From Psychrobacter immobilis (lineage in GTDB: Bacteria > Pseudomonadota > Gammaproteobacteria > Pseudomonadales > Moraxellaceae), in NCBI RefSeq assembly GCF_904846225.1, contig NZ_CAJGZJ010000017.1:1-64000 (forward strand): 64,000 bases of DNA, given 5' to 3'. Positions 1-64,000 of the stretch are shown here, in pieces. Below the pieces are notes generated by a model that did no database searches, was not told the DNA's origin, and worked only from the letters and a program-made list of their open reading frames with translations. Within the stretch, counting starts at the first letter, position 1; each line of letters starts with the position of its first letter. A program made the translations under genes and the position numbers.

Positions 1-72
1 TGGATGGAAAATGACTTATCCAAATTGTTTTATGATATTTGTCCTGACCATAACAGTTTTATTTTGAACTGA
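1..72 (+). CDS. Possible C-terminal end of a gene entering from the left
   Basis: Frame 1 is open from the first base and ends at a TGA at 70-72. It encodes 23 residues ending in HNSFILN. A bidirectional terminator follows at about 119-152, as expected if a plus-strand gene ends here. Frame 2 is also open to about base 66, so the reading frame is not secure. No family can be assigned from this length. Confidence 0.3.
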   Translation, partial: WMENDLSKLFYDICPDHNSFILN

Positions 73-118
73 CTATACTACAGTCGCTGTGCAAAATAAC
101 ACCCAATAGAATAAGCAA

Positions 119-152
119 AAAAAGCAGATATCGATTTGATACCTGCTTTTTT
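119..152. terminator. Bidirectional intrinsic terminator
   Basis: The arms aaaaagcagatatc and gatacctgctttttt pair almost perfectly around a short loop. There is an A-run on the left and a T-run on the right, so it can end transcripts from both sides: the gene entering from the left and the minus-strand flavodoxin gene that stops at 214. Confidence 0.75.
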
Positions 153-213
153 GTTTTATAAATTAACCTATAACTCAAAGCCTGATTTTCTAGGCTTTTA
201 AAAAGAATGGCTA

Positions 214-819
214 CTATTTAGGCTGATGTTTAATAATAGTTTTGGCCAAATGATCACCAAACCAAATCGCCGTATCAATATCGCCAGGTCCAGGTGTTTC
301 TTCAGGTGGCCCATCAAGCGACTGCGTCATTAAGCCCAAAAAGCTTGAAAGACGGTTTAAATCATGTGCCTCATGACCTGTGGGCATCAGTGGTAATCCA
401 ATCCAGTTCATGCCATGTTGCATAGCGTATAGAGAAATCTGCTGTAATACGGCAAGCTTATCCCCGCTTAGTCCACCAGAGTTGGCGAACGCGGCGGCCC
501 ACTTACCTTCCCATTTGCGGTGATACCAGCGCTTTGAGGTTTCATCCATAAAAGTTTTAAATTCAGCCGTCACGCTACCCATGTATACGGCACTACCGAA
601 AACCAGCAAATCAGCCTGATCCAAATAGTCCCAGTCGACATCATGAACATCGACAGCTTTGGCCTGTGCTTGTGGCAATTGCTGATGTGCGCCCTTAACG
701 ATTGCTTCAGCGACGCGCTTAGTATGACCATAGTTACTGTGAAAAATAACGGCAATCGATACATTGGGCGTGTTATCAGTGGGTGTAGATTTTAAAGACG
801 ATTCGACAGATGTATTCAT
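214..819 (-). CDS. Flavodoxin-family protein (WrbA/NAD(P)H:quinone oxidoreductase-like)
   Basis: A 201-residue soluble protein of the flavodoxin/NADPH-dependent FMN reductase fold, probably binding FMN and acting in cytoplasmic quinone or redox chemistry. After a polar 20-residue start, the first beta strand and phosphate loop read IFHSNYGHTKRVAEAI. Next come VFGSAVYMGSVTAEFK and the second FMN-loop region AAAFANSGGLSGDK, both typical of WrbA-type proteins. The WrbA loop TxxGG is only loosely kept, so exact substrate and name are unsure. It is upstream of pgeF on the same strand but separated by 85 bp on the side of its start, so it is probably transcribed alone and ends at the terminator near 119-152. 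Confidence 0.8.
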   Translation of the reverse strand: MNTSVESSLKSTPTDNTPNVSIAVIFHSNYGHTKRVAEAIVKGAHQQLPQAQAKAVDVHDVDWDYLDQADLLVFGSAVYMGSVTAEFKTFMDETSKRWYHRKWEGKWAAAFANSGGLSGDKLAVLQQISLYAMQHGMNWIGLPLMPTGHEAHDLNRLSSFLGLMTQSLDGPPEETPGPGDIDTAIWFGDHLAKTIIKHQPK

Positions 820-904
820 ACAAACTCTAATAATGGCTATAAGTGGTGGGATAAAAATAAGAAAGGATAATACATAAAATAAATCAGTTCATCATGCTCA
901 GCGT

Positions 905-1924
905 TTATATAGAATTACCGCGTACAATAACAAGCGCCATACGCCCTGTAGCGGGCTGCTGTAAATGGGTCTGACGCCGATAAGAGTAATAATGGTCATC
1001 CGCATAACTACAGTGTGTCGGTGATGAATTATCTAGCGTTACACCAGCGGCACTTAATTGATCGGCGGCCAGTTTTGGTAAGTCAATTTTAATTTTCTGC
1101 ACTTCGACGGTAGCGTCATTTAGTCGTTGGTCAGTTGTATTATTCAAGCACTGAATTTGGCTATCATTCTTAGTGACGCCATCAGAGCTTATTACGTATA
1201 ACGGATCGAAATTATCAATCTCAGACTCAGTCAACAATTGATTTTCGATGCAGCCTGCCAGCAATTGGTCACGGACAGGGCTATCTACTTCATAATTTTG
1301 TTGGCTGATACAAACGCCAATCCATGCCTTAATTTGTCCAGACTCAGTAAAATGCTGTACGGTTGCTTGAATAACGCCACATGCAAGCCCTTGCCAGCCA
1401 GCATGAATCGCTGCAATCTGACCACTAGCAGGTTGGTATAAAACAATGGGTACACAATCAGCCGTCATTATCGCCAGTCCAACACCTTTTTGCTGACTGA
1501 CCATCGCATCAGCGGCCATTGGTTCCATACTCAGTGCTGTGGCGTCAATATCATGAATCCGCTTGCCATGAACTTGATTAACCCAATGCAGGCGTTTGAT
1601 GCGTAAGTGCTGCTTACTCTCTAAAGATAGATTTGCTACTTGCTCATTGATGGTAGCCAGCAAACGCATGCGATTGTCTAATACCGTTGCCGCCTCGTCA
1701 TTGACGTGCAAACCCAAGTTTAACTCGCCATAACTGGCTTCAATCTGCGATCCTGATTGCTTTTTTTCTGCACCAAAATCACTGAGATTAACAATATTAT
1801 CATCAGAAACAGTGCTACTAGAAATAATGTCGCTAAAAGTACTGCCACTAGAAAAGGCAGCCGTTTGAAAAACAGCCACGTCATCAATGTGCGCCAGCAA
1901 TGTCACAGGAAGCTTATTTGTCAT
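905..1924 (-). CDS. pgeF: Peptidoglycan editing factor PgeF (YfiH/laccase-domain)
   Basis: A 339-residue protein of the YfiH/DUF152 family. The family is known as a copper/zinc-binding multicopper-oxidoreductase-like enzyme; in E. coli it removes wrongly incorporated residues from peptidoglycan precursors. Metal and catalytic motifs are visible: VNQVHGKRIHDI, MTADCVPIVLY, AIHAGWQGLACGV, GVCISQQNYEV and the C-terminal HCSYADDHYYSYRR. It is about 90 residues longer than the usual 240-250, because of a polar N-terminal insertion (about residues 25-75) and a second polar stretch near residue 250. It lies downstream of rluD with a gap of about 85 bp; rluD-pgeF is a common proteobacterial pair. The start at 1924 lacks a clear Shine-Dalgarno. 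Confidence 0.92.
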   Translation of the reverse strand: MTNKLPVTLLAHIDDVAVFQTAAFSSGSTFSDIISSSTVSDDNIVNLSDFGAEKKQSGSQIEASYGELNLGLHVNDEAATVLDNRMRLLATINEQVANLSLESKQHLRIKRLHWVNQVHGKRIHDIDATALSMEPMAADAMVSQQKGVGLAIMTADCVPIVLYQPASGQIAAIHAGWQGLACGVIQATVQHFTESGQIKAWIGVCISQQNYEVDSPVRDQLLAGCIENQLLTESEIDNFDPLYVISSDGVTKNDSQIQCLNNTTDQRLNDATVEVQKIKIDLPKLAADQLSAAGVTLDNSSPTHCSYADDHYYSYRRQTHLQQPATGRMALVIVRGNSI

Positions 1925-2009
1925 GGCTGAGTTACCGTCTTAATGGGTCGTTATTATATTGCTGACAATGCTTTAGTAATTTTTTACAATCTTATTTACG
2001 CATCACTGT

Positions 2010-3266
2010 TTATTCGTCATCATAACCATCACTCAGAACCGCCATTAACTGCTGCATATCTTCAGGCAGTGGCGTCGTCACCTCGATGTCCTCGCCCGTC
2101 GCTGGGTGAACAAATCCTAAGGTGTAAGCATGCAATGCTTGACGGGGAAAGTTACTAATTGCTTGACGCTGGGCTTCTGTCAGACCTGAGCGCAGTTGAC
2201 GACGACCACCATAGATACGGTCGCCTACTATCGGATAAGTGATATGACTTAAATGCACCCGAATCTGGTGGGTTCTTCCCGTCTCAAGCCCGACATCCAA
2301 CAAGCAATAATTGCCATTAAGTGGGGTCACATTTAACAGATGCGTGACAGCCTCACGTCCTGCGGTCATGACAGTCATTTTGGTACGCTGGTTACGATGA
2401 CGACCGATTGGCGCGTCAATACGACGGTGGCGCAATAGACTTGCCTGATCACCTGCAACCACACATTTATAGTGGCGATACACTGATTTATCTTTCAACT
2501 GATCCATCAGTGCCATTTGTGCTGGCTTGGTTTTTCCGATAAGTAATAGCCCAGAAGTATCTTTATCAATCCTATGCACTAGGCCTGCACGTGGCAGATG
2601 GTTCTGCTGCGGATAATGATACAGAAGCGCATTGACCAAGGTGCCTGTCTGATTACCTGCACCAGGATGAACCACCATACCAACAGGCTTATTAATCACT
2701 AATACTTCATCATCTTCATAGACGACATCGATATTTATATTTTCTGGCTGATCTTCACCATGTTGCTGCAACGTGGTCGATAAATGCAATACATCATCTG
2801 CTTTAACACGAACTTTTGGTCTTTGTACACTGCCGTTATAAAGCAAACTACCATCAGTAATCCAGCCTTGTATCTGTACACGCGAAAAATCTGTAAATAT
2901 TTGCGATGCCACCTTATCGATACGCAAACCTGACTCATCTTCTGTAACAATATGGGTCATATCAATCGTTACAGGTACGGCTTGACCAGCAATTGGCGCT
3001 TCATCATCGTCGCCATCGTCAATATCATCACCCTCTTCATCGTTACTATCCGTCAGCTCGTTGTCAAATGCGTCACTATCTTCTAACAGAGCTTCTTCTT
3101 CTGACAAAGCTTCATCATGGACTTTTTCATCAAGCGTTGTTTGATTGTTGTCAGATAACTCATTATTCTTTAAAACGTCGTTTGGCATCGTTGACTCTTG
3201 TGCTGATGAATCAGTATCTAGCGATTGATTCGGTGGTAAATGGGTAGTCATAGCATTATTATTCAT
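2010..3266 (-). CDS. rluD: 23S rRNA pseudouridine synthase RluD
   Basis: Converts uridines in helix 69 of 23S rRNA to pseudouridine. An S4-type RNA-binding domain (LRIDKVASQIFTDFSRVQIQ) is followed by the RluA-family catalytic domain with the active-site aspartate in RAGLVHRIDKDTSGLLL. The family signature GRTHQIRVHL is also present. I chose the start encoding MNNNAM at 3266; the frame is open up to 3422, but that extension looks non-coding in composition. Even so, about 100 residues precede the S4 domain, ending in a very acidic run of D and E. The E. coli enzyme has no such extension. It diverges from bamD, as in many gammaproteobacteria. Confidence 0.93.
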   Translation of the reverse strand: MNNNAMTTHLPPNQSLDTDSSAQESTMPNDVLKNNELSDNNQTTLDEKVHDEALSEEEALLEDSDAFDNELTDSNDEEGDDIDDGDDDEAPIAGQAVPVTIDMTHIVTEDESGLRIDKVASQIFTDFSRVQIQGWITDGSLLYNGSVQRPKVRVKADDVLHLSTTLQQHGEDQPENINIDVVYEDDEVLVINKPVGMVVHPGAGNQTGTLVNALLYHYPQQNHLPRAGLVHRIDKDTSGLLLIGKTKPAQMALMDQLKDKSVYRHYKCVVAGDQASLLRHRRIDAPIGRHRNQRTKMTVMTAGREAVTHLLNVTPLNGNYCLLDVGLETGRTHQIRVHLSHITYPIVGDRIYGGRRQLRSGLTEAQRQAISNFPRQALHAYTLGFVHPATGEDIEVTTPLPEDMQQLMAVLSDGYDDE

Positions 3267-4110
3267 GGCAGATTTATATATGGCAAAGTCCCTAGCATCG
3301 TTTTGCAAGGCAACTCTAAAGGTAAGTTTATAAACAAATAGACTGTCGTTCGCTGATTGGTAACTCGTCATCCAAATAATCGTTGTCAAAAAAGCGAGGG
3401 CAATATCGCGATAGTGTACCATGCCGAGCGCTTAAGCCCTATAGAAGCGATGCGTTATCTGTCGTTTTTTGATTACAGCTCATTGTTTAAAGCATTAGCG
3501 ATTAACTCTCTAGAATATGACATTGCTGTAATTTACTGTATATTTGTCAATGCTGGCGAGATTCAATATCGCTCAAAATCGCCGCTCATGTTAAAATGCC
3601 AAACTGACATCAACTATGACGTGGTATCTTGGTGGCAGACTGTCTTATATCTTGCAAACCTCATCATAATTGAGCAGATAAACAGTCTTTAACGCAGTGG
3701 CATCAAAAAGATAAGCTGATTTCTTAAGCCTAACACTAAAATGCTGTCATACTGCGTCAACCATTTAGTCAAAGAGTCAGTGGTGGCTGCTTATAACGAC
3801 TCATCATGACATTACTACAATATAGATGGTGAAAAAATAGACGAAGCGAACGTTATTCTATAAAGTGGAGCCATATTTTGCTGTATGCTATGGCACTATA
3901 TTTTAGAATACCGCTATTTTATTAGAATTGGATGTGATCTTGAGCCAATATCACCTTCGATAAAAATTATGCTAATAATGCGTTCGTTTAACTATAAGCA
4001 TATTCAATAGTAGACCGTTACCTGATGCCATACGCATCGTTTTTATTATTAACCTTTTATATATCATGATAGCGCTGCTGTTATTATGTATCTTGTGTCG
4101 GAGAAGAAGT
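3267..4110. other. Intergenic region between divergent rluD and bamD
   Basis: About 840 bp that must hold the promoters for rluD-pgeF (minus) and bamD (plus). A plus-strand frame is open at 3357-3692 (111 codons), but its composition and lack of a ribosome site do not support a gene. AT-rich; I saw no repeat, RNA gene or strong consensus promoter. Confidence 0.5.
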
Positions 4111-5319
4111 ATGCAAGCTGTTGGCAATACGTTTATCAAACTGTCCTCAATAACCCTGCTTGCGCTAAGCGTGAACCTAGTGGGTTGTCAGACTTTTAAA
4201 AACCTGACTGGCGGTAAAGATGTCGATGCGGTAGAAACTGCCGAAAAGTCAGAGCAAAATTACTATAATGACGCCATCACCCAAATTGATAAAGGTCGCT
4301 ATAACCAAGCCATCGAAGATCTGACCAGTCTGCGTACCTTTTACCCTACCGGACAGTATGCTGAACCAGCATTACTCGACATGATGTACGCACAATATTC
4401 AAGCGGTGAGTATGAAACGGCAGCAGCCAGTGCCGAGCAATTCATCCGTCTATACCCTTCTAATCCGCAAGTCAGCTATGCTTACTATGTGCGCGGTGTG
4501 GCCAATATGCAAGGCTCATCAGAGGGCTTAAAATTATTTAAGCTAAATCAAGCCGAGCGCGATACGGCATATTTACGTATCGCCTTTGCAAACTTTCAAG
4601 AGCTTATCAACAAATACCCTAACAGTCCTTATACGCCCGATGCTGCTCAGCGCATGACCTTTATCTATAATCAGTTTGCTGAAAGTGAGATGAGCGCCGC
4701 CAATTGGTATATCGAGCGCGAAGCATATGTTGCCGCAGTCAACCGTGCCAAATGGGTATTTCAATATTATCCGCTCAGTGAATCAACGCCAGAAGCCATT
4801 GCTATCCTTGCTTATAGTAACGGCAAGTTGGGTCTAACAGACTTGGCGAATGAGTACAAAACTTTATTGCAGATCAACTACCCAGATTGGTTGACCAATG
4901 ACGGCCGCGTAAAATTAAAAACCAAACGTGATAGCACTTGGCTAAACAAAGTGACTTTTGGCAAGCTTGGGCGTTCAAACATAACAGATAAGACAGCCGC
5001 AACTGGCGCATACAATGGCGCAACCAAGACTCAGATGATTCGTAATGCAAATCAATTAAGACTGCCTAGCGAAAATACTACCAATGCACCTGTCGCCAAC
5101 GACTTCTCTTCTCGTAATAGCGGTCTCAATATAGGCTTAGATTTGCCTGAGGCTTCAGCGGAAAGAGTGACTAGTCAATCGAGCACTGGCTCTACGGCTA
5201 GAGAAGCGAACGTTGATCCACAAAATATAAATCCAACGCGCCGCACGACCTTACCTGAAACTAATGACAGCATTATGCTAACGCCATCGAGCAATGACAC
5301 AGATATGAATAACAACTAA
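4111..5319 (+). CDS. bamD: Outer membrane assembly lipoprotein BamD (ComL)
   Basis: Lipoprotein component of the BAM complex that inserts beta-barrel proteins into the outer membrane. The start at 4111 follows ggagaagaag and gives a typical signal peptide with lipobox LVGC. Tetratricopeptide-like helices follow: YYNDAITQIDKGRYNQAIED, FYPTGQYAEPALLDMMYA, AAASAEQFIRLYPSNPQV and so on to about residue 260. The protein is 402 residues against about 245 in E. coli. The extra part is a polar, S/T/N-rich C-terminal tail of about 130 residues with no recognisable fold. It stands alone, ending at the terminator near 5362-5395. Confidence 0.93.
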   Translation: MQAVGNTFIKLSSITLLALSVNLVGCQTFKNLTGGKDVDAVETAEKSEQNYYNDAITQIDKGRYNQAIEDLTSLRTFYPTGQYAEPALLDMMYAQYSSGEYETAAASAEQFIRLYPSNPQVSYAYYVRGVANMQGSSEGLKLFKLNQAERDTAYLRIAFANFQELINKYPNSPYTPDAAQRMTFIYNQFAESEMSAANWYIEREAYVAAVNRAKWVFQYYPLSESTPEAIAILAYSNGKLGLTDLANEYKTLLQINYPDWLTNDGRVKLKTKRDSTWLNKVTFGKLGRSNITDKTAATGAYNGATKTQMIRNANQLRLPSENTTNAPVANDFSSRNSGLNIGLDLPEASAERVTSQSSTGSTAREANVDPQNINPTRRTTLPETNDSIMLTPSSNDTDMNNN

Positions 5320-5361
5320 TTATTTTCGTTAATTTTATATCATCTATTGCCTATCATAAAT

Positions 5362-5395
5362 AATAAGGTCAACGCTCAGTTGGCCTTATTTTTCT
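5362..5395 (+). terminator. Intrinsic terminator after bamD
   Basis: aataaggtcaac and gttggccttatt form a 12-bp stem with one G-U pair around a 5-base loop, followed by a T-rich tract. Confidence 0.75.
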
Positions 5396-5452
5396 GTCTC
5401 TACTCTATAATCTCTGCCCCACCTAATTGACCTATGGTAAACTGTTTTTTGT

Positions 5453-7618
5453 ATGAGCATTCCTAACCATATCCTCGAGCAACTAAATAGCCAAGCTGAC
5501 TTAGTCAGTATTATTGGGCGTCATACCACGCTTAAACGTGCGGGAGGCGAATATAAAGGCTGCTGCCCTTTTCATGGCGAAAAGTCCCCTTCTTTTTATG
5601 TTAATCCACAAAAAAACATCTACCATTGCTTCGGCTGTAGTGTCGGTGGCAACGCCATTAGTTTTTTGCGCGACTATGAAAACCTAACGTTTATTGAAGC
5701 GGTCAATGAGCTGTCAAAACAAACGGGTATCGAAGTCCCAAAAGAAGAGCAACAAAACGTCAGTTATCAGCGCACCAAGCAGCAACCGGCCGTAAAACCA
5801 GCTGCCAAAGCACCCCATACCAAAGTACCCGCTGATCATCAATCATCAGTAAATACAGCGTCTAATCCTCAAGATCAGAATACCCAAGCTAATACAGATC
5901 CGCTTGCCTACGATGATAACAGTCACTATGGAAACAGTAGCTACGAAAATTACCCGCCACTAGACGTCTACGACTCAGCGCCTTATGCAAATGATTCTTA
6001 TAGTTCAGACTATGAAAGCGGCCATGATAGTAGCTATCCGCCTGCATGGCTGACAGGCACTGATGAGACCACAGATCTGCATGGTATAAATAATCATGCG
6101 GATAAAGACGGCAACTTATATGAGCTATTAGAGCAAATACAGCAATTTTATCAACATAGTCTCACGACCCATCCTCATGCCAAGCATTATTTTTTATCGC
6201 GTGGTATTACCGAAGACATCTTTGAGACCTTTGGTTTGGGTTATGCGCCCTTTGGTTGGCAGCATCTTGAGCATCAGTTTCCGCAAGATATCGCTGGTCT
6301 AAAAGCGCTTGGTTTGGTTCGCAGCTCAGAGTCTGGGCGAGATTATGATCTATTGCGCGATCGCGTGATCTTTCCCATTCGAGACAATCAAGGTCGTACC
6401 ATTGGTTTCGGTGGTCGAGCGCTCGATGATGACGTCAAACCTAAATATATCAATTCCTCAGACTCGCCCGTCTTTCATAAGCAGCATGTGTTGTATGGCT
6501 ACTATGAATCACGCCAGCAGCGCGCTGATAACTGGCTCGTGGTCGAAGGCTATATGGATGTAATTGCCCTTTATCAAGTGGGCATTTATGGTGCCATCGC
6601 CTCTATGGGCACGGCGATTAACGAGAGTCAGATATCACGGTTATTAACGTTAAATCCTACTTTGACATTAAGTTTCGATGGCGATAGTGCTGGACAAAAA
6701 GCTGCTTGGCGCACGCTTGAAGTGGCGCTGCCTGTGCTGGCTGATGATAAAGAACTGCGGTTTTTGACCTTACCCAATAATCATGACCCTGACACCTTTA
6801 TTAAAAGTCAGGGCAGCGATGCCATGCGTCAACAAATTACCAATGCTATGCCGCTCTCACAGTATATATTTGCGTACTTGAGCGAGCGTTATGACTTAAC
6901 TTTGGTAGAAGGCAAAGCCAAGCTTATGTCTCAGGTGCGCTCATTGACCACCGCCTTACCCAAAGGCAGTAGCTTTCGTTATTTACTTAATAATGAGATT
7001 TATCAAAAGCTTGGCGGCAAACGCAGTCAAAACGTTGAGGCCAAAGATGCGCTACTAGATTTTGATGGTGACATGACCATCAGTCAGCAATTGCAGCTCT
7101 GCTTTTTGTTTCAGCCGCGGGCACTGCTTGATGACCCAATTGAGATGATTTGGCAACAGGCCGGTATCAATGGTTTACATCTGCCGGCCCATATCAAACA
7201 AAAAGCATCGCCCGATATATTGCGTGCATTGGCTTGGGAAGATCTGCAAGACACGGCGCTCATTGATATCGTGACTACCATCAAACGCTGTCTTACTTAC
7301 TTGCCAAAAGATGCCAACGCTGCGGCGCACTTTATCTTATCTAATCTAAAACCGATCACTCAAGAAACGCTTAGCCGTAGCTGGAGTGGATTTTATAAGA
7401 CATTGACGGCAAGGAATATCTTGAGCTTGGATGAGCAGATTGAGAACTTGGTTATGCAGTTGCTCAAACTACATCTACAAAAGAAGATGCAAGATTTGAT
7501 AAAAAATCCTGACCATATCAAGCTGGCGATTGTCCGAAAACAATCACAGTTATTGAATGATTGGTTGCGCGCACAGCAAGCTGAGCAATCAGCACAGATG
7601 GTCACGGTTCAATCTTAA
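5453..7618 (+). CDS. dnaG: DNA primase DnaG
   Basis: Makes RNA primers at the replication fork. N-terminal CHC2 zinc domain: CCPFHGEKSPSF followed by YHCFGCSVGGNAISF (about residues 38-70). TOPRIM core: VVEGYMDVIALYQ, then LSFDGDSAGQKAAWR with the DxD metal ligands. The C-terminal helical part should bind DnaB helicase. At 721 residues it is about 140 longer than E. coli DnaG (581). Most of the difference is a polar linker between zinc domain and catalytic core (about residues 100-210), rich in N, S, Y, Q and P. dnaG followed by rpoD keeps part of the macromolecular-synthesis arrangement; rpsU is not seen here. Confidence 0.96.
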   Translation: MSIPNHILEQLNSQADLVSIIGRHTTLKRAGGEYKGCCPFHGEKSPSFYVNPQKNIYHCFGCSVGGNAISFLRDYENLTFIEAVNELSKQTGIEVPKEEQQNVSYQRTKQQPAVKPAAKAPHTKVPADHQSSVNTASNPQDQNTQANTDPLAYDDNSHYGNSSYENYPPLDVYDSAPYANDSYSSDYESGHDSSYPPAWLTGTDETTDLHGINNHADKDGNLYELLEQIQQFYQHSLTTHPHAKHYFLSRGITEDIFETFGLGYAPFGWQHLEHQFPQDIAGLKALGLVRSSESGRDYDLLRDRVIFPIRDNQGRTIGFGGRALDDDVKPKYINSSDSPVFHKQHVLYGYYESRQQRADNWLVVEGYMDVIALYQVGIYGAIASMGTAINESQISRLLTLNPTLTLSFDGDSAGQKAAWRTLEVALPVLADDKELRFLTLPNNHDPDTFIKSQGSDAMRQQITNAMPLSQYIFAYLSERYDLTLVEGKAKLMSQVRSLTTALPKGSSFRYLLNNEIYQKLGGKRSQNVEAKDALLDFDGDMTISQQLQLCFLFQPRALLDDPIEMIWQQAGINGLHLPAHIKQKASPDILRALAWEDLQDTALIDIVTTIKRCLTYLPKDANAAAHFILSNLKPITQETLSRSWSGFYKTLTARNILSLDEQIENLVMQLLKLHLQKKMQDLIKNPDHIKLAIVRKQSQLLNDWLRAQQAEQSAQMVTVQS

Positions 7619-8090
7619 TTTTTAATTCTCAGATGATACCTCTTTAAAAGTATCGTAGCTGCCCCCACTAATAATGATTATGCCCAGTAGCATATCTTGC
7701 ACCATAAACATTTAGCTGATAGCAAATAATCAGTAAAAAATGATTGGAAGGCATCACTACCTCGTGCTTGACTACTGTGGTCTGTGTTAAACTATGTCGC
7801 TGTGTATTTATAGCACTGCTTAGTGAATGATTATGAGCATGCATCGTTTAACGCAAATTTTAGGTATTATTTTTAAGTAGCTGTTTTTGAGAGGCTATTA
7901 TTTTTTAGATATTGTTCTTTTGAAGCTTTTTTAATTTTTAGCTGTTTTTCAGCATTGTTATTGTAGTGTTTTGAGCCTTTATTCATATCAACTCATTTTT
8001 GATATTATTGACAACCTCTACGCCATATTTTGATCAATCGATTGATAAGATCAACGCAACCAGCAAGCGATAGCGAGTCACAATATAAAA
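7619..8090. promoter_or_regulatory. dnaG-rpoD intergenic region with a 14-bp palindrome
   Basis: About 470 AT-rich bases upstream of rpoD, without a coding frame. It holds a TTGACA at 8008-8013 with no good -10 at the right distance, and a perfect palindrome atcaatcgattgat at 8033-8046, 45 bp before the rpoD start. The palindrome could be an operator; this is inference. No terminator for dnaG is obvious. Confidence 0.35.
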
Positions 8091-10034
8091 ATGTCCGATG
8101 CAAGTAAGCGAGTATTTATGAACGATAAGTCAGTTTCTAAGTCCACATCTCAGCTGGCCACCTTAATCCAGATGGGTAAAGAGCAAGGGTATCTTACCTA
8201 TGCTGAGGTGAATGACCAACTGCCCGACTCTATTACCGAAAGCGATCAGATCGAAGATATTGTGCAAATGCTAACTGACGTTGGTATTAAAATCTTTGAA
8301 TCAGCCCCCGATGCCGATGACATCTTGATGAACGACGATTCAAGTGATGATGACATGGCAGCGGATGAGGCAGCGGCTGTATTGGCCTCTGTTGAGACTG
8401 AACCTGGTCGTACTACCGATCCTGTGCGTATGTATATGCGTGAAATGGGTACGGTCGATCTACTCACCCGCGAAGGTGAGATTGCCATTGCTAAGCGTAT
8501 CGAAGAAGGTATTCGTGACGTGCAGCATGCGATGTCTTTTTGGCCAGGTACGGTACAGTTTGTCCTTGATGAATATCAAAAAGTACAAGATGGCGAGAAA
8601 AAACTTTCTGATGTCATCACAGGTTTCTTAGATCCAGAAACCGAAGAAGACAAAATTGCTGCTCAAGAAGCAAAAGAGGCAGCAAAAGAAGAAAGAGAGC
8701 GCATCAAAGAAGAGAAAGAAAACCCGCCTGTTATCAAAGCAAAAGCCAAAGCAGCGTCGCTTGATGACGATGATGAAGACGATGACGACTCTGAAGAAGA
8801 AGCCGAAGAAGAGACCAGCGGTATTGATCCAGAAGAAGTACGTTTGCGTTTAGAAGAGATCGAAAACCTCTTTATCAAAGCCAAACAAGCCTTGCTAGAT
8901 TATGGCCGTGGTAGCGTGCAAGCTGACGAGGCTTACGCTTTACTCGCAGAACGCTTTATGATGTTGAAGTTGAACAATCGCTTGTCAGACCAAGTCATGG
9001 CTATTATGCATGATGTTTATGACGACGTGCGTAAGCAAGAGCGTCAAATCATGCGTTTGGTCATTCGCCGTGGTCGTATGCCGCGTGAAGAATTCCGTAA
9101 AACGTTCCCAAGTAATGAAACCAATGTTGATTGGCTCATTGAGCGTATCAAAGGCAAGCCTGCGTTTGCTGGTACGTTAGAAAAAGTCACCGATGACGTT
9201 ATCTTATTACAACGTCGCATTCGTGATTACGAGCAACAGCTCGACATGAAAATCCACGATATGAAAGACGTGGCGCGCCGTATGGCAATTGGTGAAGCAA
9301 AAGCTCGCCGTGCCAAAAAAGAAATGGTCGAAGCTAACCTACGTTTGGTGATCTCTATCGCCAAAAAATATACCAACCGTGGTCTACAGTTCTTGGATCT
9401 TATCCAAGAAGGTAATATCGGTCTGATGAAAGCGGTCGATAAATTTGAATATCGCCGTGGTTATAAATTCTCCACGTATGCAACGTGGTGGATTCGTCAG
9501 GCAATTACCCGCTCTATCGCTGACCAAGCACGCACGATTCGTATCCCTGTGCATATGATTGAGACTATCAATAAGATCAACCGTGTCTCACGTCAGTTGC
9601 TACAAGAAATGGGACGCGAGCCAACACCTGAGGAATTAGGTGAACGCTTAGAGATGGACGAAGTTAAAGTCCGTAAAGTACTAAAAATTGCCAAAGAGCC
9701 TATCTCAATGGAGACGCCAATTGGTGACGATGAAGATTCGCATTTAGGAGACTTCATCGAAGATGGTACTATCTCAAGTCCTGTAGATGATGCAACGGCT
9801 GCTGGACTACGTGAAGCGACTCGTGATGTGCTTGGCAACCTCACTGAGCGTGAAGCGCGTGTATTGAAAATGCGTTTCGGTATCGATATGCCAACTGACC
9901 ATACGTTAGAAGAAGTCGGTAAACAGTTCGATGTGACGCGTGAGCGTATTCGTCAGATTGAGGCAAAAGCATTGCGTAAATTGCGTCATCCATCACGCTC
10001 TGAGCACTTGCGTTCTTTCCTTGAGAACGACTAA
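8091..10034 (+). CDS. rpoD: RNA polymerase primary sigma factor RpoD (sigma-70)
   Basis: Housekeeping sigma factor directing RNA polymerase to -35/-10 promoters. Region 1.1 includes [16 protein letters not shown]. Region 1.2 contains [22 protein letters not shown] long acidic/basic non-conserved region follows (about residues 185-250). Regions 2.1-2.4 include [20 protein letters not shown] and [18 protein letters not shown]. Region 3 contains [15 protein letters not shown]. Region 4.2 has [20 protein letters not shown] and ends [13 protein letters not shown]. 647 residues, usual for Moraxellaceae. An internal ATG at 8118 aligns better with related sigma factors and may be the true start; neither site has a strong Shine-Dalgarno. 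Confidence 0.97.
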
Positions 10035-10054
10035 TCCTTTAGTAATCTAAACAT

Positions 10055-10084
10055 AAAAAAGCCGAGTTTATCTTGGCTTTTTTT
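10055..10084 (+). terminator. Intrinsic terminator after rpoD
   Basis: aaaaaagccgag pairs with cttggctttttt across a 5-base loop and runs into a T-tract, 20 bp after the rpoD stop. Confidence 0.85.
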
Positions 10085-10125
10085 GTGCCTGCTATATAGG
10101 TTTAGCGATCACCGAGATTAGGCAC

Positions 10126-10269
10126 TATAGATAGAGAATAATAAAATCACTACAGTACTACTGGAATGAATTTTCGAAGCCTCTGTCAGCAACGACACAG
10201 CAAGCGAGAAAAATTTATACCAGTAGTATCTGACTATGGATGTATCGATTTAACTTTTCGTTGACTATA
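10126..10269 (+). repeat. Intergenic repeat family, copy A
   Basis: 144 bp differing at only one base (10139) from the copy at 20386-20529. It starts with tatag, ends with ttgactata, and contains an inverted repeat (tactactggaatgaatttt with aaaaatttataccagtagta) around a smaller inner hairpin. It lies between the rpoD terminator and the convergent TSUP gene. It carries no coding frame. The family resembles a small non-autonomous element; its mobilising enzyme is unknown. Confidence 0.9.
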
Positions 10270-10327
10270 TTACGCCACGTCATAACCTATAATTTTTGGT
10301 TCTTTAAGTACTAATTGCCTTCCAAAT

Positions 10328-11101
10328 TCACTCTAAATAAGTATAAATAATATCAAGCCCCATTCTTCCAATCAAAAAAATCAACAGGACTAAAAAGCCG
10401 ATTCGAATAAAACGACTTCCATATCTAAGCGCGAGAAACACGCCGACAATTGCCCCAAGAATATTACAAATGGCTACCAGTAGCCCCACTTTCCACAGTA
10501 CATTACCAGAAGGGATAAAAAATAAAAGTGCAGCAGTAAATGTCCCCATATTAATTAGTTTTGCTGAGGCTGATGCATTTAGGAAATCAAAACCAAATCC
10601 TCGAACAAACAGGAACAATAGAAAACTTCCACTACCTGGACCAAATAACCCATCATAAAATCCAATTAATCCACCGAAAATTGTTCCTTTAGTTATTTCT
10701 AATTTACTCCCTATTAACTGCTGATGTGTCGTCCCCAGATCCTTTTTTACGAACGTATAAATAGCCATTATAACAAGCAGAAGAAATACTACGACCTGCA
10801 TTGCCTCCTTTGGTATTAAAGACACTGACATAGCACCTAAATAAGCAAACAAGAAGGCAGATAAAGCTGTAGGTATAACAATTTTCCAAACAATATTAAC
10901 GCGTTTCATATATTGAAATATAGATGACAATGTGCCGGCCCATACAGCAATTTTATTCGTTCCAAATACAGTTGTGATTGTATATTCTGGTAGAGCATGA
11001 AGTAAGGCTGGCACCAAAACTAATCCCCCACCTCCAACTGCAACATCAATTAACCCACCGAAAAATGAAAAAAGACCTAACGTATAAAGATCAATAGACA
11101 T
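10328..11101 (-). CDS. TSUP (TauE/SafE) family membrane permease
   Basis: A 257-residue inner-membrane protein with about eight hydrophobic segments in two related halves. The halves are marked by FFGGLIDVAVGGGGLVLVPALL at the N-terminus and FGGLIGFYDGLFGPGSGSFLLF in the middle. These glycine-rich repeats are the signature of the TauE/SafE (DUF81) family, which exports or imports sulfite, sulfonates or small organic acids. Substrate cannot be read from sequence. A LysR regulator is encoded on the opposite strand 324 bp away and is the natural candidate to control it. No clear Shine-Dalgarno precedes the start. Confidence 0.88.
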   Translation of the reverse strand: MSIDLYTLGLFSFFGGLIDVAVGGGGLVLVPALLHALPEYTITTVFGTNKIAVWAGTLSSIFQYMKRVNIVWKIVIPTALSAFLFAYLGAMSVSLIPKEAMQVVVFLLLVIMAIYTFVKKDLGTTHQQLIGSKLEITKGTIFGGLIGFYDGLFGPGSGSFLLFLFVRGFGFDFLNASASAKLINMGTFTAALLFFIPSGNVLWKVGLLVAICNILGAIVGVFLALRYGSRFIRIGFLVLLIFLIGRMGLDIIYTYLE

Positions 11102-11170
11102 ATTTTAATTCGTCATGTTAAACATACATGCTCTATCAAATGCTGCTTAAATGCTGCGATAGGAACATGC

Positions 11171-11380
11171 ATGTTGATTGATTTCACTCTATCAGTGCTT
11201 GATGAAGGGCACGAAAAGATTTGCCAACTTTGGCATTGTAATGGAGCATTACTCGTCTCAACTGTTCAATGTCAAAAGAGATATTATGCAATCGAGAATA
11301 AACGTGTGCCGCTGCTAAAGCATGCAGCTCAGCTTTGTTCCTCGACCTCCATAAGGTTAATTTATTGGACAGATAAATAA
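11171..11380 (+). pseudogene. Possible remnant of a thioesterase-like gene
   Basis: A 69-codon frame between the TSUP gene and the LysR gene. Its first half (DFTLSVLDEGHEKICQLWH, then GALLVSTVQ) resembles, from memory, the C-terminal half of 4HBT-type acyl-CoA thioesterases. Such proteins have a 'LLD...K..h.yH' stretch followed by 'GxLLA(S/T)xEQ'. A whole enzyme would need about 130-150 residues, so if related this is a truncated leftover. It could equally be a chance frame. There is no good ribosome site. Confidence 0.25.
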
Positions 11381-11393
11381 AAGTGATTTATAT

Positions 11394-11408
11394 TGAGTCG
11401 ATAACTCA
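11394..11408. promoter_or_regulatory. Candidate LysR-type operator
   Basis: The interrupted palindrome tgagt-N5-actca lies 17-31 bp before the LysR start codon. It fits the T-N11-A style of LysR autoregulatory sites, which usually overlap the regulator's own promoter. Binding is inferred from position and symmetry only. Confidence 0.4.
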
Positions 11409-11424
11409 TTTTAAGTGACTGTTT

Positions 11425-12285
11425 ATGGAACTATCTCAACTCCTCATGTTTAAAAAAGTTGCAGACCTTGGAAGTATTGCAAGAGCAGCTGAACAACTCC
11501 ATTGTGTTCCCTCCAATATAACGGCGAGGATCAAGAATTTGGAGGAAGAGTTAGATGAGTTGCTGTTTATTCGAAAAGGGCGAGGACTGGTTCTTAGTCC
11601 TTCTGGAGTCATATTTTTAGAATATACGAATAAAATTATCACCCTTTGTGATGAGGCCAAAAGGTCTATCAGCTTTGGAACCACCCCTACAGGTAGGCTT
11701 AGTATCGGTGCCATCGAATCTTCAGCGACAAGTCGATTACCTAAGCTATTGTCGACATACCATCAAACCTATCCAGAAGTAACAATTGAGTTTTCTACTG
11801 ACACATGGAAAAACTTAGAGAATAAGGTGTTAAAACACGAAATTGATGGTGCTATCATTGCGGTTAAAAGTGCTCACCCTAAGATTAATTGTGAAAAGAT
11901 TTATGAGGAAGAGTTAGTCATAATTGCATCTTCTATGTTTGACAACATTGACTCTGCAGAAAGCTTAATTGGGAAGAATATCTATATGTGGCCTGATGGT
12001 TGCCCATATAGAAAAGCACTAGAAAATTGGTTATCAGAGAGTAACATTTCTGTTCCCATTACTAGCATAGCGAGTTATGGGACTATCCTAGGATGCGTGA
12101 GCTCTGGGACAGGAGTATCGTTGGTTCCCAAAGGTATATATGAACAGTTCAAATCATTAGATGGTATTAAGGGGTATTCAATTTTTGAATTAAAACCTAT
12201 TCATAATTATTTTATTTGGAATAAAGAAACAGGCTACCATAGCGCGAAAGATGCATTTCTAGAACTCATAAAAACAGTGTTTTAG
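11425..12285 (+). CDS. LysR-family transcriptional regulator
   Basis: 286 residues with an N-terminal winged helix-turn-helix (GSIARAAEQLHCVPSNITAR, then IKNLEEELDELLFIRKGRGL). A periplasmic-binding-protein-like effector domain follows from about residue 90. Length is normal for LysR. The gene is AT-rich compared with rpoD or nrdA. It faces away from the TSUP permease gene, and a small palindrome sits just before its start, so control of itself and the permease is the simplest reading. The effector is unknown. No strong Shine-Dalgarno is seen. Confidence 0.92.
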   Translation: MELSQLLMFKKVADLGSIARAAEQLHCVPSNITARIKNLEEELDELLFIRKGRGLVLSPSGVIFLEYTNKIITLCDEAKRSISFGTTPTGRLSIGAIESSATSRLPKLLSTYHQTYPEVTIEFSTDTWKNLENKVLKHEIDGAIIAVKSAHPKINCEKIYEEELVIIASSMFDNIDSAESLIGKNIYMWPDGCPYRKALENWLSESNISVPITSIASYGTILGCVSSGTGVSLVPKGIYEQFKSLDGIKGYSIFELKPIHNYFIWNKETGYHSAKDAFLELIKTVF

Positions 12286-12423
12286 AAGAAAACCTCTCCT
12301 GTCCTTGCTCTAACTTAATATCTTTAAATTTATGCCAATCTAGGCTTTACAGATTTCAATTCTGTATTAGAATCACCCTTTACTCTCAGCAGTACATTTA
12401 TACCCTATCGCTAGGAAACTGAC

Positions 12424-13350
12424 ATGATTGTCCGGCAAACACCACATCCTCTCAAAATATTTTTTACCCTGCGTGGATCAATCATTCCAAAAATCTATCC
12501 GCAAATTTTGCTGGTGACTCTCCTCAGCACCGTCATCACGATTATTCAACACAAGTTTCCCGACTCTTTCCCCTATTATGGTATGGCTACTTTTACCTTA
12601 TTAGGTATCGCGTTATCGTTGTTTCTTGGATTTCGTAACAACGCAAGCTATCAACGTTGGTGGGAAGCTCGCGGATTATGGGGTCAGTTAGTATATGATG
12701 CCCGCAGCCTAACTCGCCAAGTGCTTTCTTTTATAGACAATGAAGAAGAGATTGGACATAATGCTCAGCAAAGTATGGTGCACCTGACCATCGCGTTTAC
12801 TCATGCTGTGCGTCATCGATTACGTGATACTGAGCCTTGGCAAGATGTCGAACGTTTTGTCAATCCAGTGCATCATAAAAGCATGCGCCAAGCACAGAAC
12901 TTACCGGATTATCTGATGCGCTTAATGGGTAAGCAGCTCGGCGATATTCGGCGTCAGCAACTGGTGTCGGAGCAAATCATACAAAATATGGACGAGCGTC
13001 TGACTTCTATGACGATTGTTTTGGCAGCTTGTGAGCGTATTCATAATACGCCGCTACCGTTTGCTTACATGCTACTGGTACATCGCACAACTTATCTGTA
13101 TTGCATTATGCTGCCCTTTGGCTTGGTGTCCTCACTAGGCTGGGCGACTCCTTTAATCTGCGCGGTGATAGCCTATACCTTTTTTGGTCTTGATAGGCTT
13201 AGCGAGGAGTTAGAAGAACCATTTGGCTTAGCTGCCAACCAACTGCCCCTGATTGCCCTATCACGAACTATTGAGATCAACTTATTAGAAGCACTGGGAG
13301 AGACGGATATTCCGCCTGATATCGCTCCTGTTAACGGTTATTTACCATGA
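12424..13350 (+). CDS. Bestrophin-family (UPF0187/YneE-like) membrane protein
   Basis: 308 residues. The family mark NNASYQRWWEARGLWGQLV follows the second membrane segment, and the C-terminal part carries YTFFGLDRLSEELEEPFG, both characteristic of bacterial bestrophin homologues. These form pentameric ion channels in the inner membrane; bacterial members can be cation-selective. The start at 12424 follows ctaggaaact. It is a single gene on the plus strand, 139 bp after the LysR gene; a shared function with LysR is not evident. Confidence 0.9.
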   Translation: MIVRQTPHPLKIFFTLRGSIIPKIYPQILLVTLLSTVITIIQHKFPDSFPYYGMATFTLLGIALSLFLGFRNNASYQRWWEARGLWGQLVYDARSLTRQVLSFIDNEEEIGHNAQQSMVHLTIAFTHAVRHRLRDTEPWQDVERFVNPVHHKSMRQAQNLPDYLMRLMGKQLGDIRRQQLVSEQIIQNMDERLTSMTIVLAACERIHNTPLPFAYMLLVHRTTYLYCIMLPFGLVSSLGWATPLICAVIAYTFFGLDRLSEELEEPFGLAANQLPLIALSRTIEINLLEALGETDIPPDIAPVNGYLP

Positions 13351-13476
13351 TGGTTTGATTGATTACCTAGCGTCTTGCTAATGATTCATAGCCATTACCG
13401 CACTTGAATAATTCTTCGTATGACACTATAAATAGGAAATAACACGACTATCCTCAATAAACATGACCATTTAAAA

Positions 13477-13500
13477 ACTGAATCTATCAAGAGATTCAGT
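13477..13500 (-). terminator. Inverted repeat shaped like a minus-strand terminator
   Basis: actgaatct and agattcagt form a perfect 9-bp stem with a 6-base loop. Read on the minus strand it is followed by TTTTTAAA, which makes it look like a terminator for a minus-strand transcript. No minus-strand gene is present nearby. On the plus strand it lies in the leader of the DUF493 gene. Confidence 0.4.
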
Positions 13501-13574
13501 ACGTCTCAGGTTTTGGCTTTCGTTAAGAGCGATAGTTTACTAACTAACATTTTCATAAAAGTAAGGCACACATT

Positions 13575-13964
13575 ATGAGCGACGATCCAAAAGACACCAC
13601 CAAACAAAACACTAATAATCAAGCGTCTGAAAAAGAAATCGAAATGACGGACATGACACCTAATGAAGGTGTCCTAAAAGGCAAAAAAACGGATATCCAA
13701 AATCCTGAGCTTTGGGACTTTCCGATGAATTACCCGTTGAGCATCATCGGTCACGAAGGCGAGCATGAAAGCTTACTTAATGAAGTGAAGCTTATTTTGG
13801 GCAGTCAGTTCCCTGATTTTGATTTGGCTTCTATAGAGGTTAAGCCCTCCAAAACGGGTCGTTTTCACTCAGCGCGAGTCAATTTATACTTAACGGCCGC
13901 TGACCAAGTCAATGTGCTTTATGCATCACTTGATAATGCCAAAACTGTTCGTATGGTTGTTTAG
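13575..13964 (+). CDS. DUF493 (YbeD-family) protein
   Basis: 129 residues. The C-terminal 80 match the small ferredoxin-like YbeD/DUF493 domain (WDFPMNYPLSIIGHEGE, then SKTGRFHSARVNLYLTAADQ). The first 45 residues are polar and probably disordered. E. coli ybeD sits next to lipB and is suspected to be regulatory, but its role is not settled. Here lipB is 49 kb away, so that link is broken. Start follows aagg. A terminator follows. Confidence 0.85.
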   Translation: MSDDPKDTTKQNTNNQASEKEIEMTDMTPNEGVLKGKKTDIQNPELWDFPMNYPLSIIGHEGEHESLLNEVKLILGSQFPDFDLASIEVKPSKTGRFHSARVNLYLTAADQVNVLYASLDNAKTVRMVV

Positions 13965-13987
13965 AAAAAGCAACCCCTTTTTCTTCC

Positions 13988-14018
13988 AAATCGTCGCTCA
14001 TATGGGTGGCGATTTTTT
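13988..14018 (+). terminator. Intrinsic terminator after the DUF493 gene
   Basis: aaatcgtcgctcata and tatgggtggcgattt pair with several G-U contacts, followed by a T-run. Confidence 0.65.
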
Positions 14019-14251
14019 ATGGTTTAATGTACAATTTGTACCCGAAATATTCATGACATAACAGTGATTATGGCCAGTTAATTAGACAATATATAAAAAT
14101 TAAATTAGCGCTATTTTTTACAAAACTTTTATTATATTTATCATTGCCCTCCATCCCTTATCCCATCGTCCTTTGCTAAAATTTGGACACGCTGCAACCT
14201 CTTAGCAACATAGTTTTCATCTAAAATCAATATAGCATTTTCAAAAATTTC

Positions 14252-14297
14252 CCGCTATATTGTGCCTACCAATTAACAAACACGCTATATGTAGTAC
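14252..14297. promoter_or_regulatory. Candidate tandem NrdR boxes upstream of nrdA
   Basis: Two similar sites, cgctatattgtgc and cgctatatgtagt, have their ctatat cores at 14255 and 14285, exactly 30 bp apart. NrdR, the ATP/dATP-sensing repressor of ribonucleotide reductase genes, binds pairs of boxes (roughly ACACWATATATWGTGT) about three helical turns apart. The second site fits CWATATATWGT with one mismatch; the first is weaker. They lie 165-205 bp before nrdA. Confidence 0.5.
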
Positions 14298-14459
14298 TCA
14301 GTGATTTTAACCGTCACTATGAGTAGTGGTCACTTTTTGCTCAAAAAAAGAGCAGTCAACACTATTATTCAACGTGGTTTGATGAGTGGCGTGATAAAAA
14401 AGAGTGAGCGGGTTTTACCGTTTAACGAATAATATAAGCAACCAAAAATAGAGGCCAGC

Positions 14460-16736
14460 ATGACACATATTGATAAAATCCAAGTGACCAAACGTGACGG
14501 ACGATTAGAGCTTATTGATTTGGATAAAATCCATAAGGTAATCGAGTGGGCAGCTCACGATTTGGAAAACGTGTCTGTGTCTCAAGTTGAGCTAAAGTCG
14601 CACATCCAGTTTTATGAAGGCATCAAGACTCGTGATATCCATGAGACTATTATCAAGTCAGCGGCCGACCTAATCTCTGAGACCACGCCTGACTATCAGT
14701 ACCTAGCAGCGCGTTTGGCGATCTTTCATCTACGTAAAATTGCTTACAATAGATTTACACCGCCACACTTATACGATCACGTAAAAAAGCTAACAGATGC
14801 GGGCAAATACGATCAACATATTCTGACTGACTATAGCCGTGCCGAATTTGATGAGTTAGAAGAATACCTTGACCACTGGCGCGATATGAATTTGGCGTAT
14901 GCCGCCGTTGAGCAAATGGCGGGTAAATACCTCGTCCAAGATCGCGTGAACAAAACCGTGTTCGAGAGCCCGCAGTTCTTGTACATGCTCGTTGGTATGT
15001 GCCTGTTTAGCCGTTATGAAAAATCAGAACGTTTGAACTACGTGAAGCGCTTCTATGATGCTACCTCAGAATTCAAAATCTCACTGCCAACGCCAATCAT
15101 GGCAGGTGTGCGTACACCATCGCGCCAGTTCAGCTCGTGCGTATTGATCGAATGTGGTGATAGCCTAGACTCAATCAACGCGACCACCAGCGCCATCGTA
15201 CGCTACGTGTCACAGCGTGCTGGTATTGGCATCAATGCAGGTCGTATCCGTGCCCTTGGTAGCCCTATTCGCGGCGGTGAAGCACAACATACTGGCTGTA
15301 TTCCATTCTACAAACTGTTCCAAACCGCAGTGAAATGCTGCTCACAAGGCGGCGTACGTGGCGGTGCAGCAACGTTGTTCTACCCATTGTGGCATTTGGA
15401 AGTTGAGTCACTCTTGGTACTCAAAAACAACCGCGGCGTCGAAGACAACCGTGTCCGTCATATGGACTACGGCGTTCAGTTAAATAAAACAATGTATACC
15501 CGCCTCATTAAAGGTCAAGACATCTCGCTATTTTCTCCGGGCGACACGCCTGGTTTGTATGATGCGTTCTTTGAAGATCAAGATAAATTCGAAGCGCTAT
15601 ATACCAAATACGAAAATGACTCAAGCATTCGTAGTCGTCAAATCCCAGCAGCAGACTTGTTTAGCCTAATGATGCAAGAGCGTGCCAGCACGGGTCGTAT
15701 CTACATCCAAAACGTCGATCATTGCAACACGCACAGCCCATTTGATGCAACGGTTGCGCCGATTCGCCAGTCAAACCTATGTATGGAAATCGCCCTACCG
15801 ACCAAGCCACTTGATAATATCAATGACGAAGCAGGCGAAATCGCGCTTTGTACGCTATCAGCGGTTAACTTGGGTAAAGTCGAAAACGTCAGCGATATCG
15901 AAGAACCAGCCGAGCTGATCGTCCGTGCGCTTGATGCCCTGCTCGACTATCAAGACTATCCAGTCAAAGCGGCTCAAAACGGCAGTATGCGTCGCCGTAC
16001 GCTAGGTGTTGGCGTGATTAACTATGCTTATTACCTTGCCAAAAATGGCGTGCGCTATTCAGACGACAGCGCGCTTGGTCTGACCCATCAAACATTTGAA
16101 GCGTTGCAATTCTACCTCTTGAAAGCGTCAAACAAATTGGCAAAAGAGCAAGGCGCTTGCCCCGCGTTCAATGAGACAACCTACTCGCAAGGTATCTTGC
16201 CGATTGATACGTACAAAAAGGACTTGGATAAAATCTGCCAAGAGCCGCTACACCTAGATTGGGAAACACTACGTGGCGAGATCACTGAGCACGGACTACG
16301 CAACTCTACCCTAACCGCCTTGATGCCATCTGAGACCTCTAGTCAGATCGCCAACGCGACCAATGGTATCGAGCCACCACGCGGTCTGGTCTCTATCAAA
16401 GCGTCAAAAGATGGCATCTTAAAGCAAGTCGTGCCTGAGATTGATAAGCTAAAAGATCAGTACGAGCTACTATGGCAAATGCCTAATAATGATGGCTATA
16501 TCAAGCTCGTCGCTATCATGCAAAAGTTCGTCGATCAAAGTATCTCTGCTAATACTAACTACGATCCGGTTCGTTATGAAGGCGGCCGTGTACCGATGAA
16601 GATATTGCTTAAAGACTTGCTCAACGCTTATAAACTAGGTGTAAAGACGTTGTACTACCATAACACGCGTGATGGTGCGAACGATGTCCAAGCGGATATG
16701 GAAGATGATTGTGCTGGTGGTGCATGTAAGATCTAG
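14460..16736 (+). CDS. nrdA: Class Ia ribonucleoside-diphosphate reductase alpha subunit NrdA
   Basis: Large subunit reducing NDPs to dNDPs, partner of NrdB. The N-terminal ATP-cone (IQVTKRDGRLELIDLDKIHK) gives allosteric control by ATP/dATP. Active-site cysteines appear in SSCVLIECGD, NLCMEIALP (catalytic N-x-C-x-E) and ALCTLSAVNLG. The mobile C-terminal redox pair is DCAGGACKI. 758 residues, close to E. coli NrdA (761). A Shine-Dalgarno (agagg) precedes the start. The nrdB gene lies 2.3 kb downstream, separated by four small genes, which is unusual. Confidence 0.97.
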   Translation: MTHIDKIQVTKRDGRLELIDLDKIHKVIEWAAHDLENVSVSQVELKSHIQFYEGIKTRDIHETIIKSAADLISETTPDYQYLAARLAIFHLRKIAYNRFTPPHLYDHVKKLTDAGKYDQHILTDYSRAEFDELEEYLDHWRDMNLAYAAVEQMAGKYLVQDRVNKTVFESPQFLYMLVGMCLFSRYEKSERLNYVKRFYDATSEFKISLPTPIMAGVRTPSRQFSSCVLIECGDSLDSINATTSAIVRYVSQRAGIGINAGRIRALGSPIRGGEAQHTGCIPFYKLFQTAVKCCSQGGVRGGAATLFYPLWHLEVESLLVLKNNRGVEDNRVRHMDYGVQLNKTMYTRLIKGQDISLFSPGDTPGLYDAFFEDQDKFEALYTKYENDSSIRSRQIPAADLFSLMMQERASTGRIYIQNVDHCNTHSPFDATVAPIRQSNLCMEIALPTKPLDNINDEAGEIALCTLSAVNLGKVENVSDIEEPAELIVRALDALLDYQDYPVKAAQNGSMRRRTLGVGVINYAYYLAKNGVRYSDDSALGLTHQTFEALQFYLLKASNKLAKEQGACPAFNETTYSQGILPIDTYKKDLDKICQEPLHLDWETLRGEITEHGLRNSTLTALMPSETSSQIANATNGIEPPRGLVSIKASKDGILKQVVPEIDKLKDQYELLWQMPNNDGYIKLVAIMQKFVDQSISANTNYDPVRYEGGRVPMKILLKDLLNAYKLGVKTLYYHNTRDGANDVQADMEDDCAGGACKI

Positions 16737-16897
16737 GTTTGCAAAAAGTGGACTCAGCTTTGGGGCTGGGTTCGCTTATTAAGAATTTATATTTGAAAAT
16801 GTATATTGGGTGAAGGTTGTGACACCCAATTGTTCAAAGTAGATGTATTGGGTTTCATTTTCGATAGTAGTATATATTGTCACTAACTGGAGTAGTT

Positions 16898-17857
16898 ATG
16901 GAAGTATATAAATACCGTACTTTAAATGAAGATAATATCGATAGCTTAAAAGAAAACTATTTTTGGGCAGCTTCTAAGAAAACTTTAAACGATCCATATG
17001 AAGGAACTTACTCTACAGAAATGATAGATGACTTTTTCGAGAAAATCAGTTCATTAGGAAAAATAGATTCTTCCAAAGATCTAAGGGAAAGTTTCAACTC
17101 TCTTGAAAAGAAGATTTCAGAGTGCAGTATATTTTCACTAAGTAAGGATTATGCTATCAATAGTTTATGGGCATACTATGCTGACAACCATAAAGGTATA
17201 TGTATTGAATATGATTTGGAAGAATTAATATCAAAAAACGTGCCTATGTATCAACATTTTGATATTAATTATGTGGATAACCCCTTAAGTATCAGTATGA
17301 ATGATGTTATATCTGAGAATATATTTAAAATAACTATTGGTACTAAAGAGCTATCTTGGTCAAACGAGCAAGAATATCGTATTATTAGCGATATACCTGA
17401 GAAGAACTATCATAGATCCGATGCTATTAAATCTATATTTTTTGGATTACAAACATCAAAAGATGAAAAAGAAAATTTGATGCAAATTTTAGCCAATAGA
17501 AATATTCAGTTTAAACAAATTTGCAAAGATAATAATTGCTATAAGCTATCGTCATATAATATTAACAACCCTTTTGATGTTGACAATAAAGTTACCGAAA
17601 TAGAAATACCTAAATATATTGTACCTGAAGAAAAATATGTTAAAGATGAATATAAAGAATATATACCGTATTTATATAAGGTAGCACAGTTCATGCTATC
17701 CTATTCAGATTGTTTAGAATTACATGATATAAACTTTTCTCAAAAGTCTACTATAGAAAATCCAATTATTTATGCAAACTTTAAAGAAAAAAACTCTATT
17801 TATTATTCTAGACAAAAATTATTTAGTGTAAAAAGTATGGGCAATAACAAGATATAA
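16898..17857 (+). CDS. DUF2971-family protein, AT-rich accessory gene
   Basis: 319 residues from the ATG at 16898, which follows ctggagtag; an upstream in-frame TTG at 16877 is less likely. Family marks are an early KYRTLNEDN, the turn TLNDPYEGTY and SLWAYYADNHKGICIEYDL. DUF2971 has no established biochemical role and is often found in accessory regions. The gene is clearly richer in A and T than nrdA before it and nrdB after it, which suggests acquisition. A small hairpin (attgggtg with cacccaat, 16805-16831) lies between nrdA and this gene. Confidence 0.8.
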   Translation: MEVYKYRTLNEDNIDSLKENYFWAASKKTLNDPYEGTYSTEMIDDFFEKISSLGKIDSSKDLRESFNSLEKKISECSIFSLSKDYAINSLWAYYADNHKGICIEYDLEELISKNVPMYQHFDINYVDNPLSISMNDVISENIFKITIGTKELSWSNEQEYRIISDIPEKNYHRSDAIKSIFFGLQTSKDEKENLMQILANRNIQFKQICKDNNCYKLSSYNINNPFDVDNKVTEIEIPKYIVPEEKYVKDEYKEYIPYLYKVAQFMLSYSDCLELHDINFSQKSTIENPIIYANFKEKNSIYYSRQKLFSVKSMGNNKI

Positions 17858-17915
17858 ACCTAACGTATGTTGGATCGAGCTTGAAACACCAAAATATTAG
17901 GCTTTGATCCAAGTT

Positions 17916-18122
17916 ATGAATAAAGCAAAAAGCACCTGTGATGAGTGCCCATCATCATACTTTACACTTAGCTCGAAGATGGCAAGTTTATGCCCTAATT
18001 GCGCTCACAAACTTTATGGCTATTTAAATTGTAGCCATCATTTTCCAGATGGTGTTTGTGTAGAGTGTGGTTGGAACGGTCAAGAGTCTGATTATGTAAA
18101 AGACTTATTAAAGTGCGCTTAG
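17916..18122 (+). CDS. Small cysteine-rich putative zinc-ribbon protein
   Basis: 68 residues from the ATG at 17916 (a TTG at 17904 is in frame). Three metal-binding-like pairs are visible: CDEC near the N-terminus, CPNCAHK in the middle, and CSHHFPDGVCVECGW towards the C-terminus. This suggests one or two bound zinc ions. I do not recognise the family. It lies 58 bp after the DUF2971 gene in the block between nrdA and nrdB. Confidence 0.6.
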   Translation: MNKAKSTCDECPSSYFTLSSKMASLCPNCAHKLYGYLNCSHHFPDGVCVECGWNGQESDYVKDLLKCA

Positions 18123-18194
18123 CATATCGATTTTATAAAATAATTGAAAAGGTGCATGGAATTTACCCTATGCCTACTAAATAGGTTGGATAAA

Positions 18195-18560
18195 ATGCAG
18201 CTGTCTTCACCAATCATTTATAAACGCTCCGCTAATGCAATAACTTACCGTGATGGTGGTTCACTTGAATTAAGATTCGCCGCAGATAACGACAGAAAAT
18301 ATTGTATATTTATGGAAGTTGTTCATGCCTCACCAGATGATTGCAAACGTTATCAACCGCCAATGCTATTTAAAGAGTCATTTGACATAAATAACAGTAA
18401 GCCTGAAGACTTTATCGGCTATTTAAATTGGCAACAGATTAAAGGCTTGATTAGCGAAATTAGAATGGATATCGGTCAAGATTTCAAGAAACATTCTGAT
18501 AGCGTATATTTCGAATTGATTGGAAATATTGCGAATAATAATGGTTGGCTTATCAAGTAA
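18195..18560 (+). CDS. Hypothetical protein in the nrdA-nrdB interval
   Basis: 121 residues from the ATG at 18195, preceded by aggttgga; the frame is open from 18144 but without a better start. Soluble, mixed alpha/beta composition, with a central DIGQDFKKHSDS and no membrane segment. No family recognised. Function unknown; its place in a row of small plus-strand genes between nrdA and nrdB is the only context. Confidence 0.55.
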   Translation: MQLSSPIIYKRSANAITYRDGGSLELRFAADNDRKYCIFMEVVHASPDDCKRYQPPMLFKESFDINNSKPEDFIGYLNWQQIKGLISEIRMDIGQDFKKHSDSVYFELIGNIANNNGWLIK

Positions 18561-18622
18561 AATACTTTGGCTTTACCGCTATAATTAAAACATACAGATA
18601 GAACTAAAACGACGGAGGTCAC

Positions 18623-18979
18623 GTGCAATATACCGCAATCATCAAAGACGGTGGTTTGTTTATCCCAAACGTATTTTCAGACCTCAACGATGGTGGCTCG
18701 CATATCGTACAAGTCGAAGTTGATATTGCAGACGTGCGTCAGCAGTTAAGCGCAAGCGTAGAGTTAAAGACAGCAGCGCCGAAACCACCCAAAAAACAAG
18801 TAAAGAAGCAGACCAAAAGAGAAATACAAAGAACAGCGGAAAATGCTGACTTGGGCACACTGCGTAAAAGCGCCCTCGATGAATTGGAAGCATTAGATGA
18901 TGGTGAGCTGAGTGAAATCTTCAAAGCCTATATGAACGATGGGCAAGCATCATCACAGATATCACTAGAGAACCTATAA
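18623..18979 (+). CDS. Hypothetical basic/acidic protein with GTG start
   Basis: 118 residues. The start is a GTG at 18623 with a strong Shine-Dalgarno (acggaggtcac). A short beta-like N-terminal part ([16 protein letters not shown]) is followed by a basic linker ([16 protein letters not shown]) and an acidic helical tail ([20 protein letters not shown]). The N-terminus is faintly like small antitoxins that begin with a beta strand, but no toxin gene accompanies it, so I do not call it one. It ends 97 bp before nrdB. Confidence 0.6.
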
Positions 18980-19076
18980 TCTAAATAGCTATCATCCAAA
19001 ACTTTGTAATAATATCAAATTAAAGCCAGTCAAATCCATATACATTAACAAACGTATCACTTATAAAGGCAGTCCC

Positions 19077-20210
19077 ATGACTTACTCGATTTTTTCTCAA
19101 ACGCCAAACAATGCGCTAAAAGAGCCGATGTTCTTTGGTCAGCCAGTCAACGTGGCGCGCTATGACCAACAAAAGCACCCAATCTTTGAGCAATTGATAG
19201 AAAAGCAACTGTCGTTCTTTTGGCGTCCAGAAGAAGTTGATGTGTCACGCGACCGTATGGATTTTAGCAATCTGTCCTCGCATGAGCAGCATATATTTTT
19301 GAGTAACCTCAAGTATCAGACCCTACTTGACTCTATCCAAGGTCGTAGCCCAAACGTCGTGTTATTGCCGCTGGTGTCTATTCCTGAGCTTGAAACGTGG
19401 ATTGAGACATGGTCGTTCTCCGAAACCATTCACTCACGCAGTTATACTCATATTATTCGTAATATCGTCAATGACCCAAATATTATCTTTGACGACATTA
19501 TGCAAAATGAGCATATTTTAGGACGTGCCTCTGATATTGCTCAGTACTATGATGATCTGTACCGCAACTCACAATTATATAGCTTGTACGGTGCTGGCAC
19601 GCACAATATCAATGGCGAGCAAGTTACGGTTGATTTGAGATCATTAAAAAAACAGATGTATCTTTGCATTATGGCGGTTAACGTATTAGAAGCCATTCGT
19701 TTTTATGTGTCATTTGCCTGCTCGTTCGCCTTCGCTGAGCGCAAGCTGATGGAAGGCAATGCCAAGATTATCAAGTTGATCGCACGTGATGAAGCGCTGC
19801 ATTTGACGGGTACTCAACACATGCTGAATCTCATGCGTAACGGTCGTGACGATCCTGAGATGGTTGAGATTGCCGCAGAATGTTACGAGGACAGTATCGA
19901 AATCTTCCGTAAAGCGGCCGAGCAAGAAAAAGAATGGGCAGGTTATCTATTCAAAGACGGTTCGATGATTGGTCTAAATAAAGATATTTTGTGCCAATAT
20001 ATTGAGTTTATTACTAACTTGCGTATGGAAGCCGTTGGTTTGCCATCAGTATTCCCGAAATCAAAATCAAATCCGATTCCGTGGATTAATACGTGGTTGT
20101 CTTCTGATAACGTGCAAGTTGCGCCGCAAGAAACAGAAATCAGCTCATACTTGGTTGGTCAGATTGATTCTGATTTATCAGACAGTGACTTTGATGACTT
20201 TGAATTATAA
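19077..20210 (+). CDS. nrdB: Class Ia ribonucleotide reductase beta subunit NrdB
   Basis: Diiron/tyrosyl-radical subunit that starts the radical transfer to NrdA. Visible marks include the radical tyrosine region [17 protein letters not shown] and the iron-ligand helices [12 protein letters not shown] and [14 protein letters not shown]. The acidic tail [10 protein letters not shown] docks into NrdA. 377 residues, the class Ia length. Shine-Dalgarno aaagg. It is followed by a 16-bp tandem array, a copy of the intergenic repeat family and then yfaE, whose product supports assembly of its diiron cofactor. Confidence 0.97.
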
Positions 20211-20222
20211 AAGCTTTGAGCT

Positions 20223-20286
20223 GTAATGACTTTGAACGGTAATGGCTTTGAGCGGTAATGACTTTGAGCGGTAATGACTTTGAGCT
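20223..20286 (+). repeat. Four tandem copies of a 16-bp unit after nrdB
   Basis: The unit gtaatgactttgagcg repeats four times with single-base changes, starting 12 bp after the nrdB stop. The last codons of nrdB (gatgactttgaattataa) share the core tgactttga, so the array may have grown from the 3' end of the gene. Confidence 0.9.
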
Positions 20287-20385
20287 GTAACTGTTTAAAT
20301 TCTGATGCCTGTAATGACATAAAATATTTGATAAATGAATAAAGCAACGCGCAATATAAATGGCAATACGGCAGGAAAATTGAGA

Positions 20386-20529
20386 TATAGATAGAGAACA
20401 ATAAAATCACTACAGTACTACTGGAATGAATTTTCGAAGCCTCTGTCAGCAACGACACAGCAAGCGAGAAAAATTTATACCAGTAGTATCTGACTATGGA
20501 TGTATCGATTTAACTTTTCGTTGACTATA
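20386..20529 (+). repeat. Intergenic repeat family, copy B
   Basis: 144 bp with one difference from the copy at 10126-10269. It fills the space between nrdB and yfaE. Its right end (ttgactata) stops 9 bp before the yfaE ATG, and its last base is the first base of the yfaE Shine-Dalgarno agga. Confidence 0.9.
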
Positions 20530-20538
20530 GGATCAACT

Positions 20539-20805
20539 ATGACTTGGGTAATGACGAGTAAGAAGCAGTTTTACTTGCACGATGATGAAAGTCTGCTTGA
20601 TGGCCTACTGCGCACTGGGCATGAGGTCAATTATCAATGCCGAGAGGGTTATTGTGGCAGTTGCCGAATCAAACGTATTGCCAGCTCACATATCATCGAT
20701 TACCCGTTTAACCCGCTTGCGATGATTGAGGATGATGAAATCCTGCCCTGCTGCTGCCGTGTGCAAGGGGTTATTTATATCAATCATGAACCTATCGTAG
20801 AGTAA
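20539..20805 (+). CDS. yfaE: YfaE-like [2Fe-2S] ferredoxin of the class Ia RNR system
   Basis: 88 residues from the ATG at 20539 (agga at 20529-20532 precedes it). Plant-type ferredoxin domain: CREGYCGSCRIK provides three cysteines and LPCCCRV the fourth. E. coli YfaE delivers electrons to maintain the diiron-tyrosyl cofactor of NrdB and is encoded right after nrdB, as here. A reading from 20500 would start inside the repeat and is unlikely. Confidence 0.88.
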   Translation: MTWVMTSKKQFYLHDDESLLDGLLRTGHEVNYQCREGYCGSCRIKRIASSHIIDYPFNPLAMIEDDEILPCCCRVQGVIYINHEPIVE

Positions 20806-20839
20806 CAAACTACTGATCAAAAATTAAAATTAGCATTAA

Positions 20840-20878
20840 AAAAAAGCGCGCTGTCTGTCGAGACAACGCGCTTTTTAT
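20840..20878. terminator. Bidirectional terminator between yfaE and the protease gene
   Basis: aaaaagcgcgctgtct and agacaacgcgcttttt form a long stem with a short loop, flanked by A- and T-runs. It sits between convergent genes and can serve both. Confidence 0.9.
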
Positions 20879-20910
20879 TTTTTTATTCTATCCCTATTTT
20901 ACGACAACCA

Positions 20911-22239
20911 TTATAAAGGCGCGCCATCTCGTTCAAATAGTTGCAGTAACTCTTCACGCATGCGGTCACGCTCTGCCTCTGACATCATGGGCACTTCTTG
21001 TGTTCCATCCTCTAGATTTGGTTGACCTGCACCGCCAAGCGTTTCATCATGAAGCACTACTGGTTGCTCAACTGACTCTTGTGCTGGACGCTCTTCTAAC
21101 TGTATCTTCACTTGCGCATTTTTACCTTTGCGCAATATCTGGGCATTTAGCTCGCTGTCGGGTGCTTTGCGAGCGACGTACTGAATCAGGGTGTTGGCAT
21201 CGGTCATTTCTACCCCATCAATCGTCAAAACAATATCGCCAACACGCAAACCGCTTTTGGCCGCTGGACTACCATCGACGACTTTTAGCACCTCTACACC
21301 CGTCGAGGTTTCAAGCTGAGTTGGATCGCGTAATTGTGATTGTATCTCGATACCCAACCAACCACGGCTGACGCGACCATTCTTAATCAAGCCATTCATC
21401 ACTTGCTCTACGATCGACGTTGGAATAGCAAAACCAATCCCCATCGAGCCACCAGAGCGTGAAAAAATCAAGGTGTTGATACCCACCAATTCACCGTGAG
21501 CATCGACCAGCGCGCCACCTGAATTGCCCGGATTGATAGCCGCATCGGTCTGGATAAAGTCTTCAAACTTACTGACCCCAAGCCCAGTACGACCCGTCGC
21601 TGATATGATACCTTGAGTAACTGTCTGACCCACACCGAATGGGTTACCAATGGCCAATGCTAAATCACCAACACGAGCAGGATCTTTACGGAAACCTAAT
21701 GGTGTTAATCCTGTCATATCTACTTTAATCACCGCCAAATCACTGTCCGGATCAGTACCAACAATTTTCGCGCGGCTTTTGCGGCCATCATTAAAGGCGA
21801 CGACAATTTCATCTGCTTTTTCGATAACGTGAGCATTGGTCACGATATAGCCATCTTCTGATACGACGACGCCAGAGCCTAAGTTGGTATTGCCCTGCTC
21901 CTGTGATGGATCGCCATGATCCTCAAAAAATCGGCGCAAAACAGGATCATCCATATAAGGGTGCTCAGCCATCGTTTGCGTGGTATAGATATTGACAACC
22001 GACTGCGACGCACGGGCGACCGCATTGTGATAAGAAGAAATAGGCGCTGGAGTGTCAGCAGCAGGAGCCGACGCTTGCTGCTCAGCGGCCGTGGTTCTCG
22101 GTGGCTCCCACGTAGCATTCGATGTCGTCTTCATACTCGTAAATAACCAAATAAAAGCTACAATCACTATCAGTAACAAAACCCAAGGCAACCACTTTAC
22201 GACAGACGCCTTGTTATTGGTGTTCCGAGATGACGACAT
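20911..22239 (-). CDS. HtrA-family periplasmic serine protease (DegS/AlgW-like)
   Basis: 442 residues. A single N-terminal membrane anchor (VVKWLPWVLLLIVIVAFIWL) is followed by a trypsin-like protease domain. The triad is visible in TNAHVIEKADEIVVAF (His), DPDSDLAVIKV (Asp) and NPGNSGGALVDA (Ser). One PDZ domain follows (VLKVVDGSPAAKSGLRVGDI), then an acidic tail of about 60 residues. Membrane anchor plus one PDZ matches DegS/AlgW, the site-1 proteases that trigger sigma-E, rather than DegP with two PDZ domains. The longer tail leaves some doubt. Start has agagg. It diverges from the Nif3-family gene. Confidence 0.9.
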   Translation of the reverse strand: MSSSRNTNNKASVVKWLPWVLLLIVIVAFIWLFTSMKTTSNATWEPPRTTAAEQQASAPAADTPAPISSYHNAVARASQSVVNIYTTQTMAEHPYMDDPVLRRFFEDHGDPSQEQGNTNLGSGVVVSEDGYIVTNAHVIEKADEIVVAFNDGRKSRAKIVGTDPDSDLAVIKVDMTGLTPLGFRKDPARVGDLALAIGNPFGVGQTVTQGIISATGRTGLGVSKFEDFIQTDAAINPGNSGGALVDAHGELVGINTLIFSRSGGSMGIGFAIPTSIVEQVMNGLIKNGRVSRGWLGIEIQSQLRDPTQLETSTGVEVLKVVDGSPAAKSGLRVGDIVLTIDGVEMTDANTLIQYVARKAPDSELNAQILRKGKNAQVKIQLEERPAQESVEQPVVLHDETLGGAGQPNLEDGTQEVPMMSEAERDRMREELLQLFERDGAPL

Positions 22240-22600
22240 ATAAAACCTCTATAAATTTGATACAGACAGACGAAGATACCTAAGGCAAAAGCGTGTTGAC
22301 CATTAACTACAATATACAATTCGTTAAGTACAATGCATTAAGTAGCCACAGCTAACTAAATACCCACGGTTGTGCAATACTTATTTAAGCGTAATACCAT
22401 TTGATAGATATACGTATGCAAATTATAACCGCCCCCACTACCAAGTTGTCACGTATCGTGTACCATTTCAGTTATTAGCTTTGTCTACTCTTTTACAGCA
22501 CCATGCTAAAATAGCAGTTATCAGAAATATTCGTTATGACAAGCCCTATATTAATTATCAAGGCTTGCTCTACTGCAATAATTATAAGGAAAGCAAAACA
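22240..22600. other. Divergent promoter region, protease gene / Nif3-family gene
   Basis: About 360 bp separating two diverging genes. The frame of the plus-strand gene is open back to 22370, but the Shine-Dalgarno at 22587 supports the start at 22601. No clear promoter consensus or repeat recognised. Confidence 0.4.
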
Positions 22601-23452
22601 ATGACAACCAGTGATATCTCAACTGAACGCTCTTCTGCTATTGAGCATTCTTCTACTACCGTTAGCGTACAAGATCTAACGCAATTTTGTGACGATTATT
22701 TGTCGGCAGACGCTTTTAAAGATTATGCGCCAAACGGCTTACAAGTAGACGGTGGACGAGCGGTTCAACGTGTCGTCACAGGCGTGACAGCTTGCGACGC
22801 GTTGATTGATGCGGCGATTGCTGACAATGCAGATGCCATTATGGTTCATCATGGATATTTTTGGAAAGGCGAGCCTGCCCCTCTTACGGGAATGAAAGGC
22901 CAACGTATACGCAAACTGATGCAAAATGGCATCTCTATGATAGGCTATCATCTACCGCTTGATGCTCATCCTACTATTGGCAACAATGCCAAGCTTGCTG
23001 AATTACTTAATATGACCATCACTGGTGCTCTTTATCCTAATGAGGCGCACCCTGTTGGGAACATAGCCACTTGCACACCGCAGAGTGCGCAAAGTCTCAT
23101 TGAGCAAATTACCCAAGCATTAGGACGTTCACCATTACATATTTCTGCGAATTATAATGTATCGAATAGGACTAATATTGATGTGGATGATAATAGGCTA
23201 ATCGGACGTGTGGGTATCTGTACAGGTGGCGCACAAGATATGATCGAGCAAGCAGCCATGATGGGCTGTGATGCGTTTATCTCAGGCGAGATATCAGAGC
23301 GCACCACTCATATCGCACGCGAGCTTGGCATTGATTATTTTGCCTGTGGTCATCATGCGACAGAACGTGGTGGCATCCAAGCGTTAGGAGATATTATTGC
23401 TCAGCAGTTTGGGTTACCTGTGACCTTCATTGATATTGATAATCCCGCTTAA
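22601..23452 (+). CDS. Nif3/YbgI-family dinuclear metal-centre protein
   Basis: 283 residues from the ATG at 22601 (ataagga upstream). Nif3/DUF34 metal ligands are visible: MVHHGYFWKGEP, IGYHLPLDAH, and near the C-terminus GEISERTTHIARE and ACGHHATERGGIQALG. Members form hexameric toroids with two metal ions per subunit. E. coli YbgI has been linked to GTP cyclohydrolase-type or DNA repair roles without firm proof. A polar 25-residue N-terminus precedes the domain. Confidence 0.92.
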   Translation: MTTSDISTERSSAIEHSSTTVSVQDLTQFCDDYLSADAFKDYAPNGLQVDGGRAVQRVVTGVTACDALIDAAIADNADAIMVHHGYFWKGEPAPLTGMKGQRIRKLMQNGISMIGYHLPLDAHPTIGNNAKLAELLNMTITGALYPNEAHPVGNIATCTPQSAQSLIEQITQALGRSPLHISANYNVSNRTNIDVDDNRLIGRVGICTGGAQDMIEQAAMMGCDAFISGEISERTTHIARELGIDYFACGHHATERGGIQALGDIIAQQFGLPVTFIDIDNPA

Positions 23453-24560
23453 ACCCATAGTTGTTATGAAAACACAGTCATTATGAACACACAGTCATTA
23501 TCAACAGATAGTAATTAGATTCAGTTTATAAGTAGTTTTTGGATGTTGTTTTAGGATTTTAAAGGCAACTGCTTTTCTCATAACATGTGACTTTTATTGC
23601 TCTAATCTTAGCTAATGTATAGATAATAAGATTATTTTTAACCGTCTATAGCCCGATTGTTAAGTTTTATCGCTAATTTCTTAACTTAACTTGAATAATA
23701 CAATTTGCAACCGCATATTACTAAGTGAAGAAAGAACGTCTTGTCATGAGACGTCCCATTTATTATAGCTTCCGGTTATAGCGCTTGAATGATGGTAAAT
23801 GTCCAAAATTCTATTTTTTGTATGGCGACTGTTTTGTACGATAGATGAGAGCTTGGATATTCTACTAGCGAAGTTATTATGTCTGCACGATATATTTTTA
23901 GCAGCCTAATATTTTCTGATTTCAGCGTCGCAATAACGGCTTATGGTTACCTGCTTGATAGTGTATTTTTATAATTGCTTTATTAACTATCGAATAGGGT
24001 CGCTCGCCGCTATTGCTGAACAAAAATATCATTAATCCTGCCTCTGTTATGAACCATTCAAAGAGCCAGTCGTTATTGGTATCAACGTAGCAAAATTGAA
24101 CGATAATTTAGTGTCACTACCTTACTATCCTATCGATCAATTAAGCTACGGCTTGTTTTGATAACTTACTCATGACCTTACCTGTGTTTACTGTAATAGC
24201 TTTTTTATCTTTAGCCCTATCTATTTATCGATGAAGGAATCATCTGATTTATATCCTTCGCAGCATGGTGCGTCCATGTTTTTACATGAGTACTTTAAGA
24301 GTAATACTTTAATCCTCTTAAGTGATATGTCGATAGATAAACAGCTAATGAAAAACTGTATCGCCCGCGTTATAAAATATTTATTGGCGGTACTGTTTAT
24401 TAGTTATTAGCATTATTATAGTTAAACAAGCTGATCTTGCGCTTATATTATTAAAAAGTGTGATACCAGCCAAAATGTTGTATGGATGTATGGGTCGTTT
24501 ATGAGCATGCGTTCATTAATATTTTAGGGTAAGTAGGATGGCTAAAATCAGGAGACATCC
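23453..24560. other. 1.1-kb AT-rich gap without a gene
   Basis: No coding frame of useful length on either strand. It begins with two 17-bp direct repeats (gaaaacacagtcattat at 23468, gaacacacagtcattat at 23485) and holds a small hairpin acgtct-N7-agacgt at 23736-23754. It could be a decayed gene, a long leader or hold an unrecognised small RNA; nothing in the sequence decides this. Confidence 0.5.
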
Positions 24561-25769
24561 ATGCAGCGTATTACTTATCGTGTAAAAGTATCTGCGCAAG
24601 AGACCAAACGCCGTATTCCTTATTTATTGCGTCCCTCTGAACGCCTACTAAGCACTAAAAGTAACATCGTTTCATCCGTTACCCCAAAAAAATCGACGCG
24701 TTTTGCTCGAACTAAAAAGTTGATGCAGATTTCTAGTATCGCCCTTCTCTCATTACCTGCTGAGAGTCTGACGATAGTCGGTGCGCAGATGCCAGCCTAT
24801 GATAATGTCATGCAACATAATACCTTAACCATTGCCGCTGTCCCAGGTGATAGCACTTATTTTGCTACTGATGGTTTTCAACATGGCTTTGGCTATGATT
24901 TGGTACGTGCTTATGCTGACGAGCTGGGTGTTGATATTGATTTAAAAGCTTATGCCAATGAAGAAGCTGCACTGAAAGCCGTACGATCCGGCAAAGCAGA
25001 TATGGCATTGACCACGGCCAGCACTCAGCTAAAGAGCCAGCTTAATTTATCGTCTGTTAATGTCAGCTGCGGTTACGATACAAGCCTAACAAAGAACGGT
25101 TTGCATCCAAAAGTTAGCTGGACGTTTAGTTCGGCTAATGACCCATTGTCAAAAAAAGCCAGTTACTTTTTATGTGACAGTATCAAGCTGCAAAGTACGC
25201 AAAAGCTGGCTTCCTTTTATAATCAAAACCTACTGAAAGATTCTTATAGTCAAGATCATTTCCAAAAAACACTGACAGAAAAGTTGCCTGATTATCAGTC
25301 TTCTTTTAAAGAACAAGCACGTAACTATAATCACGATTGGGAATTACTGGTAGCGATGGGATATCAAGAGTCACATCTTGATGCCAATGCGGTATCGCCA
25401 ACGGGTGTTCGTGGCCTCATGATGCTGACCAATAACACAGCCAAAGCGATGGGTGTCTTAGATCGCGTTGACCCTTATCAAAGTATCGGTGGCGGCGCAC
25501 GTTATCTAGAGCAGATGAAAGATGACTTTGCTGATGTACCAAAAACTGACCGTATTTGGTTTGCGCTTGCTGGTTATAATATGGGCCCGAATGCGATCAA
25601 AAGCATTCAGCGTACATTGAGAGATCAAGGTATCGATGATAAAAATTGGGCAAACATTTATGCATATTTAGCGGACAATAAAGCCTCTAATAGTCGTTAT
25701 GGCCAAGCGATGCATTACGTCAGTAATATCAGAAGCTATCTTGAGACGATAAAGACTCACAGCGTTTAA
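24561..25769 (+). CDS. MltF-like membrane-bound lytic transglycosylase
   Basis: 402 residues. A Shine-Dalgarno (caggag) supports the start at 24561. This puts about 55 basic residues before a hydrophobic stretch (MQISSIALLSLPAESLTIV), so the signal is unusually late; a secondary ATG at 24723 would give a normal signal. Residues 88-160 match the first lobe of a periplasmic solute-binding domain (GFGYDLVRAYADELGVDI, SGKADMALTTAS). The C-terminal SLT domain has the catalytic glutamate in GYQESHLDANAVSPTGVRG and later ALAGYNMGPNAI. E. coli MltF is 518 residues; here the second lobe of the binding domain seems reduced. Confidence 0.85.
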   Translation: MQRITYRVKVSAQETKRRIPYLLRPSERLLSTKSNIVSSVTPKKSTRFARTKKLMQISSIALLSLPAESLTIVGAQMPAYDNVMQHNTLTIAAVPGDSTYFATDGFQHGFGYDLVRAYADELGVDIDLKAYANEEAALKAVRSGKADMALTTASTQLKSQLNLSSVNVSCGYDTSLTKNGLHPKVSWTFSSANDPLSKKASYFLCDSIKLQSTQKLASFYNQNLLKDSYSQDHFQKTLTEKLPDYQSSFKEQARNYNHDWELLVAMGYQESHLDANAVSPTGVRGLMMLTNNTAKAMGVLDRVDPYQSIGGGARYLEQMKDDFADVPKTDRIWFALAGYNMGPNAIKSIQRTLRDQGIDDKNWANIYAYLADNKASNSRYGQAMHYVSNIRSYLETIKTHSV

Positions 25770-25772
25770 TGA

Positions 25773-25906
25773 TATAGTTGGTGAAAAGTTACATCGATAT
25801 ATCAATCGTTAGATACTACGGATATAAATTTTCCTTGCTTGCTGCGGCTCTGCAGACAGAGGCTTCAAAAAATTCATTCCAGCAGTACTGTCACGCTTTT
25901 ATTGTT
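25773..25906 (-). repeat. Intergenic repeat family, copy C (reverse orientation)
   Basis: On the minus strand it matches the other copies: acagtactgctggaatgaat, aagcctctgtctgc, cagcaagcaaggaaaattta, and gatatatcgatgtaactttt, ending ctata. It lies 4 bp after the mltF-like gene. It is more diverged than copies A and B. Confidence 0.82.
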
Positions 25907-25915
25907 TTTTAACTA

Positions 25916-26180
25916 GGGCGTGTTGAACATTCAACCATGGCACTGACGGAAACTATTTTTTAGGCGATTCGACGTTAAAAATCGTAAGTTTAGTCATTCT
26001 AAGCATCTTTTTTTAACAATGAAGCGGCAAAAAAGAGTTCTATCCCTATGGGCTGATGCTAAAATTGCCCCATACTACGTTGCAATTCTAGCTAAGGTAT
26101 CAACATTATCGTCGACTTGCTCCTTGTTTGGCGCTATTTTAGCCATCAGCAGTGCCTATCTGTGAATGTTCAACACGCCC
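25916..26180. mobile_element. 265-bp MITE-like element with 18-bp terminal inverted repeats
   Basis: The left end gggcgtgttgaacattca is perfectly inverted at the right end (tgaatgttcaacacgccc). Similarity continues inward (ggcactg on both sides). TA dinucleotides flank both ends (25914-25915 and 26181-26182), as expected for a TA target duplication. No coding frame inside. It looks like a non-autonomous derivative of an insertion sequence; I cannot name the family with certainty. Confidence 0.85.
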
Positions 26181-26234
26181 TATACATATTTAACTATATA
26201 ATGTTGCAGACACTTTCATTTGAGACTCACCAAA

Positions 26235-26267
26235 TAAAAAAGCTGCTCTTTATGAGAGCAGCTTTTT
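26235..26267. terminator. Bidirectional terminator after the mltD-like gene
   Basis: aaaaaagctgctct and agagcagctttttt form a perfect stem with a short loop. It serves the minus-strand mltD-like gene and possibly plus-strand transcripts from mltF. Confidence 0.9.
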
Positions 26268-26317
26268 TGTAGATTATGATTTGCTGTTGATAAACCTATA
26301 TCGACTGCAACACTTCA

Positions 26318-29300
26318 TTATTTATTAGGAACGGTTAGACGTTGACCACGCTGCAACATAGTATCTGCGCTGATATCGTTCATTTCAGCCAACTCTTGCG
26401 TAGATACGCCGTATTTACGCGCTAGGCCAATCAAACTATCTCCTGATCCAACGGTATAACTAACAGTTAATTTCGGTACTTTAAGCGTTTGTCCGCGCTG
26501 TAGCTGTGCTTTAGTTGTCAGATTATTGGTCGTCGCCAAATCTTCTACTGACACCCCAAATTGACGTGCTAGCGCAATCAAACCATCGCCCGATTTAACT
26601 TTATAGCTTTCAGTATTGCCAAGTTTTTTGCCACTACTACTCGCTGTGCTAGTAGCACTGCTACTGCTTTGGCTGTTGCTGCTTTGATTGTTACTACTAG
26701 AAGCAGCAGGGGCACTACCGTTAGCAGGAATAGTAATAGTACGACCCAGTATAAGATTAGAATTGGTTTTGAGATTGTTTGCTGTTGCTAAATCACTTAG
26801 GTCGATATTATAGCGTTGGGCAACGCCTGTTAAGGTGTCACCTGACTTCACTTTATAACTGACTGCTTTATCATTCAGCTGACGATCTACCAATTCTTTA
26901 GATACGGGTACTTTGATGGTTTGCCCGCGTTGCAGACGTGCTTTGGCATCAAACTTACTGTTCACTGCTGCAAGCTCTGTTGGGCTAACACCCACACTAT
27001 TAGCAATTCCGATTAAGGTATCACCTGATTTTACTTTATAGTTAGTGGTCGCCACTGAGCTTGAGCTGCTTTGGCTACTAGAACTGGTAGCAGAATTAAA
27101 ATCGACGCTAGCAGGCACCTTCAAGGTTTGGCCAACATACAATGAACTTGTCGTACCCATACCGTTAAGAGAGGCTAAGGTGTCCGTCGAAACATTGAAT
27201 TGACGCGCTAGTGCAATGAGACCATCACCCGCTTTTACTTTATAGTTCTTGGTAGCAGTGGTTGATTTGCTTGGTTTAGTGGATGGTGCTGCAGGTGTTA
27301 CAGTAGGCACCTTTACTTTGCCCGGTATTAACCACAGCTTTTGGCCTCTTAGTAAATCAGCACGGCTGCTTATATTATTATAGCTGGCTATCTGAGTCAC
27401 TGACAAACCGAAGCGATTGGCTGTCCCAATCAGCGTATCTCCGCTTTGTACTACATAGCTATCCGGTTGCTTCGTCTTTTCATTACTATCAGTGCTTAAA
27501 GGCTGAATAGTTTTAGCATTATATAAGTACAAAGTACTACCAGATAACAGACTAGCGCTGGCATCTATTTGGTTCCATTCTGCGATATCACGCCAACTCA
27601 CACCAGCACGACTGGCGATATTAGATAACGTGTCACCACGCATTACCGTATAAGTCGTACGAGTGCCTTGCGGTTTTGGCTTACTAACTGATGTTTTCGC
27701 AAAGCTAAGCTTTTTCTCTTCACCACTGGCTTCTAGGATAGATTGCTGTGTCTGGACTGCTGATAGGTTAATGTTGCCATCAGCATTGATAACATTGGTC
27801 TCAGAAGTACTGCTGCGTATTTGATTGGCAATGAAATCACGCTCTTCTTTGCTTAGCGGCGGTTCTTGGACAATCGTATTGTTTTGTGTGATCTGAGCAG
27901 AAGTGGTCGGTAGACTGTTGCTATTTTTGAGTTCCGCATTGATCTTATTCGTTTCGGCAGTCGTCAATGGTGGCTCAGTACGTACGGACGCATTATTACT
28001 ATAGATAGAGCTGCTAGATGACGTAGTAGATGGTGAAATGTAGCTCGTCGTTTGCTGAGGAACACTAGCGCTCGCCGCATAATCAGCCAATGCACTGCTA
28101 TTGGTGGGCAATGAAGAGGCACTATAAGGCTTGTTATTATAACTTGGTGTGCTTGACGTGTTCGACGTGCTAGTGGGGCTGCTTGTTGTATTGTTTGATG
28201 CAAGTATATTACCCGTGCCATTACCTCTTAATAAGCTTAATTTAGCATCGGTATTGAGGCTCACATCATTAGGAATAATGATACGCTGCGGGCCTGAAGA
28301 ATCAACACGTCCCGATGTTAGCGCTGTATTCAATCTTTCTAGCTCATCATAAGTGACGCCTGTTATCTGTGCTACTTCTGACAAACTCACGCCATAATTG
28401 ACTGGCACACTACGAAAATGCTGACGGTTGGCAATAGCCGGTAAATAGACGCCATACTGTTCAGGCTTGGCAATAATTTCGGCCACCGCCAAAAAACGTG
28501 GTACATAGTTCATGGTTTCAGTGGGCAATTTAAGCGACCAGTAATCTGTTGGCAATCCACGCGCAGCATTGGCATCAATTGCCTTCTGTATACGACCAGG
28601 GCCCGCATTATAAGCCGCTAGTGCCAACTCCCAACTACCAAATTGATTGTGTAGCGCTGTCAAAAAGTCATAAGCGGCGCGTGTTGATTCGATAACATCG
28701 CGGCGACCATCATAGGTGCTACTTTGGTTCAAACCATAAATTCGACCTGTACTTGGAATAAACTGCCACAAGCCTGCTGCTGCTGCACTACTCGTGCCAC
28801 TTGGATCATAAGAGCTCTCAATGACTGGCAGTAGAGCAAGCTCCGTTGGGATATTACGACGCTCGGCTTCTCGTACCGTATGGTAAATATAGCGACTGGC
28901 ACGCGCAGTCAAACGATTCAGATAGTCTTGTCGACTGGTGAACCAACTTTTTTGTCCTTCAATGCGCTGATTATATGTCGGCTGACCGCCATTCATACGA
29001 TAACCAGCCCGCAAACGATTCCATAAGTCACCGTATTGCTGAATAGCAAGTTTGTTACCTTCCACCATTGTCATGTCACTGGCTTCTAATAGGTCTGCTA
29101 ACTCATCCAAACTCTCCGCATCCAAAAAAGCAGTTGAATAATCAGAGCTACTGCCTGATGCAGGAACTTGACTAACGGGACGTTTAGTAATGATTGACGA
29201 GCTATTGGTCGCACCCTTATTTTTTATCATTGACGTATTACTACTACAAGCACTGATAAGTAAAGTGGATACCGCAAGCGTCAGTGGCAACGCAATAAAT

Positions 29301-29329
29301 GAGCGAGAGTTTGATAGCACAGTAGACAT
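26318..29329 (-). CDS. mltD: MltD-like lytic transglycosylase lipoprotein with seven LysM repeats
   Basis: 1003 residues. Lipobox LISAC near residue 28 predicts an outer-membrane lipoprotein. The SLT catalytic domain (about 140-300) has the active glutamate in LLPVIESSYDPSG, then AAAGLWQFIPSTGRIYG and LALAAYNAGPGRI. A long S/T/N-rich linker follows. The C-terminal half has seven LysM peptidoglycan-binding repeats, each beginning like YKVKSGDTLIGIA and ending GQTLKVP. E. coli MltD is about 450 residues with two LysM. The extra LysM copies are alike enough to have expanded by duplication. Cleaves glycan strands to form 1,6-anhydromuramic ends. Confidence 0.93.
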   Translation of the reverse strand: MSTVLSNSRSFIALPLTLAVSTLLISACSSNTSMIKNKGATNSSSIITKRPVSQVPASGSSSDYSTAFLDAESLDELADLLEASDMTMVEGNKLAIQQYGDLWNRLRAGYRMNGGQPTYNQRIEGQKSWFTSRQDYLNRLTARASRYIYHTVREAERRNIPTELALLPVIESSYDPSGTSSAAAAGLWQFIPSTGRIYGLNQSSTYDGRRDVIESTRAAYDFLTALHNQFGSWELALAAYNAGPGRIQKAIDANAARGLPTDYWSLKLPTETMNYVPRFLAVAEIIAKPEQYGVYLPAIANRQHFRSVPVNYGVSLSEVAQITGVTYDELERLNTALTSGRVDSSGPQRIIIPNDVSLNTDAKLSLLRGNGTGNILASNNTTSSPTSTSNTSSTPSYNNKPYSASSLPTNSSALADYAASASVPQQTTSYISPSTTSSSSSIYSNNASVRTEPPLTTAETNKINAELKNSNSLPTTSAQITQNNTIVQEPPLSKEERDFIANQIRSSTSETNVINADGNINLSAVQTQQSILEASGEEKKLSFAKTSVSKPKPQGTRTTYTVMRGDTLSNIASRAGVSWRDIAEWNQIDASASLLSGSTLYLYNAKTIQPLSTDSNEKTKQPDSYVVQSGDTLIGTANRFGLSVTQIASYNNISSRADLLRGQKLWLIPGKVKVPTVTPAAPSTKPSKSTTATKNYKVKAGDGLIALARQFNVSTDTLASLNGMGTTSSLYVGQTLKVPASVDFNSATSSSSQSSSSSVATTNYKVKSGDTLIGIANSVGVSPTELAAVNSKFDAKARLQRGQTIKVPVSKELVDRQLNDKAVSYKVKSGDTLTGVAQRYNIDLSDLATANNLKTNSNLILGRTITIPANGSAPAASSSNNQSSNSQSSSSATSTASSSGKKLGNTESYKVKSGDGLIALARQFGVSVEDLATTNNLTTKAQLQRGQTLKVPKLTVSYTVGSGDSLIGLARKYGVSTQELAEMNDISADTMLQRGQRLTVPNK

Positions 29330-29652
29330 GGTATTGGAAGTTTCCTAACGACAGAAAGTGACAAGATAAAATTGATAGATAGTATAGTATGCAATGTAAA
29401 GCAAAAACTACTCTAATATAAAAAGATAATGACCAAAAGTTAAGTCAACATTTAAACCATTGGATTAAAACAGTTGATAATTCGATTGTTTAATATGACG
29501 AATGGGTAGTAATTATTCATAACTTATCACTGTCGTTTGAAATAATCTTTTTAAAAGATCATTTTTCCTAAAAACCAGCTAATGAATCTACCTTATAACC
29601 AATAACTGGTTAATTTCCACTCAATCAATATTATTTTTGACTTAATTGAGAC
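29330..29652. other. Intergenic region upstream of mltD
   Basis: About 320 AT-rich bases between two minus-strand genes. aggaaact precedes the mltD start. No repeat, RNA or clear terminator recognised. Confidence 0.4.
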
Positions 29653-30147
29653 TTAGTTAATAGCCACTTGCGATACGGCCCGTAGTAATACTGCGTTACC
29701 AGTAGCTACTGTTAAGGTAACTCTTGATGTTGTGACAAACGAGATTTTTTGACCATCTTTAACCCAACTCTCATTAGTCGTGACATTGGCTTTAGCCTGT
29801 TCACCAGTAATAACGATGTTATCTACAGCAATATCATAGCTGTAACTAGAAGTGTCACTCCAACTATTCTGTAGCAGTTTTAGATAAGCGTCTTTATCTA
29901 AGCTAGTAGATCTGCCTTTTCTAGACAATGAAATCAGCGCGTCATCAGAGACCAAACGAGCGACTTGACTGACATTTTGGCTATTCGCAGATGACTTCAT
30001 TGCTGCTATATAATTTTGTACCAAAGCTTCGGTCATGGTTGCTGCTTGCGCACTGACACTTACGGTACTTGCAACGGCAACTACCGCAGCGATGCTAGCA
30101 CTTTTCATTAATAACGCTAGCAGCCCCTTTCCCCATAATCGTTTCAT
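29653..30147 (-). CDS. Secreted small protein, possibly NTF2/SnoaL-like
   Basis: 164 residues from the ATG at 30147 (aaggact upstream); the frame extends to 30183 but without a ribosome site. A cleavable signal peptide ends VSVSAQA. The mature part (TMTEALVQNYIAAMKSSANS, then DKDAYLKLLQNSWSDTSSYS, and NVTTNESWVKDGQKI) has the helix-then-sheet pattern of small NTF2-like ligand-binding domains. That family assignment is a guess. Probably periplasmic. Confidence 0.6.
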   Translation of the reverse strand: MKRLWGKGLLALLMKSASIAAVVAVASTVSVSAQAATMTEALVQNYIAAMKSSANSQNVSQVARLVSDDALISLSRKGRSTSLDKDAYLKLLQNSWSDTSSYSYDIAVDNIVITGEQAKANVTTNESWVKDGQKISFVTTSRVTLTVATGNAVLLRAVSQVAIN

Positions 30148-30571
30148 GATAGTCCTTAGCGATACTATTGTTATTATTGTCATCTAGTGACGACTGACGT
30201 TTATCTATCGGTGAGTAAAACCTATTAGACAGTTATTGCTTCACACGCCCTAGATCCATTACAGATTGACTAGACGCTTTTATTCTACATGCTTCATTTT
30301 TATGATAGCACTGTTATCCATAAAGATATTGTTGTTTTCAAAAGCACTGTTGATGTTCTAAAAAGCCCTGTTAAAAGCTATAACGGCATACTTGTATCAT
30401 AGAGTGAGCGTATCATTCAATTCTCACAGCTGTGTGACACCCTGTGTAATTATTGCGAATACCAAGATACGAAAACAATTACTATAGGAGTGTCACTTTA
30501 TAGACTTACTGTGGATAAAAAATTGGCATCTAGTGAGCCGATTGCCGCCGTTTATAACTCAGCGCAGACAT
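30148..30571. other. Intergenic region upstream of the secreted protein gene
   Basis: About 420 bases between two minus-strand genes. AT-rich, no coding frame that stands up, no repeat of the family found elsewhere. No terminator for the TlyC-like gene was evident. Confidence 0.35.
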
Positions 30572-31900
30572 TTAAGACTTGCCACTAGTGTCTGTACCAC
30601 TATCTTCATAATATTCATCATCACTGAGTTTCATGCCCAGACGTTCTACTCGTCTGTCCATCATTTGTCGAGCCAGTGCTTGCATATCTTCAACGCGGTC
30701 TATCTCATCGACAATTTCAAGACCCAGTAAAGTCTCAAACACATCCTCTAGTGTCACTAGACCTTTTACTTCACCATATTCACCGACCGTAATCGCAATG
30801 TGAATACGGTTTTTTAGCATAAGCTCTAACAAGTCAAACAGTTTCATTTTTGAAAATACAAAAGTGATATCTCGTTTAAACTGAGTCAATGGCTTATGCA
30901 TCGCATGGTTAACTTTTGCCAACAACATATCTGTTTTTAAGACAAAGCCAGTAATATTATCTAAGTCACCATCATAAATCGGTAATCGTGAAAAGGTAAG
31001 TTTTGGACGATCAACCAATAATTCGGCGACGGTTTTGTTTTCTTCGAACGATAGCATCACTGAACGTGGCGTCATGATATCTTCGACTTTAATGGCACCG
31101 AACGCCAGTAAGTTACGAATAATACGTGATTCCAATGGATCTATTTGTCCCGACTCTTCACCGATACTAGCAAGCGCCGCAAACTCACGACGGCTAAAGG
31201 TTTCAGGCTCTTTGCCACGTACCAAAAGTTTGGTTAATTTTTCTGAGATCCAAATCAGAGGATACAACAGCAGGATAATACCCCGGACGAAATAAGCAAC
31301 TAGTCCGCCTAATTGACGCCAGTATACCGTTCCGAGTGTTTTTGGCATAATTTCAGACAAAAACAAAATAGCCAATGTCATTACGGCAGAAAACAGACCA
31401 AACCATGCACTACCGAACACGATTGTTGCCTGAGCACCAGCACCGATAGAACCTAACGTATGAGCCACTGTATTCAAGGTCAAAATAGCCGCCAACGATT
31501 GATCGATATTATCAACCTTCAATCGTTTTAGCATATTTGCTTTTTTTGGATTGGTTTCTTGAATGTCAGCAATATATGACGGTGTCATACTGAGCAATGC
31601 CGCCTCTGCCAAAGAGCAAATAAAAGAGATGCCGATGGCAACAGCTACAAAAAGTATGAGTAGTAAAACACTGGTGGCTGTTGGCGCTGCTAACGCTTCC
31701 GTGGTGGTGGCTGCCCCCGCTGCAAAAGCCGGATATGGCAATAACGCTATGAGCATCGCCGTTAATAACGATAGCCCAAAGACTGGCTTAGTATAGCTAG
31801 AACTCATAGAATGGCGTGTCGTCGGAGGAGGTTTAGCTGACGCTTCTTTATAAGCGCGCGGACGACATAAACGAGGTACAAACATAAAAGTGGTGAACAA
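30572..31900 (-). CDS. CNNM/TlyC-type membrane protein with CBS domains
   Basis: 442 residues as bounded, but the ATG at 31807 (MSSSYTKPVFG) starts a more natural signal-like segment; neither start has a good ribosome site. The DUF21 (CNNM) transmembrane domain contains CSLAEAALLSMTPSYIADI and FLSEIMPKTLGTVYW. A CBS pair follows, from EDIMTPRSVMLSFEENKTV to GEYGEVKGLVTLEDVFETLLG. The usual C-terminal CorC_HlyC domain appears to be missing; the protein ends soon after CBS2 with an acidic tail. Members are tied to magnesium/cobalt efflux and are often called hemolysins by homology. Confidence 0.87.
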   Translation of the reverse strand: MFTTFMFVPRLCRPRAYKEASAKPPPTTRHSMSSSYTKPVFGLSLLTAMLIALLPYPAFAAGAATTTEALAAPTATSVLLLILFVAVAIGISFICSLAEAALLSMTPSYIADIQETNPKKANMLKRLKVDNIDQSLAAILTLNTVAHTLGSIGAGAQATIVFGSAWFGLFSAVMTLAILFLSEIMPKTLGTVYWRQLGGLVAYFVRGIILLLYPLIWISEKLTKLLVRGKEPETFSRREFAALASIGEESGQIDPLESRIIRNLLAFGAIKVEDIMTPRSVMLSFEENKTVAELLVDRPKLTFSRLPIYDGDLDNITGFVLKTDMLLAKVNHAMHKPLTQFKRDITFVFSKMKLFDLLELMLKNRIHIAITVGEYGEVKGLVTLEDVFETLLGLEIVDEIDRVEDMQALARQMMDRRVERLGMKLSDDEYYEDSGTDTSGKS

Positions 31901-32214
31901 GTTGGGTAACCTAAACAGAAAAAAGGGAAAAGGAATATAATGAGCAAGCTATACCAGATAATAGAATTAGATTCTAAAATAGGCAAAGATGTCCGTAAAA
32001 CATCTATAAATAGCGACTCAAAGCCGATTTAGTATTTCATATTAGACTTTATTATATCCCAGTAAACCGCATGATAAATGCAGGTAATTATTACCATTTG
32101 ATAGTAGCATTGATGATGATATTTCACAATAAGTCGCTATTTTTAAGGCTTTATTTTTTTGTACCTGATATTTTCTGACACTTACCGAACGACCATTTAA
32201 TACTTGAAATTTGG

Positions 32215-32350
32215 TATACTCTCAGCACTTTGGCATCACTTGTGTCATTTGACGAAAAAATTATCGCAATAGGTGCGTCGTAAGCATGCGACTACCTTAA
32301 TAAAAACACACTCAGCCTATGATTAACAGTTACCAAGGCTGGGATTTTTT
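32215..32350 (+). ncRNA. Candidate small RNA or attenuated leader before yajC
   Basis: An extended -10 (ttggtatact, TATACT at 32215-32220) is followed about 90 bp later by a terminator-like hairpin. That hairpin pairs ctcagcct (32311-32318) with aggctggg and runs into TTTTTT at 32345-32350, 50 bp before yajC. A smaller stem, gtcg...cgac, is near 32277-32292. The transcript would be about 120 nt. It could be a separate small RNA or a leader whose terminator controls yajC-secDF. No known RNA family recognised; the -35 is weak. Confidence 0.4.
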
Positions 32351-32401
32351 GTTACTATGCGTCTAAATTTATTGTTATTTATAATTTATTGAGAGAGAGA
32401 T

Positions 32402-32680
32402 ATGGAACAGTTCGGTCAAATCTTATTACCGGTCGCCTTTTTTGCCATTTTTTACTTCTTGGTTATCCGTCCACAATCTAAGCGTACTAAAGAGCATCGA
32501 GCTATGGTTAACGCCTTGAGCGTTGGTAGCGAAATTATCTTTGCTGGTGGCTTAATGGGCCGAATCAAAGCCCTAGAAGGCGATTATGCCGTTGTTAGCC
32601 TAAATAACAATACTGATGTCAAAGTACAACGTGCTTCTGTTATCTCAGTATTGCCTACTGGCACCATTGAAAGCGTTTAA
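32402..32680 (+). CDS. yajC: Preprotein translocase accessory subunit YajC
   Basis: 92 residues. One N-terminal membrane segment (LLPVAFFAIFYFLVIRPQSKR) is followed by the conserved cytoplasmic part VGSEIIFAGGLMGRIK. YajC binds SecDF and the SecYEG channel. Start preceded by gagagaga. It heads yajC-secD-secF, though a 457-bp gap separates it from secD. Confidence 0.95.
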   Translation: MEQFGQILLPVAFFAIFYFLVIRPQSKRTKEHRAMVNALSVGSEIIFAGGLMGRIKALEGDYAVVSLNNNTDVKVQRASVISVLPTGTIESV

Positions 32681-32886
32681 TCATTAATAGTCCCTTACTA
32701 ATGATTGTTTGATTTGATGGTCGTATCATCAGTAAATGTAATGACTAAAAATGACCGTACACTATCTACGGTCATTTTCGCTGTAACGTAGTGACCTAAA
32801 ATAGCTTGATAGACTCATAAATAGTCTATTTTTCTATTTTAAATATAATGTCTCTGTTTATTTTATCAGTGATATTTTTAAAGACT

Positions 32887-32971
32887 CTGTGTCTTTGAAA
32901 ACCCTGTGTTTTTGAAGACCTTATATCTTTGAAAATTATATGTTTTTGAAAACTACATGTTTTTGAAGAAT
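32887..32971 (+). repeat. Five degenerate 17-bp tandem units between yajC and secD
   Basis: Units like ctgtgtctttgaaaacc, ctgtgtttttgaagacc and atatgtttttgaaaact follow each other with a period of exactly 17 bases, all keeping ...tttgaa(a/g)a... It is the only structure noted in the 457-bp gap (32681-33137) before secD; the rest of the gap shows no gene. Confidence 0.8.
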
Positions 32972-33137
32972 ACATAAAGATGCGTCTGTATTATTTGCTT
33001 TACTATCATCGCGGATGATCGCAATGGTACATGATGACGGTTGCCACACATGGCACTCGACCATTGCTATCGCTAACTTCCCATCTGCTAACTTGTGGCC
33101 TACGTCGCCAGTCGTTTATCAACCTAAAGAAGTGATT

Positions 33138-35015
33138 ATGCAATATCCCGCTTGGAAATACTTACTTATTACCGTCGTGCTAATTATTGCCGGTCTATAT
33201 GCTGCCCCTAATCTATATCCTGACGAGCCTGCCGTGCAGATTACGAGCGCTGCCGCGGGTACACAGTTGTCTGAAGGTATTTTAACCCAGTCTCAAAGCC
33301 TGCTTAAAGACGCTGGTTTAAAAAACCATAATGGTACCTTTGAAGGTAATAGTGCGCTGGTACGCCTTGACAACCCAGTTGATCAGCTCAAAGCTCAAGA
33401 AGTGCTACGTCAGAATTTGGGCGACGACTATGTGGTCGCACTTAACCTAGCGCAAACAACCCCGCAGTGGCTACGTGACATCGGTGCAAAACCAATGAAG
33501 CTTGGCCTTGATTTACGCGGTGGTGTCCGTTTTGTGTTAGAAGTCGATATGGACAAAGCGCTTGAGCAGCGTCTGACCAGTGCCAGCCGTGACATGCGTC
33601 GTGAGCTACGTGCCGAGCAAATTGCGATTAAAGGCATCAAGACCGAAAATAGAAGCGTATCACTACATTTTTCTGATACAGATACCCGTAATCGTGCACA
33701 GAACGTTTTACAAAGCTCGATGGGTAATACGTTTAGTCTACAGTCCTCTATTGACGATCAAGGGCCAGCCTTAATTTTGGCTTATAATGATGCAACGCTT
33801 GACGAAATTAATAGTTATGCGGTCAATCAAAACTTGACGACCTTACGTAACCGTATTGCCGAGCTGGGCGTTACTGAAGCCTTGGTACAATCGCAAGGTG
33901 CCAGTCGTATCGTTGTAGAGCTACCTGGTGTACAAGATACCGCTGAAGCAAAACGTGTCCTTGGGCGTACGGCAAATCTTGAGTTCCGTATGGTCGCTGA
34001 AGACAGCGAAAGCTATGTAGGTGGCATTCCTCCAGCGGGTACCGAAGCGTTCCCATTTGAAACACTTGATGGGCCTCCTGTACTGCTACAGCGCCAAGCG
34101 ATTGTTACTGGTGATAAAGTGACCAATGCTCAAACGGGTGTTGATGAAAGCGGCTCTCCTGAAGTAAGTATCACGTTGGACAGTGCTGGCGGCAAGCTGA
34201 TGCAGAACGCTACACGGACTGCTGTTGGCAAACAAATGGCGGTATTGTTCATTGAAAACAAACAAAAAATTACTTATGAAGAAGATCCGGCGACGGGAGA
34301 AACTGTCGAAGTAAGAACGCCTTATGCTGAGACTAAAGTAATCAATCGTGCCAACATTCAAGCGGTGCTTGGTTCATCTTTTAGAATTACAGGTCTAGAC
34401 AGCAGTGCTGAAGCGGCTGAACTTGCGCTTTTATTACGCTCAGGCGCACTTGCTGCCCCAATGTACTTTGTAGAAGAACGTACGATTGGCCCATCACTAG
34501 GTCAAGAAAATATCGATAAAGGTCTATTCTCTACTCAGATCGGTTATCTATTAGTGTTTGCGTTTATGATTATTTTCTACCGTCTTTTTGGCGTAATCGC
34601 TAACGTGGCACTTGCCGTCAACGTTATTATTATCATTGCCATTATGTCAATCTTAGGCTCATCTTTAACCTTGCCTGGTATTGCTGGTATCGTTTTGACT
34701 ATTGGTATGGCAGTTGATGCCAACGTTCTGATTTTTGAGCGAATACGTGAAGAGATTACAAACGGTGTACGACCAAAGTCTGCTATCGTGGCAGGTTTTG
34801 ACCGAGCATTTAGTAGTATTTTCGATGCCAACATTACAACCTTATTAGTCGCATTTATCCTATTCGCGATTGGTACTGGCCCAATTAAAGGCTTTGCGAT
34901 TACGCTCGCTATTGGTATTGTCAGCTCGCTATTTACCGCTATTTTGGTCACTCGCGCGCTGATACAGATTGCTTATGGTAAGCGTAAATCTATCAAACGT
35001 TTGAGCATCGGTTAG
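33138..35015 (+). CDS. secD: Protein translocase subunit SecD
   Basis: 625 residues from the ATG at 33138; the frame is open back to 33015, but MQYPAWKYLLITVVLIIAGL aligns with the normal SecD N-terminus and aaagaag precedes it. The D1-type motif LGLDLRGGVRFVLEV, a large periplasmic P1 region, and the six-helix C-terminal part (GIAGIVLTIGMAVDANVLIFER) are all present. SecD with SecF uses the proton gradient to help pull proteins through SecYEG. secF follows after 9 bp. Confidence 0.96.
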   Translation: MQYPAWKYLLITVVLIIAGLYAAPNLYPDEPAVQITSAAAGTQLSEGILTQSQSLLKDAGLKNHNGTFEGNSALVRLDNPVDQLKAQEVLRQNLGDDYVVALNLAQTTPQWLRDIGAKPMKLGLDLRGGVRFVLEVDMDKALEQRLTSASRDMRRELRAEQIAIKGIKTENRSVSLHFSDTDTRNRAQNVLQSSMGNTFSLQSSIDDQGPALILAYNDATLDEINSYAVNQNLTTLRNRIAELGVTEALVQSQGASRIVVELPGVQDTAEAKRVLGRTANLEFRMVAEDSESYVGGIPPAGTEAFPFETLDGPPVLLQRQAIVTGDKVTNAQTGVDESGSPEVSITLDSAGGKLMQNATRTAVGKQMAVLFIENKQKITYEEDPATGETVEVRTPYAETKVINRANIQAVLGSSFRITGLDSSAEAAELALLLRSGALAAPMYFVEERTIGPSLGQENIDKGLFSTQIGYLLVFAFMIIFYRLFGVIANVALAVNVIIIIAIMSILGSSLTLPGIAGIVLTIGMAVDANVLIFERIREEITNGVRPKSAIVAGFDRAFSSIFDANITTLLVAFILFAIGTGPIKGFAITLAIGIVSSLFTAILVTRALIQIAYGKRKSIKRLSIG

Positions 35016-35024
35016 GAGAATATT

Positions 35025-36314
35025 ATGGCGATCGAACAGAATAACCCTCTAGAACAGCAGAACAATCCAGATCGAAATGGTTCAGGTGGCTCAAACAGTG
35101 ATGCAAATAATGCAAGCACGCGCCGCCGTCAAAAACCACGCCGCGATGGTAAAGGCAGTAATACCAAAACCAATAACCCAACCACTGCCACATCAGGTAA
35201 AAGCCAAACTCGTCGTGGTGGTAAAGGTAACGGAAAAGGTAGTCAAGCATTGGCCACGCAAATGTCTGATACTTCCGCAGCTATTGACCCTAATTTAGCA
35301 TTGAGCAATGCTGCAGATGATGCAGCAGCACAATCTGAAGGTGGTATTAAAGCCGTTGGCAATCAGCGTATCATTCCATTTATGAAGATAGAGAAGCCAA
35401 TGGCGCTTTTATCTTTATTGTTGGTCATTGCTAGTATTATTGCTATTGCAGTGAATGGCCTAAACTTAGGTCTTGATTTTACTGGTGGTGTCTCAGCAGA
35501 TGTAAATTACGAGCAGCCTGTCGAGCAGGTCGAAGTGGTACAATCACTGGCGGCTAATGGTTTTGATGATGCAGTAGTACAGTATCTTGGTACACGGCAA
35601 GAGCTGCTTATTCGTCTTCCTCCTCAGTCAGATAGCGTCGATGGACTAAATGCTAGCCTTAACAAAGCACTGTCCCTCCCTAATAATAACGTTGAAATTA
35701 GTAACGTTAACATTATCGGCAGCCAAGTTGGTAATGAGATTTATCTAAACTCAGTCATGGCACTCGTGTTAGCATTGGTATGTATGCTAGGTTATGTTGC
35801 CTTACGCTTCCAGTTCAAACTTGCGCTTGGTGCTGTATTATCGCTATTTCATGATGCTATCGTGACTATTGGTGTTTTTGCCTTATTTGGCTTCCCTTTC
35901 GACTTAACCGTCTTGGCAGCTGTTTTGGCACTGGTTGGTTATTCTATAAATGATACTATCGTTGTTTATGACCGTATCCGTGAGAATTTCCGCCGCGTTC
36001 GTGGCATCACGCCGCGCCAGACCGTTGATTTGTCTTTAACAGAGACACTTCGCCGCACGATTATGACCATCTCCACTGTACTTTTGGTTGTTTTGGCGAT
36101 GTTGTTCCTAGGCGGCGATGGACTGTTTTGGTTCTCAGTGGCATTGTTTATTGGATTGATAGCTGGTACTTACTCATCTACCTATATTGCAAGCTCAATT
36201 CCATTGCATATGGGTCTATCTCGCGATGACTTTATTGTGAAAGTAAAACCAGAATTCGAAGAAGAAATTGTCACTTTTAATGATCCAAAAATGTTTGAAC
36301 AAGACAATGCTTAA
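35025..36314 (+). CDS. secF: Protein translocase subunit SecF with long basic N-terminal extension
   Basis: 429 residues against about 320 in E. coli. The first 115-120 residues are hydrophilic, rich in N, G, S, R and K (STRRRQKPRRDGKGS, SQTRRGGKGNGKGSQAL). The normal SecF fold starts at MKIEKPMALLSLLLVIASI with LGLDFTGGVSADVNYEQ. Conserved later parts are LAAVLALVGYSINDTIVVYD and RTIMTISTVLL. An aggag site supports the start at 35025, 9 bp after the secD stop, so the extension is probably translated. It would be cytoplasmic. Confidence 0.95.
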   Translation: MAIEQNNPLEQQNNPDRNGSGGSNSDANNASTRRRQKPRRDGKGSNTKTNNPTTATSGKSQTRRGGKGNGKGSQALATQMSDTSAAIDPNLALSNAADDAAAQSEGGIKAVGNQRIIPFMKIEKPMALLSLLLVIASIIAIAVNGLNLGLDFTGGVSADVNYEQPVEQVEVVQSLAANGFDDAVVQYLGTRQELLIRLPPQSDSVDGLNASLNKALSLPNNNVEISNVNIIGSQVGNEIYLNSVMALVLALVCMLGYVALRFQFKLALGAVLSLFHDAIVTIGVFALFGFPFDLTVLAAVLALVGYSINDTIVVYDRIRENFRRVRGITPRQTVDLSLTETLRRTIMTISTVLLVVLAMLFLGGDGLFWFSVALFIGLIAGTYSSTYIASSIPLHMGLSRDDFIVKVKPEFEEEIVTFNDPKMFEQDNA

Positions 36315-36402
36315 TGATACTTAGCCGCAACTGATTAAGTTAATGATTAGATAAATTTAAGCAGTTCTAAGATTCATAGCTAAGTAAACGGTAATGATCT
36401 TT

Positions 36403-36448
36403 AAATAAAAGCACCTGACTTATGAATAATGAGTTTAGGTGCTTTTAT
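36403..36448 (+). terminator. Intrinsic terminator after secF
   Basis: ataaaagcacct and aggtgcttttat form a 12-bp stem around a loop, with T-rich sequence after it. Confidence 0.75.
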
Positions 36449-36557
36449 CTTTATAACTGTTTTTTCTTCAATCATTAAACCTGCTGCGCTGACTTTATCT
36501 ATCGGTTAACAGACAGCGTTTTATCCTCTTTATTGTTTCAATATAAACGAGCCATAA

Positions 36558-37982
36558 ATGCCAATGACTAAAACGCCATCTAGCGCAATGCCACCGATTG
36601 ATACCCGATATAAGCGTATCATTGCTATTGCCTTGCCAGTATTATTGGCCAATTTGGCCATGCCCCTACAAAGCGTTATCGATACGGCGATTGTCGGCAA
36701 TATGAATGATACCGCCAAACTTGCTGGCATGGGTTTGGCCATACAGTTGTTGTCGCTATTGCTCGTCAGTTTTAACTTTTTACAATACGCCTCATCTGGA
36801 CTATCCGCTCAAGCCCTCGGACAGTTAGCCAACCATGTTGACGGCTCTGTCAATGATACGAAAAAATCAGTAAACCTAGTACCATCCCCGCTACTGTCTA
36901 TCTTGCAACGTGCCTTGTTATTAGCATTTTTTATTGGCAGCATTCTACTATTGGCAAAACCTTGGTTGATTGATTTTGGTTTGCAAGCTTTGTCAGCCAA
37001 TCCTGATAGCGGGCTTGCAGCAAAGACATATCTGGATGTACGTTTTTGGGGTGTGATCGCCGAGCTGATGAACTTTGCTTTTATTGGCTGGTTTGCAGGA
37101 CAAGGCAAAACGCGTTATATGCTCTATCAACAAGGCTTTATCGCTATACTTAACATTATTTTGACCTTGTTTTTTGTTTTTACGATGCAAATGGGCTTGG
37201 TTGGCGTGGCACTAGGAACCACCATTGCATTTTGGTTGGGTATTTTATTGGCACTCTGGTTGAGTCGTCAACATTTGCAAATAACTTGGAAAGCGTTATT
37301 CACTGCTGATCGACAACATTTTACTCAAGAAAAAATACTTAGGCTATTTTCACTAAATAAAGATATCTTTATTCGTACACTTATCTTGACCTTGAGTTTT
37401 GCTTGGATCACTCGTCTTTCTGCCCAAGGTGGCGATGTCATACTGGCCGCCAATGCGATTTTACTCCAAGTCCTCAGTATCTCAGCCTTTGCCCTTGATG
37501 GCGTAGCAGTATCCGCCGAGACCTTAAGCGGTCAAGCAGCAGGACGACGGGATTGGGTTCGTTTTCGCATCATCGTGAAGCGTACAGGTGTCGTCAGTTA
37601 TGGCCTTGCTATCATGTTAAGTGCGATATGGTGGATTGTGATGCCACTGTATTTGCAATTCATGACCAATATCGAACCCGTCTTTAGACTCGCTTATGAT
37701 TACCATTTATACGCTGTATTGCTACCTGTCGTTGGCGTCGGCGCATACTGGTTAGATGGTATATTTTTTGGCTTAACCGCTGGCAGTGTGATTCGTAATG
37801 CCGCCCTAATACTAGCCGCCATCTTTTTTCCATTAAGCTGGTTGTTCTATCAACAGTGGGATATGACGGGCATTTGGCTGAGCGTATGGTGTTTATTGTT
37901 ATTAAGATTCATTATTTTGAGTGTCTTCTTATATCGCGCTCATCAAACAGGCAGCTATGAAAAATTACAGCCTCATGTTTAA
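36558..37982 (+). CDS. MATE-family multidrug/toxin exporter (DinF-like)
   Basis: 474 residues and about twelve membrane segments. MATE marks include LPVLLANLAMPLQSVIDTAI and VGNMNDTAKLAGMGLAIQL at the N-terminus. The middle has FIGWFAGQGKTRYMLYQQ and the second half VILAANAILLQVLSISAFAL, then DGVAVSAETLSGQAAGRRDW. The last two are typical of the DinF subgroup. Exports cationic drugs or toxic metabolites using Na+ or H+. Substrate unknown. It stands alone after the secF terminator. Confidence 0.9.
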   Translation: MPMTKTPSSAMPPIDTRYKRIIAIALPVLLANLAMPLQSVIDTAIVGNMNDTAKLAGMGLAIQLLSLLLVSFNFLQYASSGLSAQALGQLANHVDGSVNDTKKSVNLVPSPLLSILQRALLLAFFIGSILLLAKPWLIDFGLQALSANPDSGLAAKTYLDVRFWGVIAELMNFAFIGWFAGQGKTRYMLYQQGFIAILNIILTLFFVFTMQMGLVGVALGTTIAFWLGILLALWLSRQHLQITWKALFTADRQHFTQEKILRLFSLNKDIFIRTLILTLSFAWITRLSAQGGDVILAANAILLQVLSISAFALDGVAVSAETLSGQAAGRRDWVRFRIIVKRTGVVSYGLAIMLSAIWWIVMPLYLQFMTNIEPVFRLAYDYHLYAVLLPVVGVGAYWLDGIFFGLTAGSVIRNAALILAAIFFPLSWLFYQQWDMTGIWLSVWCLLLLRFIILSVFLYRAHQTGSYEKLQPHV

Positions 37983-38072
37983 TACTGTTTTGATTGAGTG
38001 ATTTTTTAACTCAGCTTTTTAGTAAAAAATAATGATAAGCAAAAATGATAGTAATAAAAATTAGGATACCGT

Positions 38073-38804
38073 GTGACTATTCATTCAAATGAGATAAGCC
38101 AACAATTTAAAACCAGCCATAACTGGGTCGAAGGTTTCAAAAAAAGCCTGCCAGTAGCAATGGGCTATCTGCCTGCAGGTATCGCCTTTGGTGTGCTTGC
38201 ACAAGTTGCTGGCATTCCTGTATGGGCAATCATTATGCTCAGTATCGTACTCTATGCGGGCGCGGCTCAATACGCTTGTTTACCGATGCTGAGCGCTGGT
38301 CTGCCGATTGGCAGTGTCGCTACGAATATTGCGGCTATTAATTTGCGTCATGTGTTTTATGGTATGCCATTATTGCAGTACCTGCCAAAACACAAGCTTG
38401 CCAAAACTTATTGCCTATTCGCTCTTACTGACGAGACTTTTTCGGTCATGACCAGTTTACCTGACGAATCACGACAATCATTGATGCTGCCAATAAGCTT
38501 TTTTAATCAAAGTTGGTGGGTGCTAGCAAGCGCGATTGGTGTGCTAATCGGTAGTGCGCTCAGCGATTTGGTGCCACACTTGGACTTTGCCTTGGTTTGT
38601 CTGTTTGCGATTTTGGCTTATGAACAATTTCAAAGCATCAAACGTTATTTCCCCATTGGCATCGCTGTAATCTCCTTAGTCATTGCCTCTTTATTTACGA
38701 GCAACTGGCTATTATTGGTAGCGATTACCATTTGTATGCTGATGATTTTAGCGCGTGGCATTTGGGCAAAGCGTGGTTTTATTGGAGAAACTGATGAGCA
38801 GTAG
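38073..38804 (+). CDS. azlC: AzlC-family branched-chain amino acid exporter subunit
   Basis: 243 residues, GTG start at 38073 behind taggatacc. AzlC marks: LPVAMGYLPAGIAFGVLAQV, MLSIVLYAGAAQYACL and NLRHVFYGMPLLQYL. Together with the small AzlD protein it forms a two-part exporter for branched-chain amino acids (BrnFE/AzlCD/YgaZH type). Overlaps azlD by 11 bp, indicating coupled translation. Confidence 0.92.
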   Translation: MTIHSNEISQQFKTSHNWVEGFKKSLPVAMGYLPAGIAFGVLAQVAGIPVWAIIMLSIVLYAGAAQYACLPMLSAGLPIGSVATNIAAINLRHVFYGMPLLQYLPKHKLAKTYCLFALTDETFSVMTSLPDESRQSLMLPISFFNQSWWVLASAIGVLIGSALSDLVPHLDFALVCLFAILAYEQFQSIKRYFPIGIAVISLVIASLFTSNWLLLVAITICMLMILARGIWAKRGFIGETDEQ

Positions 38805-39153
38805 TTATCTTATTTTTGCTACTCTTGCAATGGCTGCTGTTACCTTTATTACCCGCGCCCTTCCCGCTTTAATACCCAAAAAGCTTTTGGATACGCCTTG
38901 GCTTCATCGATTAAATGAGAGTTTACCGTTGTCAGTCATGGTACTACTCATTTTGACCAGCCTCTCCTATCAAGACCTGTCGGCAGCTACTGGTATGAAT
39001 AGCGCAGAGTTGCATTTATTAATGGCACAAATTGGTGCCTTACTTTTGGTACTATTAATCTATCATGTCAGTCGTCAGTTATTGGTAAGTATGGTTGTCG
39101 GTATCGCCGCTATTAATGGTTTATTGTGGGTATTTACTAATTTTCTAAGCTAA
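38794..39153 (+). CDS. azlD: AzlD-family small exporter subunit
   Basis: 119 residues from the ATG at 38794, which lies inside the end of azlC and has ggagaaact before it. Four hydrophobic segments and the family mark FITRALPALIPKKLL. Small partner of AzlC in the inner membrane. A copy of the intergenic repeat begins 19 bp after its stop. Confidence 0.9.
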   Translation: MSSSYLIFATLAMAAVTFITRALPALIPKKLLDTPWLHRLNESLPLSVMVLLILTSLSYQDLSAATGMNSAELHLLMAQIGALLLVLLIYHVSRQLLVSMVVGIAAINGLLWVFTNFLS

Positions 39154-39172
39154 TGCTATCAATTAAGCATGC

Positions 39173-39309
39173 TATAGTCAAAACACCCTAAAACGCTACG
39201 TTACTACTGATATCAATTTTTTGAAGCTTCTGTCTGCGCAGGAACAGCAAGCAAGAAAAATTGATAGCAGCAGTGTGTGATGTATCGATATTAATTTTCA
39301 CTGACTATA
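39173..39309 (+). repeat. Intergenic repeat family, copy D
   Basis: 137 bp with perfect 8-bp ends TATAGTCA and TGACTATA. Inside, gatatcaatttttt pairs with gaaaaattgatag, and ctgtctgcgcaggaacag forms the inner hairpin. It belongs to the same subgroup as the copy at 62504. Lies between azlD and the purF terminator. Confidence 0.9.
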
Positions 39310-39385
39310 ATTAATGACATACCCTGATAACAACCAACAAGAAAGCCTTGAGAATTTCGAAAAAACTTAGCGGTATTTTGACTAT

Positions 39386-39423
39386 AAAAAAGGCCGCATT
39401 CTCGTTAGAATGCAGCCTTTTAT
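39386..39423. terminator. Terminator after purF, probably bidirectional
   Basis: aaaaaaggccgcattct and agaatgcagccttttatt pair along a long stem with a 4-base loop, with A- and T-runs at the ends. Confidence 0.88.
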
Positions 39424-39453
39424 TTTCTGATGATACTTTTAATCTATAACTAA

Positions 39454-40989
39454 TTACATCTCTTCAACACCCATCATATCAACTGGGGTATCAGCAACTA
39501 TCTGCACGCCTTTTTTACCTGTCTTGGCAGTTTCGCTACGCTGTTGTTGCAGATGATCAAGATACGCTTCGTTAATTTGACCGGTGATATAACAGCCATT
39601 AAAAACGGCACAATCAAAGCCTTCAACCTTACTGTGCTTGGTATCTTTTACTGCATCAATTAAATCATCCAAGTCTTGGAAAATTAATCGATCAGCGCCA
39701 ATAATATCACGCACCTCTTCTGTCGTGTGACCGGAGGCAATAAGCTCACTACGCACTGGCATATCAATACCATAAACGTTCGGGTATTTGACTGGTGGCG
39801 ATGCACTCGCAAAGAATACTTTGTTAGCGCCTGCATCTCGTGCCATCTGAATAATCTCATGACAGGTCGTACCACGAACGATAGAGTCGTCAACCAACAA
39901 TACGTTTTTGCCTTTGAACTCTAACGGTACAGCACTAAGCTTTTGACGAACCGATTTTTTGCGTTGCTGCTGACCCGGCATGATAAAGGTACGACCGATA
40001 TAGCGGTTTTTCATAAACCCTTCACGGTACTTAATATTCATCTTAAGCGCCAGCTCCATCGCTGAAGTACGCGAGGTATCCGGAATAGGAATGACCACAT
40101 CGATATCATGATCTTCGCCCCATTCAGCAAGAATTTTATCTGCCAGTTTTTCACCCATACGTAAGCGTGATTTATAAACTGAGATATTATCCATGATTGA
40201 ATCTGGACGAGCAAAGTAGACATACTCAAAGATACAAGGTGTATATTCTTGCTGTTCTACACACTGCTGAGTATGAAGCTTATGATCTAAATCAATAAAA
40301 ATAGCTTCGCCCGGCTTCACATCACGAATAATGCTAAAGCCTGATCCTGTCAAAGCCACTGATTCTGAAGCGACCATGTATTCGGTGCCGCCGTTTTCTG
40401 CCATGCGCTTACCAAAAATAAGCGGACGAATGCCGTTTGGATCACGAAAAGCAAGTAGACCATGACCCGTAATCAAAGCAACCACCCCATAAGCGCCTTC
40501 ACAGCGACTATAAACCGCTTTTACTGCTTCAAAAATATCAGCAGCGGTTGGATTGGTTTTGCCCAAATTTTGCATTTCATGCGCAAGTACATTCAACAGT
40601 ACTTCAGAATCTGAGTCAGTATTTAGATGGCGACGATCTTCGATGTACAGTGATTTGGCCAAGCTCTCAGCATTGGTCAAATTACCGTTATGTGCAAGCG
40701 TGATACCATAAGGTGAATTGACATAAAATGGCTGGGCTTCCGCACTACTAGAGGTACCAGCAGTTGGATACCGAACATGACCGATACCAAATTTACCAAC
40801 CAGTTTCATCATATGGCGATTCATGAAAACGTCACGTACCATACCATTTTCTTTACGTAGATAGAGTCTTCCATCTTGCAAAGTGACTATGCCAGCGGCA
40901 TCTTGCCCGCGATGTTGTAGCATCGTGAGACCATCATAAAGAATCTGATTGACTGGCTCATGAGCTGCAACTCCAATGACTCCACACAT
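39454..40989 (-). CDS. purF: Amidophosphoribosyltransferase PurF
   Basis: First step of purine synthesis: PRPP plus glutamine to phosphoribosylamine. Cysteine 2 ([10 protein letters not shown]) is the glutaminase nucleophile and no propeptide is present, as in E. coli. The PRPP loop is [17 protein letters not shown]. Other marks are [12 protein letters not shown] and [14 protein letters not shown]. 511 residues, normal length. Start preceded by aggata. It lies downstream of cvpA, the classic cvpA-purF order. Confidence 0.97.
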
Positions 40990-41310
40990 AGTTATATCCT
41001 ATTTTGACCCATACATTAGTATTACAATAACGGCAAAATCTCTGACAGTAAACGATAGAAATTTGGACTGTCACTCACCGCCGACCTGATGATGTTAAAC
41101 ATTTAAAAATATGTATCTTTTCAATTATTTAAAAAAAGAGCTATCAATATTTAATCTATCGTCTCTTATGAGCTATAGATGCTATTAAACAATTTTTTAT
41201 CAAGGATAATTGGGTTACAAAAACAATATTATAGAAACGACAAGAAATTATAGAGGCTAAAATCATACGTAATAAATGTCAGCCATATAATAAACCAGAA
41301 ACATAAAATT
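40990..41310. other. cvpA-purF intergenic region
   Basis: About 320 AT-rich bases inside what is often a tight operon. No gene or repeat. The length suggests purF has its own promoter or leader; no purine operator could be identified. Confidence 0.35.
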
Positions 41311-41808
41311 CTATGACTGATTGATTTGATCCCAAGCGATACCTAGTACATCTGAAACCAGCTCTTTGCCCATCGGTGCATAAGGCAATAGCTCAGGCGC
41401 GAGTACCGAGGTTTGCCATTGCGGCATTTGAATTAATAAAGGGGCACTAACGCTAAGAACAACCAACACCATTAGTACATTTTTGGCGGCACCCAGTACA
41501 CCACCAGCCATTTTATCAACTATACCCAAACGCAAGGTTTTGAGCACACCTGAAAAGACAAATGCGACTAAATGCATGATAGCCAATATCACAATCACCA
41601 CTAATAAAAATGCCAGTGCCGTTTGTAAAACAGGATTTTGTACGATACCTGATAGTTGCGGCGACACGGCTCCCGCCAAACGCGTAGCAGCTATAAAGGC
41701 AATAAACCAACCTGCTAAGCCCACTGCTGTTTTAATCAGTCCTACTTGAAAGCCACGCCATAAGCCAATCAAGACAACAACAGCAATCACGATATCTAGA
41801 CCACTCAT
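41311..41808 (-). CDS. cvpA: CvpA-family membrane protein
   Basis: 165 residues with four membrane segments. Family marks are LDIVIAVVVLIGLWRGFQVG and VDKMAGGVLGAAKNVLMVLV. E. coli CvpA is needed for colicin V production and for envelope stress resistance; its exact role is unclear. Shine-Dalgarno aagg. Between pyrD (115 bp upstream) and purF. Confidence 0.93.
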   Translation of the reverse strand: MSGLDIVIAVVVLIGLWRGFQVGLIKTAVGLAGWFIAFIAATRLAGAVSPQLSGIVQNPVLQTALAFLLVVIVILAIMHLVAFVFSGVLKTLRLGIVDKMAGGVLGAAKNVLMVLVVLSVSAPLLIQMPQWQTSVLAPELLPYAPMGKELVSDVLGIAWDQINQS

Positions 41809-41923
41809 GTGTTACGCCTTATATCTTATTCATTTTCATTGGATGTTTGTGACAAGGTTAATTGTTAATTATTGGTTTAAGATCGAGTTTTTTCATCTAG
41901 ATTACAATTAATTGATTAACAAC

Positions 41924-42958
41924 TTAACTTTCCATCGCATCGTAATAACCACCGACTGCTTGAATACAAGATTGTACCAGTCCAGGTCCACGATAGATAA
42001 GCCCCGTATAGAGCTGCACCATATCAGCACCCGCTTCAATCTTCTTGACAGCCTTGGCACCACTATCAATACCGCCTACGCCAATCAGAGCTACCTTACC
42101 ATCGAGCTGATCAGAGAACTGTTGTAAAATTTGGGTACTAATGTGGCTCACTGGTCGACCTGATAGACCGCCTGTTTGGTCGCCATCATGCAAATCTTCA
42201 ACACCTATGCGGCTCAAAGTCGTATTGGTCGCAATCAATCCATCAATCTCGAAATCTATCAACTGCTGTGAGATATAGTCCACTTGTGACGGCTCTAAGT
42301 CAGGCGCAACTTTGAGTACCAATGGCACATAAAAGCCATATTCGGTTGCTAATTGATTGTGACGGTTTTTGATCGTATCCAAAAGCTGAGTCAATGCGTC
42401 GCCACTCTGCAAGTCACGTAAGTTTTTGGTGTTTGGAGAGGAGATATTAACGGTAATATACGAGGCATGCGGATAAGCACGTTCTAAGCAATAAACATAA
42501 TCATCAGCCGCCTGCTCTACGGGTGTATCGGCATTTTTACCGATATTAATACCAATATTGCCTTTATATTTGCAGCGTTTGACATTTTCGACCAGATAAT
42601 CGATGCCTTCGTTATTAAAACCCATACGATTAATAATAGCATCGGCTTGTTTGAGTCTAAATAGTCTTGGCTTATCATTGCCAATCTGCGGTCTTGGTGT
42701 GACCGTGCCCACTTCTATAAAACCAAACCCCAGCTCAGCTAACGCATCGATATAATCACCATTTTTATCCAGTCCTGCTGCTAGGCCAACTGGATTAGAA
42801 AACTGTAAACCCATACAATCTGTTGGCTGCATCGACTGACCATACACCAAACCTAACACGCGCGCTTTATGAGCTTTATCTAATAAAGATAAGGTCATCT
42901 CATGAGCGTGTTCTGGATCCATTCTAAACATAAAAGGGCGAAGTAAGGCATAAGACAT
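41924..42958 (-). CDS. pyrD: Dihydroorotate dehydrogenase (quinone), class 2
   Basis: Fourth step of pyrimidine synthesis; inner-membrane FMN enzyme passing electrons to quinone. 344 residues from the ATG at 42958 ([20 protein letters not shown]), where the class 2 N-terminal membrane helices begin; the frame extends to 43015 without support. Visible: [18 protein letters not shown], the active-site serine region [14 protein letters not shown], and the FMN phosphate site [17 protein letters not shown]. Confidence 0.95.
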
Positions 42959-43190
42959 AGTAAGGACAGACCCTGGTCGAAATAAATAGTGAGTGAAAAG
43001 TGCGAATAAAATCAAGCGCTGCGATTATATCAGCTTAACAGAAATAAGAGCAAAGTTTCATGCAGTAAATTTCTATAGTTAAATCGAATTAGACACAGTC
43101 AAGTGGCGACTAAGCAGCGGTAGCAGATCGCCATTTTTAAAACGGGAAACAGGCCAACCTAACCGTAAAAAAATAACCATCATATGAGAA

Positions 43191-43595
43191 CTAAGGTACA
43201 GGCCGACCATCAGCCAACGCTATCCAGCCTCGGATAATGCGATAAAGGTGCCAAATGAAGGTAAAAAAGATAATGAGTGAACCAAATCCAGCTAATAGTA
43301 CCGAACCAATAGCAATGTTTCCGCCACCATCAGTCAATATGCTGATACCAAACCCACCCAATGCAAAAAAAACAATGGCAATACCTATAAAAAACAAGAC
43401 GATACTGTACCAAAAAGTCTTAATCTGCCAATCAAAATGTGTGGCTAGCCATGAGCCATCTGCATCACGACGCTTCACGTAGTTCATTACAATCGGTACA
43501 ATCCAAAGCAAACCAGCGGTAAAATAGCTGATCACATACAAGAAATAAGTAATGTGATTATAAGTGATTAAAGATCGGCGCTTATTGTCGGTCAT
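43191..43595 (-). CDS. DUF4870 (Tic20-like) small membrane protein
   Basis: 134 residues from the ATG at 43595, which has aaggaaac upstream. The frame is open to 43727, but that start has no ribosome site and would add a polar 44-residue stretch. Three or four membrane segments; family marks THFDWQIKTFWYSIVL, IVPIVMNYVKRRDA and WHLYRIIRGWIALADGRP. DUF4870 proteins have no settled role. No obvious partner nearby. Confidence 0.78.
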   Translation of the reverse strand: MTDNKRRSLITYNHITYFLYVISYFTAGLLWIVPIVMNYVKRRDADGSWLATHFDWQIKTFWYSIVLFFIGIAIVFFALGGFGISILTDGGGNIAIGSVLLAGFGSLIIFFTFIWHLYRIIRGWIALADGRPVP

Positions 43596-43934
43596 AATAT
43601 TGTAGTTTCCTTGTTGGGCAATCTCATTATCAGATATTGTACCAACAGAATCACTATAATGGTTGTCAGCCACTTTGGTCTGTTGGCGTATACGCTCATC
43701 AGGTTTGTGTTTAGGAGAGTGATTCATCGTAAATATCTATATCTGACAGTAATTAATCATTCTTTAATTGTGCCAAATAAGGAGTTTTTCAATGATACTC
43801 ACAATAAGTAAATCATTGAGGAGGTTATTATAAAAAAACTCTACAATCTATCGAACGGCAATATAGTCGATCCACTAGATAGCACTTCATACGATGCCTG
43901 TTTATGAAGTAACTCTCATATGGTGTAACCGTCC

Positions 43935-44510
43935 CTATGGCGCAACCGTCGCTTGCACCTGAATGGCTTTGTTTGTCGGATCTTGTTGCATGGATAACTG
44001 AGTAAACTGCCAGCCTTGCTGCTCAAGCTGACCAAGCGCTGCACTGACGACTGCCTGACTAGGATGAGTAAAGCTCAGCTGTACCGCGTCACCCGCTGCG
44101 ACTACTTGAGCATTTTCAATACCAGCGTTGCTCAACAGCGCACTGACGCTATTGGCAGGTGGCATCGCTGCTTCACCGTCAGCAGTATTGGTCGCATTCA
44201 CGGCGTTTCTATTGATATTACCTGCTTGCGCTCGCAACCAAAAATAATCCCCCACTTGCTCTTGATAGTCACTTTTACTCTGACTGGCTGCTTGATGGAT
44301 ACTATAACCTCCGTAGCCACCAATAAATAACAGCAAAAATACAGACAATACCGCTAACGCCAACTGATCGCGTGGAGACAGTACTTGCCAGCGCGATGAC
44401 AATACCTGTTGGAAACCGTTCATGCGCTCTGACAGCACGTTGCTTCCAATACCGTTGCTGGTCTCAGGATTCATTTTATTATGTTTGGCGCGGCGCTGTA
44501 ATCGTTTCAT
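43935..44510 (-). CDS. gspM: Type II secretion system protein M (GspM/XcpZ)
   Basis: 191 residues: a basic cytoplasmic start, one membrane segment (LALAVLSVFLLLFIGGYGGY) and a periplasmic ferredoxin-like domain with LSNAGIENAQVVAAGDAVQL. GspM and GspL form part of the inner-membrane assembly platform of the type II secretion machine. Located 38 bp after gspL. No other gsp gene is in the window. Confidence 0.88.
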   Translation of the reverse strand: MKRLQRRAKHNKMNPETSNGIGSNVLSERMNGFQQVLSSRWQVLSPRDQLALAVLSVFLLLFIGGYGGYSIHQAASQSKSDYQEQVGDYFWLRAQAGNINRNAVNATNTADGEAAMPPANSVSALLSNAGIENAQVVAAGDAVQLSFTHPSQAVVSAALGQLEQQGWQFTQLSMQQDPTNKAIQVQATVAP

Positions 44511-44548
44511 GTTCTGACCTTTTTTCTATCACTTAAGTGACTAATCAA

Positions 44549-45868
44549 TTATGATGCCGCCACAGTTGCTTGCGTATCTTTATTTTCTACAACATTCACA
44601 GTGACTTGACCACTAAATTGCCCTTCTTCACTGCCATTAACCTGCTCTAGCTTAGCATTTAAACCCTGTGCCGCCAGTGTGCTCGTAAACCGATCGAGAC
44701 TATCTCGGTCAGGGGCAATCAAGGTAAAGCTGAGTGACGATGGCTGCATGACTAACGCTTGTGCATGCAATGAAGACTGCTTGATTAAAGGTGATATTCG
44801 AGCCAACGCTGCCATATGAGAAGCAGGGGTTTGACTGTCACTGTTCAGCTTGGGTTGTAACTGTACTTGCAGTTTTGTACGGGCACTCAATGGCTCATTA
44901 GCAAACCAAGACTGATACTGTTTAGCAATCTCGCTCTTGGTTGCAACGGTTGCATTATTGTACTGATACCATTGCACGCCATCGGTCGCCATTTGTAGTA
45001 CCAATGCTGATAATGCGACCATCATTGCGACACGCAGATACGGCGATAGCTGTGAATCTGTTGATTTGACAAAGAAATTAAGCCCATGACGTTCGGGATT
45101 TTCAAGCGGTATTGGCGTCGTGGTCAACGTGGTTAATAGTAACTGATGCTCAGTGATAAGCGCAGCAGTTTGCGCCATAGCATTGAGTTGCGTTAATGGC
45201 TTTTGCAAATCAACATGACGATTAGACTCTATAGTGCCATTAAAAGCGTCAGTAACGTCGTCGCTAGCAGACAGATTTGAAGAGTTGTCAGACGACTCTA
45301 TAGGCGGCAATAAATTTACTTCGGTTAAATGCGGAAAGCGCTCAAAAATCAGCGGTAAATAGCTGACAGCCATGCCCAGACGTAATGACTGGCGCAATAT
45401 CATGGTTTGTGTATCTTGATAAAGTGTCACTTGCTGACCTGCACCCTCTTCTGGCGTTGGCAACAGTAGAAAATCAGGAAGTAACGCTGTTATATTCATA
45501 CCAACCAATTTGGCGCTTTGCTGCCACGATTCGATATCGCTTTGCGCCAGTGCGTATAGTTGATGATGGTCAGCATGACTGATTTGCCGAATGGCCAGTT
45601 GCTCAACAGGGGTGAGCGAGATCTCTTCAAATAGATACTGTTTACCATTAATGCCCAGCTGTTTAAGCTGAGCCGTATTAAAGTCAGTATCTACTTGTAA
45701 TACATGGCTTGAGGGAAAATAGAGACACAACGTTTTTTGAGCATTGGTTTTGTAACTACCATAGATAGCTTGCAGCTGCTGCCAACCCTCGACTACTTCC
45801 CATCGTTGTACATCTTCATGCCAGACAGCTAATGGACTATGCTGCGCTCGTAACCAAACATGTAACAC
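44549..45868 (-). CDS. gspL: Type II secretion system protein L (GspL/XcpY)
   Basis: 439 residues; GTG start at 45868 with aaggac upstream. The cytoplasmic actin-like domain includes LTPVEQLAIRQISHADHH and an EEIS stretch. One membrane helix follows near residue 275 (YLRVAMMVALSALVLQMATD), then a periplasmic ferredoxin-like domain near the C-terminus. GspL links the GspE ATPase to the inner-membrane platform. Probable operon gpsA-sixA-gspL-gspM with gaps of 73, 44 and 38 bp. Confidence 0.88.
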   Translation of the reverse strand: MLHVWLRAQHSPLAVWHEDVQRWEVVEGWQQLQAIYGSYKTNAQKTLCLYFPSSHVLQVDTDFNTAQLKQLGINGKQYLFEEISLTPVEQLAIRQISHADHHQLYALAQSDIESWQQSAKLVGMNITALLPDFLLLPTPEEGAGQQVTLYQDTQTMILRQSLRLGMAVSYLPLIFERFPHLTEVNLLPPIESSDNSSNLSASDDVTDAFNGTIESNRHVDLQKPLTQLNAMAQTAALITEHQLLLTTLTTTPIPLENPERHGLNFFVKSTDSQLSPYLRVAMMVALSALVLQMATDGVQWYQYNNATVATKSEIAKQYQSWFANEPLSARTKLQVQLQPKLNSDSQTPASHMAALARISPLIKQSSLHAQALVMQPSSLSFTLIAPDRDSLDRFTSTLAAQGLNAKLEQVNGSEEGQFSGQVTVNVVENKDTQATVAAS

Positions 45869-45912
45869 TAAGCGTGTCCTTAATTAGTGAAGCTATTATA
45901 GAGAGGCAGTTG

Positions 45913-46371
45913 TCAGTAAGGCTGCTCAGGAACAAAACGATCAACCTCATGTGCCATACCGCCCATCACAAAGTCCATTTCAAACACTCTTGCTTCTGCT
46001 AGAGAGAACGACTCAGGATACGCTCCCGTTAGCAAGCCAGCAATATGAGCAACGATAGACATATGACAAACCACGACGAGACATTCTGCTTCTATATCAG
46101 CTAAGTCTACTAAAGCCTCACGAGCATCATCAGCGGGCGTAATATTATTCTGTATAGTTGAGGGTACTTTTGGCGCACGCGATTGAAGCGCTGCCAGTGT
46201 TTGCTGCGCTCGATCATAAGGACTCACAACAAAACAATCTGGATGATAGTGAGTCGTCACATATTCTGCCGTTTGCGCGGCTTGCTGCTGCCCAAAGTCC
46301 GTCAGCTGACGTACGCTATCTGGACGCGATTCGTCTTCTGCTTGACCATGACGTACTAATATAATTTTCAT
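45913..46371 (-). CDS. sixA: Phosphohistidine phosphatase SixA
   Basis: 152 residues of the histidine-phosphatase (phosphoglycerate mutase) superfamily. The catalytic RHG is in ILVRHGQAEDESRPDS, right at the N-terminus, and the second histidine in CLVVVCHMSIVAHIAGLL. E. coli SixA removes phosphate from phosphohistidine in phosphorelay or nitrogen-PTS proteins. Shine-Dalgarno aaggac. Downstream of gpsA. Confidence 0.92.
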   Translation of the reverse strand: MKIILVRHGQAEDESRPDSVRQLTDFGQQQAAQTAEYVTTHYHPDCFVVSPYDRAQQTLAALQSRAPKVPSTIQNNITPADDAREALVDLADIEAECLVVVCHMSIVAHIAGLLTGAYPESFSLAEARVFEMDFVMGGMAHEVDRFVPEQPY

Positions 46372-46444
46372 AACCGTCCTTGTCTTCCTTTTCTGGGTAC
46401 ACTATTTTAATACGGTCTCATTTTATTACTACGCTAGAGAATGA

Positions 46445-47737
46445 TTACTTGCTGCCAGAATCGCCACTTTCATCTATAGCGCTGCTTGACGTTTTCATTT
46501 GGGCGGTAAGCGCTGCATTACTATGATCGTGAGCCATAACGAATTCAACGTCACTGCGGAATCCTGCTTCCATCAAGTGTAGTGCAACGCCTAATGCGGC
46601 TTTATCTTCATAAATGACGGCATAAAGTGCGTGAGTGATGGGCATATAAATGCCTTCTTTGGTGGCTTTTTCATGTACTTGCTGAATGGTATTGACGCCT
46701 TCAGCTGTTTGACCAAGTTTTTTTACTGCCGCATCGATGTCCATACCACGACCGAGCATATTACCGATACGGTAGTTACGGCTCAATTCTGAGCTACAGG
46801 TAGCGTATAAATCTCCCACGCCTGATAACCCTAAGAACGTTAGTGGATTCGCGCCTGCCTCTACCCCAAAGCGACTCATCTCTGCCAAAGCACGAGTCAA
46901 TATCATCGCCTTAGTATTCTCGCCGACATCATAGGCGGCAGCCATACCCATTGCGATCGCGTAAATATTTTTGAGCGCACCACCCAGTTCAACACCGCAA
47001 ATATCATCACTGGCAAATACTCGAAAGAATGCACTGTGCAGCGCCGCTTGTACGGCATGGCGTAATGGTTCAGACTCACTGGCGATGACGGTAGCAGAAG
47101 GCATGTTTTTCATGATTTCTATGGCCAAATTTGGCCCTGACATCACGCCAAAATTCACTTCTGGCAATACTTCTTTAATAATGTCACTCATCATTGCAAA
47201 AGTATCTTTCTCCATACCTTTGGTCAATGACACAATAGACTGACCGCTAATGAAAGGCGCGATATTTTTTAAGGTTTCGCGAAACGCCAAACCTGGTACA
47301 GCGATAAAAATAATGTCTTTGTCTTTGACAGATGCTGCTAAGTCATGACTATACTTCAGACGATCATCAAGCTTATAACCTGGCAAATATTTTTTGTTGG
47401 TTTGGGTTTTTACCATCGCCTTTACGGTACGCTTGTTACGTACCCATAGTGTGGTATCACAGCCATTTCGTGCCGCTAAATTTGCCATTGCCGTACCAAA
47501 ACTACCACCGCCTAAAAATGCCAAACGCAGCTTGGTAGGATTACTGTGAATGGCCGCCATGTTTTTTGCCACCGCGGACTCTACCGCGCTAGGATTAAGT
47601 TTTTTGCGGCCGATACCTGATTTGGTCGCACGTTCGATAATTCCTGACAGAAGGCTGTTTTGCTTCTCGGCGGTATTCTTATCTTTTCCACTCTTATCGT
47701 TACTGCTGTCTTTCTTACTATCACTAGGACTGGTCAT
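46445..47737 (-). CDS. gpsA: Glycerol-3-phosphate dehydrogenase [NAD(P)+] GpsA
   Basis: Reduces dihydroxyacetone phosphate to sn-glycerol-3-phosphate for phospholipid synthesis. Rossmann motif LAFLGGGSFGTAMANLAARN, VPGLAFRETL, SLTKGMEKDT and the catalytic region GVELGGALKNIYAIAMG. 430 residues, about 90 more than usual. The surplus is an N-terminal basic, polar stretch of about 65 residues before the Rossmann fold, plus a short S-rich tail. The function of the extension is unknown. Confidence 0.95.
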   Translation of the reverse strand: MTSPSDSKKDSSNDKSGKDKNTAEKQNSLLSGIIERATKSGIGRKKLNPSAVESAVAKNMAAIHSNPTKLRLAFLGGGSFGTAMANLAARNGCDTTLWVRNKRTVKAMVKTQTNKKYLPGYKLDDRLKYSHDLAASVKDKDIIFIAVPGLAFRETLKNIAPFISGQSIVSLTKGMEKDTFAMMSDIIKEVLPEVNFGVMSGPNLAIEIMKNMPSATVIASESEPLRHAVQAALHSAFFRVFASDDICGVELGGALKNIYAIAMGMAAAYDVGENTKAMILTRALAEMSRFGVEAGANPLTFLGLSGVGDLYATCSSELSRNYRIGNMLGRGMDIDAAVKKLGQTAEGVNTIQQVHEKATKEGIYMPITHALYAVIYEDKAALGVALHLMEAGFRSDVEFVMAHDHSNAALTAQMKTSSSAIDESGDSGSK

Positions 47738-47862
47738 GTTTTTTTATCCGTGTTGAATGGCTTATTATTAATAATAATTTATCACAATTTGTGTGCTGAG
47801 ACCGACTGTCTTTTTAGATGCTCATTCTATTAAATAGACAGTGCGGTTATCTATTACGGACA

Positions 47863-48522
47863 TTATGACTCAAATCGTACTAATGGCTCGATATCAATAG
47901 CTTTACGGGCAGGCTCATCTTTGGGGCTGGTGCCAGTATAAACAAAAGCAGTCACATAATCATCTGGACCAACATCAAAATATGCTTTTACGGCAGGTTC
48001 ATTACACAGTAATCCAGTACGCCATAAGGTATTAAATCCTTGCGCTTTTAGGGCCAAAATAAGGTTTTGTATCGCAGAGCCCGCACTTAACATTTGCTCA
48101 AAAGGAGGCACTTTTTTGTGTGCTTGCATTTTAGTGACAACGGTGATGATAAGGGGGGCACGTAACGGCATGGTCTGCGTCTTTCTGATGTCTTTTTCAG
48201 ACAATACGTCTCCCTCTCTCTCCGCTTTTGCTTGGGCAGCTTCGAGCAAGGCACGTCCTAATTCATGACGAGATTCGCCTTGCGTCACGATGAAGCGCCA
48301 TGGACGCAGTTTCTTATGATCGGGCGCGGTTACGGCACACTCAATGGCCGCTTCAATCTGGGCACGAGTCGGTGCTGGCGCGTCCAAATTGCCCATACTA
48401 CGTCTTGAGTTAATCCAGCCAACCAACGCTTCAGCAGATAACGGCGGGCTATCCATTGTTATATTATTAATGGACAATTTTTTTTCCTGTTGCGCTTCAT
48501 CATTTTCATCATATGACGTCAT
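47863..48522 (-). CDS. Nitroreductase-family protein (YdjA-like)
   Basis: 219 residues. FMN-binding marks INSRRSMGNLDAPAPTRAQI, TAPDHKKLRPWRFIV and FNTLWRTGLLCNEPAVKAYF match the short YdjA group of nitroreductases. These reduce nitro compounds or related substrates with NAD(P)H; the natural substrate is unknown. Start has aaggat upstream. Upstream neighbour of gpsA with a 125-bp gap, so probably a separate unit. Confidence 0.85.
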   Translation of the reverse strand: MTSYDENDEAQQEKKLSINNITMDSPPLSAEALVGWINSRRSMGNLDAPAPTRAQIEAAIECAVTAPDHKKLRPWRFIVTQGESRHELGRALLEAAQAKAEREGDVLSEKDIRKTQTMPLRAPLIITVVTKMQAHKKVPPFEQMLSAGSAIQNLILALKAQGFNTLWRTGLLCNEPAVKAYFDVGPDDYVTAFVYTGTSPKDEPARKAIDIEPLVRFES

Positions 48523-48629
48523 TATCGATCCTTATTTATTATTATCTATACCTGTTTTTTTATTCAAAACTAAATCTTTTATCTTGAGCTGACTGACTAT
48601 TAAGGCCTATTGACGCTAAAAAATACTGA

Positions 48630-49745
48630 TTATGCAGCATCTCCGATACGATGCGCCATTTTTAAATAATCCTCTGACTGCATCTCAAGTAAACGTGAAC
48701 GTGTACGCTCAATCTCAAACGCCAGCTTCTCTCCTTGATACAGATCCAGTATCGATTGTTCGGCTCGAACTAAAAGCTTTACGCGGCGATCATAAAACTC
48801 ATCAACGAGGTAAATAAAACGGCGCGTCGGATCACGCAAATCATCATCCAGCGCTGGTACTGAATTAACCAGTACGGTGTTGAATTGCTTAGCGATTTCG
48901 ATAAAATCAGAGGCTGAACGCGGCTCCATACATAAATGACGGAAATCGCAAAACAGGATATCTTCGGTACGAGCGTTGATCTTTATTTCACGGCCATTAA
49001 TAGTGATGGGCTCATAACTGATTTTTTGGTTATTGGATAAGCTAGCAAAACGGTTGGCCAACCAATGGTGGTTGGCTTTGGTCATGGGTGATTCAAATAG
49101 TTCCGCTTGCTGCAACACACGCAAACGATAGTCAATACCAGAGTCGATATTCATGACCATTGTATGACGCTCAACTTCGGCAATGGCTGGTAAAAAGCGA
49201 TCACGATGCAACCCATCTTTATAGAGTCCTGATGGCTCAATGTTTGACGTTGCGACCAAAGTAATGCCACGATTGAACAGCATGGTGAAAAGATCACCTA
49301 AAATCATGGCATCAGAAACGTTAGAGACAAAGAATTCATCAAAACAGATGATAACCGCTTCTTCATAGATAATATCAGCCACTTTCTCTAATGGATCACT
49401 CTCACCTTGCAGCTTATGTAACTCTTGATGCACGCGCTGCATGAAATGATGAAAATGCAGACGCATCTTGCGCTCAATGGTGAGAGAATCATAAAACATA
49501 TCCATCATCCATGTTTTACCGCGGCCCACTCCACCCCACATATATAACCCCTTGGGCGCGGTAGGTTTGGATTTTAAAAAGCTAAAAAAACCCTTTTTTT
49601 GATCCACACTATTGATGAGCTGATGATGAACCTCATCAAGATAGCTCATGGCCTTGAATTGCTGCTCATCTTGAGTAAAGTCGTCCGTACTGACGGCTTG
49701 CTCGTAACGTTGCAATGGAGATAAACTCATAATACGACTCATCAT
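48630..49745 (-). CDS. zapE: Cell-division ATPase ZapE (AFG1 family)
   Basis: 371 residues. Walker A in YMWGGVGRGKTWMMDMFYDS, Walker B in IICFDEFFVSNVSDAMILG, and the family stretch TLVATSNIEPSGLYKDGLHR. E. coli ZapE (YhcM) acts at the constricting Z-ring under some conditions. Start may be 49730 (MSLSPLQRYEQ) rather than 49745; neither has a strong ribosome site. Confidence 0.92.
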   Translation of the reverse strand: MMSRIMSLSPLQRYEQAVSTDDFTQDEQQFKAMSYLDEVHHQLINSVDQKKGFFSFLKSKPTAPKGLYMWGGVGRGKTWMMDMFYDSLTIERKMRLHFHHFMQRVHQELHKLQGESDPLEKVADIIYEEAVIICFDEFFVSNVSDAMILGDLFTMLFNRGITLVATSNIEPSGLYKDGLHRDRFLPAIAEVERHTMVMNIDSGIDYRLRVLQQAELFESPMTKANHHWLANRFASLSNNQKISYEPITINGREIKINARTEDILFCDFRHLCMEPRSASDFIEIAKQFNTVLVNSVPALDDDLRDPTRRFIYLVDEFYDRRVKLLVRAEQSILDLYQGEKLAFEIERTRSRLLEMQSEDYLKMAHRIGDAA

Positions 49746-49861
49746 TAGATAAAATAAATATTAAAGTAATTGGTTAATGCTTTTTTACCGCGTAAACATA
49801 AAGTGATAACAAACTATTATTTGATAGAACTACCACATCACAATATCGGCAAGTACAAAAA

Positions 49862-50521
49862 CTATATATCGCTACCAAAACTGTGTTTCTCTAATAAACC
49901 TTTAAGCTCTGACAAGCGACCATGGAAAAAGTGACCAGCACCATCCACAACGCTGACAGCAATGCCTAATTGTTCGGCGAATGCTTGCATGTTCTGAGGA
50001 TCAATGACTTCATCCGCATTGCCATAAATCTCAAAAGTTTTATCGGCTGGTAAACGTATATCACTACTGTCGTTTTTTTCAACCGATGGCGCAATAAGCG
50101 CAATGTTAGCAATTTCAAAGTCGCTTACGCCCCATATATGAGACGCTTCAAGCACTTGCTCAGCCACACGCGCTGTCACATAACCGCCAAAAGAAAAACC
50201 ACCAAGCCATAGTTTACGCGCATTGGTTTGTTCGGCAATCCATTGTAGCACGGTCATTGCGTCCACTACTTCACCTTCAGCATAATCATGTTCACCCGTC
50301 GACTGGCCCACACCGCGAAAGTTAAAGCGCACCACATGCATACCGTTATCACGGGCGAAACGATACATAGTCGTGACCACTTTATTATTCATCGTACCGT
50401 CAAATAGAGGGTTGGGATGACAAAGCAGTGCCACTGTGTCGGTCTGTGGATCGTTAGGATTGTCTTGTTGCCAAAGCGCGTCGACTTCGAGCACGCCAGC
50501 AGGAGCCGGAATCAATTGCAT
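49862..50521 (-). CDS. Alpha/beta hydrolase
   Basis: 219 residues. Oxyanion region LLCHPNPLFDGTMNNKVVTT, nucleophile elbow GGFSFGGYVTA (Ser in G-x-S-x-G), acidic residue near GNADEVIDPQ and histidine in DGAGHFFHGRL complete a triad. This closely fits the small serine hydrolases annotated as alpha/beta hydrolase in proteobacteria. Cytoplasmic; substrate unknown. Confidence 0.87.
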   Translation of the reverse strand: MQLIPAPAGVLEVDALWQQDNPNDPQTDTVALLCHPNPLFDGTMNNKVVTTMYRFARDNGMHVVRFNFRGVGQSTGEHDYAEGEVVDAMTVLQWIAEQTNARKLWLGGFSFGGYVTARVAEQVLEASHIWGVSDFEIANIALIAPSVEKNDSSDIRLPADKTFEIYGNADEVIDPQNMQAFAEQLGIAVSVVDGAGHFFHGRLSELKGLLEKHSFGSDI

Positions 50522-50889
50522 AAAATTACTTACTGATTGAGAATGAATAGGTCAATTATCCTAGATATGGTTTATATTTCAAGTGATTTGCTGTGTAAGA
50601 GTGCAGCTTGTGCAGTTTTTTGATTAGTGATGACTTAAAACAACCCATCAGTGTCTATAAATATGGGTAATTTCAACCTTTGTCGCTCATCACTGTGCCA
50701 ACATGCAAGGTTAATATGCAATATCTGTGAAATATAGAAAACAATAACCGTCTAGACACTCAACGCAGGAATAGGTTAGATTTATAGCCGTTGTTGAGCA
50801 GTATAATCTATGATGTCATGCTGATGTAACATCTGCTTAATTTTACTATTTAATTTTTATGTTGAACTTTCAGGAGTTAGGAATCATTT
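50522..50889. other. Divergent intergenic region
   Basis: About 370 AT-rich bases between the minus-strand hydrolase and the plus-strand lipoprotein gene. caggagttagga lies before the latter. No repeat, RNA gene or consensus promoter recognised. Confidence 0.35.
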
Positions 50890-51258
50890 ATGAATACCAT
50901 CACTAAAACGGCTACCTTAACTGCTACTTTAGCAGCTGCACTTGCCTTAAGCGCTTGCCAAACGACACCTTCATCACCCGTTATCCAACGTGCTAATTCT
51001 CTTTATGAAACGACTGGCATCGCAGACACCAAGGTCAAGGCACAGCAAAATGCTATAGATAGCGCGCAAAAAACCTGCCGTAGCAAACAAGTGATTATCG
51101 TCGAGGACACAGTAAAATATAACGGTATTTTAGATGAGCGTACTGGACGTATGGTTGGTCAAGTTGGCGCAGTCGTTGGCTCAATTTTTGGTACTGGCAC
51201 ACCAGATTTGTCACGTAAAGATGACTACGAATACACCATTAACTTCCGTTGTCAGTAA
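50890..51258 (+). CDS. Small lipoprotein of unknown function
   Basis: 122 residues. Signal peptide with lipobox ALSAC (cysteine about 23). The mature part has a small glycine-rich, zipper-like stretch (GRMVGQVGAVVGSIFGTG) that could touch the membrane. Two other cysteines (KTCRSKQ and the final FRCQ) could form a disulfide. Strong Shine-Dalgarno. Family not recognised. Confidence 0.75.
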   Translation: MNTITKTATLTATLAAALALSACQTTPSSPVIQRANSLYETTGIADTKVKAQQNAIDSAQKTCRSKQVIIVEDTVKYNGILDERTGRMVGQVGAVVGSIFGTGTPDLSRKDDYEYTINFRCQ

Positions 51259-51517
51259 GATAAATTCGTTATTCAAATGCTCAGATAACGTTCGTTACTA
51301 GAAATTGAAACCTATGTTTCTATTTATATCGACTCGTCTGACTAAGTACAAATAGTTTATAGCCAACAAGTTTACGTGAAATATTCTATCGCGGCTTGTT
51401 GGCTTTGCTTTTTGTGCGGACATTTTTGCGTTAGACTATCCTATCTAATATTTTATACGTCTTAGTTCGTTTTTATGCCGTCAGTTTCTGAGCTTTCATC
51501 ACCTTTGGTCTACTATT

Positions 51518-53029
51518 ATGCGCAAACCCAATCTCTCCAATATCAAACAAGCTAAAGTATTAACGCCTGCCAAGGATTTGGCGACCTTAGAGGCCGAACT
51601 GGCAGCACAAGAAAATGACATAGAAACCAATTTAGAAGATACTGTCTTGCGTCTTAGTGATTACTTATCCGCGGTTGACATGGTTATCAAGCAGACCTTT
51701 AGTCATCGCGTGTGGGTAAAAGCAGAGATTCGCAATCTGTCTAGCAAAGGTGGTCATTATTACTTTGAGTTAGCAGAAAAAGATGACGATGGCAAAGTTG
51801 TCGCCAGCTGCCGTGGCAATCTTTGGCGCTTTAAAGCCGCTCGCGTCTTAGCAAAGTTTGAGCGGGCAACGGGTATGCCCTTGGATCGCGACTTAACGGT
51901 TTTATTAAAAGTATCGGCAGGTTTTCATGCACAATATGGCTTTTCTATTACCATTGAAGACATTGATCCCAGCTATACGTTGGGCGATTTGGCAAAACAA
52001 TATGCACAGATGGTTGATCGCTTAACTGGCGAGGGATTATTGAACCTCAATCAGCAATTGCCGCCTCCATTTGATATTGAACATGTGCTGGTCATTGCCC
52101 CTGAAAAAGCAGCAGGACTAGGCGATTTTCAAGCCGATGCCGATCGCTTAGCTCATACAGGCGCGTGTCACTTTCATTACCATCACGCCACGTTTCAGGG
52201 TAATCATGCCCCTCTTGAGATACGTCAAGCCATCGTCAGCGCCCAGCAACAGTTTCAAGACACTTATCAGCGCTTGCCCGATTTATTAGTTATTATTCGT
52301 GGCGGCGGTGCAGTCGGTGACTTGGCTTATTTAAACGATTATGAGCTTGCCGCTTTGGTTGCAGAACAGCCGATCCCTGTGTGGGTCGGCATTGGTCACG
52401 AGCGTGACAAGGTCATCTTAGATGAGGTCGCGCATACCAGTTTTGACACCCCATCAAAAGTCATCGCCGCCATTAGTAGCCATTTAGCACAATTGGTCAC
52501 TCAGACATTGCACTATCAAGCACAAATAAAACAAGCCACCCAGCGCCAATTAAATAGTGCTGAGCAGCGAGCAGAACGCCAGTTAAGCCAAATACAGTCA
52601 CAAACGACGGGTCAATTGACTGCCCTACAAAAAGACAGTAACTATGCGTGGCGTAGCATTCAGCAAAGCGCCCAGCGCCAAGTGAAGCAAGCTGCCAGAC
52701 AAACCGCCGAGCTAAATACACAGACTCAAACCTCGGCTTATCAGCAGTTGTCCATTGCATCTACTCATAGTGAAAATCATCAAAAAACCATTATGCACAG
52801 TACTCAGCAACAGCTAATACAAGCTCAGCGTGATAGTGAGCATCTGCGTGACATTGTGTTATTGCATCGTCCTTCTCGCGTGCTTAAGCAAGGCTATAGC
52901 ATATTGACTGATGAAAAAGGCAAGCAAATACTCACCAGTAGTACCCAGCTTCATGCTGAACAGACGATACGTATTGTCTTAAAAGACGGCGAAGCAAAGG
53001 CACAGATTTTGGACATAAAAGCCACATAA
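51518..53029 (+). CDS. xseA: Exodeoxyribonuclease VII large subunit XseA
   Basis: 503 residues. An N-terminal OB-fold (RVWVKAEIRNLSSKGGHYYF) is followed by the catalytic domain with LVIIRGGGAVGDLAYLNDYE and VGIGHERDKVILDEVAHTSF, then a long Q/A-rich coiled segment. The conserved end reads LHRPSRVLKQGYSILTDEKG. Exo VII degrades single-stranded DNA as a complex with several XseB subunits. xseB follows after 274 bp, separated by a copy of the intergenic repeat. Confidence 0.95.
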   Translation: MRKPNLSNIKQAKVLTPAKDLATLEAELAAQENDIETNLEDTVLRLSDYLSAVDMVIKQTFSHRVWVKAEIRNLSSKGGHYYFELAEKDDDGKVVASCRGNLWRFKAARVLAKFERATGMPLDRDLTVLLKVSAGFHAQYGFSITIEDIDPSYTLGDLAKQYAQMVDRLTGEGLLNLNQQLPPPFDIEHVLVIAPEKAAGLGDFQADADRLAHTGACHFHYHHATFQGNHAPLEIRQAIVSAQQQFQDTYQRLPDLLVIIRGGGAVGDLAYLNDYELAALVAEQPIPVWVGIGHERDKVILDEVAHTSFDTPSKVIAAISSHLAQLVTQTLHYQAQIKQATQRQLNSAEQRAERQLSQIQSQTTGQLTALQKDSNYAWRSIQQSAQRQVKQAARQTAELNTQTQTSAYQQLSIASTHSENHQKTIMHSTQQQLIQAQRDSEHLRDIVLLHRPSRVLKQGYSILTDEKGKQILTSSTQLHAEQTIRIVLKDGEAKAQILDIKAT

Positions 53030-53118
53030 AGTGTTTGCTACTGAATACCCTTAATAAGACGATAATCTCAAACTATCGTTAAAAAACAATGAAAGCACTC
53101 ATAAACAATGAAAGCACT

Positions 53119-53249
53119 AATAAAAGCACGACAGTATTGCTGGAATGGATTTCTCGAAGCCTCTGTCTGCAACGGCATAGCAAGCAAGGAAAATTTATAT
53201 TAGCAGTATCTGACGATTGATGTATCGATTTAACTTTTCACCCGCTATA
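53119..53249 (+). repeat. Intergenic repeat family, copy F
   Basis: About 131 bp matching copies A and B (acagtattgctggaatggat, cgaagcctctgtctgc, gatgtatcgatttaactttt, ending ccgctata). It lies between xseA and xseB. Just before it aaacaatgaaagcact occurs twice in tandem (53086-53118). Confidence 0.87.
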
Positions 53250-53303
53250 TCTAACGTCACTTTATTGTTTACTTCACATTAATTTTAGAAATTAGGACAC
53301 ACT

Positions 53304-53549
53304 ATGACCACCTCTACTCGCAAACGCAAAAAAGCCGCCCCAAAAACCTTTAAGGCGGCCTACGATATTCTAAAAACCAATGCAGCTGAACTACAGCAGC
53401 AAGACGAGCCTGATATTGATAATCTAATGACCACCGTTGAAGAATCCATTGCCGCTTATCGCGTTTGCGAAACTCGTATTAATGCGGTACAACAAGCATT
53501 AGATGCCGCTTTCGCTGAAGAAGACAAAACAGAAAGTAGCAGCAGTTAA
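53304..53549 (+). CDS. xseB: Exodeoxyribonuclease VII small subunit XseB
   Basis: 81 residues, helical. The family core FKAAYDILKTNAAELQQQDE, then DNLMTTVEESIAAYRVCETR, fits XseB. aggac precedes the start. It ends only 5 bp before the convergent pncB stop; no terminator fits between them. Confidence 0.92.
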   Translation: MTTSTRKRKKAAPKTFKAAYDILKTNAAELQQQDEPDIDNLMTTVEESIAAYRVCETRINAVQQALDAAFAEEDKTESSSS

Positions 53550-53554
53550 GCGAC

Positions 53555-54796
53555 CTACTCTAGCTCATCAACTTCAAACACTTGACGCAAATAGGCAAGA
53601 TACGTGTCATTATTGATCATGGTCTTGCCGGGGCTATCAGACAGTTTCGCGACTGGTTGTCCATTGCACTCAACCAGCTTGAGCACGATATTAATCGGCG
53701 TGATGCCCATATCATTGGTCAGATTGGTACCAATACCAAAACTGGTTTTAATACGGCCTTGGAAGTATTGATGCAACTCCCAAGCTTTATTAAGATTCAG
53801 ACCATCGCTAAAGGTCAGAATCTTCGTTTTGGGATCTATCTTTAATTTTTCATAATGCGCAATGGCTTTATCACCCCAAATATAGGGGTCACCGCTATCA
53901 TGACGCAGACCATCAAAAAGCTTGGCAAAATACAAATCAAAATCACGTAAAAACGCATCCATTCCAACGACATCGGTCAGCGCAATACCTAAGTCACCGC
54001 GATATTCATGCACCCACGCTTCAAGCGCCGCTTTTTGTGAGTCGCGCAAACGCACATCCAACGCCTGAAATGCCTGCATAAACTCATGCGCCATCGTACC
54101 AATCGGCGTCATACCTAGTTTTTTTGCTAAATAAACATTAGAAGTGCCGCCCACTATTTTTGGTTCAGCCTTATGCAAGGTCTCAACCACATGCGCTTGC
54201 CACGTTTTGCTAAATCGTCTACGAGTACCAAAATCAGCGACGATAAATGGCGGTGTACCACGACTGTCTTTGGCTTGTTCTGCTGCATAATGATGTAATA
54301 ATGCGAATTTTTCATCCAGCCTACGCTGACCTTCTTCAATCACACTCTCATTTGATAGCGCATTAAAATAGAGCTCATTGACAATTGCCAGCACGAAGAC
54401 TTCAAAGAACATTGCCTGAATCATCGGGCCTTCAATGTCGATGAATAAACGACCTTTACTGTCTGTACTAACCGTAATAAAACGACGTTTCAGCTTAAAT
54501 AGCTCAAGGTAATCGACAAAGTCTGAACGCATAAAGCGCAAACTACGTAAATACTCTAACTCATCTTCTAAAAAACGCAGTTCACATAAACTGTCTAACT
54601 GCTGCTCAAGTTGCTCTCTGATATCTGCTAATGGATAGACCGAATCTTTGTTATTGCGGCAGCGGAAGCGATAAACGCCATGCGTCTGCGGAAACTGATG
54701 CAGCATCGCTTGTAACATTGTGAATTTATACAAATCGTTATCGAGTAACGAGGTAATAATAGGCTCAAAAGTTGTAGAAGTATGGGTAACGGTCAT
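53555..54796 (-). CDS. pncB: Nicotinate phosphoribosyltransferase PncB
   Basis: 413 residues. NAD salvage: nicotinate plus PRPP to nicotinate mononucleotide, with ATP hydrolysis. Marks are [59 protein letters not shown], the catalytic MAHEFMQAF and [16 protein letters not shown]. Shine-Dalgarno aagg. Single gene facing xseB. Confidence 0.95.
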
Positions 54797-55016
54797 GTTA
54801 CAGCCTTAAATACAAAAATGAAAAATCGCTAAACGAAGCGAGTGATAAAATAGATGGACATAACGATATCTATTGCTGATAGATAAATCATAAGCGTTTG
54901 AGTATAACGAAGTTTGGTTGATTTTTCATAATTCAAGAGCTATAGCAGCAAAAATACAACGATAATAAAATGAATCATCATATTACGATAGCATTTATGC
55001 TCAAGGCATCAATAAT

Positions 55017-55051
55017 AAAAAAGACGCTAAGAATCATCTTAACGTCTTTTT
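55017..55051 (-). terminator. Terminator after the Msr fusion gene
   Basis: aaaaaagacgctaag and cttaacgtcttttt pair with a short loop. It has A-run and T-run flanks, so it works on the minus strand and perhaps both. Confidence 0.85.
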
Positions 55052-55077
55052 ATAAGATCAATTATGACCATTAATAA

Positions 55078-56904
55078 TTAAGGTTTTGCAGGCTTTACCA
55101 ACTTCACTAATGGCGCATAGCCTGACTGCGGCATCACACTGACTGGAATAAACTGTAACGAGCCGCCGTTGATACAATAACGCAAGCCGCCACGGTCTTT
55201 TGGACCATCAGGGAATACATGACCTAGATGCGAATCAGCGACTCGTGAGCGAATCTCAGTACGCACCATATTAAAGGCCTTATCTTCATGCTGGGTAATC
55301 ACTTGCATATCAATAGGCTTAGTAAAACTTGGCCAACCGCAACCTGATTGATATTTGTCAGTTGATAAGAAAAGTGGCTCACCACTTACTACATCAACAT
55401 AGATCCCCGGCGCAAATAAATTATCATATTCGTGACTAAACGCACGCTCAGTTCCTGCATCTTGAGTAATGTCATACTGTGCTTTCGTCAGTGTATTTTT
55501 CAGAGCGCCTTTATCAAACCCAGCATAACGCTTGGGATTTAATGTTTCAGCCACTGTCGTCACAGGCGCAAGCTTGGTCGTTGCTTTTGTCTCTTCAGGC
55601 TTATCATCCGCCAGACTTAAATCGACATGACAATAGCCATTTGGATTTTTAGCCAAGTAATCTTGATGATACGATTCAGCCAAATAGAAGTTGTCTAGCG
55701 CCTTGTCTTCGACGACGACTTTTTCCTTATATTTACCTTGTACGCGTTTGATTGCGGCATCAATCACTGGTTTGTCCGCTTTATCAGTATAGTAAATACC
55801 TGAGCGATACTGTACACCGCGATCATTACCTTGCTTATTCATGCTAGTAGGATCAACCACACGGAAGTAATACTTCAAAATCGTATCAAGATCGGTCTTA
55901 TCTGCATCATAAGTGACTTTGACGGTTTCAGCGTGTCCTGAACCACGAATGACATCCTCATAGCTTGGATTTGGCTGGTTGTCACTACCATTCGCATAAC
56001 CAGATATAACGTCAACCACGCCATCGACACGTTCCATATAGGCCTCAACGCCCCAAAAACAGCCACCAGCCAGATAGATTGAGCGAGTATTAATGGCCTT
56101 ACCTTTATCGTTATAGTAAACACCATCTTTTTGATTAATAGTCTCAATCTTGCTGTTATTATCAAGCGCCTGAACATTGGCAGGCTTGGCTTTACTATTT
56201 TTGAGCTCAGCAAAATCATTACTGGCATTTTCTGCCAGTGCATATGCCTGCTCTGCTGTCATGTTGCCTTTGACTAAGCGCACAAGGTTACCTTGTTTAT
56301 CCAAAATAGCCCAGCTTGGATAAACCTGCACCCCAAGTTTATCAATCAACTCACCTGATGGGTCAGATAATACAGGTAACTTTGGATAATCTGCTTGAAC
56401 ACCAGCATACCAAGTGGTGAAATCACTATCCTCTTTTTCATTGAGATGACCGGGGCTAGTAACGGTGACGACGTTAACGTCTGAGAATTTAGGATCCTTG
56501 CGCCAAGTTTCTGTTTCCTCAAGCGACCCCAAACATAATGGACACCAGCTTGCCCAAAACTTCACCAAGGTTGGTTTATTGGGATCTATCACTGCTGCAC
56601 CTGTATCACCCAAGCCTTTCGTTAATTGCGGCAGTGATTGCAGCTGTTTGAGCATATCTGACGGCAGCATATCACGAGAGCTCTTCGCTTCGCTCTTTTT
56701 CGGACTGGCGCTACTGCTCGTGTTATTGGTGCTGTTGTCCGCATTGCTCATCTGACCACAAGCAATCAATATTCCTGCGCTCAATACAGTGGTCACGCCA
56801 AACGCACCAGCGTTTTTGAACCAACGCGATGAGGCACGTGGTGACTCTGTCGACGACTCTTTTGCATCTCTGTGGTCATTATTACGAATATTTTTATGTG
56901 GCAT
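55078..56904 (-). CDS. msrAB: Thioredoxin-MsrA-MsrB fusion methionine sulfoxide reductase (PilB-like)
   Basis: 608 residues in three domains, as in Neisseria PilB. A lipobox-like GILIACG near residue 49 suggests membrane attachment facing the periplasm. The thioredoxin-like domain has [14 protein letters not shown] (CPLC about 121-124). MsrA has [17 protein letters not shown] and [11 protein letters not shown]. MsrB has [12 protein letters not shown] and the catalytic cysteine in [13 protein letters not shown]; the zinc-binding CxxC pairs of E. coli MsrB are not seen. Repairs both methionine sulfoxide diastereomers in envelope proteins. Shine-Dalgarno aaagga. Confidence 0.94.
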
Positions 56905-57389
56905 GATAGGTCCTTTCTACGAAGTCTTACGTTCATAGGCTGAAGTTAAATGATAACTTATGATCTTTTTAAACTGGTATCTAAGCAGAATATACTAAAA
57001 AATTTTAAAAGAATAAACGCATTGTATAGGTGTTAGCTATATGAGATATAGGCAGTTAAAATGATGAAATAGTTTGGAAAAATCTGGTATATACGTTAAG
57101 TATTATATGAATAGCATCTGATCTTTGTAAGATCACCTTATATATTATACAGTGAATATTACCCATCTTTTGGTAGTGATTGATGCATTGATACACTTTT
57201 TTGACAACGCAGTAAGAGTAGCGATATACAGAACTGGCTCACTCAATAATCTATGCTCAGACATATTATATGAAGGTAGAACAGAGAAAAACAATGCTTT
57301 TAATACAATTACTTACTGAGAATAAGCCTATCTACCTACACGCTTAAATGAGTAGATTTCAAAACAATTTAATTTGTAGCGTTCATGAT
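56905..57389. other. Intergenic region upstream of the Msr fusion gene
   Basis: About 485 AT-rich bases between two minus-strand genes. No gene, repeat or convincing terminator for the ABC ATPase gene was found. Confidence 0.4.
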
Positions 57390-58343
57390 TTAACCTTTGG
57401 CGTTCATAAATTGTGCTACATAATTATCGGCTGGATTGTGACGTAATTCTTGTGACGTTCCCGTTTGCACTAAACGCCCACCGTTCAAAATACTAATACG
57501 TTGGCCGACCTTGACTGCCTCATCAATGTCATGGGTAATAAAGACAATCGTTTTATTCAGACGGTCTTGCAATGCTAGCAATTGGTCTTGTAATTGAGCA
57601 CGGATAAGGGGATCAAGTGCAGAAAACGCCTCATCCATTAGCAAAATTGGATTGTCCGTCGCTAGCGCCCGCGCCAAACCAACACGCTGCTGCATACCGC
57701 CCGACAGCTCATCAGGATAGCTGTGCTCCAAGTTTGTTAGCCCAACTTCATTGAGCCAGTATCGAGCCACTTCATGACGCTCCTTTATACTCATTTTGCG
57801 CACACGCAGACCATAAGCGACGTTTTGTATGACGGTCATATGCGGTACTAAGCCAAAATGCTGAAAGACCATGCTGACTGTTTGTTGGCGATAATGCTGC
57901 AACTCTTTGTCATTAAAATCCAATACATTGATAGCAGAGGTTGAATTTTTCGCATCTGAATGATTTGCAGTATGGGTCAGCGTTTCATTCAAACTGGTCG
58001 TAGGAGTCGTCGATTGAGCCTCATTTTTAGGGGTTTCTACATTGGCGGACGTTTTTGCATTGATAGCGGTATCAACCCATATTTTGCCACTCGTTGGATC
58101 AATCAAGCGATTAATGTGACGTATCAATGTCGATTTACCAGAACCCGATAGCCCCATAATACAATGCAGCTCACCTGCCTTAACCGCTAGATTAATATCA
58201 TAAAGCCCGACCGAATAGCCCGTTTGTTCTTTTACCTTGATGCTATCCATACCGTCTGCCAATAATGCCAGTGCAGACTGCGCTTGCGAGGGACTGGCAT
58301 TGTAGATTTTGCTGATATTCTCTAACTGGATATGATTCATCAT
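57390..58343 (-). CDS. Glycine betaine/proline-type ABC transporter ATP-binding protein
   Basis: 317 residues. Walker A GLSGSGKSTLIRHINRLIDP (about 64-83), Q-loop MVFQHFGLVPHMTV, signature SGGMQQRVGLARALA, Walker B ILLMDEAFSALDP, H-loop FITHDIDEAVKVG. The ProV/OpuAA class is clear from the N-terminal GYSVGLYDINLAVKAGEL; the C-terminal CBS pair is absent. A polar insertion of about 46 residues (93-138, S/T/N-rich) lies between Walker A and Q-loop, which is unusual. Downstream of the fused binding-protein/permease gene (gap 125 bp). Confidence 0.93.
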   Translation of the reverse strand: MMNHIQLENISKIYNASPSQAQSALALLADGMDSIKVKEQTGYSVGLYDINLAVKAGELHCIMGLSGSGKSTLIRHINRLIDPTSGKIWVDTAINAKTSANVETPKNEAQSTTPTTSLNETLTHTANHSDAKNSTSAINVLDFNDKELQHYRQQTVSMVFQHFGLVPHMTVIQNVAYGLRVRKMSIKERHEVARYWLNEVGLTNLEHSYPDELSGGMQQRVGLARALATDNPILLMDEAFSALDPLIRAQLQDQLLALQDRLNKTIVFITHDIDEAVKVGQRISILNGGRLVQTGTSQELRHNPADNYVAQFMNAKG

Positions 58344-58468
58344 TATTCTCGCTATTTTAATTATTTTATGGGCAGATTTTTCGTGAGCGTCATTTGGATT
58401 ATGTACACTAATTACTTGTGCTACCCAGTTTTTCTATTATCCAGTCAGTTTTTTTATTAGGCAAATAA

Positions 58469-60397
58469 CTAACCCACTGGACGCCTACTGGCTTCGATCG
58501 TTTTTTGACGAGCGCGCTTGCCTTGACCAAATGCTTGAGTAATACGGTCAATGATAATGGCCACGATAACAATGGCTGTACCTGCTTGTAAGCCTTGACC
58601 TATATTGAGCGTTTGTATCGATTGCAGTACATCCTCGCCAAGACCCGGCGCGCCAATCATCGAAGCCAAGACCACCATAGCCAGTGACATCATCACGGCT
58701 TGGTTAATTCCCGCCATAATACTGGGAAGCGCTTGTGGTAATTTTATCCAAATAAGTAGCTGCAAATGTGTGCTACCAAATGAGCGCCCTGCCTCCACCA
58801 TTTCGTGATTCACTTGGGTGATACCCAGCATCGTCAAACGAATGAGCGGCGGCAATGCATATATAATGGTGGCAAATAGCGCAGGCACTTTACCAATACC
58901 AAATAACATCAATACTGGTATCAGATAAACAAAACTTGGCATGGTCTGCATCACATCTAATATCGGCGTCACAATCTTGCGGAGCAGCTGACTGCCTGAC
59001 ATAGCAATGCCAATAGGAATACCGATAACCACGGTGACCAATACCGAGACAATAAGCAGGGCTAAGGTATCAATCAATGCACCCCATAGTCCAAATGCGC
59101 CTATTAAAAACAGCCCTGCACCGCATGCCAGCGCAAACCAAATCTTGCGTACACCAAACCACGCCAATACAGTGACAAGCCCAATAATCAACCATGGTGG
59201 AATAACGGTTAATAGACGCTCAATAGGTAGCAATAAATACGTTAACGCCACGGTACTAATCGTACGAAACACGTCACCATAATTTCGGACAACGCTTGCC
59301 AATGTATTATTCAGCGGTGTCTCAAGCGACCATGAAGGGAAGCTGGATGACAAACCCAATTGGCTATCTCTGGCTGCTGTATTATTAACGACAGCCGCCC
59401 CAGTTAAGCTAATACCTAACTTAGTAGCAAGATTATTAGCGGCTTCTTCAGACACCCATTTTTGCCAAACGTTTGGATGTTCACGCAAAAACACCAATGC
59501 TTGCTCTTCTCCGCTACGTTTGGTTTCATTCATCTCCAAAATAGAACCATTAAGCTCATCGGAGGTGAACTGTACTTTTTTAAAGACAGCTGCCAACTCA
59601 GGATTGGTATCGAGAAATGGGGTAGATACCGCAATACCCAAAGGCGAGACAGGAAATCCAGACACACAATCAGACTTGCCATCAGCAAGTAGTAGGTCTT
59701 GCCAGCACTCATCTTTATGAGCGGCAAATTCCAATGGTGCAAAATCATACTTTGCCATCAAGCCAGTGGGCTGCCAGTAATAGAACAATAGCGGTTTGTG
59801 CTGCTCAAAAGCAGAGGCAATCTCGGCATCGAGAGCCGCACCCGTTCCGGGATGGGCATTATTAAAAACAGTATCTAAACCTGTATTTTTGAGTAAGCGC
59901 GTATTAAATATCTCACACGTCCAACCAGACGGGCAATTCATAAAACGTGACTTACCTGGGTTTTCAGGATCTTTAAAAAGCTCAGCATATTTAGGCAAAT
60001 CTTTATAACTGCGCAAACCCGGGTTTTCTTCTAAGACATATTTGGGAACATACCAGCCTTGGGTTGCACCGCCCTTGAGCGTATCACCGATGACGGCCAC
60101 TTTATTTTCTTCAATGGCTTTCTCCATTATCGGGGAGCGTCCAATCCATTGCTCACCAATGATTTGGATGTCGTTTTGTGACAAAGCCGTCTCAAGCGCA
60201 GGGCCCGCTCCTGGCACCTCTTCAATCGTACAACCATAGCCATCTTCGGCGATATATTTTAGGACGCCAGAGGTGAATTGACCACTCTCCCACGTCAATG
60301 CCCCAAATTTGATTGGCGATTCACAAGCAGCAGAAGCAGCTATGGGCAGTAGCAACATACTCATACACAGTGCAATTAATGCAATCCATTGGCGCAT
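58469..60397 (-). CDS. Fused glycine betaine-type substrate-binding protein and ABC permease
   Basis: 642 residues. A signal peptide (ends AASAA) is followed by a ProX/OpuAC-type binding domain to about residue 330 (GALTWESGQFTSGVLKYIAE, VPGAGPALETALSQNDIQII, MNCPSGWTCEIFNTRLL). A permease domain with the EAA loop EAGRSFGSTHLQLLIWIKLP completes it. The order is binding protein first, then permease. Marks of both ProX and ProW are present. With the downstream ATPase it should import a quaternary ammonium osmoprotectant, energised by ATP. Shine-Dalgarno aggac. Confidence 0.93.
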   Translation of the reverse strand: MRQWIALIALCMSMLLLPIAASAACESPIKFGALTWESGQFTSGVLKYIAEDGYGCTIEEVPGAGPALETALSQNDIQIIGEQWIGRSPIMEKAIEENKVAVIGDTLKGGATQGWYVPKYVLEENPGLRSYKDLPKYAELFKDPENPGKSRFMNCPSGWTCEIFNTRLLKNTGLDTVFNNAHPGTGAALDAEIASAFEQHKPLLFYYWQPTGLMAKYDFAPLEFAAHKDECWQDLLLADGKSDCVSGFPVSPLGIAVSTPFLDTNPELAAVFKKVQFTSDELNGSILEMNETKRSGEEQALVFLREHPNVWQKWVSEEAANNLATKLGISLTGAAVVNNTAARDSQLGLSSSFPSWSLETPLNNTLASVVRNYGDVFRTISTVALTYLLLPIERLLTVIPPWLIIGLVTVLAWFGVRKIWFALACGAGLFLIGAFGLWGALIDTLALLIVSVLVTVVIGIPIGIAMSGSQLLRKIVTPILDVMQTMPSFVYLIPVLMLFGIGKVPALFATIIYALPPLIRLTMLGITQVNHEMVEAGRSFGSTHLQLLIWIKLPQALPSIMAGINQAVMMSLAMVVLASMIGAPGLGEDVLQSIQTLNIGQGLQAGTAIVIVAIIIDRITQAFGQGKRARQKTIEASRRPVG

Positions 60398-60693
60398 ATG
60401 CTGTCCTATTTATTAGTTATATCGGTAGTAAAACAATCGTTAAAATAACGAGCGCTTAATGATATTTGTCTTATGTCGCATTATCCAAATTATGCGCTCA
60501 ACTTCTATTGACCATTTTTGAGCATGTTTCTCTACTATTGATACTTATTAACAATTGTAGCGATTTATACTCTTGATAATAAATACTTATTATCGCTTTG
60601 TTAAGAGTAGTTTTTGAACGGTAACACTTATAGAACATTCTTACTTATAGAACCGTTTAACTGACCTGATATCTCGTTCACATCAAATTTTTG

Positions 60694-60726
60694 ATAAAAA
60701 AATAGCACCCACTTGCGTAGATGCCT
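60694..60726 (-). terminator. Minus-strand terminator after the aldehyde dehydrogenase gene
   Basis: Read on the minus strand, ggcatctac and gtgggtgct form a 9-bp stem with G-U pairs capped by a GCAA tetraloop, followed by ATTTTTTTATC. The remaining intergenic bases 60398-60693 are AT-rich and show nothing else. Confidence 0.7.
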
Positions 60727-60755
60727 TTATTTATCGTGTCACTCATTCAAAAAAG

Positions 60756-62240
60756 CTACTTTAGAAACAGTGCCATGGCTTTTTTGAATAGTCCGCCATA
60801 AGGAGGCAATAATAAATTCATACCATTTAGCTTGGTCTGTACGAAGACAGGTTTCATATGGCTTAGACGCTCAAACCCAGCTTTACCATGGTAAGATCCA
60901 GTTCCTGAATCCCCGACCCCGCCAAACGGTAAGTCATGCTGCGCGACATGCATAATCACCTCATTAATACAGAGGCCGCCTGACACTGTATTATTACGTA
61001 CTTTTTCTATACCGTTATAGTTGTCACCAAAGACATATAACGCCAACGGGCGCGGACGTGAATTGACGAAATCAATCGCGTCATCCAGCGTTTCATAATG
61101 AATGAGCGGTAAAATCGGTGCAAAAATCTCCTCTTGCATGACGTCACTATCAGGGGCAGGCTCGCTTACAATAACGGGCGGCATCAGACGCGTTTCGATA
61201 TTCGACTCAGTATCAGTCAGCTGATGTATTTCAGTACGTGACAGCGCATCTAGATAGCCTTTGACGCGCTTAAATTGCGCACCATTGATGATGCGCGTGT
61301 AATCTGGATTGTGTTCAATATTAGGATAATGCTTAACCATCCACTCTTTTGCCAAGCTGATAAACCGCTCATGATGTTGACGCGGCACCAACACATAATC
61401 AGGGGCGATACAGGTTTGACCGGCATTCAATGTCTTGCCCATCATTACACGATTAACGACAGCCTCTAAATTGGCATCCTCAAACACGATCACTGGAGAC
61501 TTACCGCCAAGCTCAAGTGTCACAGGCGTTAGATTGGGAGCAGCCGCTGCCATTACTTTTTTGCCCACGGCAGTGGAGCCTGTATAAAGTAGATGATCAA
61601 ATGGTAACTCGCTAAAAGCCGCGGCGATATCAACCTCACCCAGCACCACACAGACCATATCTGGGGAGAAATAACGAGCAATCGTATCAGCAAACGTTTG
61701 GGCGAATTGCGGTGCGGCTTCACTCATTTTAATCATGATGCGATTGCCCGCAGTAAGCGCATCGATCATCGGCCCTATCGCCAAAAACAGTGGATAGTTC
61801 CAAGGCACCATGATACCGACCACGCCTAGCGGCTGTGGCTGGATTTCATTGTGGGCGGGTCTATAGAGCGCTGAAATAGGAGCGCGCTGCGCTTTCATCC
61901 ATTTTTTGCCGTGTTTTTTGGCATGACTGATACCAGTGAAGCTAGGAAACAACTCGGCAAACTGGGTCTCTGATTCACTACGATAGCCAAAGTCTGCGCT
62001 AATCGCTTTAGCAAAACTTGCTTGGTTGTCGCTCAGCATGATTTCTAGATTGTCCAGTTGAGTTTCGCGAGTTCTCCAGTCATTAATCGGCTGCGTACGG
62101 CTCAGTGTTTTCAGGCGTGAGAATTGTGCGTGCATCTCATCAATAGTCTTCGCTGTGCTAAGCTGTTGGGCGGCTTGTGACTGCACAAGATTTGTATTGA
62201 TTGAGGTCTGATCTTGAATTTTTTGGTCAGTATTTGTCAT
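60756..62240 (-). CDS. Coniferyl-aldehyde-type aldehyde dehydrogenase
   Basis: 494 residues. NAD(P)-dependent oxidation of an aldehyde to an acid. Catalytic cysteine in GKTLNAGQTCIAPDYVLVP, general base in VTLELGGKSPVIVFEDANLE, cofactor region GVVGIMVPWNYPLFLAIGP and YTGSTAVGKKVMAAA. The short C-terminus (LLLPPYGGLFKKAMALFLK) and the early SRTQPINDWRTRETQL fit the coniferyl/ fatty aldehyde (CalB, class 3-like) group. The true substrate is open. Shine-Dalgarno aaggaag. Confidence 0.88.
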   Translation of the reverse strand: MTNTDQKIQDQTSINTNLVQSQAAQQLSTAKTIDEMHAQFSRLKTLSRTQPINDWRTRETQLDNLEIMLSDNQASFAKAISADFGYRSESETQFAELFPSFTGISHAKKHGKKWMKAQRAPISALYRPAHNEIQPQPLGVVGIMVPWNYPLFLAIGPMIDALTAGNRIMIKMSEAAPQFAQTFADTIARYFSPDMVCVVLGEVDIAAAFSELPFDHLLYTGSTAVGKKVMAAAAPNLTPVTLELGGKSPVIVFEDANLEAVVNRVMMGKTLNAGQTCIAPDYVLVPRQHHERFISLAKEWMVKHYPNIEHNPDYTRIINGAQFKRVKGYLDALSRTEIHQLTDTESNIETRLMPPVIVSEPAPDSDVMQEEIFAPILPLIHYETLDDAIDFVNSRPRPLALYVFGDNYNGIEKVRNNTVSGGLCINEVIMHVAQHDLPFGGVGDSGTGSYHGKAGFERLSHMKPVFVQTKLNGMNLLLPPYGGLFKKAMALFLK

Positions 62241-62503
62241 TTATCTTCCTTGTCGTATGCGTTAGCGCTAATAGGCTATATTGGGCGAAATATTTTGTAT
62301 TTCTAGTCAAAAGATCACTTCAGTGACAACCTTTGAACCTATAAATATTCATAATATTCCATTCATTATACTTTAATGTAGCGCATCAACTGACCAATGA
62401 ACAGTATATTAAGTTGACTGCCGCGTCTGTCACGGACAAGTGTTTATCAAGCACTTAACGCAATGATATTAAGCCCTTTTATCCTTCCGTTATTTCTACT
62501 TAC

Positions 62504-62655
62504 TATAGTCAAAATACCCTAAAAACGCTACGGTACTGCTGCTATCAATTTTTTGCAGCCTCTGTCTGCGCAGGCATAGCAAGCAAGAAAAATTAATAGC
62601 CGTAGTGAGTGATGTATCGATATTACTTTTCACTGACTATTTTTCACTGACTATA
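62504..62655 (+). repeat. Intergenic repeat family, copy E
   Basis: About 152 bp. It starts TATAGTCA and ends TGACTATA; the last 14 or so bases (ttttcactgactat) occur twice. Inverted arms gctgctatcaatttttt and gaaaaattaatagccgtag. Closest to copy D. Located upstream of lipB; the rest of the 540-bp gap before lipB shows no gene. Confidence 0.9.
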
Positions 62656-62781
62656 TAATTATTTACAATATTGAAGGAGGCAGTCATAGCAGATAATTTT
62701 GGGAGATACTCTCCAAAACTGCTACACTGAATATCAGTAATAAATACCTCTAAATCTGACAATAATAAGATTATCACTCTT

Positions 62782-63657
62782 ATGCAAAACACCACGCAAC
62801 AACTTAATGACACTCTTATCAGTAAATCCCTGTCAGCGGCTGACTATGTCCCTACTCTCGATGCCATGCTATCACGCACCCTTGCGCGTATTGATTTAAA
62901 AAAACAACAAGGACTGCGCACGCCAGACGAGCTATGGATCGTCGATCATAATGACGTCTATACGCTTGGACAAGCTGGTAAAGAAGAGCATATCTTGCAA
63001 CGCACTAATACGCCTATTATCAAAACCGATCGCGGTGGGCAAGTCACTTGGCACGGTCATGGGCAGCTGGTTATTTACTGGTTGTTTGATTTAGAAAGTT
63101 TGAATTGGGGTGTGCGCACCTTGGTTTCTCACGCTGAACAAGCCATTGAAGATGTCATTAACGACTGTCTAGGCATATCTTCCTCGGACAGCACCGATAC
63201 AAATAGCGCCAACATCAGCGCGCATGCACGCCGTGATGCACCCGGTGTTTACTTATATGCGGATACTTCTGAGAAACAAAATAATACTGGCAATGTGTCT
63301 GCTGATGCATCCATTGACAATACCATCATGCTTGGGAAAATAGCGTCGCTAGGCTTTAAGATTAAACATGGCTTTAGTTACCATGGTATTGCGATTAATT
63401 TAGATTGTGATTTATCGGCATTTAACGCCATTAATCCTTGTGGTTATGCGGGCATGCAAATGTTACGACTATCGGATTTTGTGGCGATGCATCGCCATAC
63501 GAATAACGGTGCAGATGACAGTAACAGTGATGAAAGCAAAATTAATGAGCAAATACTGCCCTCTTTAAGCTATGAACAAGTGACGCAAAAGCTTATCGAT
63601 AATATTGCTAAACGTCATGCGGGACTGATTGAATTACGAGCCATTGCATCCAAATGA
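62782..63657 (+). CDS. lipB: Octanoyl-[acyl-carrier-protein]:protein octanoyltransferase LipB
   Basis: Moves the octanoyl group from ACP to lipoyl domains, the first step of lipoate synthesis. Motifs are TDRGGQVTWHGHGQLVIYWL, then IASLGFKIKHGFSYHGIAIN with the catalytic lysine region, and the acyl-carrying cysteine in NPCGYAGMQML. 291 residues against 213 in E. coli. The extra part is mainly two S/D/N-rich insertions (about residues 134-150 and 162-186) around RRDAPGVYLY. Whether lipA follows elsewhere cannot be seen. Confidence 0.94.
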   Translation: MQNTTQQLNDTLISKSLSAADYVPTLDAMLSRTLARIDLKKQQGLRTPDELWIVDHNDVYTLGQAGKEEHILQRTNTPIIKTDRGGQVTWHGHGQLVIYWLFDLESLNWGVRTLVSHAEQAIEDVINDCLGISSSDSTDTNSANISAHARRDAPGVYLYADTSEKQNNTGNVSADASIDNTIMLGKIASLGFKIKHGFSYHGIAINLDCDLSAFNAINPCGYAGMQMLRLSDFVAMHRHTNNGADDSNSDESKINEQILPSLSYEQVTQKLIDNIAKRHAGLIELRAIASK

Positions 63658-63734
63658 GGTCTTTGAGTCCATTTGTGCATAATATCTTGCACGCTTAGAC
63701 TTAAGCATTATGAGAAAACTGAACTCAAACTTGC

Positions 63735-63740
63735 TATAAT
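63735..63740 (+). promoter_or_regulatory. Extended -10 promoter for ppa
   Basis: TATAAT preceded by TG one base upstream (ttgctataat). The -35 is weak. Transcription from about 63747 would give a 90-nt leader that contains a hairpin gtgctgcaa...ttgtagcac at about 63760-63783. Confidence 0.55.
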
Positions 63741-63837
63741 CGCATCCAGTACAAATCGGGTGCTGCAACAATTTTGTAGCACGCCTAGCTCAACCTCTTA
63801 TTCAAACACTTAAAACAAAAGCAAATTGGAGTATTTT

Positions 63838-64000
63838 ATGGCAGATTTTAACAAAATTTTAGACGCAGGCGACGTAGACGGCGGCATCATCAACGTAGTA
63901 GTAGAAATTCCAGCTGGCAGCAGCCATAAAATTGAGTGGAATCGCGAATTGGCTGTGTTTGAGCTTGATCGTATTGATCCACAGATTTTTGCTAAGCCTT
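63838..64000 (+). CDS. ppa: Inorganic pyrophosphatase, N-terminal part (cut by window end)
   Basis: The first 54 codons are present. They read MADFNKILDAGDVDGGI and then the family start VVVEIPAGSSHKIEWNRE, which matches the beginning of bacterial type I inorganic pyrophosphatases (hydrolysis of PPi, soluble, hexameric). The Shine-Dalgarno ttggagt precedes the ATG at 63838. The catalytic Asp motif lies beyond the window. Confidence 0.88.
   Translation, partial: MADFNKILDAGDVDGGIINVVVEIPAGSSHKIEWNRELAVFELDRIDPQIFAKP

Follow-up and report, generated by a model that had tools for sequence, protein, structure and literature searches.

The locus described here raises the question of why the two subunit genes of class Ia ribonucleotide reductase stand apart in Psychrobacter immobilis, and what kind of genes have come to lie between them. 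In the window, by which we mean the entire 64,000-nucleotide stretch that was analyzed, nrdA (14460..16736, + strand; NCBIfam PRK09103, E 0) encodes the alpha subunit and nrdB (19077..20210, + strand; NCBIfam PRK09101, E 6.1e-220) the beta subunit. ORF calling and family searches confirm that four ORFs separate the two at 16737-19076, all on the + strand like nrdA and nrdB themselves, as the original prediction had stated. A YfaE-like 2Fe-2S ferredoxin gene (20539..20805, + strand; NCBIfam PRK10713, E 5.2e-23) follows nrdB and lies outside the interval. The same prediction took nrdA and nrdB to be normally adjacent, which is true of only some genomes: the two genes are about 140-270 bp apart in three genomes from two other genera (G186, G194 and G117), whereas they are far apart or on separate contigs in genus g7 and in most of g10, and within Psychrobacter the interval is nearly always filled.

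This became evident from a survey of 105 Psychrobacter genomes, in which nrdA and nrdB were each matched in 103 and both genes share a contig in 94, genomes less than 90% complete being retained. Excluded beforehand were genomes having no shared contig or in which nrdB was not found (G012, G023, G026, G034, G040, G041, G074 and G083), those with no nrdA match (G062 and G081) or no nrdB match (G087), as well as a second nrdA of G056 on contig C5. Among the 94 intervals, lengths range from 204 to 9452 bp (median 2408), 92 hold cargo, mostly one to a few genes each, and just 2 are shorter than 500 bp, as an nrdAB operon of adjacent genes would have it. Unlike this gap, neighboring intervals stay narrow, with nrdB and the ferredoxin gene separated by 37-336 bp at 66 loci. 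The cargo falls into 81 families, as counted with an ORF picker that weights minus-strand ORFs lower, and 45 of these are confined to a single genome. Conserved flanks enclosing unrelated cargo from genome to genome are also the pattern of a defence hotspot.

The window's four accessory genes had been put forward as a candidate module that, co-transcribed with nrdAB, might answer to dNTP status. All four do share the nrd strand, the genes for a zinc-ribbon-like protein and a 121-residue protein are neighbors in 3/94 intervals, and the zinc-ribbon gene co-occurs with a DUF2971 gene in 2/94. However, each of these three families is found in 5/94 intervals in varying company, the trio is complete only in the window, and the fourth gene, here termed P118, is the only widespread one. 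Unrelated cargo in each strain was named in advance as the observation that would count against a module, and this is what the 45 single-genome families represent. We therefore reject a fixed four-gene module, which retains hardly any probability; of the four genes, only P118 is tied to the locus.

If the cargo is not a module, the next issue is how it comes and goes. Among 143 genome pairs with 96-98% identical flanks, any cargo is common to just 4. At the loci L049 and L055, unrelated cargo sits between identical flanks, the identity being 100% to about the nrdA stop codon and resuming just before P118. The reverse is also seen: in 34 of the 144 cargo-sharing pairs, similarity is higher for the cargo than for the nrdA flank; in one example, cargo is 97.0% identical between flanks of 81.5/82.6% identity. 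As cargo can be alike across diverged flanks and unlike across identical ones, it must have been swapped, and it is near certain that Psychrobacter has an exchangeable slot for cargo between nrdA and nrdB. In aligned pairs, left breakpoints lie near the nrdA stop, whereas right ones lie at the cargo end, relE or P118, at differing places. At L040, new cargo is followed by an additional nrdA 3' end, made up of 146 bp and the hairpin that follows nrdA. Recombination probably drives this turnover, and the swap is most simply explained by homologous recombination through nrdA, which borders the slot on the left and serves as its homology arm there, and through relE, P118 or nrdB on the right. Presumably, DNA of other Psychrobacter would enter the cell, probably via natural transformation, and recombine with nrdA as one arm and yefM-relE, P118 or nrdB as the second, thereby replacing the cargo, while rare mis-joining would stack new cargo ahead of an old nrdA end. 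A literature search on this nrdA-nrdB locus and on Psychrobacter transformation yielded nothing of use.

Site-specific integration, with mobile elements or integron-like cassettes cutting in and out at short repeats, could also produce variable cargo. A loose form of GGCGGGNTTGGCT occurs at both borders in 13/80 genomes, an nrdA-nrdB island in a related genus (G208) carries a tyrosine-recombinase-like ORF, and integrase-core (rve) matches occur in at least 1 of 32 further cargo ORFs, the rve families having one member each among the matches listed for these ORFs. Yet the similarity between borders is not clearly above that of controls (p 0.08 and 0.03), and a 13-nt near-repeat at both borders, considered as an att site, was not upheld, border similarity being near controls. 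Where border elements are found, they are single-copy at the locus (20 and 9 of 40 genomes). Within the window, no direct repeat of at least 14 nt spans both borders and the interval has no tRNA or Rfam match; no tyrosine integrase is among the cargo family matches listed. Together with the differing right breakpoints and the small size of most cargo, these observations make site-specific integration an improbable source of the turnover, and homologous recombination remains the preferred explanation.

What the slot carries was assessed by scanning 44 slot proteins with PADLOC, genome counts assuming that cluster mates belong to the family of their representative. Matches below 1e-30 comprise CBASS (6 intervals), PARIS (2), DRT8 (1), the candidate families PDC-S20 (1), PDC-S15 (2) and PDC-S31 (5), and a kinase of the PD-T4-6/mad6 type (1). 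Such matches were obtained for 14/44 slot proteins versus at most 3/43 neighbors (p 0.006), these proteins being representatives and a non-random sample in which 4 of the 14 strong matches derive from one CBASS operon type. At E<=1e-3, the corresponding numbers are 23/44 and at most 17/43 (p 0.28); because an excess over neighbors appears only below 1e-30, PADLOC matches are regarded as non-specific. For the common cargo families c5 (10 genomes), c7, c12 and c26, PADLOC gave no match, and neither did Pfam apart from a single weak one. The slot is a place to seek new defence genes, these four families being without known function. As a whole, the best explanation, and one we consider quite likely, is that the slot is a small defence-rich hotspot within a core gene pair.

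The window's own cargo illustrates this content. Its first gene (16898..17857, + strand) encodes a DUF2971 protein, matched by both a curated model (Pfam PF11185, E 1.2e-9, 39.8 bits against a cutoff of 22) and a PADLOC model (PDC-S31, E 3.6e-39), as well as by phrog_1762 (E 3e-38). At 319 aa, it is longer than the 259-position PDC-S31 model, and its C-terminal third lies outside the match. Its low GC content had been pointed out beforehand and is indeed 25-32%, compared to 46-51% over most of nrdA. Searches found one phage match (25% identity), 29 plasmid records, all below 60% identity, and nothing of use in the PDB. The second gene (17916..18122, + strand) specifies the expected cysteine-rich, zinc-ribbon-like protein, which has 68 aa with three CxxC motifs and no family above cutoff in Pfam or NCBIfam. 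The third (18195..18560, + strand) encodes the 121-residue protein, likewise predicted to be of no known family; it has no match at E <= 0.001 in four libraries, Pfam and NCBIfam among them. The present cargo of the window can accordingly be described as a candidate defence gene of the DUF2971/PDC-S31 type plus two small proteins of no known family.

The remaining gene, P118 (18623..18979, + strand), is the resident right border of the slot. It is the GTG-started protein with a basic linker and an acidic tail that the original prediction described, has 118 aa and precedes nrdB in 80/94 intervals; full-length matches across the genus adjoin nrdB wherever nrdB was found. Its leader (18580..18619, + strand), with a -10-like TATAAT and a GGAGGT ribosome-binding site, is conserved, as judged from the upstream regions of the 80 genomes. 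For moderately diverged pairs, median pairwise dN/dS is 0.13 in the N-terminal part and 0.045 in the C-terminal part. P118 is under purifying selection, and its conservation in 80/94 intervals together with the low dN/dS indicates that the gene is more than a chance ORF. P118 has no family above cutoff in Pfam or NCBIfam, and the Phd/YefM model does not match it. Its tail, the most conserved part of the protein, nonetheless matches the YefM tail (45% over 31 aa, E 6e-8) and, like the toxin-binding tail of type II antitoxins, may bind a toxin. The N-terminus matches that of an ORF located beside a PIN-domain ORF (hhalign 98%); this domain has no Pfam match above cutoff and no PDB match. Structure prediction yielded a pLDDT of 63, which is of low confidence, and searches of plasmids and viral contigs gave nothing of use. 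Cargo families c1 and c2 are by Pfam members of the YefM-RelE/ParE pairs (PF02604, PF05016), whereas P118 combines the YefM C-terminal tail with another N-terminal domain, and from its sequence it looks like a chimeric antitoxin.

A type II antitoxin is expected to have an adjacent toxin, and in this respect P118 departs from YefM: relE ends no more than 120 bp before P118 in 31/80 genomes, and in 49/80 there is no relE just upstream. All three of yefM, relE and P118 occur together in 33/94 intervals, P118 with neither of the others in 44/94, yefM and P118 without relE in 3/94 and none of the three in 14/94. Of the 14 genomes without P118, 12 still hold cargo, so the slot does not need P118. 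At E<=1e-8, the 105 genomes contain only two members of the slot's RelE family away from the locus, and the window's own genome contains none at all. The tail is equally conserved without and with relE (pooled dN/dS 0.124 and 0.113, values near saturation), and RelE may therefore not be the only partner of P118. An antitoxin role is conceivable, and we hold it tentatively. P118 would then be a resident antitoxin neutralizing the RelE toxins that ride in the slot, such that alleles with and without yefM-relE could replace each other without killing the cell, a form of anti-addiction. The Erwinia CcdA protein, described as an anti-addiction chromosomal antitoxin (PMC7354431), offers an analogy, as it is also a stand-alone chromosomal antitoxin that could neutralize an incoming toxin; P118, as a putative neutralizer, differs from CcdA as there described in being domain-swapped and tied to a cargo-exchange locus. 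Alternatively, P118 could be a regulator or accessory protein of nrdB, its likeness to antitoxins reflecting origin only. Its position next to nrdB, the purifying selection, the undiminished conservation without relE and the 44 intervals having neither yefM nor relE would all fit such a role. Against this, the most conserved part of P118 is precisely the YefM tail, relE closely precedes P118 in 31 genomes, and some loci tolerate inserted DNA separating P118 from nrdB (L111, L031, L098 and L120). An nrdB-related function thus appears rather unlikely, and an antitoxin-like function is the reading that we carry forward.

It remains to consider how the cargo is expressed, since co-transcription with nrdAB had been proposed. 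Upstream of nrdA, a motif scan located a pair of NrdR-like boxes (TCCCGCTATATTGTGC / ACACGCTATATGTAGT; 14250..14295, + strand) with cores 30 bp apart, which we take to be NrdR boxes. The core pair (14254-14290) is the sole exact match in the 64-kb window and was found in 0 of 100 shuffles, the 30-bp spacing recurs in 50/52 sequences (51 Psychrobacter loci plus the window), and there are no such boxes within the slot. Paired boxes of this presumed identity, an ATP-cone match (E 2.7e-13) and the class Ia NrdA and NrdB are what an NrdR-regulated operon would have. With strand counts recomputed unweighted, cargo ORFs of at least 100 aa are oriented 150:7 in the nrdAB direction, and those reaching 200 aa or more, two large islands excluded, 95:0. 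Co-directional ORFs, and NrdR-like boxes before nrdA only, suggest that cargo may be co-transcribed with nrdAB.

Other signals argue for separate transcripts. A strong hairpin with a 14-bp stem, identified by RNA folding, directly follows nrdA (16746..16777, + strand); within the 130 nt that follow nrdA, the most stable 45-nt fold has -20.3 kcal/mol in the window, and folds of -12 kcal/mol or lower occur in 81/92 intervals versus 36/184 control stretches. Our own scan revealed a second, weaker terminator-like site (16822..16861, + strand), with a hairpin of -9.0 kcal/mol followed by TTCATTTT; a simple consensus terminator scan does not list this site, and its 6 sites are no more than in shuffles. 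Before P118, the TATAAT -10-like box is present in 35/49 genomes lacking relE just upstream. An apparent depletion of nrd-strand terminators (raw counts 34 vs 75) was rejected, as it vanished once T-runs were counted per strand (16/1043 vs 41/2214, p 0.57). The cargo could be transcribed independently, with the strand bias reflecting only selection against antisense or colliding transcription into nrdB. The post-nrdA hairpin, the additional site in the window and the box before P118 are in line with such independence, as is the empty-site genome L063, which by eye keeps a hairpin with a T-rich tail between nrdA and nrdB. Conversely, all 95 large cargo ORFs outside the two islands are co-directional, and the initial 200 bp of all 94 intervals contain only 13 hairpin-plus-T-run sites, from which it follows that most post-nrdA hairpins are not classical terminators. 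We judge independent transcription to be a serious contender, though somewhat short of even odds, and the chances of read-through expression from the nrdA side to be evenly balanced. Under read-through, cargo would be read in the nrd direction. Part of this transcription might start at the NrdR-controlled promoter of nrdA and continue through a hairpin that attenuates it, and expression of P118-nrdB would be helped by a promoter of its own.

A far-reaching extension would make the locus a replaceable, dNTP-gated slot for defence expression. Infection or DNA damage would lower dNTPs, NrdR would leave nrdA, and nrdA, cargo and nrdB would rise together; transformation would re-arm the slot without post-segregational killing, because the domain-swapped P118 would disarm cargo-borne RelE. 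This scheme is speculative and in our view unlikely, and the terminator-like site ahead of the window's own cargo lowers its odds further while raising those of separate transcription.

When compared to described hotspots, the preferred view of an exchangeable, defence-rich slot finds parallels and differences. As set out in the main text of PMC10121019, the defence-island hotspots of E. coli receive mobile elements that carry defence genes, and they are empty for the most part. They resemble the Psychrobacter slot in their conserved core flanks and per-genome defence cargo, CBASS included, whereas the latter parts two ribonucleotide reductase genes, is filled in 92/94 intervals with few genes and includes at most a few intervals with a clear integrase domain; nrdA, nrdB and yfaE are absent from that main text. 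The core defence hotspots of Pseudomonas aeruginosa are likewise described as fixed chromosomal places rich in defence genes (PMC10250203). The G208 island mentioned above contains a type I methyltransferase and CBASS genes. In all, the family includes two genomes of a genus other than Psychrobacter where very different versions of nrdA and nrdB enclose an Abi-family protein or a CBASS/restriction island. The slot phenomenon may therefore reach beyond the genus Psychrobacter.

Most accounts of defence hotspots portray them as places between unrelated core genes where mobile elements land. In Psychrobacter, it is the subunit genes of one essential enzyme that are parted, and this in almost the entire genus. 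The cargo of the intervening slot changes faster than the flanks do and is oriented like nrdA and nrdB, and in most genomes a conserved antitoxin-like gene closes the slot. At this locus, a possible connection of nucleotide supply to defence expression can be tested directly, and the anti-addiction idea finds a natural example to be examined.

The four genes that the original prediction placed between the class Ia genes nrdA (14460-16736, + strand) and nrdB (19077-20210, + strand) were all found, every one on the + strand of a 3.34 Mb genome assembled in 63 contigs. Only DUF2971 exceeded the Pfam cutoff among them, and its GC content is indeed lower than that of most of nrdA (25-32% vs 46-51%). 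Just 3' of nrdB, the window also carries ~4.8 tandem copies of a 16-bp unit (CTTTGAGCGGTAATGA) at 20214-20290. It had further been assumed that nrdA and nrdB are normally adjacent. In the family-level sample, this is true of three genomes from two other genera (G186, G194 and G117), in which the genes lie about 140-270 bp apart, but not of genera g7 and most of g10, in which they are distant from each other or lie on separate contigs, nor of Psychrobacter itself. Among 105 Psychrobacter genomes (NrdB match in 103, NrdA match in 103), the two genes share a contig in 93 besides that of the window, and 92 of these 94 intervals include cargo with an ORF of 100 aa or more, the remaining two being shorter than 500 bp. 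Interval length ranges from 204 to 9452 bp (median 2408). Among named loci, nrdA-nrdB spacing is 1577-5217 bp (n=62), and the flanking spacings are narrow: 463-701 bp for DUF493-nrdA (n=50), 37-336 bp for nrdB-ferredoxin (n=66) and 79-219 bp for ferredoxin-degQ (n=65).

The proposal that the four genes form a fixed module did not survive this survey. DUF2971, the Zn-ribbon and the 121-aa protein represent families that are each present in 5/94 intervals, in differing combinations, and all three are found together solely in the window. The Zn-ribbon (17916-18122) and 121-aa (18195-18560) genes adjoin in three of the 94 intervals (the window, L044 and L064), in both orders, and are a possible small functional pair. 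Overall, ORFs of at least 100 aa fall into 81 cargo families, 45 of which are confined to a single genome. With flank identity measured over the last 330 bp of nrdA and the first 230 bp of nrdB, cargo is held in common by only 4 of 143 genome pairs whose flanks are 96-98% identical. Loci L049 and L055 share identical flanks but differ in cargo. When aligned, they agree at 100% as far as roughly the nrdA stop; ~1.25 kb of unrelated sequence follows, identity recovers to 84-95% across a yefM-relE toxin-antitoxin pair, and it is again 100% from just before P118, the fourth of the window's genes, onward. Conversely, cargo identity exceeds nrdA flank identity in 34 of 144 cargo-sharing pairs; for L074/L087, the cargo is 97.0% identical vs 81.5 and 82.6% for the flanks. 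These patterns, together with the L040 and L065 remnants described next, are consistent with cargo being exchanged by homologous recombination in the flanking regions. The route of such exchange is probably natural transformation; Psychrobacter are transformable, and our literature search turned up no report of this property. In locus L040 (genome G010), a second nrdA 3' end, comprising 146 bp up to the stop, lies at interval position 455 behind a new cargo gene and is succeeded by the usual post-nrdA hairpin and then more cargo; locus L217 was listed likewise. The second nrdA end in L040 is a fossil of cargo stacking. Locus L065 retains a 33-bp nrdB 5' remnant (score 24.2 vs a control maximum of 14.6). 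Separately, locus L218 (contig C5 of genome G056) contains another nrdA, divergent at 85% identity, which is accompanied by cargo and a short 3' remnant of nrdA; nrdB is not nearby. This copy is perhaps contamination, since G056 seems to be a MAG record.

No function is known for several of the most widespread cargo families. A set of 44 slot proteins, selected as representatives through which cluster mates were counted, was scanned with PADLOC. Strong matches included a CBASS cyclase, E1-E2, JAB and NucC (representatives in L034/L070, same clusters in L098), PARIS AriAB (L054, cluster mate L078), DRT8 (L117), a kinase (L112) and the candidate families PDC-S20 (L061), PDC-S15 (L053, cluster mate L039) and PDC-S31, the last being matched by the window's DUF2971 protein (E 3.6e-39) and four cluster mates. 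Further CBASS cyclases reside in L120, its cluster mate L103 and L116, with 2TM (L120) or 4TM (L103) effectors. Weaker matches include AbiU, PDC-S59, PDC-S66 and a caspase-like protein, while Pfam added DUF4238, DUF4145, DUF6680, P63C, Cap15, TIR and kinase domains. The remaining 43 ORFs of the window that reach 100 aa served as the control, and in them 17 families were matched at E<=1e-3, one member each. At this threshold, 23/44 slot proteins vs at most 17/43 controls matched (p 0.28), and therefore weak PADLOC matches do not discriminate. Matches below 1e-30 do separate the two sets (14/44 slot proteins, no more than 3/43 controls; p 0.006), though the slot proteins are chosen representatives and one operon type supplies four of the 14. 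The nearest known kind of locus is the defence hotspots between core genes (PMC10121019). The main text of that E. coli study does not name nrdA, nrdB or yfaE (PMC10121019), and a full-text literature search on the locus, its flanking genes and Psychrobacter defence returned no nrdA-nrdB hotspot in the titles and abstract openings of the matches listed.

The most widespread of the four genes encodes P118, a GTG-started, 118-aa antitoxin-like protein (18623-18979, + strand in the window) present in 80/94 intervals. In 12 of the 14 genomes lacking it, NrdA identity to the window's protein does not exceed 90%; in the other two it is 91 and 93%. In named genomes, its profile recovered 70 loci, all from Psychrobacter records. 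Within the genus, full-length matches adjoin nrdB, except in G023, where NrdB had no match and P118 is encoded on the same contig as nrdA. Short matches to the N-terminus occur elsewhere in genomes G074, G031, G077 and G006, and in G062 before nrdB. Median dN/dS is 0.13 for the N-terminal part, 0.52 for the linker and 0.045 for the C-terminal part, and the last 31 residues are 45% identical to the YefM tail (E 6e-8). YefM (PF02604) and RelE/ParE (PF05016) accompany P118 in 33/94 intervals, P118 occurs with neither in 44/94, and relE ends less than 120 bp before P118 in 31/80. Outside the locus, this RelE family was found twice in 105 genomes, and it was not found in the window's genome (both at E<=1e-8). 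A match to the N-terminal domain of P118 lies at the N-terminus of a 98-aa ORF in G031, which adjoins a PIN-domain ORF (L210:565-1229); the two are possibly an undescribed VapBC-like pair. In G062, an ORF with this domain directly precedes nrdB, its tail resembling the G031 one by eye. The G077 and G006 relatives have no PIN gene and sit, by eye, between monooxygenase-like genes. From these comparisons, we infer that P118 may be a domain-swapped antitoxin retained at this site, and its role could possibly be to disarm RelE during allele swaps, for which anti-addiction antitoxins are the nearest known kind (PMC7354431). The tail is conserved to a similar extent without and with relE (pooled dN/dS 0.124 vs 0.113), and thus a partner other than RelE is possible. 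A conserved block around AAGCGGTAGGCGGGATTGGCT was also observed upstream of P118 in 41/94 intervals, such as L082 and L118; it is present in 20 of 40 genomes, as one copy each at the nrdA-nrdB locus, and is absent from the window's genome.

Cargo orientation is strongly biased. Counting ORFs unweighted, excluding P118 and treating the islands L079 and L096 apart (4 + vs 7 -), there were 95 + vs 0 - ORFs of at least 200 aa and 150 + vs 7 - at the 100 aa threshold. Upstream of nrdA, a block common to the window and 51 Psychrobacter loci (52 sequences) contains two boxes, presumably NrdR boxes. Their GCTATAT cores show a spacing of 30 bp in 50/52; the exact pair occurs once in the window (14254-14290), and no site within the intervals comes near these boxes in score (best 12.1 vs at least 24.5 before nrdA). 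Within the first 130 nt after nrdA, hairpins of -12 kcal/mol or stronger are present in 81 of the 92 intervals that are 700 bp or longer vs 36/184 control stretches (medians -19.75 vs -9.4, p 4e-30), the strong one of the window being at 16746-16777 (+). Hairpin-plus-T-run sites number only 13 in the first 200 bp of all 94 intervals. The P118 leader is conserved; among the 49 genomes that lack relE just upstream, 35 have TATAAT in it. Attenuated read-through after nrdA together with a putative helper promoter before P118 would fit the strand bias. A close rival is that cargo is transcribed separately from nrdA: the bias itself fits read-through, but in the window a second, terminator-like site (16822-16861, +) precedes the cargo and counts against read-through there.

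Beyond the genus, g15 and several other genera of the family encode distant nrdAB (NrdB 24-28% and, in most, NrdA about 30% identity). Among 20 intervals from g15, g11 and g9 and one large interval from g15, ORFs are absent or small in most. The G187 interval contains a 307-aa ORF; the plasmid entries that match it best carry an Abi family annotation. In G208 of g15 (L219), a ~19 kb island between the distant nrdA and nrdB encodes a tyrosine-recombinase-like ORF, a type I methyltransferase and CBASS genes, namely a CD-NTase with a Cap2-like gene. Given this Abi-like ORF and the G208 island, the nrdA-nrdB slot may be wider than Psychrobacter.
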